52,990 nucleotides of DNA from Bacillota bacterium. Lineage in GTDB: Bacteria; Bacillota; SHA-98; UBA4971. Shown piece by piece: positions 1-52,990 of this stretch. A program made the translations under genes and the position numbers. The DNA lies in NCBI GenBank assembly GCA_030024085.1, contig JASEJE010000013.1:33835-86824 (forward strand). Direction: 5' to 3'. The notes beneath the pieces are model-generated. The model had not been told where the DNA came from. It saw only the letters and a list, made by a program, of their open reading frames with translations, and did no database searches. Each line of letters starts with the position of its first letter. Position 1 is the first letter of the stretch.

Positions 1-488
1 ACTTTGACCTGGCGGGCGTCAATCTTGCTCTTTACCGCCTTCACCACTGGGGGAGCCAGAGGATTGCCGACGTTCACTCTCCCCTGGACGAAGTCGATCT
101 GCCCTGCACGCCCGCTCTCGACGACACCTATCTCTCGCGGCTCTTCCGATATAGCACCCACCGGGCAGAACCGGCTACATCCTCCGCACCCGTGGCAAAG
201 CTCGGGGAAAACCATCACCTGGGTGCCGATGGCGATGATCGCGTTGAAAGCGCAGATCTCACTGCACCTGCCGCACCCGTTGCACTTGCTCTGGTCAACG
301 ACCGGCACAGGCAGCGTGACCTCTTCGGAAGCATCGAGCAACGGGTGAATGAACAAATGTACGTTCGGTTCCTCGACATCGCAGTCCAGGAGTTGGACGG
401 GCATATCCCTTTCAAGAGTCAAGGCCAGGTTCACCGCGATGGTGGTCTTGCCGGTTCCGCCTTTTCCGCTTGCTACTGCTACAACCAT
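1..488 (-). CDS. MinD-superfamily P-loop ATPase with ferredoxin insert (partial, runs off left edge)
   Basis: Reading the minus strand from an ATG at 486-488 gives MVVAVASGKGGTGKTTIAVN, which carries the deviant Walker A (GKGGTGKTT) of the ParA/MinD/Mrp group. About residues 60-115 hold two 4Fe-4S motifs: CNGCGRCSEIC, then CHGCGGCSRFC followed by Pro. This arrangement, an ATPase with a bacterial ferredoxin inserted after the first beta strands, is typical of the paired MinD-like proteins found beside NifX-domain proteins in anaerobes. Its likely role is ATP-dependent assembly or transfer of an Fe-S or metal cluster in the cytoplasm. Only about 162 residues are present; the gene continues beyond base 1. 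It lies just downstream of the small ferredoxin gene (17-base gap), in the same direction, and probably belongs to one operon with the genes up to about 2.4 kb. Confidence 0.9.
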   Translation of the reverse strand, partial: MVVAVASGKGGTGKTTIAVNLALTLERDMPVQLLDCDVEEPNVHLFIHPLLDASEEVTLPVPVVDQSKCNGCGRCSEICAFNAIIAIGTQVMVFPELCHGCGGCSRFCPVGAISEEPREIGVVESGRAGQIDFVQGRVNVGNPLAPPVVKAVKSKIDARQVK

Positions 489-505
489 CAGGCATCTCCG
501 CCGTT

Positions 506-700
506 TCAGTCTTGCCGCGGAGCCGGTCTGTCTTCGAACGCTATCGCGCCAAACGGACACTCGTCAGCGCAAGCCCCACACTCGGTACATTTATCCGGGT
601 CAACATGCGCAACCTCGTCTACAGTGATGGCACCCGCAGGGCACGTCTCTTGGCAGATGCCGCACCCGGTACATAGTTCCTTGTCAACCACTGCCGCCAT
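506..700 (-). CDS. 2[4Fe-4S] ferredoxin
   Basis: A 64-residue protein with two classic cluster motifs, CTGCGICQETCP and CTECGACADECP, so it should hold two 4Fe-4S clusters and carry electrons at low potential. The reading frame stays open upstream to 739, but the ATG at 698-700 is preceded by GGAGGGAT at good spacing, which favours this start (MAAVVDKELCTG). It sits between the MinD-type ATPase and a NifX-domain gene on the same strand, suggesting it serves as electron donor for cluster assembly in this locus. Confidence 0.9.
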   Translation of the reverse strand: MAAVVDKELCTGCGICQETCPAGAITVDEVAHVDPDKCTECGACADECPFGAIAFEDRPAPRQD

Positions 701-735
701 GTCCCATCCCTCCGGCTTCCTTGCCAATTGCCTGC

Positions 736-1122
736 TCACCGGCTGTGTTCCCCGTGATGCTCCTCGTGTCGGTCACATCTCTCGTGACGCTCTCCGTGTT
801 CGCACAGACTCTCCCCGGCCTCGAGCGAACCTGCGAGGTATGAATTGACTACCTCACTTACGGGCCCCGAAACCCCGGTCACAGTCTGGATGTTCTTCTC
901 GGCAAACAGCCCCTGCGCCCTCGGGCCCATGCCACCGGCGATAATGCATGAGACCCCGAGTTTCGAAAGGTACTCCGGCAAAAACCCGGGTTCATGCCCC
1001 GGATTGGGGATCACGACCTTATTCGTCACCTTTCCGTCGTCCACGGTGACTATGGTGTATTCGGGGCATCGTCCGAAATGCGCCGCCACCATGGGGCCGT
1101 CTGTTGCTACCGCGATCTTCAC
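736..1122 (-). CDS. NifX/NifB-C domain (dinitrogenase FeMo-cofactor family) protein with His-rich tail
   Basis: A 128-residue protein beginning MKIAVATDGPMVAAHFGRC, the standard opening of the dinitrogenase iron-molybdenum cofactor biosynthesis domain (about residues 1-100). Stand-alone members occur widely in non-diazotrophic anaerobes next to MinD-like ATPases and are thought to bind Fe-S or heterometal clusters. The last 25 residues are rich in His, Glu and Cys (CEHGERHERCDRHEEHHGEH), a likely metal-binding tail that is not part of the domain. No nifHDK genes are visible, so nitrogen fixation is not implied. It is followed within 36 bases by the ferredoxin gene. Confidence 0.85.
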   Translation of the reverse strand: MKIAVATDGPMVAAHFGRCPEYTIVTVDDGKVTNKVVIPNPGHEPGFLPEYLSKLGVSCIIAGGMGPRAQGLFAEKNIQTVTGVSGPVSEVVNSYLAGSLEAGESLCEHGERHERCDRHEEHHGEHSR

Positions 1123-1157
1123 GCCTCTTGCGACCTCCTCATTACCTCGGGCTTCTC

Positions 1158-1529
1158 TTAGGGCCTACCCATGCCGAAATGCGAGCGTACCGTGGCTCCC
1201 GAAACCGCGCTGAGCTTTCCTGCCTTGTAAGCCTTGACGGCCTCACGCACCGTCCCTGAGGCCATAGTGTATACCTTGATCCCTGCCCCTTGAAGGGCGC
1301 GCTCAGCGTTGGGACCCACGTTCCCCGTGATGACAGCATCGACCTTGCGATCCGCGAGAAACTGCGCGCTCTGGATGCCCGCGCCGCCGGATGCCATGAG
1401 GCTCTGGTTGGCGATCGCTTCGAACTCCTCGGTATCCAGGTCGATGATAACAAAACACTGACACCTGCCGAAGCGCGGATCCATAGGCGAATCCAAATCA
1501 ATGCCTTGAGCGGTAACTGCTAGTTTCAC
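1158..1529 (-). CDS. NifX/NifB-C domain protein, second paralogue
   Basis: A 123-residue protein starting MKLAVTAQGIDLDSPMDPRF, then GRCQCF, with the same fold signature as its downstream neighbour but a different sequence. The GNVGPNAERALQGAGIKVYT stretch corresponds to the cofactor-binding part of the family. It ends in HFGMGRP without a His-rich tail. The start ATG is preceded by GAGAGAGAATAACGG, a moderate ribosome binding site. The pair of NifX-like proteins next to a MinD ATPase and DUF5320 proteins is a recurring arrangement in anaerobic Bacillota; the exact cargo is unknown. Confidence 0.83.
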   Translation of the reverse strand: MKLAVTAQGIDLDSPMDPRFGRCQCFVIIDLDTEEFEAIANQSLMASGGAGIQSAQFLADRKVDAVITGNVGPNAERALQGAGIKVYTMASGTVREAVKAYKAGKLSAVSGATVRSHFGMGRP

Positions 1530-1687
1530 CGTTATTCTCTCTCCTTCACGATGATTGACCCCTGTCTGGCTGGCCAGTTGGCTTTGGGAGAGAGGGGCGG
1601 GTTAGGGGATTCCCGCCTCGTCCCTCCCTCAGCGCGTGGGAGTGGCAAGCAGCGTGTGGAGTGTCAAGTCCCCGAGTCTGAAGCAGG

Positions 1688-2167
1688 CTACTTGCCCTCT
1701 TCGGCCTTGCCCTTCTCAGGACCAGACAGGTCTTTCAGGCGCTCTTCAACCGCTTCAAGCTCCTCCTTCAGGATCTCCGCCTGTTCCTTCAGGAACGCGG
1801 TCTCCTGTTCGGCCGCGGCCTTGGCTACCTCTTCTGGGTTCCGCCCTGTGTATGGGGCTCCGCAAAAGGGAGCTCCAGAGAAGGCCGGGTAAGGAACACC
1901 AGTCTGGGGCCAGTATGCCGGGGCCGCCCAGCCGGGGTAACCAAACCGTGCCCAGCCCGGCAGGCCGGTTGCGTAATACATCCGTCTCCAACCCCTGCCC
2001 CGGCCGAATCCGGCTCCCCAGCCGAGATACGGCCTGCGCCAGAACCCTGCGCCCCTGAACCCAACTGGGTTCATGTACCCGGGCACGGGGTACCCAGCAC
2101 AGTAGCCTGCGGCCCTTCCTGTCATCGGGCCCATGCCCGCAGGGCCTGTTCCATCGCCTCCTGGCAT
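1688..2167 (-). CDS. DUF5320-type Gly/aromatic-rich protein
   Basis: A 159-residue protein with the DUF5320 opening (MPGGDGTGPAGMGPMTGRAA followed by GYCAG). Residues 25-95 are rich in Gly, Pro, Tyr, Trp and Arg. The last 50 residues (from about EEVAKAAAEQETAFLKEQAE) form a predicted coiled coil ending in a charged Lys/Glu tail. The start is the ATG at 2165-2167 because AGGAGG lies 8 bases upstream; an in-frame GTG three codons earlier is too close to that site. DUF5320 proteins occur beside NifX and Mrp genes; no biochemical role is established. It may bind partner proteins through the coiled coil. Confidence 0.8.
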   Translation of the reverse strand: MPGGDGTGPAGMGPMTGRAAGYCAGYPVPGYMNPVGFRGAGFWRRPYLGWGAGFGRGRGWRRMYYATGLPGWARFGYPGWAAPAYWPQTGVPYPAFSGAPFCGAPYTGRNPEEVAKAAAEQETAFLKEQAEILKEELEAVEERLKDLSGPEKGKAEEGK

Positions 2168-2219
2168 CTTCCACACCTCCTATCTCTTTGTTTTGCGTTG
2201 GTACTTTCGCCTTGCTTTG

Positions 2220-2450
2220 CTACCACCATCTTGCGCGACCTCTTGCGCCGGCTCGTCCTCTTCCCCACATGCCGAGACCTCGACCAAGACCTCGCCCAAG
2301 GCCTGCGCCGAACCTCGCCAGCGGCCACAGCCTGCGCCAGAATCCCACCGGGTTCACGTACCCAGGTACCGGAAAGCCTGCGCAGTACCCAGCGGCTCTT
2401 CCAGTCATCGGCCCAAGGCCCATCGGCCCTGTTCTATCGCCTCGCGGCAC
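2220..2450 (-). CDS. Short DUF5320-type protein with Gly-Arg repeat tail
   Basis: A 76-residue protein with a GTG start, preceded by GGAGG at about 9 bases. It begins with the same motif as the next gene (PRGDRTGPMGLGPMTGRAAG, then YCAGFPVPGY), so it is a paralogue without the coiled-coil tail. The C-terminal half degenerates into GLGRGLGRGLG repeats and ends in RARWW. The underlying DNA (about 2250-2330) is a low-complexity run of CCTCGCCC/CCAAGACCTCG-like units. It lies 4 bases downstream of the fur gene, so the two are probably co-transcribed. Confidence 0.7.
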   Translation of the reverse strand: MPRGDRTGPMGLGPMTGRAAGYCAGFPVPGYVNPVGFWRRLWPLARFGAGLGRGLGRGLGMWGRGRAGARGRARWW

Positions 2451-2453
2451 GGC

Positions 2454-2927
2454 TCATACCTCCTTTCGCCTGGGAACCTTCTCTTTGGATCGGCATGTCT
2501 CACAGTAACCGAAAATGCCTATCGAACGGCTGGCGACCTCGAAGTTTCGAGTTTGGGCGATGACCTTCTTGAAATCCTCCGGCAGAATCCCCTGGGCTTC
2601 GAACACCCTTCCGCACGCAAGGCAAATGAGATGGCAGTGCGGCTCAGGATGCGTAAGAGCAAGTTCGTAGGTGGCAGGGCCGCTCCCGGCATCAAGCCTG
2701 GTGACAAGCCCCAGCTTCTCCAGATCCGAAAGGGCACGGTATACGGTCGCCATACTCAGCCTGAGACCTCGCGCCTGAGCGCTCCGATGGATCTGTTCAG
2801 CGGTCAGGTGTTTGGCCTGGCCGTTGCTCAGGGTCTCCAGCACAGTCCGACGCTGAGGCGTGATTCGGAATCTTTCCTTGGCCAGCCGGCCTTGCACGCG
2901 AGGGAGGCGACCGTTCACCGTGTTCAC
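2454..2927 (-). CDS. Fur/PerR/Zur-family transcriptional regulator
   Basis: A 157-residue protein with the Fur-family layout: winged helix at about residues 18-85 (RITPQRRTVLETLSNGQAKH, then ATVYRALSDLEKLGLV) and a dimerisation/metal domain with HCHLICLACG and a second zinc pair, CETC, near the C-terminus. Which metal or signal it senses cannot be decided from sequence alone. The start appears to be GTG at 2925-2927; another in-frame GTG lies five codons later. Its neighbours (ferredoxin, NifX, Mrp) make an iron or peroxide response plausible. An inverted repeat just upstream (2947-2966) is a candidate autoregulatory operator. Confidence 0.88.
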   Translation of the reverse strand: MNTVNGRLPRVQGRLAKERFRITPQRRTVLETLSNGQAKHLTAEQIHRSAQARGLRLSMATVYRALSDLEKLGLVTRLDAGSGPATYELALTHPEPHCHLICLACGRVFEAQGILPEDFKKVIAQTRNFEVASRSIGIFGYCETCRSKEKVPRRKEV

Positions 2928-2946
2928 ACCCTCATTCCAATGTGAG

Positions 2947-2966
2947 TAATGGTCATACGTCCATTA
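2947..2966. promoter_or_regulatory. Inverted repeat upstream of fur gene, candidate operator
   Basis: TAATGG and CCATTA form perfect 6-base arms separated by 8 bases, 20 bases upstream of the fur start. The surroundings are AT-rich compared with the rest of the window. The placement suits autoregulation by the Fur protein, but the sequence does not match a classical Fur or PerR box exactly. Confidence 0.4.
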
Positions 2967-3039
2967 TTAGTATACCCACCGTTGCGGACATATGTCAATA
3001 AAGGCGGCGAAAAATATCCCGGATCTGCCAACCTGAGAC

Positions 3040-3316
3040 CTAAGTATGGCATCATAGGTTTGCGCCGTCTTCCCTGCCGGTGTTGGGGTTGCCGGCGCTC
3101 GCTGAGTGAGGGTGCGTTAGTTCTCGCCCCTCTTCCAGTAGTTGCCGGGTTGCCGGTGCTGCACTCGAGGACGGCGCCCCAAGCGGGGCGCGCTTCGCCA
3201 AAATCCGGCCCGTCTGGCTAGGCAGCCGGATTTTGACACCCCTCGTGCAATCACCGGCAACCCCGGACAGGACTTGCGCGCTGAAAAGTGGCGCGAACTT
3301 GTGGTGATCTACTCAG
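3040..3316. repeat. Interspersed repeat family, copy A
   Basis: Starts CTAAGTATGGCATCATAG and ends GGTGATCTACTCAG; the two ends are imperfect inverted repeats over about 35 bases. Inside are GGGTTGCCGG and its partner CCGGCAACCC, and a central hairpin with arms AAAATCCGGC and GCCGGATTTT. The end GCGCGCTGAAAAGTGGCGCG is shared with the other copies. This copy is longer than the others because the GTTGCCGG block is duplicated. The last bases provide the TGA stop of the radical SAM gene. Confidence 0.85.
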
Positions 3317-4266
3317 TCACCACGGCTCCGGTGAAAGTACGCCTTTCCACCGGTAGAGCTGTCGGCCCTGATGAGGCCAAGGCTGAGAAGCATCCCGAGC
3401 AGCTTGGAGGCTTCATTCATGTTGAGGCCCAAACCGTTTGCCACGTCCGCAAGGGTGCACGGTCTCCGTTCCAGAAGACCAAGTATCTGGGCGTATTTGG
3501 CCTTCATGTCGCCCCCTTCGTCCAGAGCGTTCCCAGTACGAGCCTGCCGATCACGTGGCGCAGGGATCACTTCGGCTCGTTCATCAAAGTGGCACCTGGC
3601 CCTTTGCATCTCTTCACCACTCAGCGGTCTGACATAGGGTTCGGCGGGGGGTCTTTCCACCGTGTTCAGCTGGATCTTCTCGGCCCTTATGCCTCTCAGG
3701 ACTGAGGATATCCTGGCAAGCTCCGCCTCATCGTCATTTACGCCCTTGACCAGCATGACCTCTATCCAGAGCTTGCCGTGGAAATCAGATGAAAACGCCC
3801 GAATGCCGTCGATGATGTCGTCGATTCTCAGTTCAGGGTGCGGACGATTTGTTCTTTCGAAGACCTCCTGGCTTGCGGCGTCGAGAGAGGGAACGACCAG
3901 GTCGGCATCAAGTAACGCGGTTCGGACCTCGGGTCGGCAGAGCAGAGAGCTATTCGTCAGGACCGCGACGGGAATTGGTGTCAGTTCCTTGATCTCCCTG
4001 ACTAACCTGTCAAGGTCCAGGCTAAGCGTAGGCTCACCCGATCCCGATAGGGTGACATAACTGGCCTTTACCCTCGGTAATACCAGCTTGAGGTTGGCAA
4101 CCACCTCCTCAGGACTGGCGAAGCTCATACGTTGTATGGTTTTACAGGTGGTCCTCCCGAGCTGGCAGTATATGCAATCAAATGAGCAAGTCTTGAAGGG
4201 TATGACGTCGATCCCGAGCGAAAGGCCGAGCCGTCTCGAAGGGACAGGGCCAAAGACATATCGCAC
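3313..4266 (-). CDS. Radical SAM protein (COG0731 type) with C-terminal winged helix
   Basis: A 317-residue protein. The N-terminus GPVPSRRLGLSLGIDVIPFK and the cluster motif CSFDCIYC (CxxxCxxC) place it in the Fe-S oxidoreductase group COG0731 of radical SAM enzymes. SGSGEPTLS is the SAM-contacting strand. Residues about 250-317 form a helical winged-helix-like domain (AQILGLLERRPCTLADVANG). The substrate is not known for this group. The TGA stop lies inside the end of repeat copy A, so the C-terminal codons abut the repeat. It is in the same direction as the small zinc-ribbon gene upstream (gap 83 bases). Confidence 0.85.
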   Translation of the reverse strand: MRYVFGPVPSRRLGLSLGIDVIPFKTCSFDCIYCQLGRTTCKTIQRMSFASPEEVVANLKLVLPRVKASYVTLSGSGEPTLSLDLDRLVREIKELTPIPVAVLTNSSLLCRPEVRTALLDADLVVPSLDAASQEVFERTNRPHPELRIDDIIDGIRAFSSDFHGKLWIEVMLVKGVNDDEAELARISSVLRGIRAEKIQLNTVERPPAEPYVRPLSGEEMQRARCHFDERAEVIPAPRDRQARTGNALDEGGDMKAKYAQILGLLERRPCTLADVANGLGLNMNEASKLLGMLLSLGLIRADSSTGGKAYFHRSRGD

Positions 4267-4349
4267 GATGATCCCCCCTTACTCCCGATTCCAGCCCCTT
4301 CGGTGGCGGCCCCACGACGTGTTCCCAAAACCATGCCATCAGACGTCAC

Positions 4350-4580
4350 CTATCTCCTTGTCATCGCTGCCCCGCACTGGGGGCAGGTCATCTGGTAGCA
4401 TGGGACTCCGGGTTGATGGGGCACGACCGCACCGCAGACCGGACAGACGCACTCTCCGACAGGACCTGCTCCAGGGGTAGGCCCTCCCATTCTGCCCATT
4501 CCCCTGCCAAGACCTCGCCCGAAGCCCCGACCGGTGACGGGACCCCGGCCCACAGGACCAGTACCATCGCCTCGTGGCAT
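4350..4580 (-). CDS. Small DUF5320-like protein with zinc-ribbon tail
   Basis: A 76-residue protein starting at an ATG (4578-4580) with GGAGG nine bases upstream. The first half is the DUF5320 motif MPRGDGTGPVGRGPVTGRGF plus Gly-Arg repeats. The second half has two CxxC pairs (CVCPVCG and CPQCG, with another Cys in GVPCYQMTC), a likely zinc ribbon or rubredoxin-like knuckle. This third family member in 2.4 kb differs by replacing the aromatic or coiled-coil part with a metal site. It is divergent from the MerR gene. Confidence 0.75.
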   Translation of the reverse strand: MPRGDGTGPVGRGPVTGRGFGRGLGRGMGRMGGPTPGAGPVGECVCPVCGAVVPHQPGVPCYQMTCPQCGAAMTRR

Positions 4581-4793
4581 TACGTTCACCTCCATACACA
4601 GCCCGTATATTAAGCATACGTTCATAAACATTATAGGCCTCTTGCGATCGCCCGTCAATAAACAAGTCAGGGGAAAGGGCCGGAATGCAATGGGGGCGTA
4701 TTCGTCGCCCTGCGGGTCAGACCGAAAGCACAAGAGAGCCACGGGCCCACAGAAATAGGGATGACTCCAGGCAAGCTTGAGAGAAACATCCTG

Positions 4794-4831
4794 AAGGATT
4801 ATCGATATCCTTTGTAGAGACTATTTACAAA
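4794..4831. promoter_or_regulatory. Two overlapping inverted repeats upstream of merR-mrp
   Basis: AAGGAT-N7-ATCCTT (4794-4812) is followed at once by TTTGTA-N9-TACAAA (4811-4831), 20-57 bases upstream of the MerR start. MerR proteins bind dyads within the spacer of the promoter they control, so one of these may be the autoregulatory operator. No convincing -35/-10 pair could be fixed. Confidence 0.35.
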
Positions 4832-4850
4832 TCATATTCGTAGGTATAAG

Positions 4851-5318
4851 ATGTGGCCAGGCGGTGCTGACAAGCCGGCGGAGGTGCCACGCTTGATCGT
4901 GAATGATAATGTGCCGGTCTACAGTATAGGAGTTATCGCTGATCTCCTTCGTGTTCACCCGGAGACTCTCAGGATCTGGGAACGCCAGAGACTCGTAAAG
5001 CCGGCTCGCAGGAAGGGGCAGCGCCTGTACTCCGCCAATGATGTCAGGCGGCTTAAATTCATTAGGTGTCTCACCGATCACAAGGGCCTGAACCTGGCCG
5101 GTGTCAAGCAGGTTGTGGAGATGTATCCGTGCTGGTGGTTGGACAACTGCCCTGGAGGAACGCCAGCAAAGTCTGAGATGCGGGCCAAGGCGTGCTGGAG
5201 GGAGGAGGGCACCTACTGCCACGTGGTGCTGGATAAAGCCGATCTCTGCAGCGGGTGTCCAATATACCAGAACCGGGCAAGGTGCGAGTCTTGCACCAAA
5301 TTCAAGAAGGATTCGTGA
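4851..5318 (+). CDS. MerR-family regulator with Cys-rich C-terminus
   Basis: A 155-residue protein. Residues about 22-92 are a MerR winged helix (VYSIGVIADLLRVHPETLRI, then WERQRLVKPARRKGQRLYS and DVRRLKFI). The C-terminal 65 residues hold eight cysteines, including CWWLDNCPGG, CSGCPIYQNRARCESCTKF, a spacing that could bind a metal or an Fe-S cluster. The usual long dimerisation helix of MerR is shortened. It precedes the Mrp ATPase gene on the same strand by about 60 bases, so it may control cluster assembly in response to redox or metal. The first Met has no clear GGAGG; the start is less sure than the domain. Confidence 0.82.
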   Translation: MWPGGADKPAEVPRLIVNDNVPVYSIGVIADLLRVHPETLRIWERQRLVKPARRKGQRLYSANDVRRLKFIRCLTDHKGLNLAGVKQVVEMYPCWWLDNCPGGTPAKSEMRAKACWREEGTYCHVVLDKADLCSGCPIYQNRARCESCTKFKKDS

Positions 5319-5376
5319 AGTGCATGCCTTTGCGTAGATGAAGAAGCGCTTTTTAGAAGGGACGGGAGAGCCACCG

Positions 5377-6369
5377 ATGAGTGATGCCAGAACCAACGAG
5401 CGAACCAAGGAAGACGGCAAGGCGGGCGCAGGGTCCCCAGAGGCCTGCTCGTCCGACAGCTGCAGCTCGTGTCAGTCCATGAAAGACGGCACGTGCCCTC
5501 TAGAGCACGAACGGGCACGCAATGATAACCCACATTCAGACGAGACGAAGTCTGCCATTGAGAAACTGCCCCAGGGCCAGTTTAACAACATCCGGCATGT
5601 TGTAGCGGTAATGAGCGGGAAGGGTGGCGTCGGAAAGTCGTCTGTCACCGCTCTTCTTGCCGCATCTTTCGCCAGGGAGGGCTACAACGTCGGGATACTC
5701 GATGCCGACATAACCGGGCCCAGCATCCCAAAGATGTTCGGGATTAAGCAGCGGGCAGATGGATTGGAGTTTGGTCTGCTTCCAGTGAGAAGCGAAACCT
5801 TCAAGATGCCTGTAATGTCGATAAACCTGCTCCTACCGAACGAGGATGACCCCGTCATATGGCGCGGGCCCATCATCGCGAACGTGGTGAAGCAGTTCTG
5901 GACCGACGTCATCTGGGGAGACCTCGACTTTCTCTTTGTGGACCTCCCGCCGGGCACCGGGGATGCGCCACTCACCGTCATGCAGTCTCTGCCGCTTGAC
6001 GGAATCGTGATAGTTTCATCGCCCCAAGATCTTGCCGTCATGGTGGTGAAAAAGGCCATTAAGATGGCAAGGCTCATGAAGACCCACATCCTGGGCCTGG
6101 TGGAGAACATGAGCTACGTGATATGCCCCCATTGCGGCGGCAAGCATGAGGTTTTTGGCGCGAGCAAAGGCCGGGCCGTGGCAGACGCGACCGACATACC
6201 GCTTCTCGCCACGCTGCCACTCGACCCGAGGCTTTCCGAGCTGTGCGATGAGGGTCGGGTCGAAGACTATGAGCCAGAAGGGTTCGGCGACGTCGTGGAC
6301 TTCATCGTGAAGATCGCGGACCATTTGGGGAAGCTCAAGGCCAAGGAGGCCGAGGCACAGATGAAGTGA
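5377..6369 (+). CDS. Mrp/NBP35-family Fe-S cluster carrier ATPase
   Basis: A 330-residue protein. The ATG at 5377 follows GGGACGGGAGAG; an in-frame ATG at 5338 lacks a ribosome binding site. The N-terminus has CSSDSCSSCQSMKDGTCPL, a four-Cys segment like the N-terminal cluster site of NBP35-type proteins. The ATPase core starts with MSGKGGVGKSSVTALLAASF (deviant Walker A) and has DADITGPSIPKMFG and VDLPPGTGD, all Mrp signatures. MSYVICPHCGGKHEVFG carries the C-terminal CxxC cluster ligands. It likely moves 4Fe-4S clusters to target enzymes. The partner MerR gene lies upstream. Confidence 0.92.
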   Translation: MSDARTNERTKEDGKAGAGSPEACSSDSCSSCQSMKDGTCPLEHERARNDNPHSDETKSAIEKLPQGQFNNIRHVVAVMSGKGGVGKSSVTALLAASFAREGYNVGILDADITGPSIPKMFGIKQRADGLEFGLLPVRSETFKMPVMSINLLLPNEDDPVIWRGPIIANVVKQFWTDVIWGDLDFLFVDLPPGTGDAPLTVMQSLPLDGIVIVSSPQDLAVMVVKKAIKMARLMKTHILGLVENMSYVICPHCGGKHEVFGASKGRAVADATDIPLLATLPLDPRLSELCDEGRVEDYEPEGFGDVVDFIVKIADHLGKLKAKEAEAQMK

Positions 6370-6495
6370 TAATCATGCGGTCGGCAGCGCGTCCACAGCG
6401 GAAGATGTGATCAAGAAAGGATGGCTGGTTTTCGGTCAGGTCCGGCGCGGGAGTGGAGGATAATCAGTCAGCACTCCTCCTCACCTTGACTACTT

Positions 6496-6720
6496 CCACT
6501 GGAACTGGTGGCCGCGGCCCGGCTCGGCGCAGACCCGCGCCGCTGTATCGTGTTCGAGGACGCCGAGGCCGGGGTGGAGGCTGCCCATAGGGCGGGCATG
6601 TATGCAGTGGGGGCGGGCAGCCCGGACGTGCTGCGCCAGGCGGATCACGTGATCCCGGGGTTCGCCGGCCTGGACCCGGGGGTGATCCTCGAACTTGCGT
6701 CGCGGCAGCAGGCACAGCGC
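6496..6720 (+). pseudogene. C-terminal remnant of beta-phosphoglucomutase-like HAD hydrolase
   Basis: The frame reads ARLGADPRRCIVFEDAEAGV, then EAAHRAGMYAVGAGSPDVL and ADHVIPGFAGLD. This is the motif III/IV end of HAD phosphatases related to beta-phosphoglucomutase (FEDAxAGVxAAxxAGM). The N-terminal nucleophile motif DxD and cap domain are absent upstream, where stop codons interrupt every frame. The fragment lies between the Mrp gene and a degraded repeat copy and is not expected to be functional. Confidence 0.75.
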
Positions 6721-6807
6721 TTGACGCAGCGAAAACGTCCCGTCCTCTCGCCGCCGCGACCTACGCGGTGCGGTCCAGGGACCCCGCCATCAACCAGGCG
6801 TGAAATC

Positions 6808-6947
6808 ATCAGTATTCGCTGCCCAGTCTTCGCCGGCTCCATGATGGTGTCGGGTTGCCGGTGGCTCGGATAACGAGTGCAACACCGGCAACCCTACACG
6901 GCGCGTGCGCTCTCTGGAACCGGCGATTACTTATGGCGATCTACTTA
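6808..6947. repeat. Interspersed repeat family, degraded copy D
   Basis: Contains GGGTTGCCGGTGGC and its partner AACACCGGCAACCCT, and ends GGCGATCTACTTAG, the family terminus. The left end and the central hairpin are shortened or decayed. The terminus overlaps the stop codon (TAA, 6945-6947 on the minus strand) of the neighbouring gene. Confidence 0.7.
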
Positions 6948-7409
6948 GCGTTTGAAGCCTACGATGTAGCAGAAGTAGTAATACTCGCCTGAGCTATAGC
7001 CTGCCTCCAGGGACTCGAAGCTGGTGTCGATGCGAATAGTCCCGTCCGCGTTGGCCGTGATATCCAGTTCGGGCACGTCATCGTTCAAGGTATCGGCCGC
7101 CACAAGGCTATTACTGCTGTCGAAGACGTGTATGTCCAGGTCCCCGATGCCGGTTCCACCGATGCCGACGATCTTGTATTGATTCCCAGAGTATAGCTTA
7201 TACGGGACGGAGTACACCTCACCCAGTTTCACCGAGTCGAGTTCGAAGTGCTCTATGGTATAGCCGTTCTTGATCATTGCATCCATAACCTTGATGGCAC
7301 GCTCCAAGATCCCCGCCAGTTCCTGTTCCGGGGTGCTGGCAAGCACCGGCAGGGCTGTCGCCATCGCCATGCAGACCGCCAAACAGACCGCCATCTTGAG
7401 TGCTTTCAT
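6945..7409 (-). CDS. Secreted beta-sandwich protein, function unknown
   Basis: A 154-residue protein. The start is the ATG at 7407-7409 with AAGGAGGGATCATC upstream. Residues 1-25 form a signal peptide (MKALKMAVCLAVCMAMATAL, then PVLAS) with a likely cleavage after ALPVLAS. A short helix follows, then about 95 residues with alternating strands (YKIVGIGGTGIGDLDIHVFD, IRIDTSFESLEAG) that resemble bacterial pre-peptidase C-terminal-type beta sandwiches. These often add a binding or solubility module to secreted enzymes, but no enzyme domain is present. The TAA stop lies inside repeat copy D. Confidence 0.75.
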   Translation of the reverse strand: MKALKMAVCLAVCMAMATALPVLASTPEQELAGILERAIKVMDAMIKNGYTIEHFELDSVKLGEVYSVPYKLYSGNQYKIVGIGGTGIGDLDIHVFDSSNSLVAADTLNDDVPELDITANADGTIRIDTSFESLEAGYSSGEYYYFCYIVGFKR

Positions 7410-7601
7410 GATGATCCCTCCTTGATCAATAGGCACGTGCCACTACTACTCAACTCACCAGAATCACCGGAAACCCCGCGGTGGCTGTACGAGCCGACAA
7501 GTGCAAGGTCACCCCGCTTCAACGAGGAGGTGTCAGAAACGCGTCCGGACTTCCCGACAGTTTCACTATAGCAGGAACCGCTCCGGCGCAACACTGGGTA
7601 A

Positions 7602-7671
7602 TGGGACAGTCCCAGGGACAGTCGGAAAGCCGCACACGACGCGAAAAGTACAGTCCCGGGGACTGTACTTT
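7602..7671. repeat. REP-like palindromes
   Basis: TGGGACAGTCCCA (7602-7614) is a perfect palindrome around one base. A longer one follows: AAAGTACAGTCCC (7645-7657), one G, then GGGACTGTACTTT (7659-7671), 13 perfect pairs. GGGACAGTC also recurs between them. They share the core GGGACNGTCCC and resemble mobile REP-type palindromes. No REP-associated transposase (RAYT) is visible. They fill the otherwise geneless 7410-7754 gap between divergent-facing minus-strand genes. Confidence 0.7.
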
Positions 7672-7754
7672 CGGACAGTGGGCACAGCCGGAGCCTCCGC
7701 ATCAGTCCGGCTCCACGCGAGTTCAAGCGCCAGGTCGAGGGCGAAGTTTCGTCC

Positions 7755-8432
7755 TCAATCCGCGGGTTTCGCATTCAGGTTCATTCGTGCCGCGTAGGCG
7801 ATGACCTGGGCTCGGTTCTCGAGGTGCAACTGTTCAAGGATCTGTTTCATGTGATACTTGACCGTGCGCTCACTGATGTAGAGAGCCGCCCCCACTTCCT
7901 TATACGTCAGCCCTCGTGCGACGAGGGTGAGGACTTCCATCTGACGAGGGGTCAGCCCCTGCTTCGCAGCCTCCTTGCCACCCTCTTCCGCTTCGGACGG
8001 CCTGCCCGCGAGGTGCGTGAACTCCTCCAGGAGCTTCGTGGCAAGTCCGGGCGAAAGAGGCGCCTCGCCCCGGGCGAGGTCCGAGAGCATTCCCACGAGT
8101 TCCTCGGCGTTGAGGTTCTTGAGGAGGTAGCCCGACGCCCCACTCTTGACTGACTCGAACAGGTCCGCGTCGGCCTCGGACATGGTCAACATGACGATCT
8201 TTATGTCGGGAAGCTCGGCCTTGATGAGGCGCGTGGCCGCGAGCCCGTTGCAGCGGGGCATCGTGATATCCATCAGGACCACGTCCGGCCGCAACTCCCG
8301 GGCCTTGTCGAGCGCCTCCAGCCCATCCCTCGCAATTCCCACGACGTCGATGCCGTGAGAGATCAGGAGGTTCTTGAGCCCCTCAGCGAACAGGGAGTGA
8401 TCGTCAGCCAGCAGAACTCTCATTCGCATCAC
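7755..8432 (-). CDS. NarL/LuxR-family response regulator
   Basis: A 225-residue protein. The receiver domain (about 5-122) has the acidic pair in LLADDHSLFAEG, the phospho-acceptor Asp in VVLMDITMPRCNG and the Lys in GYLLKN. The output domain (about 155-220) is a LuxR-type helix-turn-helix (LTPRQMEVLTLVARGLTYKE, then ISERTVKYHMKQIL). The start is GTG/ATG at 8432 or the ATG three codons later. It overlaps the end of the histidine kinase gene by about 29 bases, showing translational coupling. A linker insertion of charged residues lies between the domains. Confidence 0.93.
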   Translation of the reverse strand: MMRMRVLLADDHSLFAEGLKNLLISHGIDVVGIARDGLEALDKARELRPDVVLMDITMPRCNGLAATRLIKAELPDIKIVMLTMSEADADLFESVKSGASGYLLKNLNAEELVGMLSDLARGEAPLSPGLATKLLEEFTHLAGRPSEAEEGGKEAAKQGLTPRQMEVLTLVARGLTYKEVGAALYISERTVKYHMKQILEQLHLENRAQVIAYAARMNLNAKPAD

Positions 8433-10170
8433 CGTCCTTGCGTGGCGGGATCAGCGGGATCCGGACCCTCACTCTCGTCCCCTGCCCTGGAGCCGAACGT
8501 ATTTCGAAGCGGCCTCCCGCCGCTTCGGCTCGCTCGCGCATGATACCGAGGCCGAACCCTTCCCCCTCCTGCGCGGCGGCGCCGACACCGACGTCGACGC
8601 CGACGGGTCGGACGGGGTCAAAGCCCCGGCCGTCATCTTCCACCGTAACCTCAACCTCCCCCGGAAGCATGGCAAAGCGTACCCGCACCTGGCGAGCCTC
8701 GGCGTGCTTTCTGACATTGGCCGTGGCCTCCTGGATGATGCGCATGAGCTGCATTTCCGCAGGCTGGTCGAGCACGCCGTCCCTGATCTCGCCGGGGACG
8801 TCAAGCTCCGTGTGGATCCCGCAGTTTCGCTCAAAGCGCCGCAGAAACTGCTCGAGGGCGGGCACGAACTCCCACCCGGGCGATGTCACCCCTCTCATAG
8901 CCCTGATATACTCGCGGACCTCGCCGTACGCGTCCTGGGCCACGGCGACCAGGCCCTGGAGATAGCTATCCGCCACCGCCGTCTGACCCCTCGCAAGCTG
9001 CTCGCGGACGGCCTGGGCCTGCACGTTCAGGTAGCCCAGCGCCTGGCCGATGTTGTCGTGCAGCTCCCGGGCCAGGCGCTCACGCTCCTCCATCGTGGCG
9101 AGCACCCGCTGCTGCTGGACGAGTCGAGCTTGCGTGCGCTTGCGCTCGGTGATATCGTGGATGACCACGAGTCTACCGAGGAGGCCCCGCCGCGAGCTGA
9201 GCAGGGGCGAGAAATGGAATTCGTACGATTGGTCCTCACCGTTCGCGTCCAACACAAGCTCGCCACCCCGCCCTGCCACGTCACGCGAGCCTTCGACCAT
9301 GCTGGCCCACCGGCTCAGCACCTCCGCCACCTGGCGTCCGATGGCCTGGCTCACTCGCCAGCCGGTCATCCTCTGAGCTGCCGGGTTCATGTCCACAACG
9401 CGGTCCTGTGAATCCACCACGATGACGCCGCTGCCCATTCCCTCGACGACCGTGGCCCATGCCACGGGCACAATGTCGAGCAAACGATAGCGGAGAAGGC
9501 CCCACGTCGTCGCCAGGCCAGAGATGGTGAATGCGATGGGAGTGATGTCCAGGCGGGGAACCGGGCTCGAACCGGAAATGTACAGAACGTTCGAGATCCA
9601 TGGAGCCAGGACGCCCACCACAAAAACGGCAGCCTGTCCCTTGTAAAGATGCGCGCGTCCCAGCAAGGAACGGGCGATCATGATCGTGCCGATGAAGAGA
9701 AGGGCGTATGAATAGACCGTATGGACCCAAAACCATGGACCATACGTCTTGGTGATAACCGAGAAGGGGCCGCTCGTATCCAGCTTGATGTTGTAGCGCA
9801 TGAGGCCGTGGAAGCTGTTCGTCCAGATCATAAGTACTGTCACCGCAGGGATGACCAGGAGCAGCCCCACATTGCGCCGTGTGAGCCATTCCCCTCGCCC
9901 GGAAAACTCGATCGCCACAGCGATCCATGTCACAGGGAAGGCGACGATGCCGACATACTCGACGTTTGTCCAGAAAGTCTTCCCGGCAAGGTCGACGCTG
10001 CACATCTCCAGGGCGTTGCCAATGGACCACTCAACCATGGCGAACATGAAGAGAGCCAGCGGCGTAGCCCCGGGCACGCCGCGGCGTCTCCACGCAACGA
10101 GCGCTACCGGAAGTGATATGATACCGCTAACAATAAACGGTAAGGCGTATGGCGTGTAATACCAGCGCAT
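8404..10170 (-). CDS. Membrane histidine kinase with N-terminal 7TM domain, PAS and HisKA_3
   Basis: A 588-residue protein from the ATG at 10168-10170; the frame is open to a GTG at 10203, but MRWYYTPYALPF matches the usual first residues of the histidine-kinase N-terminal 7TM region. About 220 residues of hydrophobic segments are followed by a PAS domain (GMGSGVIVVDSQDRVVDMNP). Then come a HisKA_3 phospho-acceptor helix (ERERLARELHDNIGQALGYL) and an ATPase domain with the N-box EATANVRKHAEA, VEDDGRGFDP and GFGLGIMRERAEA. It is the partner of the overlapping NarL-type regulator. The signal is unknown; the 7TM sensor suggests a membrane-soluble or periplasm-facing ligand. Confidence 0.92.
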   Translation of the reverse strand: MRWYYTPYALPFIVSGIISLPVALVAWRRRGVPGATPLALFMFAMVEWSIGNALEMCSVDLAGKTFWTNVEYVGIVAFPVTWIAVAIEFSGRGEWLTRRNVGLLLVIPAVTVLMIWTNSFHGLMRYNIKLDTSGPFSVITKTYGPWFWVHTVYSYALLFIGTIMIARSLLGRAHLYKGQAAVFVVGVLAPWISNVLYISGSSPVPRLDITPIAFTISGLATTWGLLRYRLLDIVPVAWATVVEGMGSGVIVVDSQDRVVDMNPAAQRMTGWRVSQAIGRQVAEVLSRWASMVEGSRDVAGRGGELVLDANGEDQSYEFHFSPLLSSRRGLLGRLVVIHDITERKRTQARLVQQQRVLATMEERERLARELHDNIGQALGYLNVQAQAVREQLARGQTAVADSYLQGLVAVAQDAYGEVREYIRAMRGVTSPGWEFVPALEQFLRRFERNCGIHTELDVPGEIRDGVLDQPAEMQLMRIIQEATANVRKHAEARQVRVRFAMLPGEVEVTVEDDGRGFDPVRPVGVDVGVGAAAQEGEGFGLGIMRERAEAAGGRFEIRSAPGQGTRVRVRIPLIPPRKDGDANESSAG

Positions 10171-10521
10171 TAGCCTCCCCGGGCTCTTGCGCGATCTTGC
10201 CACTAGCGGGTGTCACGAGACGTCGCGCCTGTCCCCCAAAAGAGCATGTTTCGGCGTGCACACGTGGAATCCTCTATCCCCATGATGTGGATCTTGAGGC
10301 CCGGGGTCTTGTCCCGGCAATACACGGCAGGCAGACGGCGGCGCGCCGGCACGACCCGATGCGCTGGAACCCCGTGCTTGCCTTACAGGATGCACCAGGC
10401 TTTCAGAGGTGATGCTCCGAACGTTTGCTCCCGGCGTCGACCCGGACCGGACGTGGCGCTTCCCCCTCGTCCTCCCGGTAGCGCCCAAGACAACCCGGAG
10501 GCCCTGCAACCGTAGACGAGC
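10171..10521. other. Intergenic stretch with no recognisable gene
   Basis: A GC-rich gap of 351 bases between the kinase start and repeat copy B. Frames are open on both strands, but their translations are Arg/Pro/Gly-rich and match no family that I recognise. It must hold the kinase promoter; no clear -35/-10 pair was found. Confidence 0.5.
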
Positions 10522-10732
10522 CCAAGTATGGCGCCATAAGTTTCCGCCATCTTCCCTGACGGTGTTGGGGTTGCCGGTGCTTGCTAGGGCGGGGCGCCCG
10601 GAATTTGGCTAGCCTTGAGCGCCAAATTCGAACGAGGCTCACCGCACGCGCCGTCCCCGGAGGACAACACCGGCAACCCTGGACAGGACTTGCGCGCTGA
10701 AAAGTAGCGCGAACTTGTGGCGATCTACCTAG
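10522..10732. repeat. Interspersed repeat family, copy B (best-preserved)
   Basis: Starts CCAAGTATGGCGCCATAAG and ends GGCGATCTACCTAG. It contains GGTGTTGGGGTTGCCGGTGC, a central hairpin GAATTTGGC/GCCAAATTC, then CAACACCGGCAACCCTGGAC and GCGCGCTGAAAAGTAGCGCG. The order of blocks is the same in copies A and C. The terminus provides the TAG stop of the namZ-like gene. Confidence 0.9.
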
Positions 10733-11910
10733 TAGAGGAGAAAGCACACCCGCTCGGCGCCAAAACGCGCCGCGTCCAGATCCCATCGCTCCAGTAGGCC
10801 CTCGATGTCCCCGCCTGAATCTATCGTGCGGCGGAGTTCATCGGTCCCGGCCAGGAGGTCGATATGGAGCCTGCCCACGGACGATTGCTCGGGGGTACCA
10901 ACCCACTGGAAGCGATCCGGCCAGAGCCCGCGTATGGCTGCGAGGATGTACACTCCGATGCGGACCGGCTCGAATGCGGCCCTGTCGAGCACGTGGACCT
11001 GCACGCCTGCGCACACCTCGCCCGCGTATTTGGAGAAACTCGGAACGAAGAAGACCGGCCTGAACCTGCAACCGCTCAGCCCCAGGGCATTCAGGCGCCT
11101 GGCCAGGGCCTGGCCGTCGACCCACGGCGCGCCGACGAGCTCAAACGGGCGGGTGGTCCCGCGGCCCTCTGAGACGTTCGTGCCTTCGACGAAGCAGGTG
11201 CCCGGGTAGACGGTCGCGGTCTCGAGGGACGGCAGGTTGGGCGAGGGCATGACCCACGGGAGGCCGGTCTCGTCGGCCCACATGGAGCGCGTCCATCCTC
11301 TCATCTCGCAGACCGTGAGTTTACAGCCGATCCCCAGCTTTTCGTTAGCCCAAATCGCAAGCTCGCCCACGGTCAGGCCATGCCTCGCCGGGATGGGGCA
11401 CGCCCCGACGAACGACGTGAAGCGTTCGTCGAGGATGTTGCCCTCCACCAGCGAACCGGATATCGGGTTGGGTCGGTCGAGCACGATGAACTCCCTGCCG
11501 TGCGAGGCGCATGCGCGCATGGAGAGGAGCATCGTGGAAATGTAGGTGTAGAACCTCGAGCCGACGTCCTGGATGTCGAAGACCAGCGCATCGATGCCTG
11601 CCAGCATCTCAGCTGTCGGCTGTCTCGAGGCGCCATAGAGGCTGTAGACCGGAAGCCCGGTGGACTCGTCGCGAAAGTCGCCAATGCCGATGGCGTCCTG
11701 GACCTCGCCCCGCAGACCGTGCTCCGGGCCGAAGGCGGCCACGAGCTGAAACCGCCCGTCGCGATGGAGGACATCCAGGGTCGCCTCGAGAGATCTCGTC
11801 ACACCGGTGGGGTTCGTGATGAGGCCAAGCCGCTTCCCGGTGAGCACCCGCGCTGCGTCAGCGTCGCACATCACCATATCGATTCCAGCCAGGACCTCGT
11901 TCTGTGCCAT
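10729..11910 (-). CDS. NamZ-type exo-beta-N-acetylmuramidase (DUF1343), apparently cytoplasmic
   Basis: A 393-residue DUF1343 protein, the family of exo-lytic N-acetylmuramidase NamZ, which releases MurNAc from the non-reducing end of peptidoglycan fragments. Family motifs: GKRLGLITNPTGVTRSL, FGPEHGLRGEVQDA, GLPVYSLYG, VFDIQDVGSRFYTYISTM, LDRPNPI and GTNVSEGRGTTRPFE. There is no signal peptide (MAQNEVLAGIDMVMCDADAA), unlike the secreted B. subtilis enzyme. The ATG at 11908-11910 has GGGAGCGGGGGG upstream; an alternative ATG at 11946 follows the upstream stop directly. It is the last gene of an operon with MalG, MalF and binding-protein genes. The stop codon lies within repeat copy B. Confidence 0.85.
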   Translation of the reverse strand: MAQNEVLAGIDMVMCDADAARVLTGKRLGLITNPTGVTRSLEATLDVLHRDGRFQLVAAFGPEHGLRGEVQDAIGIGDFRDESTGLPVYSLYGASRQPTAEMLAGIDALVFDIQDVGSRFYTYISTMLLSMRACASHGREFIVLDRPNPISGSLVEGNILDERFTSFVGACPIPARHGLTVGELAIWANEKLGIGCKLTVCEMRGWTRSMWADETGLPWVMPSPNLPSLETATVYPGTCFVEGTNVSEGRGTTRPFELVGAPWVDGQALARRLNALGLSGCRFRPVFFVPSFSKYAGEVCAGVQVHVLDRAAFEPVRIGVYILAAIRGLWPDRFQWVGTPEQSSVGRLHIDLLAGTDELRRTIDSGGDIEGLLERWDLDAARFGAERVCFLLY

Positions 11911-11946
11911 TGCTCGCCCCCCGCTCCCTGCTGCCTTACCGACCAT

Positions 11947-12798
11947 TCAGCCCTTGACCGCTCCGGCGGTGAGGCCCTTGATGAACTGCTGCGACATGAG
12001 GAGGTAGAGGGCCAGGAGCGGAAGGCTCGCGAGCAGCATGCCTGCGAACACGACGCCCCAGTTCGTTTCGTACTGCCCGAAGAAGACTGTCATGCCAAGA
12101 GGGATCGTCTTCAGGGAGTCGCTCCGCAGGAAGATCAGGGGAAAGAAGAAGTCGTTCCACAGGGGAACGAAGTTGATCAGCATCACGGTGGCAAGGGCGG
12201 GCCGCACCAGCGGCAGCATGACCCTGTAGAACACCTGAAATTCCGTGCAGCCGTCGATGCGCGCGGCGAACTCAAGCTCCTGGGGGAGCGCGCGAAAGAA
12301 GCCCGTCAGGATGAAGACGGACATCGGCATGCCACTTGCCACGTACGTCAGTATCAGCGACGCATGGGTGTCCAGGAGGCCGAGGTCCCTCATGAGCAGG
12401 AACAACGGGAGCACCCCGAGCCGGATGGGCACCATGAGCCCGGCCAGGAAGTAAATGTAGAGCGCACCATTCCACCGGAACCGGTAGCGGGCAAGCGCGT
12501 ACGCAGCGAGAGACGCGACAAACCCGATGACTACGACCGAGGTGCCGGTGACCACCAGGCTGTTCTTCATGTAGACCGGGAAGTTGGCCCGCTGCCATAC
12601 GGTGGCGAAATTGGCCAGGTTCCACCTGGAGGGCAACGCAAAAGGCGCAAAGAAGATCTCCCTGGTGGTCTTGAACGCGGTGACAACCATGAGGAAGAGC
12701 GGATATGAGACCGCCGCACCGTAGAGGCCCAGGGCAACGTACAACGCCCGGGTGCCGAGTCTCCTTGCCCTGGATGCGTTCGCTGCGCTCACCGTCAC
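11947..12798 (-). CDS. Carbohydrate ABC transporter permease, MalG type
   Basis: A 283-residue inner-membrane protein with six predicted segments. The permease signature is ELEFAARIDGCTEFQVFYRV followed by MLPLVRPA, the cytoplasmic EAA loop. It ends FIKGLTAGAVKG, typical of MalG-type permeases. The GTG start at 12796-12798 overlaps the TGA of the upstream permease gene and has GAGAGGTGGAG in front, so the pair is translationally coupled. No ATPase gene is in this operon; such importers often share a common MsmK/UgpC-like ATPase. Confidence 0.92.
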   Translation of the reverse strand: MTVSAANASRARRLGTRALYVALGLYGAAVSYPLFLMVVTAFKTTREIFFAPFALPSRWNLANFATVWQRANFPVYMKNSLVVTGTSVVVIGFVASLAAYALARYRFRWNGALYIYFLAGLMVPIRLGVLPLFLLMRDLGLLDTHASLILTYVASGMPMSVFILTGFFRALPQELEFAARIDGCTEFQVFYRVMLPLVRPALATVMLINFVPLWNDFFFPLIFLRSDSLKTIPLGMTVFFGQYETNWGVVFAGMLLASLPLLALYLLMSQQFIKGLTAGAVKG

Positions 12799-13715
12799 AT
12801 CTCCACCTCTCGTCGCCGTATGAGCCAGACCCCGACGATGGACGCCGCACACACAAGCAGGAACATGAGCACCGCGATGGCTGAGCCGAGGCCCACCTGC
12901 CCCACCTCGCCGCCGGTCGTGGAGTCGCCGAAGGCGGTGCGGTAGAAGAAGGTGCCCAGCACGTCTGTGGCATAGAACGGGCTTCCGCTCGACCCCTGCA
13001 TAACGAAGATCAGCTCAAAGGCGTTGAAGTCATAGATAAAGGTGAGTATGCTCACCATGCCGATGGTGGGCGCGAGAAGCGGCAACGTCACGTTTCGGAA
13101 CGCCTGCCACGACGTGGCGCCGTCAACGCGGGCCGCCTCGTGAAGCTCCTCCGGGATCCCATGCAGCCCCGCCAGGTAGACCGTTATCGGGAACCCCAGC
13201 CACCTCCACGCATTCACCAGGATTATCGTGGGAAGCGCCGTCGCCATGTCGCCGAGCCAGGGCCGGGCGAAGCGGCCGAGGCCGATGGCGGCGAGGATCT
13301 TGTTGACCTGTCCCCAGGTAGGGTTGAGGAGGAGCAGCCACAGGAAGCCGACGACCACCAGGGACAGAGTGTAGGGGGCGAAATAGGCCACCTGGCATGC
13401 CCGGAGGAACTTCCCGCCCCGGTTCAACATCACCGCAAGAAAGAGCCCGAAGGTGGTCTGAATGGCGAAGGTGAGCGTGAAGAACATCACGTTATGCTTG
13501 AGGGCTCCGACCAGCCTGTCGCTGTACGGGCGCTCAAAGAGGACTTTCGCGTAGTTCGTCAGGCCGGAAAACCCTTCCCTGATGTACCCGTCCCACTGGA
13601 AGAAGCTATAGCCGAACGAGGACAGGAGCGGGTACACCATGAAGACCGTGTACACTATCAGGGCCGGCGCCAGAAAGAGCCAGTAAACCCTGCGGCGAAA
13701 GAGTCGCTCCAGCAC
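12795..13715 (-). CDS. Carbohydrate ABC transporter permease, MalF type
   Basis: A 306-residue protein with six hydrophobic segments and the permease loop EELHEAARVDGATSWQAFRN followed by VTLPLLAPT. The frame is open far upstream, but the GTG at 13713-13715 starts the normal N-terminus VLERLFRRRVYWLFLAPALI. The 5' side (13778-13860) is a low-complexity GCGGCGCGGCGG run. It forms the MalF half of a heterodimeric channel with the next gene. Confidence 0.92.
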   Translation of the reverse strand: MLERLFRRRVYWLFLAPALIVYTVFMVYPLLSSFGYSFFQWDGYIREGFSGLTNYAKVLFERPYSDRLVGALKHNVMFFTLTFAIQTTFGLFLAVMLNRGGKFLRACQVAYFAPYTLSLVVVGFLWLLLLNPTWGQVNKILAAIGLGRFARPWLGDMATALPTIILVNAWRWLGFPITVYLAGLHGIPEELHEAARVDGATSWQAFRNVTLPLLAPTIGMVSILTFIYDFNAFELIFVMQGSSGSPFYATDVLGTFFYRTAFGDSTTGGEVGQVGLGSAIAVLMFLLVCAASIVGVWLIRRREVEM

Positions 13716-13899
13716 GCTGATTCCCCCATAAGCTCCCCCATGAGTCCGCCCGTTCCCACGAGAGCACAGCCATGGCCGGCACCGCGGCGCGGCGGCGCGG
13801 CGGCGCAATCACGAATTGCGTGGCCGCCGCGCAGCCGAGCCGCTGCGCAGCCGGGTCGCGGGCGATAGCTCACCCGGCTCGCGCCTCGCTTTTCGCGTC

Positions 13900-15165
13900 C
13901 TACTTCTGGAACGGCTTATACCACTTGGCAAGCCCGCTCTGGATCTCCGCAGCCACCTGCTCCGCCGTAAGCTTGTCGGAGAACATCCCCTGCAAGTTCG
14001 TCTGCAGCAGGGTCGAGCCGCTCGGCTGCTCGAACCTGAAGCCCACCAGCATGAGGTGAGGCGTGGACTTCTTCTCCGCCAGTGACAGCATTTCGGCCAG
14101 CACGGGATGATTCGGCTTGACGCCGGGCACCGCCGACGGCTGGGAGAGTTCATCCGCGAACATCTGACCGTATTCGACGGTCGCCAGGAAGTTGATGAAC
14201 CGCAGCGCCTGCTCCCTGTGCTTCGACGCGGCGTTTATTCCGTAAGAGCCGTCCACATAGACCGCCACGTAACCGCCATCTCCGGCCTTCTCGCCAGGGA
14301 CGGGGAACACCCCGATCTTGATGTTGGGGTTGAGCCGCTCGAACGTCCCAACCTCGTACGACCCGGCTATCATCATGGCCGCCATTTCCTGAGCGAACAT
14401 CATCTGCATGTCGGTGTACCCGACGCCCATGAAGCTCGGAGGCATGTACGGCCTCAGCTCGAGCATCTTCTTCAGGGCGTGTATGAAGCGCGGATCGTTG
14501 AACGTGGTCTTGCCGGCGATCACGGCGTCGGCGAAGTCGTTACCTCCGTAGAAGTTGGGCGCCACTCCACCGAACAGGGTCTCGAGGGTCCAGCCGTCCT
14601 TGCCGCCGTTCGCAAGCGGGACGTAACCCTTTTCCTTCAGGGTCGCCCCGAGTTTCAGAAACTCGTCCCAGGTCGTAGGCTCCTTGAGCCCGAGCTTATC
14701 GAAGACAGCCTTGTTGTAGAGCACCTGAATCGTCTGAATGGCGAACGGGACCCCATACACCTTCCCGTCGTGACGGTTCGTGGCTCCCTTGAGAAGATCC
14801 TTCGGGAAGCTGGCCAGCCCCGGGACGGTGGTGGCGTCCAGCGGGACGAGATAGCCCGCGGCTGCGAGGGCTTCCATGCCACCGTACGATCGGAGTTGCG
14901 CGATGTCCGGGCCTGTGCCGCCCTGGAGCGCCGTAGCCAGTATCGTATTGTACTCGGTGTTCTTGTACGGTATGAACTTGACGGCGATGTCAGGGTTCTT
15001 CGCCTCAAACACCTTGATGAACTTGCCGTAAGCATCGATGTCCTCCGTCCGCCAGCTCCAGAACGTAAGCTCCGTCTTCCCGGCCGCCCCGGCGGCAGGA
15101 CCGATGGCAACGGCTAGAAACGCGGTGCACACCAAACACGCAGCTAGAAGCCTCGACATCCTCAC
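13900..15165 (-). CDS. Extracellular sugar-binding protein of ABC importer
   Basis: A 421-residue solute-binding protein. The signal peptide is RMSRLLAACLVCTAFLAVAI, then GPAAGAAGKTE; there is no lipobox Cys. The mature part starts LTFWSWRTEDIDAYGKFIKV as in family 1 carbohydrate-binding proteins. The GTG at 15163-15165 has GAGGAGG nine bases upstream; an ATG two codons later is the alternative. First gene of the binding protein-permease-permease-NamZ operon. Given NamZ at the end, MurNAc-containing saccharides are the most likely ligand (inference). Confidence 0.9.
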   Translation of the reverse strand: MRMSRLLAACLVCTAFLAVAIGPAAGAAGKTELTFWSWRTEDIDAYGKFIKVFEAKNPDIAVKFIPYKNTEYNTILATALQGGTGPDIAQLRSYGGMEALAAAGYLVPLDATTVPGLASFPKDLLKGATNRHDGKVYGVPFAIQTIQVLYNKAVFDKLGLKEPTTWDEFLKLGATLKEKGYVPLANGGKDGWTLETLFGGVAPNFYGGNDFADAVIAGKTTFNDPRFIHALKKMLELRPYMPPSFMGVGYTDMQMMFAQEMAAMMIAGSYEVGTFERLNPNIKIGVFPVPGEKAGDGGYVAVYVDGSYGINAASKHREQALRFINFLATVEYGQMFADELSQPSAVPGVKPNHPVLAEMLSLAEKKSTPHLMLVGFRFEQPSGSTLLQTNLQGMFSDKLTAEQVAAEIQSGLAKWYKPFQK

Positions 15166-15381
15166 GGATCTTCGCCTCCTCGCCATCAGGCGTTGTCCCC
15201 AGCATTGCACAAAACGTGAACGAACAAATCAGCGCCGTCTCGAACTACTCCCCAGTTTCCGCAGCTCACCCCCTCGGACGCAGGTAATAACATACGTACC
15301 AGTTTTACTATTTTACTATTCAACCTGTCCCTGGCATTTCCTCCATAGCAAGCAGGTTTTTGGGCGGACCCGATCCGACGC

Positions 15382-15493
15382 GACGCCTACACGGCGCTTT
15401 CCACCGCGGACAGGGCTTACGTGCTTGAGCAAGGGCGGATCGCGAAGTCCGGGCGCGCCGCGGACCTCATCCAGCACCAGAGCGTAACGTGTC
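15382..15493 (+). pseudogene. C-terminal fragment of LivF-type ABC ATPase
   Basis: The plus-strand frame from about 15382 reads ALSTADRAYVLEQGRIAKSG, then RAADLIQHQSV, the C-terminal end of branched-chain amino-acid transporter ATPases (LivF: ADRxYVLExGRI). No Walker A, signature or Walker B motif is present upstream. The frame continues without the normal end (AYLG). A residue of an otherwise lost gene, surrounded by non-coding DNA. Confidence 0.7.
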
Positions 15494-15504
15494 ACCGGTC
15501 GCGG

Positions 15505-16473
15505 CTATTCAGATCCTTTCAAGGCATTGCGACTCAACAGTATCGCAAATGCCACCAGGACCCAGGGCACGGAGGCAATGACTCCGGTCGGCATCGGCCC
15601 CAGCAGCGGGCTCGGCCGCCCCCTGGCGAAGAGCATTCCGATCCCCGCTATCCCATTGATGGCGCCGTGGCCGATCACTGCAGGCCACACGCTCCCGCTA
15701 CGCAGCGTCGCCCAGCCCAGGAACGTCCCTATCAGGAATGTGAACCATACCATCGCCAGCATCCCCAGCCAGGGCGCGCCGGGATAGTCCAGCCCGTAAT
15801 TGTGCCCCATGGCGATGACCGGCCAGTGCCAGACGCCCCAGATAACGCCCATCAGAACGAAGGCCCTTCTCGCGCCGAGCGGCATCAGTTTTGGCTGGAG
15901 GTAGGCACGCCAGCCGAATTCCTCGCCGAACGTGAACAGGCTGTTGATGACCGGCGCTATCACTATCGCTTGCGCCGTCTGGATCATCACGAAGACCCAG
16001 GGGCTCATCGGGAACGGGCGCCCGGTCATGCCTTCGGCCTGCCGCAGGATGGCCCGGACCGCGGAGAGAGATGGGTCGAAGTATCGCGGAAACAACGCAA
16101 AGAATAAGGCCGCTCCCGACAAGATGAGAACGCCGGGACCGACCCACGCCGCAATCCAGTACGGCCACGACCGCCTCAGCCTGGGAGAAAGGAAGGTGTC
16201 GCTCCACCCTTCATGCGTGACGGCGCGCGTCAGGATGTGCGCGAGGGCGGGCGCCCACATGTAGCCCGTCGCCAGCAACACCACCGCAAGCGTGATCGTG
16301 GTGCCGGGCACAAGCTGTGGGCTGTTCCAGAGCCCACCGGTGAGATAGATGACGATCCCGACCGCCCAGGCTATCCCGAACGAGAACGCCAGGTATATCG
16401 CGATCCGCCTCGTGTCCAGCTTCCCAGCCCCGGTCATCGTCCTGTTCATCTGGGAGTCTGCCCCTTTCTCCAT
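15505..16473 (-). CDS. CPBP-family intramembrane metalloprotease
   Basis: A 322-residue membrane protein with about eight hydrophobic segments. The three CPBP (Abi/CAAX protease) motifs are visible: GEEFGWRAYLQPKL (EExxxR), GVIWGVWHWPVIAMGHN and, nearer the end, IGHGAINGIAG. Members are membrane glutamic-type proteases in peptide processing or self-immunity; this one has no peptide partner gene. The start is taken as the ATG at 16471-16473 after GGAGAAACGGCG; another Met lies 8 codons further. The frame is open upstream to 16623 without a good start. Confidence 0.82.
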   Translation of the reverse strand: MEKGADSQMNRTMTGAGKLDTRRIAIYLAFSFGIAWAVGIVIYLTGGLWNSPQLVPGTTITLAVVLLATGYMWAPALAHILTRAVTHEGWSDTFLSPRLRRSWPYWIAAWVGPGVLILSGAALFFALFPRYFDPSLSAVRAILRQAEGMTGRPFPMSPWVFVMIQTAQAIVIAPVINSLFTFGEEFGWRAYLQPKLMPLGARRAFVLMGVIWGVWHWPVIAMGHNYGLDYPGAPWLGMLAMVWFTFLIGTFLGWATLRSGSVWPAVIGHGAINGIAGIGMLFARGRPSPLLGPMPTGVIASVPWVLVAFAILLSRNALKGSE

Positions 16474-16750
16474 CGCCGTTTCTCCATCACCGTTCTCGGT
16501 TGAAGGCAGTTTTCCTCCATCGGAAGTACCCCATCCCTCGGCAAGCTGGCGGTTTTCTTGCACCCGCTTGCCGTGGTCGCCACGGACCGTATGTGTGGAC
16601 CACACCCAGTCTTCCGGGCACACAGTTGATCACTCATTCTCCGATCAGTTGCCAGCTACCTCCTTGTGGGGAGGGGGGGAAGTTCTGTAGACCCCAGGGA
16701 CGTTGGGTAACCCAGTTTCTCCACTTTCTCCATTCCAAGCCCGTCTTCCG

Positions 16751-16789
16751 CAGGCTGAAAAGCAGCGCGACTTGTGGCGATCTACTTGA
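16751..16789. repeat. Interspersed repeat family, right-end fragment E
   Basis: AGGCTGAAAAGCAGCGCGAC followed by TTGTGGCGATCTACTTGAC matches the right end of copies A-C. The remaining parts of the element are lost or unrecognisable. The minus strand reading into it, about 15 codons ending in TAG at the terminus, could be a gene remnant. Confidence 0.6.
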
Positions 16790-17468
16790 CAGCACCGACG
16801 AATCGTACTTGTTCGAGCACGTGTTCTCGCCGTCAACTCAGGTTCTGGACTTCGAAACCTCGGTGACATGCAGAGTGACGCGGAACGCCGCTCTTCAACG
16901 GCGTTTGACAGCGATCTCCGTAAGCGACGCCCGTGCCGAGTGTGCCATGCGGCACAACCTCGGGGCCAGACACATTCAGGGTGTCTCAGCCCTACAGTCA
17001 TGGCGGAGGGCATTGCTCGCGATCAAAGCCGAACGTGAGACTTCAAGCCAGCCCCATGTATCATCGCTACCATGGTCCTGGTGAGAGTGAAGGCTAGAAG
17101 CCGACAACAACCAGCAGTTGTAGAACTGGTTGAACGCCACGCCTGCTGGGTCTCCACTCTCTGACCGAGCAGGGCGACCACAAACCAACCGGCGTCTCGA
17201 CTAGGACAACTCCCGGGCTATGGGCCAGGCATAGAGCATTAGGTTAGGACGCCACATGTTGAACAGCACTCCATACAGGTTGAGCACGAAGACGACATGA
17301 CCCGGAAGGGACTCGGCCTCCTCACCACAGGTTCCGTCGCCGGAGAGCCGCCACAACGACCGCCCTGTGAATGATTCCAGCCCTCCAGGATAGCCCCTGC
17401 CCCCGCGCACGTCACTTCCCGGCCCGATCGTCAGGTCGTTCTATCTCGTGTCACACGATGTTGGTCTT
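16790..17468. other. Long intergenic region without a confident gene
   Basis: About 680 bases with short open frames only. A minus-strand frame at 17201-17410 ends in a hydrophobic stretch (HVVFVLNLYGVLFNMWRPNL) that could be the tail of a lost membrane protein; I do not recognise it. No RNA gene is visible. Confidence 0.45.
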
Positions 17469-17516
17469 TGGTGAACATATTTATGATACGTGATAATAAC
17501 AAGATATGGTATCATA
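17469..17516 (+). promoter_or_regulatory. Promoter with inverted-repeat operator upstream of LiaF-like gene
   Basis: TTGGTG (17469-17474), 17 bases, then GATAAT (17492-17497) makes a plausible sigma-A promoter. TATGATAC (17482-17489) and GTATCATA (17509-17516) are perfect 8-base inverted arms flanking the -10 element. The position suits a repressor. The block is strongly AT-rich against its surroundings. Confidence 0.5.
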
Positions 17517-17585
17517 GGATCGTTGACGAAAGGCTGCGAACGCTTCGCTGAAAGCCTTTCTGACTCTAGCAAGGAGTTGACGACC

Positions 17586-18329
17586 ATGAGACAAGCTCGA
17601 ATCCACTCGATTCTCCTCGGCCTTCTCATACTTGCGCTGGGCGTCGTTTGGCTTCTCCGGAACCTCGGAGTCGTCGAGGCGGACATTGGTGGGCTTATCG
17701 CAACTTACTGGCCTGCCCTGCTCATTATCTGGGGCCTGGATGCCATCTTCTCCGCAGTATCTCCCCCTTCCAACGGCGGAGGTCGGTCGCAAGGGGTCTT
17801 CAGCGCCTCAGGCGTCTTCGGCCTCGTCCTCGTCGTTCTTGGGGTCGTCATAATCGGTCGCAACCTCGGCCTGTACTATGTCGATCTCTCAATCATCTGG
17901 AGAGTGCTGTGGCCGGCCGTCATCATCCTCATCGGGTGGAGCCTCATACGCGGGTCATCCGGCGCGGGCGGTACGCACTGGGCGGTCATGAGCGGTATCG
18001 AGTGTAAAGCCCCCGGCTGGAACCTCGAGCAAGGCAACTATATCGCCTTCATGGGCGGAGTTGAGCTTGACCTCACGACGGCGAACATCCCGGACGGCAC
18101 CACCACGCTTAATCTCACCGCGATCATGGGCGGCATAGAAGTCAAGGTCCCCGCAGACCTTGCAGTAGAGTGCCAGGGAACCGCCATTCTGGGCGGAGTG
18201 CATTGCCTCGACGAGGAGGGCGGCGGCATTGTCGCATCCCGCGCCTTTAGCAGGCCCGGAGCCGAGGGCGCTTCTAAGAAGCTCATCATACATGCGTGGA
18301 CCCTCATGGGAGGTGTGGATGTCAAGTAG
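17586..18329 (+). CDS. LiaF-like cell-envelope stress membrane protein
   Basis: A 247-residue protein. The start ATG has AAGGAGTTGACGACC upstream. Four hydrophobic segments fill residues 5-125 as two repeats (LLGLLILALGVVWLLRNLGV and FGLVLVVLGVVIIGRNLGLY), the LiaF-type transmembrane motif. The C-terminal half is the LiaF/VraT domain with the strand pattern AFMGGVELDLTTANIPDGTT, LTAIMGGIEVKVPADLAVEC and AILGGVHCLDEE, ending TLMGGVDVK. LiaF proteins restrain LiaRS-type two-component systems that sense cell-wall antibiotics. No liaRS pair is adjacent; the kinase pair at 7.8-10.2 kb is 7 kb away. Confidence 0.85.
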   Translation: MRQARIHSILLGLLILALGVVWLLRNLGVVEADIGGLIATYWPALLIIWGLDAIFSAVSPPSNGGGRSQGVFSASGVFGLVLVVLGVVIIGRNLGLYYVDLSIIWRVLWPAVIILIGWSLIRGSSGAGGTHWAVMSGIECKAPGWNLEQGNYIAFMGGVELDLTTANIPDGTTTLNLTAIMGGIEVKVPADLAVECQGTAILGGVHCLDEEGGGIVASRAFSRPGAEGASKKLIIHAWTLMGGVDVK

Positions 18330-18611
18330 GTCTCACGATGTCCGGCGTCACGGCGTGGTCCGTCGGCTTGTCGATCGGTCGCTCAAGGCTTGTCTCTCCG
18401 GCGCTCAAGCGGTTGGGTCGGCTCGTACGTGCAAGACCGTGGAGATGGCCTGCTGAAGGCCCTCGTGGGCATCATCCATTGGGCCGTCTCGCTTGTTTGC
18501 GGCTCCTAGCGTCAGGAGAAGGGCTTCTTGCGGGGCATTCCCCGGTGTTAACGTGCTGCCGCGACTTTGGCACTACCCGCGCCAGCCAATAGGGGCACTT
18601 CTGTGCGCACC

Positions 18612-19553
18612 TCAATAACGTTCGTTGGCCAAATCCAAGGCGACCTGTAACGCCCCTACCAGCGGAGCTTTCTCACCCAACTCCGCAAACCTGACGACGG
18701 GCGCAGCGAAGGCCCAGCGTTGCAGAGAGTCCGCGATTCTTCGACCGATCCAGGGGTTGCGGGTCAGAACTCCGCCTCCGAGAATGACCGCTTCTGGAGC
18801 GAGCACGGTTACGGCGTTGAATATGCCGGCTTCCAGGGTGAGAATCCATCTTTCAACTGTGCCGTACCCAGGTTCCACCTGAGACAGGTGCTCCTCAAAA
18901 GCCTGTTCAATGCCGCCGACGCCTCCCAGGTTCTTACTTAACCATGCACCTGAGGCAAGGTCTTCGTAGGTTTTCCTCTCCTGGGAAAAAGGCATGGCCG
19001 GTTCGTAACTCCCGGGCACCCACATTGCCCCTATTTCTCCTGCTGCGCCCGCTATGCCCTTGTATAGCTTCCCATCTATTATCACACCGCAGCCAATCCC
19101 TGTTCCCACCGCAACCAAAAGAAAGGACTGGAAGTCCCTCCCTGCCCCGCGGCGTAGCTCAGCAATGGCAGCCAGATTCACGTCATTCTCAAGAACAACT
19201 CGCGCAGCTGGCACAGCCTCCGAGAGCCTCGAACGGACTGATACCTGCTCCCACCCGGGAATGTTCGTCGCCGACTTTACTGACTGATTCCGGGGGTGGA
19301 CTATGCTGGGAATGCCCACTGCCACAGCCTTTACCTGGCTGTCCTCCTTTACCCCGCACTGTCCCAATAGTTCGCGAGTCTCACTTATGATGCGGTTCAG
19401 GACCCTTTCGGCCCCTCCATCTGCCTGGGTTGGGAATCGCACTGCTTGGATCTCCTCATAATCCCTATGATTATCGCATAACCTGGCAACGCCGACCATC
19501 ACCTTTGTGCCGCCGACGTCGATACCGACTATGAACTCATCGATCAAATGCAT
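18612..19553 (-). CDS. ROK-family sugar kinase
   Basis: A 313-residue protein with the ROK ATP-binding motif IVGIDVGGTKVMVGVAR, the sugar-binding ENDVNLAAIAEL, LLVAVGTGIGCGVII and AGAAGEIGAM. The canonical ROK zinc motif (GHxxx + CxCGxxGC) is not present. Family members phosphorylate glucose, N-acetylmannosamine, fructose or related sugars. The last gene of a nine-gene locus in which a SIS isomerase and an Rbs-like importer come first, so it probably phosphorylates the imported sugar. It starts 15 bases after the end of the ROK repressor gene. Confidence 0.88.
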   Translation of the reverse strand: MHLIDEFIVGIDVGGTKVMVGVARLCDNHRDYEEIQAVRFPTQADGGAERVLNRIISETRELLGQCGVKEDSQVKAVAVGIPSIVHPRNQSVKSATNIPGWEQVSVRSRLSEAVPAARVVLENDVNLAAIAELRRGAGRDFQSFLLVAVGTGIGCGVIIDGKLYKGIAGAAGEIGAMWVPGSYEPAMPFSQERKTYEDLASGAWLSKNLGGVGGIEQAFEEHLSQVEPGYGTVERWILTLEAGIFNAVTVLAPEAVILGGGVLTRNPWIGRRIADSLQRWAFAAPVVRFAELGEKAPLVGALQVALDLANERY

Positions 19554-19568
19554 TCCCTCCCGGGGCTG

Positions 19569-20822
19569 CTACGTCCGCAGAGTCAGCCTGGTTGCTTCAG
19601 ATAACGTCTCCAGCGATCGCAGTAGTCTTTTCTGGGCCTTCTCCAAAGCCATGGACGTGACACCGCGCACCACTATGTCCGCGTTTCTCACTGCTGTAAG
19701 TTCAACGGCAGGCGGTTCAAGAAGGATTCTGTGCACGTCCTGCCGGACGCGTTCAAAAAGGATGTCACCGTTCTCAAGAACCCAGCCCGCTAACACGATA
19801 ATGTCGGGGTCCACGACACAGGCTAAATTCGCTATGACAATAGACAAGAATTGTGCGGTTTCCTCTACGATCTTGAGTGCAAGTGAGTCCCGCTGCCGGG
19901 CCAAGCTGTAAAGCCGTGCCAGGCGCTTCTCCGGAGTTTCCTGGCGGGGGACGAGCTCTGACAGTCTCCCGTGGCGACCGAAGGCCTCCTCTGCCCTGGC
20001 CAGAATGTCAGGCCCTGAGCATAAGCACTCCAGACAACCACGTTTGCCGTAATCCCTGTTCAACCACTGGGGACCGACAACGGAGAATCCTATCTCCCCA
20101 GCCAGGTTCCGGCTTCCGCGCCAAATCTCGCCATTGAGGATAATTCCTGCGCCTAGCCCGGAATCTATCCGTATGAAGACAAGGCTGTTAAAGTCGCCTT
20201 TTCGCTCTTGGTACTCTGCGTATGCACCCGCATTTACGTCGTTCTCAACGAGTATCTCAGTAGACGGGTTGAAGTAGCGACCGAGTTCCCCCAGCAGCGA
20301 ATAGTCATTCTCCCAGCCCAGATTCGGCGCCAGTCTGACAATCCCGCGTGCCGGGTCGACGACGCCGGGCACTGCCACTCCCAAGGCCATGATTTTCTCC
20401 GGGTCCACCTGGTGCAGTCCTGCCAGGCCTCGTACAACACCCATGACATCGTCCATGACCCTGTCCCCAGAACTGCTAAAAGAGCATCGGTGCACGGCTA
20501 CAGGCCGCCCGGCAAGGTCGAGAATATCAACGGCAAGCGACGAAGGCGAAATATCGATCCCTATGGCATAGCCCACCCTGGGTTCAAACACGAGCAACTG
20601 GGGAGTTCGGCCGCCGGTGGATGTACCCGCTCCCGCTTCACTGACCAGTCTCATGTTCTTGAGGTCGGCGATAACGCGGCCGACAGTGGAAGGTGAGATG
20701 TGAAGACGGCGTGAAATCTCGGCGCGTGACACGGGCTCGCCGTTCATCATGAGCTGCAATACTGCTACCATATTCCTGCTGCGCAAAGCTGATGAAGTTG
20801 CCGAGGTGGAAGGCGGGGCCAT
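19569..20822 (-). CDS. ROK-family transcriptional repressor (NagC/XylR type)
   Basis: A 417-residue protein. Residues 1-75 hold a winged helix (VSRAEISRRLHISPSTVGRV), followed by the ROK sugar-binding domain (AIGIDISPSSLAVDILDLAG, LVENDVNAGAYAEY and GLGAGIILNGEIWRGS). GKRGCLECLCSG has the C-rich zinc loop. The ATG at 20820-20822 follows GAGGGAGACTTCTTC. It likely responds to the sugar taken up by the upstream transporter and represses the operon. Confidence 0.88.
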   Translation of the reverse strand: MAPPSTSATSSALRSRNMVAVLQLMMNGEPVSRAEISRRLHISPSTVGRVIADLKNMRLVSEAGAGTSTGGRTPQLLVFEPRVGYAIGIDISPSSLAVDILDLAGRPVAVHRCSFSSSGDRVMDDVMGVVRGLAGLHQVDPEKIMALGVAVPGVVDPARGIVRLAPNLGWENDYSLLGELGRYFNPSTEILVENDVNAGAYAEYQERKGDFNSLVFIRIDSGLGAGIILNGEIWRGSRNLAGEIGFSVVGPQWLNRDYGKRGCLECLCSGPDILARAEEAFGRHGRLSELVPRQETPEKRLARLYSLARQRDSLALKIVEETAQFLSIVIANLACVVDPDIIVLAGWVLENGDILFERVRQDVHRILLEPPAVELTAVRNADIVVRGVTSMALEKAQKRLLRSLETLSEATRLTLRT

Positions 20823-20857
20823 GAAGAAGTCTCCCTCTTCGTTCTCTTCTTCTACCA

Positions 20858-21988
20858 CTAGGCGGTCAGCGCCCGTATCATATCAATTCTCCGGGGGTCA
20901 TTGTTAACTAGCACTTGCTCGAGAAAATCGGTCCAAAGGAAGACCACTGCCCCGTCCAAGCCAGCGTCTTTGACGCTTCTCAGCGCAGCTCCAAACTCGT
21001 CCGGAGAAATGCTCAGTTGTCTGCCCTTTCCCTCATGCATCCCCTGTAGGTACATGCTCTTCGCCTGTACGGTACAGAGGACCGTCCTGTTTGTCACCTG
21101 CTTGATCTCAGAACCGACGCCAGCAATCCATTCCACAGGCCTTTTCAAGATCTGATGATACGTCATGACTTCAAAGACGTCTACCACTTCTGCGAGTTTT
21201 CGCCAGTCCTGGCCGAAAACCTCGCGGGCAGCCTGACCGAAATGGGTGGTGTCAAGCGGCAGGGAGTTCAACATTATCCGCGTGCCGGGCCGTATCCTGT
21301 TAGCTCGTTCCTTAACCCGCTTGATAATGTCACGTATGACGCTTCCTTTCCAGTCCACCCATTGTTCATAGGCATTCTGCCTGATCCATTGTCCCGGCTT
21401 TTGCTCTCCCCAGGAATTAGTCGTCACACCCGTAGCGTCCTGGAATTGTGCCAGGCAGCGGGGGCAAAAGCAGTACTCACGCCAACCCTCTCGTAAAGTC
21501 TCGGGTAACCATATCTCCCAGAAACCCGGGAAGCGGCAAAAGCCGAGGAAAACGCCGTCAGGTCTTAGTTCTTCTATCGCACCCTCAATCGCCTGGATCT
21601 TGTCCTCCACGTAACCATCACATGTTGGGCAGGCGCCAATGTACCAATCAAGCACTTCTGCAGTGCGACCAAGGTCGTCAACAGAGACGTTCCCGTGTTT
21701 TTCCATAACACGGGGATCAAAGAACATGTTGCAGGCAGCCCAGTACTCGATGCCTTCTTCCGCCAACGCCTTGCGGAACAGCCGGTCATCGTAGGAATCC
21801 AAACGTTCCTGCAGTTCCGGGGGGACCTCACTCTTCACCGCCGTGTCCGCCATCGGTAAGTACTTGCTTTGAGCAAGGACCAGCCCAATTCCTTGCTCTT
21901 TCAGTTTCTTCGCCGCTTCCACATAATCCAGGTTGTACTTAAGGTACCAATCCAAGGTGTAGATTTTCATGCCCACTGTAAAGCCCAC
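20858..21988 (-). CDS. TIM-barrel protein of glycoside-hydrolase-like type, unknown
   Basis: A 376-residue protein with no signal peptide. The sequence alternates strands and helices as in a TIM barrel (GMKIYTLDWYLKYNLDYVEA, GIEYWAACNMFFDPRVMEKH, IRPGTRIMLNSLPLDTTHFG, VVDVFEVMTYHQILKRPVEW). CPTCDG and YCFCPRCLAQF hold cysteines, perhaps a zinc site. Similar proteins are annotated as glycoside hydrolase-like or family-10-like, but no catalytic residue can be assigned. The GTG start follows GGGAGG at 9 bases. Being cytoplasmic and inside the sugar importer operon, it may cleave the imported glycoside (inference). Confidence 0.65.
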   Translation of the reverse strand: MGFTVGMKIYTLDWYLKYNLDYVEAAKKLKEQGIGLVLAQSKYLPMADTAVKSEVPPELQERLDSYDDRLFRKALAEEGIEYWAACNMFFDPRVMEKHGNVSVDDLGRTAEVLDWYIGACPTCDGYVEDKIQAIEGAIEELRPDGVFLGFCRFPGFWEIWLPETLREGWREYCFCPRCLAQFQDATGVTTNSWGEQKPGQWIRQNAYEQWVDWKGSVIRDIIKRVKERANRIRPGTRIMLNSLPLDTTHFGQAAREVFGQDWRKLAEVVDVFEVMTYHQILKRPVEWIAGVGSEIKQVTNRTVLCTVQAKSMYLQGMHEGKGRQLSISPDEFGAALRSVKDAGLDGAVVFLWTDFLEQVLVNNDPRRIDMIRALTA

Positions 21989-22030
21989 TTTGGTGTGCCT
22001 CCCGCTTTGTTAGCTGTAACCGGGGAACAA

Positions 22031-22068
22031 GCAGGCAGAAGTGCGCACGCAGGCACACTTCTGCCTGC
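22031..22068 (-). terminator. Intra-operon hairpin downstream of the binding-protein gene
   Basis: GCAGGCAGAAGTG (22031-22043) and CACTTCTGCCTGC (22056-22068) form a perfect 13-pair stem with a 12-base loop. No T-run follows. It sits just 8 bases after the binding-protein stop and before the TIM-barrel gene, where such hairpins protect upstream mRNA or reduce read-through so that the binding protein is made in excess. Confidence 0.65.
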
Positions 22069-22075
22069 TCCAGAA

Positions 22076-23029
22076 TCACCATTCACCCTCGTACTCGTTA
22101 GCGTTCTTCGGGGTTACGATCGGCATAGGAATGATATTGCGTCTCTGCGGTAACGATTCACCGCGCACAATCTTCAGGGCGAGTTCCAGTCCCTGCTTCG
22201 CATCAATGCTCGGTGATTGCATCATGGTTCCATAGATCAAGCCCGTCCGGATTGCGTTGATCCCGTTCTTGCTGCCACCTGTTCCAACAATGATGATTTT
22301 CTTGTCAATCCCTGAGTCACGGACTACCTCACCAATTGCCGCGGCAGTATTGTCGTCCTGGGAGAATATGCCGTCCAGCTGTGTTCCAAAGCGGGTCAGG
22401 AAAGCCTCCGCAACCGCCTTCGCCTTCGCCGGATCCCAGTTAGCAGGTTGAGCGGCAAGTATCTTGATGTTCGGAGCGATCTTGGCCAATTCCTCACGGA
22501 AGCCCGCTGTCCGTGCGAGTGTAGTTGACTGACCCGGAGTCCCCTCTACGATCACAACATTGCCTTTGTTCCCCAGTGCCTCAGCCATAATGCGGGCGGC
22601 GATCCTGCCCTGTTCCTTGTCATCGGGGCCGCTGTAGCCCTTTATGAACTTCTGTCCGGCCTCGGAAGGCTCGTTTGACACGGCAAGGATAGGAATACCG
22701 GCTGCGTGAGCACGGGCCAGCGACGGGACCACAGCCGTCCCGTCCAATGAGCATACGAGAAGAACGTCTACTTTCCTAGAGATCAGGTCTTCAATGTCGT
22801 TTGCCTGCTTCTGGATATCCGCATCCGCGCTAAGGGTTATTACCGAGACATTGCGAAGCTTGGCCGCCTCGGCTTCAAAAGCCCTTATGTATGCGCTGAT
22901 GTACGGCCACCCCGCAGAAGGCTCGGAAAGTCCAATCACGATTTTGTCTTTTGCTGTTATGCTACCCGTGAAGACAACCAGGACCATGGCCACTACCAAG
23001 AACGCAATACTACTTCTTCCAATCTTCAT
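22076..23029 (-). CDS. Sugar-binding protein, RbsB type
   Basis: A 317-residue periplasmic-binding-protein type 1. Signal peptide MKIGRSSIAFLVVAMVLVVF, then TGSITAKDK. Motifs KIVIGLSEPSAGWPYISAYI, DADIQKQANDIEDLISRKVD and LDGIFSQDDNTAAAIGEVV mark the ribose/galactose-binding family. Part of an operon with two RbsC-like permeases and one RbsA-like ATPase. Substrate: probably a pentose, hexose or nucleoside-like sugar, undecided. Confidence 0.93.
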   Translation of the reverse strand: MKIGRSSIAFLVVAMVLVVFTGSITAKDKIVIGLSEPSAGWPYISAYIRAFEAEAAKLRNVSVITLSADADIQKQANDIEDLISRKVDVLLVCSLDGTAVVPSLARAHAAGIPILAVSNEPSEAGQKFIKGYSGPDDKEQGRIAARIMAEALGNKGNVVIVEGTPGQSTTLARTAGFREELAKIAPNIKILAAQPANWDPAKAKAVAEAFLTRFGTQLDGIFSQDDNTAAAIGEVVRDSGIDKKIIIVGTGGSKNGINAIRTGLIYGTMMQSPSIDAKQGLELALKIVRGESLPQRRNIIPMPIVTPKNANEYEGEW

Positions 23030-23107
23030 TTCTTAAAAGCATCCTCCCTAGTTCTAAGAGTCTTGAGGCACAAGCTATTCGGTTTTTGGTTTCTTTCGCC
23101 CCCTCTC

Positions 23108-24100
23108 CTAATCGAGACTTGGATGCTCCCGTTGTATCCGCGCCGACGCTACTCGCCTTCTGAGCATTTGAGCCCATTGCGCAAGCCCAGGAGCATCAGA
23201 TGCCACAACACCTACCACCAGAACACCTTTGATGATAGTCTGGTAGTAAGACGAGACTTCAAGTAGGTTCAGACCATTGCTCAAGATCCCGAGAATCAAC
23301 ACCCCCAAGAGCGTCTTGAGAATGCTTCCCGATCCCCCTGCAAGAGAGGTCCCCCCCAGGACTACTGCAGCTATGGCAAGCAAGGGAGCGTCCTGCGCAA
23401 CCACCGGTGACCCGGTACTAAGTCTCGCCGCCAGCAAGACTCCCGCCAGGGCGGCACTTGCAGAACTGATACTGTAAGCAGCAGTTATGGCCGCCTTCAT
23501 TGGCGCACCGGCTAAGTAACCTGCCTGAACGTTTCCCCCGCTAACGAGGATGTATCTCCCCATCCGGTAGTTTGAAACAAAGTAGTGGAGGATGACAACG
23601 ACTGCGACGAGAAAGAAAGCACAGACGGGTATACCTATTACGCTGCCCAGCCCAAGAAAGAACAGTGTTTCATTCCAGACCGAGATGGGGTGCGCATCGG
23701 TAGCTCCCATTATGATGCCGCGAATGATGATCATGGTGGATAAAGTTGCGATGAAAGGGTTGATTCTCGCCTTGCTAATCAGGTAGCCGTTGATGAGTCC
23801 CACCAGGACACCGGCAACGGTGGCAATCAGGATCGCGGGAATCACCCCTAGGGACACGGTTTTCATCAGGAGTACCCCGGCGAGAGCCATTACGGAACCC
23901 ACGGACAGATCAAACCCCCCGGTGAAGATGACCACGGTCATCCCTGCGGCAACTATACCGTTGACAGCTATCTGGAGGAGAATGTTCTGGATGTTCCGCA
24001 CCGTCAGGAAGTCAGGGCTCGTGACAGCCATGACCACGAATAACAAGAGAAGCATGACTAAGGCCCTTAGTTCTCTTGTGGTCTTCACAAAGCCGCTCAT
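23108..24100 (-). CDS. ABC sugar permease, RbsC type
   Basis: A 330-residue permease of about ten hydrophobic segments. Motifs NGIVAAGMTVVIFTGGFDLS, GLINGYLISKARINPFIATL and LLAIAAVVLGGTSLAGGSGS are those of the ribose/xylose/ABC permease family (BPD_transp_2). ATG at 24098-24100 overlaps the TGA of the upstream permease (ATGA). The two permeases form the heterodimeric channel. Confidence 0.93.
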   Translation of the reverse strand: MSGFVKTTRELRALVMLLLLFVVMAVTSPDFLTVRNIQNILLQIAVNGIVAAGMTVVIFTGGFDLSVGSVMALAGVLLMKTVSLGVIPAILIATVAGVLVGLINGYLISKARINPFIATLSTMIIIRGIIMGATDAHPISVWNETLFFLGLGSVIGIPVCAFFLVAVVVILHYFVSNYRMGRYILVSGGNVQAGYLAGAPMKAAITAAYSISSASAALAGVLLAARLSTGSPVVAQDAPLLAIAAVVLGGTSLAGGSGSILKTLLGVLILGILSNGLNLLEVSSYYQTIIKGVLVVGVVASDAPGLAQWAQMLRRRVASARIQREHPSLD

Positions 24101-25095
24101 GCGGTTCTCCTCCTCGAAGAAGCATCCAGAGCTACTGAACCCACCAGGATCAAACCGCGAATCACCAGTTGGTAATGGTGGGAAATGTTGAGCAGGGTCA
24201 TGGCATTGGCAATTAGGGTCAGGATCAGGACGCCCGCCACCGTATTCAGGACACTTCCCCTTCCCCCTGAGAGGCTTGTGCCACCCAGTACTACAGCTGT
24301 GATTATCTCAAACTCATAACCAATACCTGCGGTAGGGTCGAGGTTCTTGACACGGGATCCTAGTACCACACCTCCAAGAGCAGCCGTGGTACCCACAATG
24401 ATGAAGCTGGCCACCTTGATCCACAACGTACGAATTCCTGATAGCACAGCCGCGCCCTCATTTGCGCCGGTGGCCATCAAGTACTGACCAAAGTTCGTAT
24501 AGCTTAGGACCAGGTGTCCTAAAGCCGCCACTCCAGCGAAAATCAGTACAGGTATAGGTACCGGCCCTAGAAATCCCCCGCCTATAGCGGCATACACTGG
24601 ATCCGGATTCCACACCCAAACATGCTGCCCATTCGTGTAGAGAAGGGTAATTCCCAGAGCCACAAACTGCGTACCCAACGTCGTAATGAATGGGTTAACA
24701 CGGAGAAAGCCAACCAGGAAACCGTTGACCGTTCCCGTCGTCACGCCTACCAGCAAGGGCAGGAGAACAGCAAGCGCGGTCCTTCCCGGAGTCACCGGCT
24801 GCATCTGAATGGACATTATCGCTGAGAAGGCCAGGACCGCTCCCACCGACAGGTCAAAGCCGCCTCCGATAATGACAAACGTCATGCCAACGGCCACAAT
24901 TCCTATGATGGAAGCTTGCCTAAGCACATTGAAGATGTTTCCCCATGTGAGAAAAACATCCGAAAGTAGTCCCATCCCCAAAACCAGCAGCATGAGTACA
25001 ACCCAGATGCTGTACTTTTGCAGGATTGCAGCGTACCAAGACTGGTTGGGCCCACCTGTCCTAACGCTACTAGTCCCTTGTCTCACCGGCCCCAC
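24097..25095 (-). CDS. ABC sugar permease, RbsC type, second subunit
   Basis: A 332-residue paralogue of the next permease. Motifs GIVAVGMTFVIIGGGFDLSV, GTVNGFLVGFLRVNPFITTL and EIITAVVLGGTSLSGGRGS. The start (GTG at 25095, or a second GTG three codons later) lies within the 3' end of the ATPase gene, overlapping 26 bases. Two permeases rather than one is less usual for the Rbs group and points to a heteromeric channel. Confidence 0.92.
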   Translation of the reverse strand: MGPVRQGTSSVRTGGPNQSWYAAILQKYSIWVVLMLLVLGMGLLSDVFLTWGNIFNVLRQASIIGIVAVGMTFVIIGGGFDLSVGAVLAFSAIMSIQMQPVTPGRTALAVLLPLLVGVTTGTVNGFLVGFLRVNPFITTLGTQFVALGITLLYTNGQHVWVWNPDPVYAAIGGGFLGPVPIPVLIFAGVAALGHLVLSYTNFGQYLMATGANEGAAVLSGIRTLWIKVASFIIVGTTAALGGVVLGSRVKNLDPTAGIGYEFEIITAVVLGGTSLSGGRGSVLNTVAGVLILTLIANAMTLLNISHHYQLVIRGLILVGSVALDASSRRRTA

Positions 25096-26599
25096 CCCCA
25101 GTCAGCTGGCCCGTAGCATAGGCTATAATCTCCGCCTGTGTGGTCGAACACGCCATTAACGTCCCAGCCACCTGACCTTCCCGCATCACCAGGATGCGGT
25201 CGCACACCGTAAGCAGCTCTGGGAGTTCCGAAGAGACAATCAGAATCGCCATTCCCTTTGCTGCCAGCTGGGCCATGAGTTCGTGGATTTCTCCCTTTGC
25301 GCTTACGTCAATACCTCTGGTCGGTTCATCCAGGATCAACACCTGTGGATTGGTGGATAACCATCGTGCTATTACGACCTTTTGCTGGTTCCCGCCACTC
25401 AAGAACAGAGTCTCCTGTTCAAGGTGGGGGGTCCGTATGTCCAGAGACTGTATGTACGACTGCGCCACTTGTCTCTCCTCAGTAAGTCGACGAAGCCCCC
25501 ACCGGTTTAGAAACAACCTGGCAATGTTGACGTTCGTCCTTACGGACATACCAAGAAAGAGCGCCTGGTCCTTCCGATCTTCGGGAGCAAACCCCATGCC
25601 AGCGCTAATAGCCTTTTGTGGGTGTTTGACTGAGATCTCGCGACCCTGGAGCACTATCCGCCCGCTTAGCCGGGGATCTATACCGAAAACGGCTCGTACC
25701 GTTTCCGTGCGTCCCGAGCCCATGAGCCCAGCAATACCGAGGATTTCACCCTTGTGCAATGTGAAACTGACGTCCTTGACAATCGGCGTGGTCAGGTGCT
25801 GGACCTCCAAAACAGGCTCCCCTATCTTTCTTTGCCCGCTCCAGCGATGGTAAACGTCCTGCCGTCCTACCATCATTTCGATAATCCGGTTACTGGATAT
25901 CTCACCCTTCTCCAGGGTACCAATATACTCGCCGTCCCGCAGGATCGTGGCCCTGTCGGCAACGCTCATTATCTCCTCCAACCGGTGCGAGATGTAGAGT
26001 ATGCCGATCCCCTTTTTTTTGAGCAGCATGATCCTGTCCATCAGGTGCGCGGTTTCCTGTTCCGTCAACGCTGAAGTGGGTTCATCCATGACGAGGACGC
26101 GAAGATTCTGCGAGAGCGCCTTAGCAATCTCCACCAGTTGCTTCTGCGCCACTGAGAGTGTCCTGACTGGCTGATACGAGTCAATGGAAACACAAAGCTC
26201 CTCCAGGACCCTTCTAGCTTCCTGGTGCATAGCCTTCCAGTCTATCCTTCCCCTCGCCCTAACGGGCTCCCGTCCAAGAAAGATGTTCTCTGCCACAGAA
26301 AGGTCAGGGACTAACATCAGTTCCTGGTGAATGGTACCTATGCCATATCGCCGTGCATCCGCAGGGTTGTTTACGTCCAAATCTCTGCCTTCCAGCCTAA
26401 TATGGCCGCTATCCTTCCGATACGCGCCGCAAAGGATCTTGATAAGCGTTGACTTTCCTGCTCCATTTTCACCGAGAAGAGCGTGGACTTCCCCGGCCCT
26501 CAGGTCAAATCTCACGTTCTTCAGGGCCTGAACCCCCGGAAATGATTTGCTGATACCCTCCATTACCAGGACAGGAATCTCTTGTTTTGGACTGGTCAT
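25070..26599 (-). CDS. Sugar ABC transporter ATPase, RbsA/XylG type (double nucleotide-binding domain)
   Basis: A 509-residue protein with two ABC domains. First: LLGENGAGKSTLIKILCGAY, then LSVAQKQLVEIAKAL and LVMDEPTSALT. Second: GLMGSGRTETVRAVFGIDPR (degenerate Walker A), LSGGNQQKVVIARWLS and LILDEPTRGIDVSAKGE. The order and length are typical of ribose/xylose/galactose ATPases. The ATG at 26597-26599 has GGAG eight bases upstream; two codons earlier there is another ATG too near the site. It drives uptake through both permeases. Confidence 0.95.
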   Translation of the reverse strand: MTSPKQEIPVLVMEGISKSFPGVQALKNVRFDLRAGEVHALLGENGAGKSTLIKILCGAYRKDSGHIRLEGRDLDVNNPADARRYGIGTIHQELMLVPDLSVAENIFLGREPVRARGRIDWKAMHQEARRVLEELCVSIDSYQPVRTLSVAQKQLVEIAKALSQNLRVLVMDEPTSALTEQETAHLMDRIMLLKKKGIGILYISHRLEEIMSVADRATILRDGEYIGTLEKGEISSNRIIEMMVGRQDVYHRWSGQRKIGEPVLEVQHLTTPIVKDVSFTLHKGEILGIAGLMGSGRTETVRAVFGIDPRLSGRIVLQGREISVKHPQKAISAGMGFAPEDRKDQALFLGMSVRTNVNIARLFLNRWGLRRLTEERQVAQSYIQSLDIRTPHLEQETLFLSGGNQQKVVIARWLSTNPQVLILDEPTRGIDVSAKGEIHELMAQLAAKGMAILIVSSELPELLTVCDRILVMREGQVAGTLMACSTTQAEIIAYATGQLTGGGAGETRD

Positions 26600-26708
26600 A
26601 CTCATCGCTCCACGATGCCCTTATTACCCCTTACCCCTGTGCAGCGGACTTACTTTCTGTCTGCCAGCAATAAAGTTGCCACTCGACTACCTGCTCTGGC
26701 AGTCTATC

Positions 26709-27773
26709 TCACTGTATCGAGGTTACTTTCGAACATCTCTGTAGAACTCCGGGATCATAACCCAATGCAGCTGCGTAGTAAGCCGCGAACAACTGCAGGG
26801 GAATAGAGGCGACCATTGGCGATAAGTGTGAATTAGCATGAGGAAGCCGGGTAAGCCGAATATTGTCTCCGCCTCCTCCAACATCGACAACAGGTTTATC
26901 ACTTAGTACCCAGACCCGGGAGCCGTATGATGCCAATTCGGCTGCCAGCTTTAGCAGCAATGGCTGCGTTTCGTCACCAGGGGCCACAATGACTGCCGAA
27001 TGGCTCTCCCCGGCGAATTCCAGAGGACCGTGGCGGAAGCTGCCACCCGCAAACGGCATCGCCTGCACTTTTGCCATCTCGCTGAGTATCAGGGCGGCCT
27101 GGTTGACCGCTGCAAGGCTTGAACCCCTTCCTATTACAGATACATTCGGACGTCCCCGCAAGAGATCGACCGCTGCGAGAGCCTCCCTACACCAGTAGCT
27201 CAAGCAGTTTTCTATCTCGTCAAAGCATAGCAGAAACTCCTGCTGAGGTGTTCTTCGACCGGAGACTTCCTCTGCCAGTAGAGTCAACACGACTAGACTT
27301 GCGGCAAAAGTCTTGGAGGAAGTGCCTCCTTCTTCTCCGGCCATGAGAGGTAGTACATTGGCCCCCTCTCTGCCCATCTCACTTCCCTGATCATTGGTAA
27401 CAATTACAATGCCGTGGTCACCGGCTTTCCCGAGGATCTCTTTGCGCAAACGCATGAGCGAACACGTTTCAGCGCTGGAGCCGGACTGGGAGATCATGAC
27501 CACCCCGACCTTGTCGGAAAGCATCCGGGATCCGTAATGCAGGAGCTCACCAGCCTCTTCGGAGAATGCCATCCTCCCGCAGGCTCTTAGCAGGTATTGC
27601 GACGCAAGGCTGGCATAAAGCGAACTCCCCATCCCGGTGAACAAAGTGACGGGGTGGTGAACGATCTCTGCAGCAGCCTGTTTCAGCTGGGCTTCCATTG
27701 GTCCGCGGTATTGCTGGACAAGACTCCTCATAACCCGCGGCTCTTCCGTGACCTCTGCCAGAAACCTCGCCAT
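26709..27773 (-). CDS. SIS-domain sugar-phosphate isomerase/deaminase (GlmS-like)
   Basis: A 354-residue protein with two SIS domains. Motifs VTLFTGMGSSLYASLASQYL, MISQSGSSAETCSLMRLRKE (SxSGxSxET), VSVIGRGSSLAAVNQAALIL and GGSFRHGPLEFAGESHSAVI, as in the isomerase half of glucosamine-6-phosphate synthase and AgaS/FrlB-like proteins. There is no glutamine amidotransferase domain, so it likely works as a deaminase or deglycase rather than a synthase. The ATG has GGGGGGATCAAA upstream. The first gene of the locus, downstream of the operator palindromes at 27820-27840. Confidence 0.88.
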   Translation of the reverse strand: MARFLAEVTEEPRVMRSLVQQYRGPMEAQLKQAAAEIVHHPVTLFTGMGSSLYASLASQYLLRACGRMAFSEEAGELLHYGSRMLSDKVGVVMISQSGSSAETCSLMRLRKEILGKAGDHGIVIVTNDQGSEMGREGANVLPLMAGEEGGTSSKTFAASLVVLTLLAEEVSGRRTPQQEFLLCFDEIENCLSYWCREALAAVDLLRGRPNVSVIGRGSSLAAVNQAALILSEMAKVQAMPFAGGSFRHGPLEFAGESHSAVIVAPGDETQPLLLKLAAELASYGSRVWVLSDKPVVDVGGGGDNIRLTRLPHANSHLSPMVASIPLQLFAAYYAAALGYDPGVLQRCSKVTSIQ

Positions 27774-27819
27774 TTTGATCCCCCCGGCCCAAGAATCAAA
27801 GCCTCCACGTCAGACTTTA

Positions 27820-27840
27820 TGTCAGGCTGACACTAAGTGT
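27820..27840. promoter_or_regulatory. Two adjoining palindromes upstream of the SIS gene, candidate ROK operator
   Basis: TGTCAGGCTGACA (27820-27832) and ACACTAAGTGT (27830-27840) are both perfect dyads around one base and share three bases. They lie 47-67 bases before the first gene of the sugar operon, where a repressor would act. The operon codes for a ROK-type repressor, the obvious candidate ligand. Confidence 0.45.
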
Positions 27841-28005
27841 ACGATAGTAATTAGATAGGCGAGAAGAAAATCCTTCTGCCGTTAGGAAAAATACTTCATC
27901 GCTCCAAGCAGGCGGAAACTGGTATAGCGGGTGTCCCAACGCAATACATTTTGCGAAGAGGATTGGGTCAGTGACAGCAGCCGTGATGAAGGCCCCATAA
28001 ACATC

Positions 28006-28322
28006 GGGTTCGTCCCGAGAGCATGCCGGCCATACCGGGCGAGGACCAAGGGGAAGATCGAGCGACCCATACGGTATATAAGGCAGAGCTTCTGGCCGTT
28101 GAGTTCTCCGATATCGCCGATCTCAACCACCAGGCGAGGGCCTGGCAGGATGGGGTGGCAAACGTGAGAGTCCACGGAACGACGCATGAAGTTCCGCTTG
28201 AACGCTTCTCCAGGGAGAGGCTTCTTGGGATGCCTTCTATCCCCTTCGTCATCACCTATACGGAAGCTCGTAAGGTGAGTCTTGACTGTTTCATTTCCTG
28301 GAACGCCAAAATGAAGTCATGA
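28006..28322 (+). pseudogene. IS21-family IstA transposase C-terminal fragment, frameshifted
   Basis: The frame from 28006 reads GFVPRACRPYRARTKGKIER then PIRYIRQSF, the C-terminal part of the integrase core of IstA. At about 28092 the reading must shift to continue as EFSDIADLNHQARAWQDGVA, then HGTTHEVPLERFSRERL and EARKVSLDCFISW. No N-terminal half, istB or terminal inverted repeats are visible. The fragment separates two large minus-strand operons. Confidence 0.8.
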
Positions 28323-28555
28323 CAAGATACCAGGTCCGAGAAAAGCGGCAAGGTATCACCTGGTATCCGGGGCTGAGTACGGGAAAGGATCATTTACTAC
28401 CCGAGATAGAGTACGGGGGCAAGATCCGTCGGGTCTGGCATGATGGGCAGCAACCGTTCGACCTGCCCCGCTTGCTCAGCTTGGCTCGATTCAACGAAGA
28501 CATCTATGGGAGAGACCAACCCGCGCGGCGGACAAAGGGCCAGCAAAATGACTGA
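28319..28555 (+). CDS. Hypothetical small protein after the IS21 fragment
   Basis: A 78-residue open frame starting at an ATG that overlaps the stop of the IstA fragment (ATGA). No motif is recognised; it contains GITWYPGLSTGKDHLLPEIE and ends in charged residues. It is not IstB. It may be a non-functional remnant; its base composition is slightly lower in GC than its neighbours. Confidence 0.25.
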   Translation: MTRYQVREKRQGITWYPGLSTGKDHLLPEIEYGGKIRRVWHDGQQPFDLPRLLSLARFNEDIYGRDQPARRTKGQQND

Positions 28556-28584
28556 CTGCAAGACGCTACCTGTTGTCGACCAAC

Positions 28585-29571
28585 TCAGGGAGACACCAGG
28601 TTCGCGAGCTCGGCCGCGATTTCGGCTATGTCCAAACCCTTCGTGAAGCGAAGGCAGATACCGCTTGGATACCGCGTCTTTTGTATCCAACGCTCAGGGA
28701 TGCTGCTTGCTCCGACAAGCGCGCCACACAGCGCCCCGACGATCGCCCCGAGCGTATCCGCATCGCGGCCGAAATTGCCAGCATAGATCACACCGCGGCG
28801 AAAATCGCCCTTGGAAAGCTTGAAGAGAGCAAAGGCCTGAGAAACCGCTTCTGGGACGACAGCCTTATAGGACGTCCAAAGGTCTGTATGTAGCGGCATC
28901 CACGCGTCTTCCAGACAGTCGGCGCGAGAGGCGATCTCGAGCGCTCGGGTCAGGGTGTGGTGCAGCCAAGACTCTTCCGGCACGAAGCGCTTCCCTGCAT
29001 CTATAACTTCGTCGACCGTTCCGCCAGCCATTGCCGCAGCCACCGCGGCAGCCACTGCCTGAGCACCCCATATCCCGTCGCGCGAATGACTTACGCAGGC
29101 ATCGATTTCCGCCAGCCTGGCTGCCCTGGCAGGATCTCCCGCGCAGGCGATTCCGATCGGAGTCACCCGCATGGCCGCCCCGTCACTCAGGCAATGCGAA
29201 TTGTACTCCCCCGAGTAAGGAGGGTACAGTCCTCTCCGCAGGTTTTCGGCGGCCTCAATCTCACTCGCACCGCCCCGTGGGAGCGCATCCTGAGCAACGA
29301 CATGAGCTCGCCACGACCGGACGACGTCGTCTACAGTCATGTTGCCCCGGGTCTCAATCAGAGTCTTCGCCGTCAGGATGGCGAATTCCGTGTCGTCCGT
29401 ACTCAAAGCCGTCCTACCGTCAAAGTCCATTGTAATCCCGAAGCGCTGCTGGTTTTCGGGGGTCCGGGCCGCGTCACCGAGGGAATCGCCGATTGCAAGC
29501 CCGATCATGGCACCGAAAGCGCGGTCCTGCACCAGAGCCGTATTAGCTGCAAGTTCTAGCCTCGTAAGCAC
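28585..29571 (-). CDS. ADP-ribosylglycohydrolase-family protein (single domain)
   Basis: A 328-residue all-helical protein of the DraG/ADP_ribosyl_GH family. The dinuclear metal motifs are TALSTDDTEFAILTAKTLIE (STDDT) near residue 58 and NFGRDADTLGAIVGALCGAL (GxDxDTxGA) near residue 270. It probably hydrolyses an N- or O-glycosidic ADP-ribose or nucleoside-like bond in the cytoplasm. The GTG start is weakly supported. It is the last gene of a LacI-controlled transport locus and is next to a larger family member. Confidence 0.87.
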   Translation of the reverse strand: MLTRLELAANTALVQDRAFGAMIGLAIGDSLGDAARTPENQQRFGITMDFDGRTALSTDDTEFAILTAKTLIETRGNMTVDDVVRSWRAHVVAQDALPRGGASEIEAAENLRRGLYPPYSGEYNSHCLSDGAAMRVTPIGIACAGDPARAARLAEIDACVSHSRDGIWGAQAVAAAVAAAMAGGTVDEVIDAGKRFVPEESWLHHTLTRALEIASRADCLEDAWMPLHTDLWTSYKAVVPEAVSQAFALFKLSKGDFRRGVIYAGNFGRDADTLGAIVGALCGALVGASSIPERWIQKTRYPSGICLRFTKGLDIAEIAAELANLVSP

Positions 29572-29620
29572 CGTCTCACCGTTCCTTCCGCTCGTCCTGT
29601 GATGACATCGACTTCGCGAA

Positions 29621-31732
29621 TCACAATTCTTTAATCCTCACATCGCGATAATGCGTGTGCCCGCCCGCCAGCTGCGAGAACCCTACCGCGCCGTCTACGT
29701 ACGGGGCCTCGTCGTCGCGGCATTCGATCACCAGCTCAGCATTGATGAAGACCCTGAAATGATTCCCCGTCGCCTCGACTCTGAAGGCGTACGCCATCTC
29801 ATAATCCCAGTCATAATCCGCGGCTCTGAGCGCCTTGTACCCGTGGTCGTTCTTGTAGAGCGAGAGTCTCCCGCGGCCGTCGAACCCCACGGCGTAGCTA
29901 CGCATGGCGCCCTGGACCCTGAAGTTGAGGTTGTGGCTCGGACCCGCCTTGGGAACTACGGTCGCCTCAAAGACGTAATCACCCATGTACCGGCTGCCGG
30001 TAAAGGTTTCGGCACCCTCCGGGCTCACGCCTGACAGCTCGCCGTCTTCTATGGTCCAGGACCCTCTGTTGAACGTGAACTGCGTCACTCCGTCGAACTC
30101 CATGGATTCGTTGCCGAAGTCTATCGCGTAGTCAGCTTTTCCTGAGACCGTAAACTCATCGATGTGAACGATAGCCACTACCTTACCGCTCGGACTTTCG
30201 ACCCTGAGACCCGCCTCATCGATAGCGTGACCCTCCGTGTCGGGAATCGTGAGGCTGAGCTTGGCCCACTCGCCCTGTTCCAGCAGGGTTCTCTCGCTCG
30301 TAATGAGTTCCTTCGTGTTCGTGTTTCGGACGTAAACCGAGAACCACGCATCATCGGCGGTGTACTTCTTTTTCAAACACACCTGCATCGAAACGGTCTG
30401 CCCAGGGTAAAGGAGCGGCGAGAAACAAGGCTTGTACCTCTCGTCGTCGAGATCCGCCCTCCGGTAAAAGGGCTTCCAGAACACGTTCACGCCTTCGTTC
30501 TGCCGCAGGTCCTGGATTGTCACCTTCAGGCTCCTCCTGCCACTAAACGAGAACTCGTCGCTGTTCTCCAGGGAGTTCTTACGTGGGTTGGACAGCCTGA
30601 ACCCGTGCGTGGACCCGGGGAGCTCAAACCCAAAGCGGATGGCCTTCTGGTTCGACGCGGCCTGGACTTCTGGCGGAGCCTCCTCCCCGGCGATCATGTA
30701 CCCGAGCCCCGCCAGGTAGTACGAGAACGTCGGGATATCCACGATGTTCAGCGACCCCACAACGCTCGAGCCGATCAAGCAATCGTTGATTGGCCGTCTC
30801 CAGTAGGGGTCGATCCCCTCGAGTCCACAGGCCACGCCCATGATCGCCCCGACATTGCCCGCGTTGCAGTCCGTGTCCCACCCGCACATCACCGCAGTCT
30901 CAATGGCCCTCGCGAAATCCCCGCGCCCGTACAACAGGGAGAGGATCACCACCGCTGCGTTGGGGATGACGTGGCACGCGCCAGGGTACCGGTCGTAGCC
31001 GTAGTTCTGCTCCACAAACCTGAAGCACTCTCTGAAATCCTCTGGGTGCCTGGTATGGAAATCGATGACGTCCAGCGCCATCCGCTTGTATTCACATTCA
31101 TCGGGGATGACGGACAATCCGGCCTCGACTATCCTCCGGACATCGTTCCCCAAGAAAGCCTTGCTCTCACAGGCCGCGACGAACATACCCCCGTATATGC
31201 CGTTCCGGTCGTGGGAGACCGAGGCGGCCTTCCGGGCGTATTCCGCGGCAAGCTTGATGTCTCCTGGACACACCATCCCCCAGGCATCAATGAAGATCTG
31301 CCCGCCGATCTGCTCGGCACAGACAATCCCGTTCGTCTCTGCAGACCCCGAAAGCGGAGCCTTGATCCCGTTTTTCAGGTTGAAGTACGCCGTATGCTCG
31401 GTGGAGATGCCGCAACCTCCCCACCAAAACATGCCGCGGTTCTCGGCGGTATAGTTGAGCCACGTCTTTCCTATGTCCTCTGCAGTGATCTCGCCGTTCT
31501 TCCCGTAGTCTTCAAGGGCGCGTATGAAATAGATGATCCCGTTGGTGTCATCGTCTGCGGCGAAGTTAGTGTAGTCCCTGACGTAGCCGCGGACCTCCCC
31601 AAAGACCTCTTTGATGGTGTCGTGGGTCCATACCGCCGGCTCCAGCGGAGCGCCCAGCCTCACCCCTATGGCCTTGCCCAGGACACCCGCGTACACTTTC
31701 TCCACATAGCCTGCAGGGATCTTGGCCAACAC
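29621..31732 (-). CDS. ADP-ribosylglycohydrolase-family protein with C-terminal beta-sandwich domains
   Basis: A 703-residue protein. The first 350 residues are the glycohydrolase fold with FAADDDTNGIIYFIRALEDY and AVMCGWDTDCNAGNVGAIMG, variant metal motifs typical of the larger branch found in sugar operons. Residues about 370-530 and 540-703 are two beta-sandwich (laminin G/DUF1080-like, carbohydrate-binding) domains ending THYRDVRIKEL. There is no signal peptide, so it acts in the cytoplasm. GTG start after GAGGGGTGATCG. The added domains suggest binding of an oligosaccharide or glycoconjugate. Confidence 0.85.
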   Translation of the reverse strand: MLAKIPAGYVEKVYAGVLGKAIGVRLGAPLEPAVWTHDTIKEVFGEVRGYVRDYTNFAADDDTNGIIYFIRALEDYGKNGEITAEDIGKTWLNYTAENRGMFWWGGCGISTEHTAYFNLKNGIKAPLSGSAETNGIVCAEQIGGQIFIDAWGMVCPGDIKLAAEYARKAASVSHDRNGIYGGMFVAACESKAFLGNDVRRIVEAGLSVIPDECEYKRMALDVIDFHTRHPEDFRECFRFVEQNYGYDRYPGACHVIPNAAVVILSLLYGRGDFARAIETAVMCGWDTDCNAGNVGAIMGVACGLEGIDPYWRRPINDCLIGSSVVGSLNIVDIPTFSYYLAGLGYMIAGEEAPPEVQAASNQKAIRFGFELPGSTHGFRLSNPRKNSLENSDEFSFSGRRSLKVTIQDLRQNEGVNVFWKPFYRRADLDDERYKPCFSPLLYPGQTVSMQVCLKKKYTADDAWFSVYVRNTNTKELITSERTLLEQGEWAKLSLTIPDTEGHAIDEAGLRVESPSGKVVAIVHIDEFTVSGKADYAIDFGNESMEFDGVTQFTFNRGSWTIEDGELSGVSPEGAETFTGSRYMGDYVFEATVVPKAGPSHNLNFRVQGAMRSYAVGFDGRGRLSLYKNDHGYKALRAADYDWDYEMAYAFRVEATGNHFRVFINAELVIECRDDEAPYVDGAVGFSQLAGGHTHYRDVRIKEL

Positions 31733-31772
31733 CGATCACCCCTCATCGTCACCAACAAATGCAACTGCGGCA

Positions 31773-32522
31773 TTACCTCGCAGCTTGCCGCAACTCGCCG
31801 GCGCCCTGCTTTCCCTTTGAGTGCTGCAGAAACCAGTCATACAGCTCCGGGTTGCCATACGTCAGCGTCCAGGCATCGTGGGCCGCGTCCGGGTACACTG
31901 TAAACCGCACGTTTCCCCCGCAAGCTCGGAGGGCGTTCACCATCTCTTCGGCCTTCTCCAGGGGGACCACCTCATCTTTCGCCCCATGGAACACCCACAC
32001 CGGCAGGTCTTTCAGCAGGTACGCCTTCTCAGGGTCGCTCCGGCCGCACACCGGAGCAATCGCTGCAAACCGTTCGGGGCGTTGGATGGCCATGGCCCAG
32101 GCACCCCGGCCCCCCATGCTAAGGCCGGTTACGTAAACCCGGTCTGGGTCCACGCTGCAGGCTGACGTGATCTCATCCAGCAAGGCGTGCAGTTTCTCGA
32201 TCTCCCCGCCCCCTTCCACCCAATGAGATGAGGCCGGACACTGCGGGGACGCCACCACAAACGGAAATTCAGGATGCTCGGAGGCCCACTTAGGAGGCCC
32301 GTACGCCTTCAGAACCTCCGGATCATCGCCCCGCTCCCCGATCCCGTGAAGAAACAGGATGAGAGGCCACTTGCGACCCTCCGTGCCGCGACTTTCCGCA
32401 CCGCAGCCTTTCGCGCCGCAGCCTCTTGCGCTACAGCCCTCCGGATGCCCCTCCGGAAGGAAAAGAAGGTACCTGTAGATTAGCTCACCCCGCATGCTGA
32501 ACGCGCATACAGCCTGTCCCAT
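31773..32522 (-). CDS. Alpha/beta-hydrolase esterase (phospholipase/carboxylesterase type)
   Basis: A 249-residue hydrolase. LILFLHGIGERGDDPEVLKA is the oxyanion-hole strand, VTGLSMGGRGAWAMAIQRPE has the nucleophile Ser in GLSMGG. WVFHGAKDEVVPLEKAEEMV gives the Asp and AAHDAWTLTYGNPELYDW the His. Similar enzymes are dienelactone/acetyl-xylan-type esterases. Residues 28-50 are an unusual Cys-Gly-Ala low-complexity insert (SARGCGAKGCGAESRG). The ATG at 32520-32522 has GGAGG in front. It may deacylate the imported substrate. Confidence 0.82.
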   Translation of the reverse strand: MGQAVCAFSMRGELIYRYLLFLPEGHPEGCSARGCGAKGCGAESRGTEGRKWPLILFLHGIGERGDDPEVLKAYGPPKWASEHPEFPFVVASPQCPASSHWVEGGGEIEKLHALLDEITSACSVDPDRVYVTGLSMGGRGAWAMAIQRPERFAAIAPVCGRSDPEKAYLLKDLPVWVFHGAKDEVVPLEKAEEMVNALRACGGNVRFTVYPDAAHDAWTLTYGNPELYDWFLQHSKGKQGAGELRQAAR

Positions 32523-32685
32523 CGCGCCCTCCACACTCCCAGTCAACCCCACTCGCGGCCCACCGTTCGCCGCGCACCGCGCTCGAGGCCAGCCGCCCCT
32601 CCGGTCAAGGGGTCCCCGGGAGGCATGCCCGGCAGTCGGGCTGCCTCCCGTCTGTCTCCCCTTGCTTGAAGCCCGAATCGCCAAC

Positions 32686-34368
32686 CTAGCTCTTCTTCGC
32701 GCGCTTCGCCAGGATCTGCTTCTGGATCTCGGCCTCCCACGCGGATATGCCGTACCCTTCCATCTTGGCCACGGCCTTGCTGTAGATCTCCTCGACCTCT
32801 GCCTCGGACTTGGCCACCACCATCTGCGCTATGGTGTCCTTCAATATCGCCTGAGACTTGGCGATCGCTATCGCGGCCGGGGTCTCGGCCTCGATAAACA
32901 GGTCGACCTCGGCGTAGTCCTTCCAGAAGGAACCCTGCCAATCCAGGTGCCAGTTGAACGGCGAAGCGGTCACCTTCACGTCCCGCGGATCCTGTCCCGC
33001 CTTGGTGCTGTAGAACGGCGCGTACCTGGCGGACGCAGGCTGGCCGTCACTGGTGTACGTAGGCATGTTGACCATCCTGTAGAAGAACTTGATGCCGCGC
33101 TTCGTGTTGTACATGCTGTCGGCTTTCTTCTTCTGGTCGATCTCCGGCGTTATGTCCCTCTTGCCCTGGGCGTTGATGATATAGTCCTCGCCCTCGATGC
33201 CCCAGCTGTCGAGGACCATGCCTTCATCGCTGTACAACCATTCGAGGAACCTCACGAACCTCGCAGGGTCCTTGCACTTCTTTGTCACCACCAGGGCCGC
33301 CGAACCGGTGTATGCGGCATTGTACTGCCAGTTCTGCTTGGCCCCGCCCTCCACCAGCTTCTGCGGGATGTAGATCAGGTTCTTGGTGGCCTCCGCCCTG
33401 AGGAGGTTATCGTTCGCCGTGTAAGCTGAGTAATATCCTCCGATGAAGGAGAACACCTTGCCCGTACTCATCTTCTGGATCATCTGATCCCAGGTCTGCA
33501 CCGGTCCCTCAGGATCCATCAGGCCTTCGCGGTACAGCTTGTTCACGAACTTGAAGAACGGGAGCACCTCAGGGGCCTTGAACCCGTAGATGTACTTCTT
33601 CTGGTCCTTGGTGGCGTAGATCCCGCCGTATGTGTTGACCTTGTACCCGTACATGGACAGGGCCGATCCCAGCATCTCCTGGCCCATTCCCTTCTCCATG
33701 GTCACGGCGTAGTAGTCCTGCCCTGGGTGCTTGGCCTTCCAGGCCTTGACCGCGTCGTGGTACTCCGAGAGGTTGGATATCTTCTTCTTGGCCACGTCCT
33801 GGGCCTCCGGGAATAGCACGTAGAACACGTTGTGCCACGGCAGCTCCGCCTGGACGCGGTCTGGGTCCATCGCATCCTCCGGGTGCCTCTCGCCTTCCCG
33901 CAGCATGTCGTAATTCTCGGTTAGGTAGAGGAGCTTCCCGTCGTCGGTACTGAAGATATCGAGCAGATTGCCGTTTACTGGTGAGCCAAACATCTTGTAT
34001 ACGGTGGGCGCATGCTTCTGGAGTAAGGGCTTCAGGTCCACCAGGTCTCCCGAACGGAGGTAGCGGTAGAGTATGTCGTCACGAGGCATCACGATGACGT
34101 CGGGGTAGTCCTTGCTCGCCAGCATGATGCTGAGCTTTTCCTTGTCCCCTGTCATGATGTTGAAGGTCACGCCAGTCCGCCGAGTTGCCTCCTTGAGCAC
34201 GGGCGCGTCGGGCTTGGGTGCGGTTGTGACCCTCGTGGTGAAGATTGTGAAAGTGACAGGGTTCTTCGCATCTTCGGAAAGGGGGACGCTCTGCCCGTAA
34301 CCCGTGGCTGTCAGGGCCAGTACCGCAACGACAAATAAAAGGGCTGTCACTGCCGTGAGTCTCCGCAT
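32686..34368 (-). CDS. Extracellular solute-binding protein, LipO/YtcQ type
   Basis: A 560-residue secreted binding protein. Signal peptide MRRLTAVTALLFVVAVLALT, then ATGYGQS. Motifs TRVTTAPKPDAPVLKEATRR and RTGVTFNIMTGDKEKLSIML, then DYPDVIVMP, match family 1 proteins that work with LplBC permeases in Paenibacillus-type importers. The ATG follows GAGGAGG at 9 bases. C-terminal Lys-rich end KQILAKRAKKS. Ligands in this group are long oligosaccharides or glycan breakdown products. Confidence 0.9.
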   Translation of the reverse strand: MRRLTAVTALLFVVAVLALTATGYGQSVPLSEDAKNPVTFTIFTTRVTTAPKPDAPVLKEATRRTGVTFNIMTGDKEKLSIMLASKDYPDVIVMPRDDILYRYLRSGDLVDLKPLLQKHAPTVYKMFGSPVNGNLLDIFSTDDGKLLYLTENYDMLREGERHPEDAMDPDRVQAELPWHNVFYVLFPEAQDVAKKKISNLSEYHDAVKAWKAKHPGQDYYAVTMEKGMGQEMLGSALSMYGYKVNTYGGIYATKDQKKYIYGFKAPEVLPFFKFVNKLYREGLMDPEGPVQTWDQMIQKMSTGKVFSFIGGYYSAYTANDNLLRAEATKNLIYIPQKLVEGGAKQNWQYNAAYTGSAALVVTKKCKDPARFVRFLEWLYSDEGMVLDSWGIEGEDYIINAQGKRDITPEIDQKKKADSMYNTKRGIKFFYRMVNMPTYTSDGQPASARYAPFYSTKAGQDPRDVKVTASPFNWHLDWQGSFWKDYAEVDLFIEAETPAAIAIAKSQAILKDTIAQMVVAKSEAEVEEIYSKAVAKMEGYGISAWEAEIQKQILAKRAKKS

Positions 34369-34491
34369 GTGAACTAACCTCCTCTGGCTGCGATTGATTC
34401 CCTGGAGAGATTGCGCGCTCCTCGCGCTGACCTCGGGTTCGACTATGCACCTCCTTGTTTGAGTTCTCTGGTGACTCGCCTGCTTCTTCGT

Positions 34492-35385
34492 CTATCCCTT
34501 CATCGAGCCGACCAGTATGCCCTTGATGAAGTGCTTCTGCAAAAACGGGTACACCAGCACGATGGGAAGCGTGGTGACCACCGTGATCGCCATGCGAACG
34601 GACATCGGGTCCACGAGTTTGAGGTGCCCGAGGGCCACGTCCAGCATCTCCGCCCTCGTAATCATACGTTCGGCTTCCGCCCGCTGGAGTATCTCCATCA
34701 TCACGTACTGCAGCGTCCTGAGGCTCGGGCTGGCCGTAAAGAACAGGGTGTCCCTCCAGGAGTTCCACTGGGCCACGGCCGCGAACAGGGTTATCGTGGC
34801 GGCGATAGGCTTCGAGAGCGGCAGGATCACCTTGAAAAACGCGGTGAGCTCGCTCGCCCCGTCCACGAAGGCCGCCTCCTCGATCTCGCGCGGCAGTCGC
34901 ATGAAGTAGGTCCTGAACAACACGACGTACCACAGGTTGAGCATCCAGGGGATGATGTACACCCAGAACGTGTTGAGGAGGCCCAGGCTTCTAAACAGCA
35001 TGTACACCGGGATCAGACCCCCGCCGCCCAAGAACATGGCCACGAAGAAGATCAGCTTCATCGGCTTGTACAGGAAGTACTTCTGCTTCGTGAACACGTA
35101 CGCGAACATGGCCGAACACAGCACGACCAGCACGGTCCCCAGCACCGTGCGCGCGACGCTCACGAGCGCGGCGGAAACCAGGTCGTTGTTCACGAAGATG
35201 ATCTTGTAGCTCTCAAATGTGAGCTTCCGCGGAAGAATCCATGTCCCGCCCTGGCTGCTGTCGGAGGCTTCGTTGAGCGAGATCGCAATCACATAGAGGA
35301 ACGGGTACACCATCGATGCCCCGAGAAGTGTCAGCAGCGCCCCGTTCACAACGTCGAAAACCCTGTCGCTGAGAGGTTTTCTCAT
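34492..35385 (-). CDS. ABC permease, LplC/YtcP type
   Basis: A 297-residue permease with six hydrophobic segments, from the ATG at 35383-35385 with GGAGG nine bases upstream. Motifs SMVYPFLYVIAISLNEASDS and the cytoplasmic loop EIEEAAFVDGASELTAFFKV. Ends HFIKGILVGSMKG, as in MalG-like permeases. Paired with the upstream LplB-type gene (13-base gap). No ATPase gene in the operon. Confidence 0.93.
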   Translation of the reverse strand: MRKPLSDRVFDVVNGALLTLLGASMVYPFLYVIAISLNEASDSSQGGTWILPRKLTFESYKIIFVNNDLVSAALVSVARTVLGTVLVVLCSAMFAYVFTKQKYFLYKPMKLIFFVAMFLGGGGLIPVYMLFRSLGLLNTFWVYIIPWMLNLWYVVLFRTYFMRLPREIEEAAFVDGASELTAFFKVILPLSKPIAATITLFAAVAQWNSWRDTLFFTASPSLRTLQYVMMEILQRAEAERMITRAEMLDVALGHLKLVDPMSVRMAITVVTTLPIVLVYPFLQKHFIKGILVGSMKG

Positions 35386-35398
35386 CGCCCGAGACCTC

Positions 35399-36364
35399 CT
35401 ACCAGAGCGAGTAATCCGTGAGCTTCCGCGCGATCGTGTTGGTGATGAAAACGAACGCAAACCCCACCGCGGTCTGGAGCAGGTTCACCGCTGTAGAGAA
35501 GGAGTACATCCCCATTGAGATGCCGAGCTCGTACACGTAGGTGTCGATGACCTGAGAGGCCTCCCGCGTCATCGCGTTCCCAAGCAGATAAGAGGCGTCG
35601 AACCCGGCGTTGAATATGCCCGCCATGTTCAGCACCCAGAGGAGCGTGATCGTCGGAAGAATGGACGGGATCGTAATGTGCCACATGGCCCTAAACCTGC
35701 CGCACCCGTCGATCTTGGCGGCCTCGTACATCTCCTGGTCCACGCTCGCGATTGCGGCCAGGTATATGATCGCGCCCCAGCCTATCTCCTTCCACGACCT
35801 CACGAACGTGACCATGTACCAGAAGATGTTCTTGTCCTGCCAGAACAGCACCGGCCTGTCCGTCCAGCCCAGCCCCCTGAGAAGCTCGTTCACCGGGCCC
35901 CTCATCCCGAAGAGCGTCAGGAATATGTTCGCGACCACCACAAAGGACACGAAGTGCGGGAGATAAGTCACAGTCTGCAGGGCGCGCTTGAAATAGCCGT
36001 CACCCACTTCGCTTATCATCAGGGCCAGGATCAGGGGGAACACGTTGGAGCTCAGAATGTAGAGGAAACTGATCATGACTGTGTTTCTGAGGATGAGCCA
36101 GATATCCGGGTCCTGGAAGAACATCTTGAAGTAGCGCAGGCCCGCCCACTGGCTCCCCAGGATGCCTTTGTTGGGGTCGTACTGCACAAACGCCATAAGC
36201 CAGCCGAACATAGGGCCGAACTCGAAGATGAATATCCAGATGAGGAACGGAATTGACATCAGCATGAGGCAGCGTTGCTGGTACATGGTCTTCCACAGCG
36301 TTCGGCGCTTGACGGGCCTGACCGCGTGGTTCGTGCTAGAGGCTATGTTCATCCCCGGCTTCAC
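35399..36364 (-). CDS. ABC permease, LplB type
   Basis: A 321-residue permease. Starts MKPGMNIASSTNHAVRPVKR (GTG) or four codons later (ATG); the site is weak. Motifs FEFGPMFGWLMAFVQYDPNK, KRALQTVTYLPHFVSFVVVA and the loop DQEMYEAAKIDGCGRFRAMW then HITIPSILPT. These mark the LplB/YtcP heterodimer for complex oligosaccharides. It lies between DUF4387 and the LplC gene. Confidence 0.92.
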   Translation of the reverse strand: MKPGMNIASSTNHAVRPVKRRTLWKTMYQQRCLMLMSIPFLIWIFIFEFGPMFGWLMAFVQYDPNKGILGSQWAGLRYFKMFFQDPDIWLILRNTVMISFLYILSSNVFPLILALMISEVGDGYFKRALQTVTYLPHFVSFVVVANIFLTLFGMRGPVNELLRGLGWTDRPVLFWQDKNIFWYMVTFVRSWKEIGWGAIIYLAAIASVDQEMYEAAKIDGCGRFRAMWHITIPSILPTITLLWVLNMAGIFNAGFDASYLLGNAMTREASQVIDTYVYELGISMGMYSFSTAVNLLQTAVGFAFVFITNTIARKLTDYSLW

Positions 36365-36415
36365 CCCCGACCGGCCCGCCCCTCTCGAGGCAGACTAGGC
36401 TATCATGAGGTCACT

Positions 36416-36724
36416 TCAGGTCACTTCGAGCTCGAGCAAGGGCGCATTCTGCTGGGCGCCGTACAGGTCGCCGCTGACCACATCATCCGCCGCCCTGGGC
36501 TTCAGAAACGAAACCTTGATCCCTCTGCAGGCATCCACAAACCAGACGCCCACGACGCTCGCCTCCGGGATCTTATAGACCCGCGCGACGGTCTCCGTCG
36601 AGATGACACCCGAACTCTTTACCCGATCGTAATTGCTCTCGTCCTCGAAGAACATGTCAAGGGTGGTTATGAAAGGAGACGCGTTTTTGCTGCGTATTAC
36701 GCTCGCCAGATCCTTCAGCTTCAA
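36416..36724 (-). CDS. DUF4387 protein
   Basis: A 102-residue protein. A TTG start at 36722-36724, with GAGGAGG nine bases upstream, yields KLKDLASVIRSKNASPFITT, then LDMFFEDE, the DUF4387 opening, and it ends YGAQQNAPLLELEVT. DUF4387 proteins occur almost always next to AtuA-like (DUF1446) proteins. Function unknown; the pair might form a complex. No ATG lies near the true start; the first ATG of the frame would add about 50 unrelated residues. Confidence 0.88.
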   Translation of the reverse strand: MKLKDLASVIRSKNASPFITTLDMFFEDESNYDRVKSSGVISTETVARVYKIPEASVVGVWFVDACRGIKVSFLKPRAADDVVSGDLYGAQQNAPLLELEVT

Positions 36725-36836
36725 GTTAGGAGACCTCCTCGTCAGTGACCGCGGCCGCTGCGTCGCGAGGCAAGACCCCTTCAGCGAGAAACGGACCCGC
36801 TGCCTTGATGGGCCAGGCCCATTCGATGGGTGGGGC

Positions 36837-38285
36837 CTATTCGCCCGGAAGTGAGACCACCTCTGTCCGAAAAGGCTCACAGGGATCCTCCAGGGGCAGG
36901 GCGTGCCACACGCTGAACTGGTACACCTCGCCTACGGATATCGCCCTCCCAGGCGAGAACGGCATGGCCAGGTTTCCCGCCGTGCTCAGGCGCCCGGGGA
37001 ACCCGTGGTGCGACACAGTCGAGCTGGTGAACGAGCAGATGCTGTCCGCCCGCTGCTGCGAATCGGCCACGACGTCAATCAGGATGCAGATCTCATGTCC
37101 CTCCACCACCGGAACCGGCTCGCACGCTCCAAGCACGGCGTCCCGCCCGTAGACCCTGAACGTGAGGGTGTAAGACCCCGCGGGGAGCGTCCTGAAATAG
37201 TGGCACACGATCTCCCTGCACTCGTCCAGGATGACGTCTACGTTTCTGATGAACTGCGGGTCTCTCACCCCGGCTATGCAGACGCTGCGGTAGCCGATCC
37301 GGGTTACGCCCTCGAGCTTCACACGGTATTCCGGATCAGGCACCCACCCGCTCCCGGTTACCCGCACCGTTCGGTCGTCGAGTTGCACGTAGGTCGAACC
37401 GCTGATGTCCAGGGCGCCGCCTGGGTTGGCCTCCCGGCTCGGGTCTGAACGTTCGTAAAACGCGTGACCGACCACGCTCTCCGGCGTGCAGCGCCGCTTG
37501 GGGCTCATGGGCATGACGTCGAAGTGGTCCTTCCGGATGATTCCGAGCAAGCCGTCGTTGCCGCTCCCCGGCGTTGCTGCGAGAGACCCGTCCTCCATGA
37601 TCTTCCCGAAGTGCATCGAGAGACCCTTATCAAACCCGTGCATCAACGGGAGCGCGGCATACAGTCCCACATCGAGCGCCCGCCCGCACAAGACCCCGTC
37701 CAGGCCGGGGTTTGCGCTCAACAGGCGCATCACTACCTCGGGACCGACCTGAGCCACGATCCGCTTGCACTTCTTCACTGTCTCGCAGGACAGCCTCTCC
37801 TCAAGCCGCAGCGCCGGGACGATCCTGCGGGCCTCGACGCCGCCTGCAATCCTATCCACAAGCCAGTCGGGGTCGATCTCGCTCCACACCACGCCGACCT
37901 TCAAGCGGAGGCCGCATTCGCGGCATATGTCGGCTATTATCCTCAGGCTCAGCGCTGTGCTGAGATCCGACCCGGACCCACCCGCCGATACGATGAACGG
38001 AACCCCTGCCTTATGCGCAGAACACACGATTATCTCCAGGTCACACCTGAGAGCCTCTTCCGCCATCACAGGCTTCCCGGTCCCCAGGTAGTACGGCCCT
38101 GCGTCCGTGGTAGTCCCCTGTGCGACGATAGCGTGAACGCCGTAGGATAGAGCTCTCTCAACGGACTCCTCGTCGACCCCGTGGCCTACGAAAGAGGTTG
38201 CGGAGTAGATTCTGAGTTCGTCAGTTCGCGGTTCGTAAGTCTGCGGTCGGTCAGCATGCGGCATACGCATCCCCCGTTGCTTCAT
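36837..38285 (-). CDS. AtuA-like (DUF1446) acyclic-terpene-utilisation family protein
   Basis: A 482-residue protein. Family motifs: LRIYSATSFVGHGVDEESVE, VHAIVAQGTTTDAGPYYLGT, PFIVSAGGSGSDLSTALSL, and LGIIRKDHFDVMPMSPKRRC. AtuA family proteins were named for terpenoid degradation, but many Bacillota members have no known substrate. Together with DUF4387 it looks like a catabolic enzyme in the transport operon. The N-terminal 20 residues (MKQRGMRMPHADRPQTYEPR) are unlike the family, so a later start is possible; the DNA around 38190-38250 there is a degenerate repeat. Confidence 0.85.
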   Translation of the reverse strand: MKQRGMRMPHADRPQTYEPRTDELRIYSATSFVGHGVDEESVERALSYGVHAIVAQGTTTDAGPYYLGTGKPVMAEEALRCDLEIIVCSAHKAGVPFIVSAGGSGSDLSTALSLRIIADICRECGLRLKVGVVWSEIDPDWLVDRIAGGVEARRIVPALRLEERLSCETVKKCKRIVAQVGPEVVMRLLSANPGLDGVLCGRALDVGLYAALPLMHGFDKGLSMHFGKIMEDGSLAATPGSGNDGLLGIIRKDHFDVMPMSPKRRCTPESVVGHAFYERSDPSREANPGGALDISGSTYVQLDDRTVRVTGSGWVPDPEYRVKLEGVTRIGYRSVCIAGVRDPQFIRNVDVILDECREIVCHYFRTLPAGSYTLTFRVYGRDAVLGACEPVPVVEGHEICILIDVVADSQQRADSICSFTSSTVSHHGFPGRLSTAGNLAMPFSPGRAISVGEVYQFSVWHALPLEDPCEPFRTEVVSLPGE

Positions 38286-38403
38286 CCTCCGCTCGTTCTC
38301 TACTCGTTCAATCCGCGGTTCCCTGACTGGTCGCCCCTCCAGCTAGTCGCGCTCCTTCAACTGGCCGCGCCTTCTTGATTGCCACCTGCGGAGCGCCGGT
38401 CTC

Positions 38404-39471
38404 TCACGCGGGCGCGCCGCCGTTCACCGAGTAAGCCACGCTCGACTCGCGCACGATTAACCTGGGGGTCACCGTAACTTGCCTCGGCGGTTCGGCCGAG
38501 CCGGACGTCAGGCGCCCAAGAAGCAACTCGGCTGCGATCCTGCCGCGTTCGGCGGCCAGCAGCGAAACCGTCGTCAAGGCCGGTGAACTTATCCGGGCCT
38601 GCTCGATGTCGTCCATCCCGACCAGCGCCACATCCTCCGGAACGCGAACACCGGCCTCTCGAAGTCGCCTCAAGACGCCCAGGGCCATCAGGTCGTTGGC
38701 GCACAGCACAGCCTGGGGGAGGCCCGGCAGCTCCAGGAGCTTGGCGGCAGCCATATGTCCTCCACTCAGAGTGAAATCACCGTGGACAACCAGTCGCGGG
38801 TCCAGCACGATACCATGTTCGATCAAGGCCTCTTCGTACCCGTGGAGCCGCACCGTTCCGGGAACCGTCTCAGACGGGCCGTTTACGAAGGCAATCTGGC
38901 TAAACCCCTGGTCCAACAGGTGTTCCATGGCCATGCGAACGCCCTTCGCGGAGTCGACGTACACGCTGTCAACGCTCATATCGCCCGGGCTCCCACCTAT
39001 CACAACCACCGGCCGCTTGACCTGCGCAAGCTGCTTCTTGTGGGCTTCTCCGTATGACAGCGGCGAAATGATCAAGCCGTCAACGTACTGCTTCGCCAGG
39101 CTCTGGAGGATGCTGATCTCCTCATCGACTCGGGCCTCTGTGCTCAGCAAGACGAGACGGTAGCCGTGCTCCTTCACTACCTGCTGGATTGCCTTCGCCA
39201 TCGCGACGTACACGGGGTTGCCGACGTCGGCCACAGCCAACGCGATCTGCTCAGTCTGACGCTTCTTCAGGCTCTTCGCCATGAAGTTCGGGGCATACCC
39301 GAGCTCCGCAGCGGTCGCCTTCACGCGCTTCAGCGTTTCCTCGCTGTACCGCCCCGTTTGGTTCAGGACGCGTGAAACGGTGGCTATGGAGACACCGGCC
39401 CTCTCCGCTATGTCCACGATTGTAACCTGTCTCTCGAACCCATTGGAGTGCGACTTGCTCTGCTTCGGCAT
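38404..39471 (-). CDS. LacI-family transcriptional regulator
   Basis: A 355-residue repressor. The helix-turn-helix lies at residues 15-60 (VTIVDIAERAGVSIATVSRV, then LNQTGRYSEETLKRV). The ligand-binding part shows QIALAVADVGNPVYVAMAKA and DVALVGMDDIEQARISSPAL. The ATG at 39469-39471 has GGAGGGCCAAC in front; the longer frame (to 39603) has no site. First gene of the AtuA/ADP-ribosylglycohydrolase locus, next to a perfect operator-like palindrome at 39726-39741. Confidence 0.93.
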   Translation of the reverse strand: MPKQSKSHSNGFERQVTIVDIAERAGVSIATVSRVLNQTGRYSEETLKRVKATAAELGYAPNFMAKSLKKRQTEQIALAVADVGNPVYVAMAKAIQQVVKEHGYRLVLLSTEARVDEEISILQSLAKQYVDGLIISPLSYGEAHKKQLAQVKRPVVVIGGSPGDMSVDSVYVDSAKGVRMAMEHLLDQGFSQIAFVNGPSETVPGTVRLHGYEEALIEHGIVLDPRLVVHGDFTLSGGHMAAAKLLELPGLPQAVLCANDLMALGVLRRLREAGVRVPEDVALVGMDDIEQARISSPALTTVSLLAAERGRIAAELLLGRLTSGSAEPPRQVTVTPRLIVRESSVAYSVNGGAPA

Positions 39472-39725
39472 GTTGGCCCTCCACTCCAGAACCTCGGTCG
39501 TCGTTGATTGGCCAGACCGTCGCGGTATGTTTGGCCCTGCGGTCCAGCGGAACTCGCCGACGCCTTCGTTGCGGCGGTCGCTGCTGGGTAAACGTTCCCG
39601 CACCTGCCGCGGGACAGTCCCTGGCCGGGCGGCGATACTCCCACGGCGCTAAAGGACGTTTCTCACACCCATCGCTCATCAGCACCTCTGTCAGGCACCT
39701 GGAGCTTCAGCTTGCCGCCCCGACT

Positions 39726-39741
39726 GTGTAAAGGTTTACAC
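39726..39741. promoter_or_regulatory. LacI-type operator palindrome
   Basis: GTGTAAA and TTTACAC flank GG, a perfect 16-base palindrome, about 255 bases upstream of the LacI start. LacI-family operators usually have the form TGNAANCGNTNNCA, with CG rather than GG in the centre, so this is close but not classical. It may control the LacI-led operon. Confidence 0.5.
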
Positions 39742-40073
39742 GCAACCACGCATATACTTCTGCGTCAGGGTAGAAAATCCTTCATTGAGTGTTTAAATTG
39801 ACCAATCTTTTTTCGCGCCTCTTGGCTGGGAGGATTGGCCGCCGGATCTTGCGTGGCGTTCTCCGGCGGCCTTGAGGTAAACGTTGTTGCGCGGAGGGTC
39901 CCGGCACACGATGGCCCGGACACCGTCATCGTCATGGCGCATTCGCCCCACGCGTCAGTAGGGGCCGGATCTGGTTCCGCGCCGGTTCAGGAAGTCCTGC
40001 CGGACCGATCGCCCTTGTTTGCGGACGGTATGTGGTCCCCCGGGGGCACGCTCGAGTCTCGCCTATCCCTCAT
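39742..40073. other. Intergenic stretch with no recognisable gene
   Basis: 332 bases between the operator and the truncated permease. An AT-rich segment (39770-39815) may contain the promoter of the LacI-led locus. No coding signal was recognised on either strand. Confidence 0.4.
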
Positions 40074-40378
40074 CTATCCCTTGGACGCCCCTGCTGTCAG
40101 CCCTTCCACCAGCCATCTCTGGACGAAGGCGAACAAGATGATGGTCGGCAGTATCGTCAAGGTGGTCGCGGCCGCCACCTGACCCCACTTAACAATGAGA
40201 GACACCGATATGCGCCAGAGGGTGAAGGGTATCGTCGCTGTGGCATTGCTCTGGGTAAGCACGGACACGATCAGAAAGTCCCCCCACGAGACGACAAATG
40301 CATAGAAGGCGACCACCAGTATGTGTCGATGCCGGACCGGGCTGACGTCGGCAGCATCGGAAAGATTGACACCCCGCG
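40074..40378 (-). pseudogene. 3' fragment of a MalG-type ABC permease
   Basis: The last 80 codons read VVAFYAFVVSWGDFLIVSVL, then NATATIPFTLWRISVSL and FVQRWLVEGLTAGASKG, the C-terminal third of a MalG-type permease. Upstream of about 40330 a further trace (MLPTSARSGID) is visible in another frame, so there is also a frameshift. The N-terminal two thirds are replaced by a transposase fragment. It points to a lost importer operon. Confidence 0.75.
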
Positions 40379-40497
40379 GGAATGAAGCAGCCCCGGCGTG
40401 AGCCAGGGCCGCGACAAACAGGCGAGTTCGACTGTGTAGTGGGATCTAGACGCCGTCTGGATGATGGTTTCAGGCCCGCGTGACGCCGTGGCTCGTG

Positions 40498-40908
40498 AAG
40501 AGGCCTTGCCTGGCCATAGCCCTTGCCCTCGAAGAAGACCCGGACATCCGAGGCATCGTAGGGGTCAAATCTAACGGTTACAGTCCTTCCGGCGAGTTCA
40601 GGGCATGTCTCGTAGGTTTGGCCTCCCAGGGAGAAAAGGCCGGTCTTGTCCACCTTTCTCGTCTCCTCCAGCAAGAATGCCTCGTATAGCTCCCCGAGGT
40701 CAGTCTGGCGAATCGGATGGTCATCGGTATCGAATCTCACTGACGGCGCCTGTTTTGTGGCGGAATGGCGCTTGTTGTTATAGTGGTTTTTGAGCCACCC
40801 AAGGAAGAGATCGTTCGCCCTTGCGATGTCTACGGCCCCTGACCTCGATACCACCTCGAGTTCCGGCAGGAAGCTCCTCTGGACCGTGAGAAAGAGGCGT
40901 TTATGCAA
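40498..40908 (-). mobile_element. IS481-like DDE transposase C-terminal fragment
   Basis: 137 residues with ARANDLFLGWLKNHYNNKRH, EAFLLEETRKVDKTGLFSLG and VRFDPYDASDVRVFFEGKGY, the end of the integrase core plus the beta-barrel Mu-type C-terminal domain. The catalytic DDE part is missing. Immediately upstream are three TTATGC-GAGTT repeats that look like the end of an insertion element. Confidence 0.75.
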
Positions 40909-40955
40909 AGTTTTGCATAAGAGGTTTTATGCCGAGTTACAGATTATGCAGAGTT
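40901..40955. repeat. Repeated TTATGCxxAGTT sites, probable insertion-sequence end
   Basis: Three direct copies: TTATGCAAAGTT (40901), TTATGCCGAGTT (40927) and TTATGCAGAGTT (40944). The first also forms a palindrome with the adjoining TTTTGCATAA (40901-40920). Several transposase-binding sites in tandem are usual at the ends of Mu-like and IS481-like elements. Because they abut the transposase C-terminus, the element seems to be an internal deletion product. Confidence 0.55.
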
Positions 40956-41046
40956 CACTCACTTAGACGGAAGTTCCCGTGGTATCGAGGCCTAAATCCG
41001 TTGGGGCGCATGGTTTCTTGAGCAGCGGGAGTTTTCAGCCTCGTGG

Positions 41047-41590
41047 CTACGGCAGGGGTAGGCCCAGGTGGGCGAAGATCCTGCGGTGCAGTTCGTCAGG
41101 CTGGGTGGTGAGGTTGAACTGTTGGCCAGCAATCCCCATGGTGTTCCGCTGGATCGTTTCCAGGTGCTCCATCAGTAGCTCGAAGGAATACTCCTTCTCC
41201 TCGGCGAGAAGCGGCTCCAGCGCCCGCATCATGTGCCACCTGACATACTGCGCGAGCAGGCACAGGAAGGCATGGCACCTCACCCGGTCTTCGAGCCGGT
41301 GAAACACCGGCCCCAGTTCCAGCTCCGTCTTGGTGTCCCGGATGTCCTGCTCTACGAACTTCAGCGACCTGTAGCCCCTCACGGCCGCCTCCGCAGGAAG
41401 CTTCTCTGCGCCCACGTCGGTCCTGATCACGTAGATGCCATCCAGTTCGGCCTCGCGGGCGACCTGCTCTTCCTTGAGCCGGTATTCGAAGCGGTCGTCG
41501 TCAATGGCCAGCTCGATGTGCTTCCCCTGTATGTACGCCTGGTTGCGGCGACATGCATCGCCGTGGCTACCCGTCTCATCGGACCATTAT
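41047..41590 (-). mobile_element. IS1634-family transposase fragment
   Basis: The minus-strand frame has HIELAIDDDRFEYRLKEEQV, DGIYVIRTDVGAEKLPAEAA and YRSLKFVEQDIRDTKTELEL, then GPVFHRLEDRVRCHAFLCLL, the C-terminal third of the DDE transposases of the IS1634 group. The open frame runs from about 41590 (after a TAA) to a TAG at 41047. The N-terminal part and the first catalytic Asp are missing, so it is inactive. Confidence 0.8.
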
Positions 41591-42070
41591 ACCACTCGTG
41601 CCATATTTGTCACCACCACTGTCGCGCGTTGCGTGGCTACACAATTCAGACAAAACGAAGGCGCAAACCCGCGCCGCCATTAAGCCTGAGCCCCTTTCAG
41701 GACCGGGAACTTGCGGCTAAACCCGCAAACCCGCATGAAACCTAGATCCCCGGTCCCGAAAACCCCCTCAGTGTGCCTTGTCACTGTCGAACTCGGGATC
41801 GGCTTAACCGCGTTGTTGGCAAGCCCGAGACAATGGTGCTGAGGCTGCTGATCATATCGAACGCGCGTTGACAAGGTGACGGGCCTTGGCAAGGTAGGGT
41901 TCTCTCTGCAGGGAATCTGTGCAAGCGTGTTATATGGGCAAGGACGATCGCAGATGATCTTCGCCATGAAGACGGAGAAACCCGGGGCAACTTACATCAT
42001 AGCAGACCCCTACATGGTCTGCATGGCACGTTTACGATGGCGGTCTCCTTTGCTTTCTGGCGTGTAAGCT
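41591..42070. other. Region beside the IS fragment with no confident gene
   Basis: 480 bases. A minus-strand frame of 95 codons (41680-41967) and a plus-strand frame of 63 codons (41876-42067) overlap one another; neither matches a family I recognise. The stretch at 41715-41735 (TTGCGGCTAAACCCGCAAAC) is a small inverted repeat of the kind found at insertion-sequence borders. Probably insertion-sequence flank. Confidence 0.4.
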
Positions 42071-43351
42071 TCATGATCGCATCACCCGTCGCAAGAGGGC
42101 GAGGTCGTCTTCCAAATCCGCCTCCTCAGGCGCGAGGACGGCCAGAGCATGGGGGAAAGGAGACAAAGCTCGCTTCAACACCCCGTGGATCTGGGCCATG
42201 AGCACCCCGTAGTTGGCAATGGGCACGCCCGCACTCTGAGCCTGCATTATCCGGTGGAGCATCTCCCTGCGGTTTAACATGCAAGCCCCGCAATGGACGA
42301 CCAGCTTGTAGTCTCCGAGATTCTCCGGCAGCATGCTGCCGCCGCTCACCACGTCGAATACCAGCTCCCCCCCGGCCACTTGTCGGAGCCACCGCGGGAT
42401 CTTCACTCGCCCGATATCATCCTGGACAGGATGATGAGTGCAGGCCTCCGCAATCAGGACTTTATCCCCTGGCTTGAGGTCCTTCACCGCCCTGACCCCG
42501 GCCACGAGCGTGGGGAGATCTCCTTTGTACCTGGCAAAGAGAATCGAAAAGGAAGTAAACGGCACATCCGGCGGGGTATCGGCAGCAGCCTTCAGATAGG
42601 CTGAGGAATCGGTGACCACCAGCCCGGGTCTGGTGGTGAGGCTGGCCAAAGCATGCCTGAGTTCCCGCTCCTTGACCACCAGCGCTACAGCGTCGCTTTC
42701 CAGCACATCCCTGATAACCTGTTGCTGCGGTAGAATGAGCCTGCCCTTGGGGGCCGCCTTGTCGATGGGGATCACCAGCACGACTAGGTCCCCGGGCTGA
42801 ATCAGGTCGCCTACGATGGTTGGCATGGTCCAGTCCTTGGGTGCAGCCTGTACGATTGCCATTTTGAGGTTGTCTATGCCTTGCCGCTTCAAAGCGCTCA
42901 CCACGACAAAAGGAATGTCGAGTTCCTCCCGCCAGGGACGGCTGGCTGCGTCGGGGTAGAGGTCAGCCTTGTTGACGACCCCTACCACGGGCACGTTTTG
43001 CTGCCTTGCCCGCGTTACCACATCGCGCTCATATTCCCCGATCTCCTGCCCGGGGTCAATTACCAGGAGAGCAAGGTCAGTCTTGTTCAGCACCGCAAGG
43101 CTTCTTTGAACCCGCAACTCGCCAAGGGGCCCCACATCATCCAACCCCGCTGTGTCGATGATGGCCACAGGCCCCAGCGGCAGAAGCTCCATGGCCTTGG
43201 TAACCGGGTCGGTGGTAGTGCCGGGGATGTCCGAAACAATGGCCACATGCTGGTTGGTCACAGCATTGATCAGGCTGGACTTGCCGGCGTTGCGCCGTCC
43301 GAAGATGGCGATGTGCAGCCGCTGTGCACTCGGGGTAACGTTCAAACTCAC
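42071..43351 (-). CDS. hydF: [FeFe]-hydrogenase maturation GTPase HydF
   Basis: A 426-residue protein. The N-terminal GTPase domain has IAIFGRRNAGKSSLINAVTN (G1), DIPGTTTDPV (G2), IDTAGLDD (G3) and NKAD (G4). The C-terminal half carries the HydF cluster ligands CTHH and VHCGACML, the CxH-N-HCxxC motif for a 4Fe-4S cluster. HydF is the scaffold that delivers the 2Fe subcluster to HydA. Neither hydE, hydG nor a hydrogenase gene is in the window. The start ATG overlaps the stop of aspA by four bases, so translation is coupled. Confidence 0.95.
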   Translation of the reverse strand: MSLNVTPSAQRLHIAIFGRRNAGKSSLINAVTNQHVAIVSDIPGTTTDPVTKAMELLPLGPVAIIDTAGLDDVGPLGELRVQRSLAVLNKTDLALLVIDPGQEIGEYERDVVTRARQQNVPVVGVVNKADLYPDAASRPWREELDIPFVVVSALKRQGIDNLKMAIVQAAPKDWTMPTIVGDLIQPGDLVVLVIPIDKAAPKGRLILPQQQVIRDVLESDAVALVVKERELRHALASLTTRPGLVVTDSSAYLKAAADTPPDVPFTSFSILFARYKGDLPTLVAGVRAVKDLKPGDKVLIAEACTHHPVQDDIGRVKIPRWLRQVAGGELVFDVVSGGSMLPENLGDYKLVVHCGACMLNRREMLHRIMQAQSAGVPIANYGVLMAQIHGVLKRALSPFPHALAVLAPEEADLEDDLALLRRVMRS

Positions 43352-44796
43352 TTCTCGTCACCGTCCCCGCGCAAAGCGCGCGTTTGCTTTAAGTAGCGCA
43401 CCCCGGCTACCCCAGGGGTTGTAAGCTCCTGGGGCCGGAGGATGGCTTCGACTTCGTCCTTGGTGAACAATCCTTCCTCTACCAGCAACTCTGTGACGGG
43501 CCGCCGGGTCTCGACGGCCCGCAAGACCACTTCTGTTGCCTTCTCGTAACCCAGGTACGGCACGAAGGCAGTGATGACGCCGTGGCTGGCTTCCAGCAGT
43601 TGCCGGCATCGCGCCTCATCGGCCTGGATGCCCCGGACGCACTTCTCTGCCAGCAACCTCGAGGCTTTGGCCATCACCTCGAGAGACTGGAGCAGATTAT
43701 GGGCGATCAGGGGGAGGAAAGCGTTTAGCTCCAGCTGCCCTGAGGCCGCCGCCATGTCGATGGCCATATCACTTGCCATCACCTGGTAAGCCACTTGCGT
43801 CACCATCTCCGGTATCACGGGGTTCACTTTGCCGGGCATTATGGAGGAGCCCGCCTGCACCTCCGGCAGCTTGATCTCGCCCAGCCCCGCCCGCGGCCCT
43901 GAGGATAAGAGCCTCAGATCGCCTGCTATCTTGGCGAGGTTGACAGCGGCAGCCTTTACGAAGCCCGAGACTTCAGCGAACACATCGGCGTTTTGAGTCG
44001 CCTCGACGGTGTTTTCAGCCCGGGCCAATCCGAAGCCGGTGAGCTCCCGGAGGATCTCAATAACGCGGTATATATAGCGGCGGCTGGCGTTGAGCCCGGT
44101 ACCGACGGCGGTTCCACCCAGGTTGACCTGGCGGAGTCGCTCCTCGGACTTATAAAGCCGCCACCAGTCGCGGGCCACAGCCTCAGCGTAAGCGCTGAAC
44201 TCCTGGCCGAGGGTGATGGGGACCGCGTCCTGCATTTCGGTGCGGCCGACCTTGAGAACCGCGGCGAACTCCTTTTCCTTGGCCTGCAGCGCCCCTTGTA
44301 AGGTGGCCATGGCCTGGCTGAGCTCTCTTGCGAGCTTGATGGACGCCACGCGAAGAGCCGTGGGGTAGACATCGTTGGTGGATTGCCCCAGGTTAACGTG
44401 GTCGAGCGGGTTCACCAGGGTGTAGTCGCCCCGGGTCCCGCCCAGGATTTCGATGGCCCGGTTGGCGATCACCTCGTTAACGTTCATGTTGGTCGAGGTG
44501 CCTGCGCCGCCCTGAAAAGCATTCACGACGATTTGGTCGCACCATTGCCCCTCAGCGAGTTCCTCCGCCGCGAGGGCTATGGCCCGAGCGATGCGGGGGT
44601 CGAGCAATCCGACCTCCATGTTGGCGAGAGCAGCCGCTTTCTTGACCAGAGCAAGGGCCCATATCAAATCCCGGTGAACAGGCATTCCAGAGACGGCAAA
44701 GTTCTCCTTTGCGCGCAGGGTATGAATGCCGTAATAAGCTTCCTGGGGTATCTCCCTTTGACCCAGCAAGTCCTTTTCCACGCGATAGAGTGACAT
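43348..44796 (-). CDS. aspA: Aspartate ammonia-lyase
   Basis: A 482-residue fumarase/aspartase superfamily enzyme that converts L-aspartate to fumarate and ammonia. GGAGTSTNMNVNEVIANRA, LNPLDHVNLGQSTNDVYPTA-like motif (here VNPLDHVNLGQSTNDVYPTA) and the catalytic loop GSSIMPGKVNPVIPEMVTQV are all present. KVGRTEMQDAVPITLGQEF separates aspartase from fumarase. Length fits the family (about 470-480). Expressed with hydF from a sigma-A promoter at 45031-45059 with a 230-base leader. Confidence 0.93.
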   Translation of the reverse strand: MSLYRVEKDLLGQREIPQEAYYGIHTLRAKENFAVSGMPVHRDLIWALALVKKAAALANMEVGLLDPRIARAIALAAEELAEGQWCDQIVVNAFQGGAGTSTNMNVNEVIANRAIEILGGTRGDYTLVNPLDHVNLGQSTNDVYPTALRVASIKLARELSQAMATLQGALQAKEKEFAAVLKVGRTEMQDAVPITLGQEFSAYAEAVARDWWRLYKSEERLRQVNLGGTAVGTGLNASRRYIYRVIEILRELTGFGLARAENTVEATQNADVFAEVSGFVKAAAVNLAKIAGDLRLLSSGPRAGLGEIKLPEVQAGSSIMPGKVNPVIPEMVTQVAYQVMASDMAIDMAAASGQLELNAFLPLIAHNLLQSLEVMAKASRLLAEKCVRGIQADEARCRQLLEASHGVITAFVPYLGYEKATEVVLRAVETRRPVTELLVEEGLFTKDEVEAILRPQELTTPGVAGVRYLKQTRALRGDGDEK

Positions 44797-44876
44797 TGCC
44801 CAACTCCCTTTGCACGAGGCAGCTGTTGAGTCCAGCGCACGCCGCCTCGGTTGGCACGCTTGCCTGCTTAAGCAGA

Positions 44877-44909
44877 AAAGCCTGCCTTTCCCCCACGAAA
44901 GCAGGCTTT
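44877..44909 (-). terminator. Hairpin in the aspA-hydF leader
   Basis: AAAGCCTGCCTTTC and GAAAGCAGGCTTT pair with one unpaired base and a short loop. It lies between the promoter (45031-45059) and the aspA start, within the transcribed leader. On the minus strand TTTTCTGC follows, only a weak T-run, so it may be an attenuator or a structural element. Confidence 0.4.
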
Positions 44910-45030
44910 CGACCCATGCTCCGATACCCCCTTGAAGGCAGGTGAAACCCTTTTCGCAGGGAAGGCCGCCATGCTGTTGTCTCCCCCTTTAGGTCTGGAC
45001 CAAAACCCTCGCCTATCAGGGCCCAACTAG

Positions 45031-45059
45031 ATTATAATGCGGCCCCTGCAATTCGGCAA
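45031..45059 (-). promoter_or_regulatory. Sigma-A promoter of aspA-hydF
   Basis: On the minus strand TTGCCG (45054-45059), 17 bases, then TATAAT (45031-45036), a near-consensus promoter. The leader to the aspA start is about 230 bases and contains a hairpin. Confidence 0.75.
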
Positions 45060-45432
45060 CAGCACGATAGCAGTTCCAGGAATTCCGCAAACGCGTTCCG
45101 TGCTGCCAGCATATGGTAGATCGCTCGTCAGGTAAGGGATGGTAAGGTTACCCAGGTCGAGTTGCGCACATAGGGCCCCCTTTCCCCCAGCCCTGTAGCT
45201 CCGGGACAGTGGAGTTGGTGGATTGTGCTCTCCCATGTCACCCCGCCTACTTTGCTTATACCTACTACGAAAATGCGCCCGCCGTTTTCATCCTTCGCTG
45301 GTGCCGACGAAGTCGGCATGGGCGGCTACCCTGATCTGCACATCGGTATCGGCAGGCCATATCTTAGCGTCATAAGGCCCACCAGGATCTGCCTTGCTAT
45401 CTCTATGAGTGTCACGCCTCTTTTGGGTGCAT
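45060..45432. other. Intergenic stretch with no recognisable gene
   Basis: About 370 bases with short frames on both strands. A minus-strand trace (TLIEIARQILVGLMTLRYGL) is hydrophobic but not assigned to a family; it might be the tail of a lost gene. Otherwise I see nothing. Confidence 0.4.
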
Positions 45433-45464
45433 CCTTAAGATGCTTGTACCTTAAGATGCTTGTA
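45433..45464. repeat. Perfect 16-base tandem duplication
   Basis: CCTTAAGATGCTTGTA occurs twice without a gap. It is at the 3' end of the broken GntR gene; the second copy supplies the out-of-frame TAA that ends the remnant. Confidence 0.9.
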
Positions 45465-45850
45465 TATGAACAGCAGCATCAGGTTCACGACGATACAGGC
45501 TAGAGCATAGAGGGCATCTGCGCAGATGATGTCGCAATACCTAAAGTTTCGACCGCAGACTTCCTCTATCATCCTCATTGCTGCCGCAACCTCAGTCTCT
45601 CCTGGCAAAACTCGCTGCATCGCCACCTTGCGTCGCTCGTCGTCGCCGAGCGACTTGAGGGCTCGCGTCTCGTTGAGGAGAGTTCTGATCTCCGACGGTC
45701 TAGTCTCCTTCATGGCGCGGCGAACGGCATGTAGCTCGATCATCTCGCGGATGTCCGAGATCTCCTCGACATCCTCCGGCGACAATTCAACCACGTAATA
45801 GCCGACGCGCGGCGCAAGCACCACGAGGCCCTCCTCCACAAGGCCTATTA
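45435..45850 (-). pseudogene. GntR/FCD-type regulator remnant with hydrophobic tail
   Basis: The frame reads GLVEEGLVVLAPRVGYYVVE, then LSPEDVEEISDIREMIELHA, the wing-to-FCD junction of a FadR-type GntR regulator. The helix-turn-helix is truncated at the start: most of the DNA-binding half is missing. After about residue 95 the sequence (ADALYALACIVVNLMLLFIY) is hydrophobic and unlike an FCD domain, as if fused to a membrane-protein end. The last codons lie in a 16-base duplication. Not expected to function. Confidence 0.65.
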
Positions 45851-45873
45851 TGCATGGTAGCGACATGTGCAGC

Positions 45874-45929
45874 GTCATATCGTCACATAATGTATGACAT
45901 TGACAGGCTGGTGCAAAGCATGGTATTGT
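45874..45929 (+). promoter_or_regulatory. Promoter and inverted repeat for the HTH gene
   Basis: TTGACA (45900-45905), 18 bases, then TATTGT (45924-45929) is a promoter candidate. Just upstream GTCATA (45874-45879) and TATGAC (45893-45898) form an inverted repeat with a 13-base spacer, possibly a regulator site. The HTH gene begins 20 bases later. Confidence 0.5.
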
Positions 45930-45949
45930 AAAGGTGGGAGGTGGTAACC

Positions 45950-46141
45950 GTGCCAGAAGATAGCGTGGTCTATGAAGTGGAGGATGTGGCCCGCATTCTC
46001 AAGATGCACCGGCGAAGCGTCTACCGGCTCATTGAGGAGCAAGGCCTGCCGGCGGCGAACCTCGGGACCGGGCGGCGTCCACGTTACCGGGTACGCAAGG
46101 AGGACTTCGAGGCCTGGCTGAGCGAGCGGGCGAAGAAGTAA
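45950..46141 (+). CDS. Excisionase-type HTH DNA-binding protein
   Basis: A 63-residue protein of the XisA/MerR-like helix-turn-helix type (helix_turn_17): VYEVEDVARILKMHRRSVYR, then LIEEQGLPAANLGTGRRPRY. GTG start at 45950 with GGAGG eight bases upstream. Such small proteins direct phage excision or act as antitoxin or repressor components. It is followed by a toxin-antitoxin pair. Confidence 0.82.
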   Translation: MPEDSVVYEVEDVARILKMHRRSVYRLIEEQGLPAANLGTGRRPRYRVRKEDFEAWLSERAKK

Positions 46142-46218
46142 ACATGGCGCAGGAGCCCACTTTGCCCGCAGTCTATTGGCCTGCTTGAAGACGCTATACA
46201 TGAAAGGGGACACACTCA

Positions 46219-46428
46219 ATGAGCCTTCGTGAGGAACTCCTCAAGGCAATTGACGCCATGACCGAAGAGGACCTGGAAGAACTCCTCGAATTTGCGCGGT
46301 GGTTACGAGCCGATAAGGAAGAGCTCACCCCGGATGAGAAGCGGGAGCTTGAGGAAGCGCGCGCCGAAGTTGCCAGGGGAGAGGTGGTGTCCTGGCGTGA
46401 GATTCGGCGAAGCAAGGTTCAGGGTTAA
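46219..46428 (+). CDS. Type II antitoxin-like small acidic protein
   Basis: A 69-residue acidic helical protein (MSLREELLKAIDAMTEEDLE, then EARAEVARGEVVSWREIRRS). The end GEVVSWREI resembles the C-terminus of antitoxins paired with RelE-type toxins. The next gene overlaps it by 32 bases in another frame, the usual toxin-antitoxin layout. No DNA-binding motif is evident in its N-terminus. Confidence 0.75.
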   Translation: MSLREELLKAIDAMTEEDLEELLEFARWLRADKEELTPDEKRELEEARAEVARGEVVSWREIRRSKVQG

Positions 46429-46672
46429 GTTCAGCCGCAAGGCCAGGAACTACTATGAGCGGCTGGACCCGCGTACTGCGGCGAGGGTAGACAGGGCTCT
46501 TGAGGCCTTGGAAAAGGACCCGTCGAGCGGGGATGTAAAGGCCGTCAAGGGAGAACCGGGAACCTAGCGGGTTCAAGTGGGAGGCCTGCGTATCGTCTAC
46601 GAGGTGGACAAGCGGGAGCGAACCATTACGGTGCTGGTGATACGCCCCAGGAGGGATGTCTACAAGCACTAG
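46397..46672 (+). pseudogene. RelE/ParE-family toxin interrupted by an in-frame TAG
   Basis: From a GTG at 46397, 56 codons read FRVKFSRKARNYYERLDPRT, then LEALEKDPSSGDVKAVKGEP and GT. Then TAG (46565-46567), and the frame goes on RVQVGGLRIVYEVDKRERTI, then TVLVIRPRRDVYKH and a second TAG at 46670-46672. RelE toxins have a Tyr or Trp at the stop position (GEPGTYRxRVGxYRxVYEV). One base change from TAC or TAT would account for it. The rest of the protein is intact, so the mutation is recent or the stop is read through. Confidence 0.8.
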
Positions 46673-46817
46673 GGTGGGGGAGGGAGACTTATGGTACGCC
46701 GGGCGGGCAGCGGCGATGAGGTGTCTGAAGAGGACCCGGGCTTTCGATTGCCAGGTACTTAGCCTGTACGATTGCCTGTACGACGGACCTGCCCGCTAGC
46801 CCAAACCCCGAAATAGC

Positions 46818-46893
<76 letters not shown>

Positions 46894-47031
46894 ACCCAAA
46901 CCTGAAACTATTCGCTCTGTCTTCACAGCCCGCGATGGCACTGCCGGGTCCTGCGTACCGCACACCCCGGGTACCTGCTGGGCCACCCTATAAGACGGCC
47001 GGGTGCCGCCCGGCCGAACCACGTTGGCAAA

Positions 47032-47108
47032 TGGTAGCGGCGACTGGATTCGAACCAGTGACACCGCGGGTATGAACCGCGTGCTCTGACCAACTGAGCT
47101 ACGCCGCC
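47032..47108 (-). tRNA. tRNA-Met elongator (CAT anticodon)
   Basis: 77 bases. Acceptor GGCGGCG/CGCCGCT (G1-U72 wobble), D arm TAGCTCAGTTGGTCAGAGC, anticodon loop GTTCATACC (CAT), T arm with GTTCGAATC and encoded CCA. A CAT anticodon may also be lysidine-modified tRNA-Ile; the initiator features (unpaired 1-72, GGG anticodon stem) are absent, so it is the elongator Met or Ile2 species. Confidence 0.9.
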
Positions 47109-47174
47109 TTAACCCTTGCAAGGCGCGTGGGGCGCCGGACGCTTTCGCCTCCGCGCGTCCCACGCGAAGAAAAA

Positions 47175-47250
<76 letters not shown>

Positions 47251-47312
47251 ACGTAAGCCTTGTTACGTGCGAGACGCTGCGCCTGCAAGTGCGGCGCCCC
47301 GTCACATTCGTT

Positions 47313-47340
47313 ATTATAGCACACAAACCCGCGCCGTCAA
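47313..47340 (-). promoter_or_regulatory. Sigma-A promoter of the fMet-Met-Lys tRNA cluster
   Basis: On the minus strand TTGACG (47335-47340), 16 bases, TATAAT (47313-47318). The initiator tRNA begins about 60 bases downstream. Confidence 0.8.
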
Positions 47341-47780
47341 GTGGTAAATGCGGCCGTGCGGCCGCGGCCGTCCGCCTCGCCGCCACGCAACCGCGACACC
47401 GCGCGCCCGCCCCACCATGCCGCCGCCACACCGTGCAGTCACGTTATCGCGCAGCCGCGTTACCGTGCCGCAGCGCCACCGTACGGAGCCGCTACCGTAC
47501 GGAAGCACCTCCGCGCAGCCCCACCGTTGACGCGCGCTCCCAGGGACGCAGAACTGCCACCGGCCCGGGGCTGGGCTGAGCTGAGCACCCTGAGCGCCGA
47601 CGGCGACGCGTCGTCATCCGCGTTGGCCCTCGCCCCAGGCCGCGGCCCATGGGTGGGCCATCCGAGCAAGTGAGCGGCCCTCGCCTCGTCGCGTCGCCCG
47701 GGCCTCGCCCACTTCACCTGCCAGTATTGCCCCTGTCTTCAGCAGTGTGCCTGCTTCCCTGCGCCGCGCTGCGACGTCAT
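47341..47780. repeat. Degenerate GC-rich repeat region
   Basis: 440 bases dominated by short CCGC/CACCG/ACCGTACGG-type units (47345-47520) and further GC-rich sequence. Open frames exist on both strands but have biased repeats such as AAATPCS; I regard none as a gene. This region separates the tRNA promoter from the kbl gene end. Confidence 0.6.
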
Positions 47781-48959
<1,179 letters not shown>

Positions 48960-49186
48960 CAACGTCCGCCGCACGAATCCGTCCGGCGCCGCGCGCGCCG
49001 TGCGGACATGCGGCGCTCCCTCCCTCCATCATTGTATTTGACTCAAGATCGGGCCGTGCTTGCGGCAAGCGGCCTGTCCGCTGGCGCCACCACCCGGTGA
49101 CCACTATCCATTATCCATTCCTCGGTACCCAGAGGATGGCATGCGGGCAATTCCGTCGCGTCCAGCGGCACGTCCCGCGCTTCGCT

Positions 49187-50224
49187 CTACGGGTAGAGCA
49201 CGATCTTCCCGCAGTTCCCTGATCTTGCAAGTTCCATGGCCTGCTCGAACTCGTCCAGTGGGAATCTGTGCGTGATGACGGGGGACACGTCGAGTCCCGC
49301 CCGCAGGAGGGCGGCCACCCGGTACCACGTGGCGAACATCTCGCGCCCCGAGATGCCTTTGAGGACAGCCCCCTTGAATATCACCCCGTCCGCAAGGTCG
49401 ATCTCAACCGGCCGCGACGGCAGCCCAAGAAGGCTCATCTGGCCGCCCTTGCGCAGCGCGGCGAGACCCTGGCGGATGCCGTCGGAGTGCCCCGACATCT
49501 CGAGCACCACATCGACGCCCATCCCGTCGGTGGCCTCGGTCATGATCTTCACCGGGTCCTCGTGCCGTGAGTTGATGACGATATCGGCGCCAAGCCTCCT
49601 GGCCAGGTCCAGGCGGTAGTCGTTGACGTCTGTGACAAACACGCGCGTCGCCCCGGCCATGCGCGAGATCGGAATGGCGCAAAGGCCAATGGGACCCACG
49701 CCGATGATGGCGACGGTGTTCGCGGCTACGTCGGCCGAAAAGACAGTGTGGACGGCGTTGCCCAGAGGGTCGTGGATGGCGGCGATCTCCATCGGCACGT
49801 CGGGCGCGACCTTCCAGATGTTCTCCTCAGGGACGGCGATGTATTCGGCGAAGCAGCCGGCCCGGTCGACGCCGATGATCTGGACGTTCTGGCAGATGTG
49901 GCCTTTGCCGGTGCGGCAATGGAAGCACACTCCGCACGTGATGTGGGTCTCAGCGGAAACAAAATCCCCCGGGGCGGTGGACCTTACCTGCGGCCCGACC
50001 TCGACCACCTCTCCGCAGAACTCGTGGCCGAAGACCCTCGGGGGATGGATCCTCGACTGCGACCAGGGATCCCAGTTATGGATGTGGATGTCTGTACCGC
50101 ATATGGCGGTAGCCTTGACCTTCACCAGCACGTCCCTGGGACCTACGCTCGGGATCGGCACCCTGGTCATCGCCGCCCCCGGCCCCGCAGTCGGTTTGAT
50201 GATAGCCTTCATCTCTCCGGTCAT
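49187..50224 (-). CDS. tdh: L-threonine 3-dehydrogenase, zinc-dependent
   Basis: A 345-residue medium-chain zinc dehydrogenase. Start ATG at 50222-50224 (MTGEMKAIIKPTAGPGAAMT), with GGAGG in front. The catalytic zinc site is in IHNWDPWSQSRIHPPRVFGH (with the typical GHE), HITCGVCFHCRTGKGHICQN is the structural zinc loop, and TVAIIGVGPIGLCAIPISRM is the NAD-binding fold. Converts L-threonine and NAD to 2-amino-3-ketobutyrate, used by kbl 213 bases downstream. Similarity to other zinc alcohol dehydrogenases leaves some doubt, but the kbl neighbour settles it. Confidence 0.9.
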   Translation of the reverse strand: MTGEMKAIIKPTAGPGAAMTRVPIPSVGPRDVLVKVKATAICGTDIHIHNWDPWSQSRIHPPRVFGHEFCGEVVEVGPQVRSTAPGDFVSAETHITCGVCFHCRTGKGHICQNVQIIGVDRAGCFAEYIAVPEENIWKVAPDVPMEIAAIHDPLGNAVHTVFSADVAANTVAIIGVGPIGLCAIPISRMAGATRVFVTDVNDYRLDLARRLGADIVINSRHEDPVKIMTEATDGMGVDVVLEMSGHSDGIRQGLAALRKGGQMSLLGLPSRPVEIDLADGVIFKGAVLKGISGREMFATWYRVAALLRAGLDVSPVITHRFPLDEFEQAMELARSGNCGKIVLYP

Positions 50225-50372
50225 TCCACCTCCGCCTCCCTCTCGCACTTCACCGCCTGGGTCAAGAAGTCGGTTCAGCCCCCACGCATTGCGGACTGGC
50301 CACGGAGCCAGCATGCTCGGGGTGCGTGTGGTCACAGGTCAGACGCTTCTCCTCACACCAGGTGGGCAAGAC

Positions 50373-50460
50373 TGGTGCCGGAGGCGGGGGTCGAACCCGC
50401 ATGGGCCCAGGGCCCGAGGGATTTTAAGTCCCTTGCGTCTGCCTGTTCCGCCACTCCGGC
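50373..50460 (-). tRNA. tRNA-Leu (TAA anticodon)
   Basis: 88 bases with acceptor GCCGGAG/CTCCGGC, anticodon loop CTTAAAA (TAA), a long variable arm TCGGGCCCTGGGCCCATG as in class II tRNAs and encoded CCA. Confidence 0.95.
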
Positions 50461-50492
50461 ACTTGCTTGAGTTGGTATGGGTCTGCGCCATC

Positions 50493-50521
50493 ATTATACC
50501 ACGCGGCGCATCCATCAACAA
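50493..50521 (-). promoter_or_regulatory. Sigma-A promoter of tRNA-Leu
   Basis: On the minus strand TTGTTG (50516-50521), 17 bases, then TATAAT (50493-50498), about 32 bases before the tRNA 5' end. Confidence 0.75.
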
Positions 50522-50650
50522 CGTCGGGCCGTGCGGTCTCATGTCGCGTCGCGCGGTCACGCGGTCGCCGGGTCACGCGGTCGCTCGGTCGCAGTCGCGG
50601 TCGCCGCGGTCGTGCGGCCGTGTCGTCACGTCGCGCGGCTGCCGCATGAC
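50522..50650. repeat. Degenerate tandem CGCGGTC-type repeat
   Basis: Multiple imperfect copies of TCGCGCGGTCACGCGGTCGC-like units, about seven or eight bases each, over 110 bases. No coding content. Similar runs occur at 47345, 13778 and 52787. Confidence 0.75.
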
Positions 50651-50729
50651 CGGACGGTGCAGTGGCTGCTCGGCAGCAGCGTCATCGAGGACCACGGATG
50701 TCCATGCAGGAGACACGTCTCGGTCCGCC

Positions 50730-51533
50730 TCACGCCCTTGTGTCTCTTGGCCTTCGCTTCTTCCCCCGGGGTTTCTGGGCTCGCCGGCGTTCAAGCCCTC
50801 GCTGTCGCTCGAGTTCGCGCCCGCGGACTCGATTGGCGGCCGCTTTCTCCACCAGAAGCTCGCGAACCCACCTGCCGACCGGGTTGGTCCCACGCGCCAG
50901 GTAGTCGGCGTAGTGTGCGTGGAGGCACTTGATGCCGGCCTCACCTGGCTGGCCGAGAACCCCGCCCACCCCGGATTCCGCCACCACTTCGTAGTGGCCC
51001 GGACGCTCTATGGCAAGTTGCGCGGCCTCCTCCGCAGGCAAGAGCGACATTCGAAAACCGGCATACGACCTCGCAGCGTCCAGATAAGCCTTCATGGCCC
51101 GGGGGTCGCCGGCGAGCCTGTCCTGCAGCGTCCTCACGTAGCCCTGAGCCTCGAGTTCAGAGACGGCGCGGACAGCACCCGGACACGTCAGCCAGAAAAC
51201 GGTAGGGAACGGCTCGATGCCCTCCTGACGCCTATCGGCCCCCGACTCGTGGCCCACGCTTTCGCGGTCCCCCGTCTCACGACCTGGCGCCTCGCTGCCC
51301 GGCGTCTCACCACTGTGCATCTCGCGGCCCAGCGTCTCACGGCCCTGCGTCTCGGAGCCGTATGCCCCACGGCGCTGCGTTTCACGCTCTTGCTCCTCGC
51401 CGCGACGCGCCTCATCAATGATCGGCCTCGTCACAATCGTCTCGGGGAAGCCCAGAGGACACCGTGTCGCCACCCGGAGAAAGCCCCTCGGCTTCCTGCC
51501 TATTTGCCTCTCCACGATCTCCTCGTCTCTCAT
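50730..51533 (-). CDS. DUF501 protein with repetitive linker insertion
   Basis: A 267-residue protein. The start (MRDEEIVERQIGRKPRGFLR, then VATRCPLGFPETIVTRP) is the DUF501 N-terminus, ATG at 51531-51533. A 60-residue insertion (RRGAYGSETQGRETLGREMH, then SGETPGSEAPGRETGDRES) made of GRET/GSET repeats splits the domain. PFPTVFWLTCPGAVRAVSEL and AAEEAAQLAIERPGHY resume the DUF501 fold. The C-terminus is Lys/Arg-rich. The family function is unknown; some members neighbour cell-division genes. The insertion is encoded by imperfect 15-18-base repeats (51240-51420). Confidence 0.82.
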   Translation of the reverse strand: MRDEEIVERQIGRKPRGFLRVATRCPLGFPETIVTRPIIDEARRGEEQERETQRRGAYGSETQGRETLGREMHSGETPGSEAPGRETGDRESVGHESGADRRQEGIEPFPTVFWLTCPGAVRAVSELEAQGYVRTLQDRLAGDPRAMKAYLDAARSYAGFRMSLLPAEEAAQLAIERPGHYEVVAESGVGGVLGQPGEAGIKCLHAHYADYLARGTNPVGRWVRELLVEKAAANRVRGRELERQRGLERRRAQKPRGKKRRPRDTRA

Positions 51534-51619
51534 GGCTCGTCGCCCGCTCCCTCGCACCGGACATTCAGCCGGTAGAACATCCCACGCTGCAAATACCGAC
51601 GCTACGTGGGCCCCTAAGT

Positions 51620-51831
51620 CTAGGTATGGCGCCATAAGTTTTCGCCACTTTTCTTGAGGGTGTCAGGGTTGCCGGTGCTTGCTAGGGCGGGGCGCCTGGA
51701 ATTTGGCTGGCCCGCGCGCCAGATTCGAACGAGGCGCGCCGCGAGCGCGCCGTCCCCGGAGTGCAACACCGGCAACCCTGGAGATCCCCTGCACGCTGAA
51801 AAGCAGCGCGGATTTCTGGCGATCTACTTAG
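51620..51831. repeat. Interspersed repeat family, copy C
   Basis: Starts CTAGGTATGGCGCCATAAG and ends GGCGATCTACTTAG. Internal blocks as in copy B: GGGTTGCCGGTGCTTGCTAG, hairpin GAATTTGGCTGG with GCCAGATTC, CAACACCGGCAACCCTGGAG and GCACGCTGAAAAGCAGCGCG. The nearest annotated upstream gene on the minus strand is 453 bases away. A 25-codon frame (MSGRGDTVGFVAVRRVLKGQ, then RRKPV) ends with TAA in the terminus, possibly a gene remnant. Confidence 0.88.
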
Positions 51832-52284
51832 ACAGGCTTGCGCCTCTGACCTTTCAGAACCCTGCGCACAGCCACGAAACCCACAGTGTCGCCTCGGCCC
51901 GACATACGTCACCGAAGCAGACGCGCAAGCCCAGGGGCACGAAAAAAGCCGGTCGCATACACGCCCCGGCCTCTCCCCCGCTTCTCGTTGTTCCCGTTGC
52001 TTGCGCTCCTTTTGCTTGCCTCCACGAGCCAAACAGAGGACTCGCTCACACCTCTGGATCCATCGTTCCCGCATCGTCCTTCATCGACTCAAGCCGCAAC
52101 CCGCGTCCTCCGGCCCCGTCCAAAACCGCGGCCTGCGCTCTCATTTGCCCTCAACAACCGGCCCTCTTCATGCCCTTTTCGCACGCTCCAACGCAACGGC
52201 TGCAGCCCGATCTCATTCAGGCACGACTCTCGTTTCCCTTGCCCGCCCTGCACGCCTGCACGCCAGAACAGGCTTGTGTTACGC
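51832..52284. other. Intergenic region with one very short frame
   Basis: 453 bases between the repeat and the S1 gene. The only notable frame is the 25-codon one (minus strand, about 51828-51905) that ends in the repeat terminus and has no ribosome binding site. The rest is not assigned. Confidence 0.4.
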
Positions 52285-52692
52285 TTATGCTCCTCCGATA
52301 CGCGAGTACCTGGTGCCGCGCCCGCCTCGCTTGGACTCCTGGCTCTTCTTGAGGTCAGACAGCCGCTCGTCACTATCCTTGAGGAACCTCGAGAGTTTCT
52401 CCTCGAAGGACTGCCTCCCGGCAGGGTTCATCCTCCTGCTGCGCCCAGGCTGATAGCCTGGATCAGCCTGTTTGATGGATAGCCCGATCCTGCCGTTTTC
52501 GACGGCCAGGATCTTCACTTTCACGACATCGTTTTCTTTCAAGTAGTCCTTGATGTCTCGTACATATGTGTCAGCAACTTCTGAAATGTGAACCAGCCCG
52601 GTCTGACCCCCGGCCAGTTCGACGAAGGCCCCGAAATGCGTGATCCCGGTCACCCGGCCCTCGACGATGCTGCCTACCTCGAGCGACGGCAT
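52285..52692 (-). CDS. S1 RNA-binding domain protein (YugI/GSP13-like)
   Basis: A 135-residue protein. Residues about 5-75 are an S1 domain (LEVGSIVEGRVTGITHFGAF, then VELAGGQTGLVHISEVADTY, VKVKILAVENGRIGLSIKQA). The tail (about 60 residues) is basic and helical (SFEEKLSRFLKDSDERLSDL). Such single-S1 proteins with a basic tail (YugI, general stress protein 13) bind RNA or the ribosome. ATG at 52690-52692 with GAGGAG upstream. Promoter at 52755-52784. Confidence 0.9.
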   Translation of the reverse strand: MPSLEVGSIVEGRVTGITHFGAFVELAGGQTGLVHISEVADTYVRDIKDYLKENDVVKVKILAVENGRIGLSIKQADPGYQPGRSRRMNPAGRQSFEEKLSRFLKDSDERLSDLKKSQESKRGGRGTRYSRIGGA

Positions 52693-52754
52693 ACCTGGTG
52701 AACTCCTCCTCATGTGCTCCTGGGCAGCGCAAAACATCACCCAGATTTTAGTTC

Positions 52755-52784
52755 ATTATACTTCGTAAGCCCGCCCAATGTCAA
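52755..52784 (-). promoter_or_regulatory. Sigma-A promoter of the S1-domain gene
   Basis: On the minus strand TTGACA (52779-52784), 18 bases, TATAAT (52755-52760), perfect hexamers. About 60 bases upstream of the gene start. Confidence 0.85.
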
Positions 52785-52786
52785 TC

Positions 52787-52848
52787 GGGACCCGACCTAC
52801 GTGGACCCGACCTACGACCTGCGACCTGCCGGCCTGCCGGCCTGCCGT
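52787..52848. repeat. Short tandem repeats (GGACCCGACCTAC and GCCGGCCT units)
   Basis: GGACCCGACCTAC occurs twice, then GACCTGC twice, then GCCGGCCT-type units three times. Located just upstream of the S1-gene promoter. Confidence 0.8.
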
Positions 52849-52908
52849 GTCATCGGGACCGACCTTGCGACCTGCGCTGGATGGCGTCATCCGTGCGCTG
52901 CCGCACAT

Positions 52909-52990
52909 CTAAGCAGGTCGCCGCAAATTCGCGCCGCTTTTCAGCGCGCAGGTCCTCGCCAGGGTTGCCGGTGTTGCCCTCCGGGGACGG
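52909..52990. repeat. Interspersed repeat family, copy F (partial, opposite orientation)
   Basis: CTAAGCAGGTCGCCGCAAAT, then CGCGCCGCTTTTCAGCGCGC and CCAGGGTTGCCGGTGTTG are the reverse complement of the right half of copies A-C. It continues beyond the window end. Confidence 0.85.

What the first reader, a model, noticed from the sequence alone, without database searches (positions are those of the whole stretch)
46397..46672. RelE-type toxin with an in-frame amber codon at a conserved Tyr/Trp position
The frame is intact on both sides of a TAG at 46565-46567 (GEPGT-stop-RVQVGG, then IVYEVDKRERTITVL). Family sequences have an aromatic residue there. Everything else including the antitoxin overlap is preserved, so the toxin was silenced recently by one substitution, or TAG is read as an amino acid.
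Basis: partly seen in the sequence, partly recalled or inferred. Interest (0 to 1): 0.55.

Follow-up and report, generated by a model that had tools for sequence, protein, structure and literature searches.

The report
RelE toxin gene silenced by stop
A bacterial toxin gene from an ordinary toxin-antitoxin pair has been broken by a single stop codon in its middle, while its antitoxin and regulator remain intact; this is a common way for such pairs to decay and not a new genetic code.

Summary
The frame 46397-46672 encodes a RelE/ParE-superfamily toxin (PF05016, full length) interrupted by TAG at 46565-46567, codon 57. In 42 distinct homologues this column is Tyr 24, Trp 9, Phe 3, other 6. An intact three-gene relative (HTH, antitoxin, toxin) exists in another genome.

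The best explanation is a recent nonsense mutation that truncates the toxin after 56 residues, before its three long strands. The antitoxin and an upstream HTH gene stay open.

Reading TAG as an amino acid is not supported. TAG ends 99 of 352 long ORFs in a 453-kb sample, including those for ribosomal protein L2 and ATP synthase beta. None of 20 TAG read-throughs had its best Pfam stretch cross the TAG. RF1 is present, no PylS passes its cutoff, and none of 44 tRNAs has a CUA anticodon. The toxin frame itself ends in TAG, exactly at the family C terminus.

Decay recurs in this family: a second RelE remnant in the same genome has a TAG at a different codon, and 8 of 105 hits across the phylum are truly interrupted, at scattered places and with all three stops. 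A sequencing error cannot be excluded without reads. Ordinary; low interest.

The parts
45900..45929 (+). sigma-70-like promoter with extended -10 (TTGACA, 18 nt, TATTGT)
   Evidence: 10 of 12 matches, one found against 0.3 expected; consensus match only
45941..46141 (+). HTH_17 / excisionase-type DNA-binding protein, 66 aa, likely regulator of the module
   Evidence: PF12728 56.2 bits, TIGR01764 37.9 bits; same gene order in L089
46219..46428 (+). antitoxin, 69 aa, intact
   Evidence: ORF; no Pfam or NCBIfam family over its cutoff; 59% identical over residues 1-56 to the ORF before an intact RelE in L089, 67% to a broken copy in G016
46397..46672 (+). RelE/ParE-superfamily toxin frame, 91 codons plus terminal TAG, interrupted at codon 57
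46397..46567 (+). the part still translated in the ordinary way: 56-residue truncated product
   Evidence: in the predicted fold it holds the first strand, two helices and one short strand but not the three long strands
46565..46567 (+). in-frame TAG in a column that is Tyr or Trp in 33 of 42 homologues
46568..46672 (+). untranslated but still conserved 3' part of the toxin (34 codons and the original stop)
   Evidence: 24 of 34 identical to L089

Best explanation
This is a RelE-type toxin-antitoxin module whose toxin gene was inactivated by one nonsense mutation. Translation stops after 56 residues (shown by the sequence), before the three long strands of the sheet (predicted model), so the product cannot fold into a working RelE (inferred). 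The antitoxin gene and the upstream HTH gene are intact (shown) and probably still expressed from the promoter-like site before the HTH gene (inferred). What remains is an orphan antitoxin plus regulator. It may be neutral debris, or may weakly neutralise related incoming RelE toxins (speculative). With the toxin gone nothing keeps the module, and it is expected to erode further, as its relatives have.
For: One lesion in an otherwise full-length family match. Aromatic column in 36 of 42 homologues, mostly Tyr/Trp codons one change from an amber codon. Model of the read-through protein has strands 9-12, 47-49, 56-61, 64-71, 76-84 and best PDB matches are RelE toxins, so the stop falls at the start of the 56-61 strand. 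TAG is a working stop: 99 of 352 ORFs of at least 150 codons end in TAG; sequence after TAG has GC1/2/3 of 0.63/0.61/0.64, like that after TAA and TGA and unlike coding 0.66/0.49/0.75. Of 22 TAG-ended ORFs with an in-frame extension of 80 or more codons, 20 were scanned and 14 gave a family; in none did the listed best stretch cross the TAG. No amber tRNA among 44, no PylS over cutoff, RF1 intact. Decay recurs: the other RelE remnant in this genome (C8) lacks its N-terminal part and has a TAG at another codon, where the syntenic G002 copy has Gln; the nearest relative in G016 has TAG and TGA in its antitoxin and a toxin that loses homology after residue 42; 8 of 105 phylum-wide hits have a true internal stop or frame break. 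Decay of type II modules by deletion or nonsense mutation is described for E. coli in PMC7167474 (passages), and orphan antitoxins are abundant in Klebsiella, PMC7192599 (passages).
Against: No reads or second strain to confirm the base. No congener carries this locus, so the mutation cannot be placed on a tree. Expression of antitoxin and HTH gene is not shown. The tRNA set found lacks some expected anticodons (no His, Ile-GAT or Ala-TGC seen), so the tRNA survey is incomplete, in a 95.7% complete assembly.
Confidence: 0.87

Rival explanations
1. Sequencing or assembly error: the living organism has an intact toxin and the TAG is a wrong base call.
For: Genome is a 65-contig assembly of 95.7% completeness; no reads were available; the column tolerates few other codons.
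Against: A single-base error falling on the one kind of site that makes a stop is judged far less likely a priori than decay, seen in 8 of 105 family hits. A second family member in the same genome also has a TAG while its G002 ortholog does not.
Confidence: 0.08
2. TAG is read as an amino acid (Tyr or Trp by a suppressor tRNA, or Pyl), or is leaky enough to give regulated full-length toxin.
For: Both RelE copies matched by this query in the genome carry an in-frame TAG, and conservation after the window's TAG is high.
Against: TAG ends 99 of 352 ORFs, among them the L2 and ATP synthase beta genes; RF1 intact; no CUA anticodon among 44 tRNAs; PylS search gave only 37.6 and 19.1 bits against a cutoff of 178; the C8 copy's TAG sits at a Gln column, not the aromatic one, and that copy is N-terminally truncated anyway; interrupted relatives use TAA, TAG and TGA at scattered positions; the toxin frame's own terminator is also TAG. 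Basal near-cognate misreading at low rate is not excluded.
Confidence: 0.04
3. The 56-residue truncated product is itself a functional peptide, for example a decoy that titrates the antitoxin.
For: Start, overlap with the antitoxin and the two helices are kept.
Against: The long strands are lost; none of the matches was seen to share this truncation; the conserved 3' part shows that the ancestral product was full length until recently.
Confidence: 0.01

Closest known systems
RelE toxins (RelBE family; RelE/ParE superfamily), e.g. aRelE of Pyrococcus horikoshii 1wmi, RelE of Thermus thermophilus 2khe, RelBE2 of Mycobacterium tuberculosis 3g5o
   Same: Same fold (Foldseek ranks 1-4) and detectable sequence similarity; gene follows and overlaps a small antitoxin gene
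   Different: The window gene carries an internal stop, so no full-length toxin is expected
Decaying chromosomal type II toxin-antitoxin modules (E. coli ccdO157 and others, reviewed in PMC7167474)
   Same: Toxin lost by a nonsense mutation while neighbours remain; scattered lesions in relatives
   Different: Different toxin family and organism; only one genome of this species available here
Orphan antitoxins (PMC7192599)
   Same: Intact antitoxin gene without a working toxin partner
   Different: Here the broken toxin is still adjacent and almost complete
paaR-paaA-parE tripartite module (PMC4803016)
   Same: Order regulator, antitoxin, RelE/ParE-superfamily toxin, with a promoter-like site before the regulator
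   Different: Here the putative regulator is of the HTH_17/excisionase type; its role is not tested; no homology between the antitoxins was tested

Membership tests
RelE/ParE toxin superfamily (PF05016) | Full-length profile match above the curated cutoff | tested here: met
   40.6 bits against 23, profile 1-89 of 89, with the TAG read as X
RelE/ParE toxin superfamily (PF05016) | RelE fold (two helices and an antiparallel sheet) | tested here: met
   mean pLDDT 87.6 for the read-through protein, top PDB hits RelE toxins
RelE/ParE toxin superfamily (PF05016) | A complete open reading frame able to give the toxin | tested here: not met
   TAG at codon 57; the gene is a broken member
Type II toxin-antitoxin module | Small antitoxin gene directly upstream, overlapping or adjacent | tested here: met
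   antitoxin ORF overlaps by 32 nt; same layout with homologous antitoxin in L089
Type II toxin-antitoxin module | Toxin inhibits growth and antitoxin relieves it | not testable with these tools
   needs expression in a laboratory strain
RelE subgroup (ribosome-dependent mRNA cleavage) as against ParE (gyrase) | mRNA cleavage on the ribosome | not testable with these tools
   fold and sequence rank RelE structures first, Pfam's model is named ParE_toxin; biochemical target unknown
Amber-recoded genes (suppressor tRNA or pyrrolysine) | An amber-decoding tRNA or PylS in the genome | tested here: not met
   0 of 44 tRNAs with CUA, no PylS over cutoff; genome 95.7% complete
Amber-recoded genes (suppressor tRNA or pyrrolysine) | TAG avoided as a terminator or conserved proteins that continue across TAG | tested here: not met
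   99 of 352 ORFs end in TAG; 0 of 20 read-throughs with a best stretch crossing the TAG

The most novel reading that the evidence does not exclude
The window holds the remnant of a three-gene RelE module in which the DNA-binding half (HTH_17 protein) and the toxin-neutralising half (69-aa antitoxin) of what is elsewhere one fused antitoxin are separate genes. With the toxin silenced, the two intact genes may persist as a regulator plus an immunity (anti-addiction) factor against related incoming RelE modules. Support: among 47 RelE loci checked, 14 have an HTH of this type upstream; in 8 it is fused with an antitoxin-like tail ending at the toxin start, in the window, L089 and one G016 place it is a separate gene.
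Probability: 0.2. Interest if true: 0.3.

Novelty: new member of a known kind. Interest (0 to 1): 0.12.

Why it matters
Little by itself: it is one more decaying toxin-antitoxin module and a warning that single in-frame stops in RelE genes should be expected (8 of 105 hits here) and do not indicate recoding. If the remaining antitoxin protects against related toxins, it would be an example of anti-addiction immunity left by decay.

Tried and rejected
Recoding and suppressor tRNA: rejected on the evidence. The '1 TAG' that one search reports in the RF1 gene looked like an in-frame amber in a release factor gene; one search shows it is the codon just before the ATG, so RF1 is intact. Of the 11 stop-bearing rows among the 105 match rows, three (G184, G348, G166) proved to be edge effects and were dropped from the count of 8.

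Shared position of the stop in relatives (which would hint at programmed recoding): rejected, positions differ. Close relatives in viral contigs and genome contigs: one search found none; one search found one distant locus (41%). Congeners: none of the five has this RelE locus; the tRNA cluster next door is conserved in four of them and homology stops within about 20 nt of the 3' end of tRNA-Lys. A selection test on the C8 remnant against G002 (2 synonymous, 3 missense, 1 nonsense change in 51 codons) is too small to decide anything. Terminator scan found nothing useful. One search used a column number off by one; one search corrects it and only one search is used for the column counts. Literature: searches; papers seen only as passages (PMC7167474, PMC7192599, PMC4803016, PMC2701414, PMC6843646, PMC6212727) or in listings; PMC6212727 gave nothing relevant.

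Full report
The observation. Window 46397-46672 is one frame from GTG to TAG with a single internal stop, TAG at 46565-46567, codon 57. The antitoxin ORF 46219-46428 overlaps its start by 32 nt. With the stop read as X the frame matches PF05016 from end to end (40.6 bits, cutoff 23), and the nearest solved relatives are RelE toxins 3g5o, 2khe and 1wmi. So both sides of the TAG belong to one toxin gene.

The column. Pairwise alignment of the homologues gathered gave 44 alignments over the column at E up to 1e-3 from 68 RelE-bearing loci, 42 of them distinct: Tyr 24, Trp 9, Phe 3, Leu 3, Ile 1, Lys 1, Gln 1. The three solved relatives have Phe, Trp and Tyr.

What the stop does. AlphaFold2 on the read-through protein with 25 aligned sequences (mean pLDDT 87.6) gives strand 9-12, helices 14-21 and 25-40, a short strand 47-49 and strands 56-61, 64-71 and 76-84. 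Foldseek ranks RelE toxins first. The stop lies at the start of strand 56-61, so the normal product lacks all three long strands. That such a product is inactive is inference, but a strong one.

Is TAG a stop here? Of 352 ORFs of at least 150 codons chosen with little overlap, 201 end in TGA, 99 in TAG and 52 in TAA; in the window alone 20, 14 and 5. Sequence after TAG is non-coding in composition, as after the other two stops. Twenty-two TAG-ended ORFs have an in-frame extension of 80 or more codons. Twenty of them were scanned read-through against Pfam; 14 gave a family and in none did the listed best stretch of any family cross the TAG. Among them are ribosomal protein L2 followed in frame by S19, ATP synthase beta followed by epsilon, and a homocitrate-synthase-like protein followed by an aconitase-family one. 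RF1 is present and intact (553 bits). Rfam finds 44 tRNAs; ARAGORN on all 44 places shows no CUA anticodon. PylS gave only sub-cutoff matches. The toxin frame itself ends in TAG at 46670-46672, at the family C terminus (L089 and L004 also end in KH). TAG is therefore a stop, and reading it as an amino acid is not supported.

Decay in relatives. The query finds one other RelE in the genome, on contig C8. It is a 51-codon remnant without the N-terminal part, and has a TAG three codons further on than the window's column, where the syntenic copy of congener G002 has Gln. In G016 (same class) the copy most like the window's has TAG and TGA in the antitoxin and a toxin that loses homology after residue 42; a complete RelE module lies just before it. 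Of 105 match rows over 398 genomes of the phylum, 11 were flagged for stops; one search shows that 8 are true internal stops or frame breaks (window, C8, G383, G088, G092:C19, G226, G172, G010) and 3 are edge effects. Stops are TAA, TAG and TGA at different places. This is the pattern of neutral decay, not of programmed recoding.

How recent. The part after the TAG is 24 of 34 identical to the nearest intact toxin (L089, G092), the part before it 23 of 56, and there is no second lesion. That argues for a young mutation, but no congener carries the locus, so it cannot be dated.

The module. Upstream of the antitoxin is an intact HTH_17/excisionase-type gene, 45941-46141, preceded by a promoter-like site. 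L089 has the same order HTH, antitoxin, toxin, all open. In 14 of 47 RelE loci examined an HTH of this type lies upstream; in 8 of them it is fused to an antitoxin-like tail directly before the toxin (the profile was built from four of the hits, which match by construction, and 4 of the 47 loci had less than 1000 bases upstream). The separate antitoxin shares its C-terminal end with the fused one of L090 (45% over 31 residues, E 1.4e-5). Tripartite modules with a separate regulator are known, for instance paaR-paaA-parE (PMC4803016, passages). Whether this HTH_17 variant has been described was looked for only in one search and in passages of PMC2701414 and PMC4803016, so I claim no novelty for it.

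Verdict. A broken RelE toxin with intact antitoxin and regulator: a degenerate type II module. Decay by deletion or nonsense mutation is described for E. coli modules (PMC7167474, passages) and orphan antitoxins are common (PMC7192599, passages). Sequencing error remains possible without reads.

Noticed in passing
L003:1501-1653 (minus; G000 contig C8:71627-71779) and L011:1501-1653 (G002): A second RelE remnant in the window's genome lacks the N-terminal part and has a TAG at a Gln codon; the syntenic copy in the congener is equally truncated but has Gln there. An HTH_17-type gene lies directly upstream in both.
   Followed up: yes
L024:1048-1626 (G016): Two RelE modules in tandem: a complete one, then a copy most like the window's with TAG and TGA in the antitoxin and a toxin that loses homology after residue 42.
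   Followed up: partly
L061:152-227 (G000 contig C35:4051-4126): An unusual 76-nt tRNA with short variable loop is called tRNA-Ser(GCT), although the genome has an ordinary long tRNA-Ser(GCT) (L040:1348-1442); the base before the anticodon reads C where U is usual (recalled).
   Followed up: partly
46799-46818: Synteny with four congeners stops within about 20 nt of the 3' end of tRNA-Lys; the module lies in the variable part beyond it.
   Followed up: partly
45076-45520: Stretches of 70-190 bases that recur in several places of the genus, many at contig ends of G003, so probably a multicopy element or its remains.
   Followed up: no
45435-45878 (minus): A 147-aa ORF without a Pfam match; its DNA at 45629-45843 is 75-78% identical to places in G001 and G005. 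It looks like a broken regulator gene (impression, not tested).
   Followed up: no
L090:1501-1857 (minus), L093, L095, L099, L105, L109, L014, L025: HTH_17-type DNA-binding domain fused with an antitoxin-like tail directly before RelE, while the window and L089 have the two parts as separate genes.
   Followed up: partly
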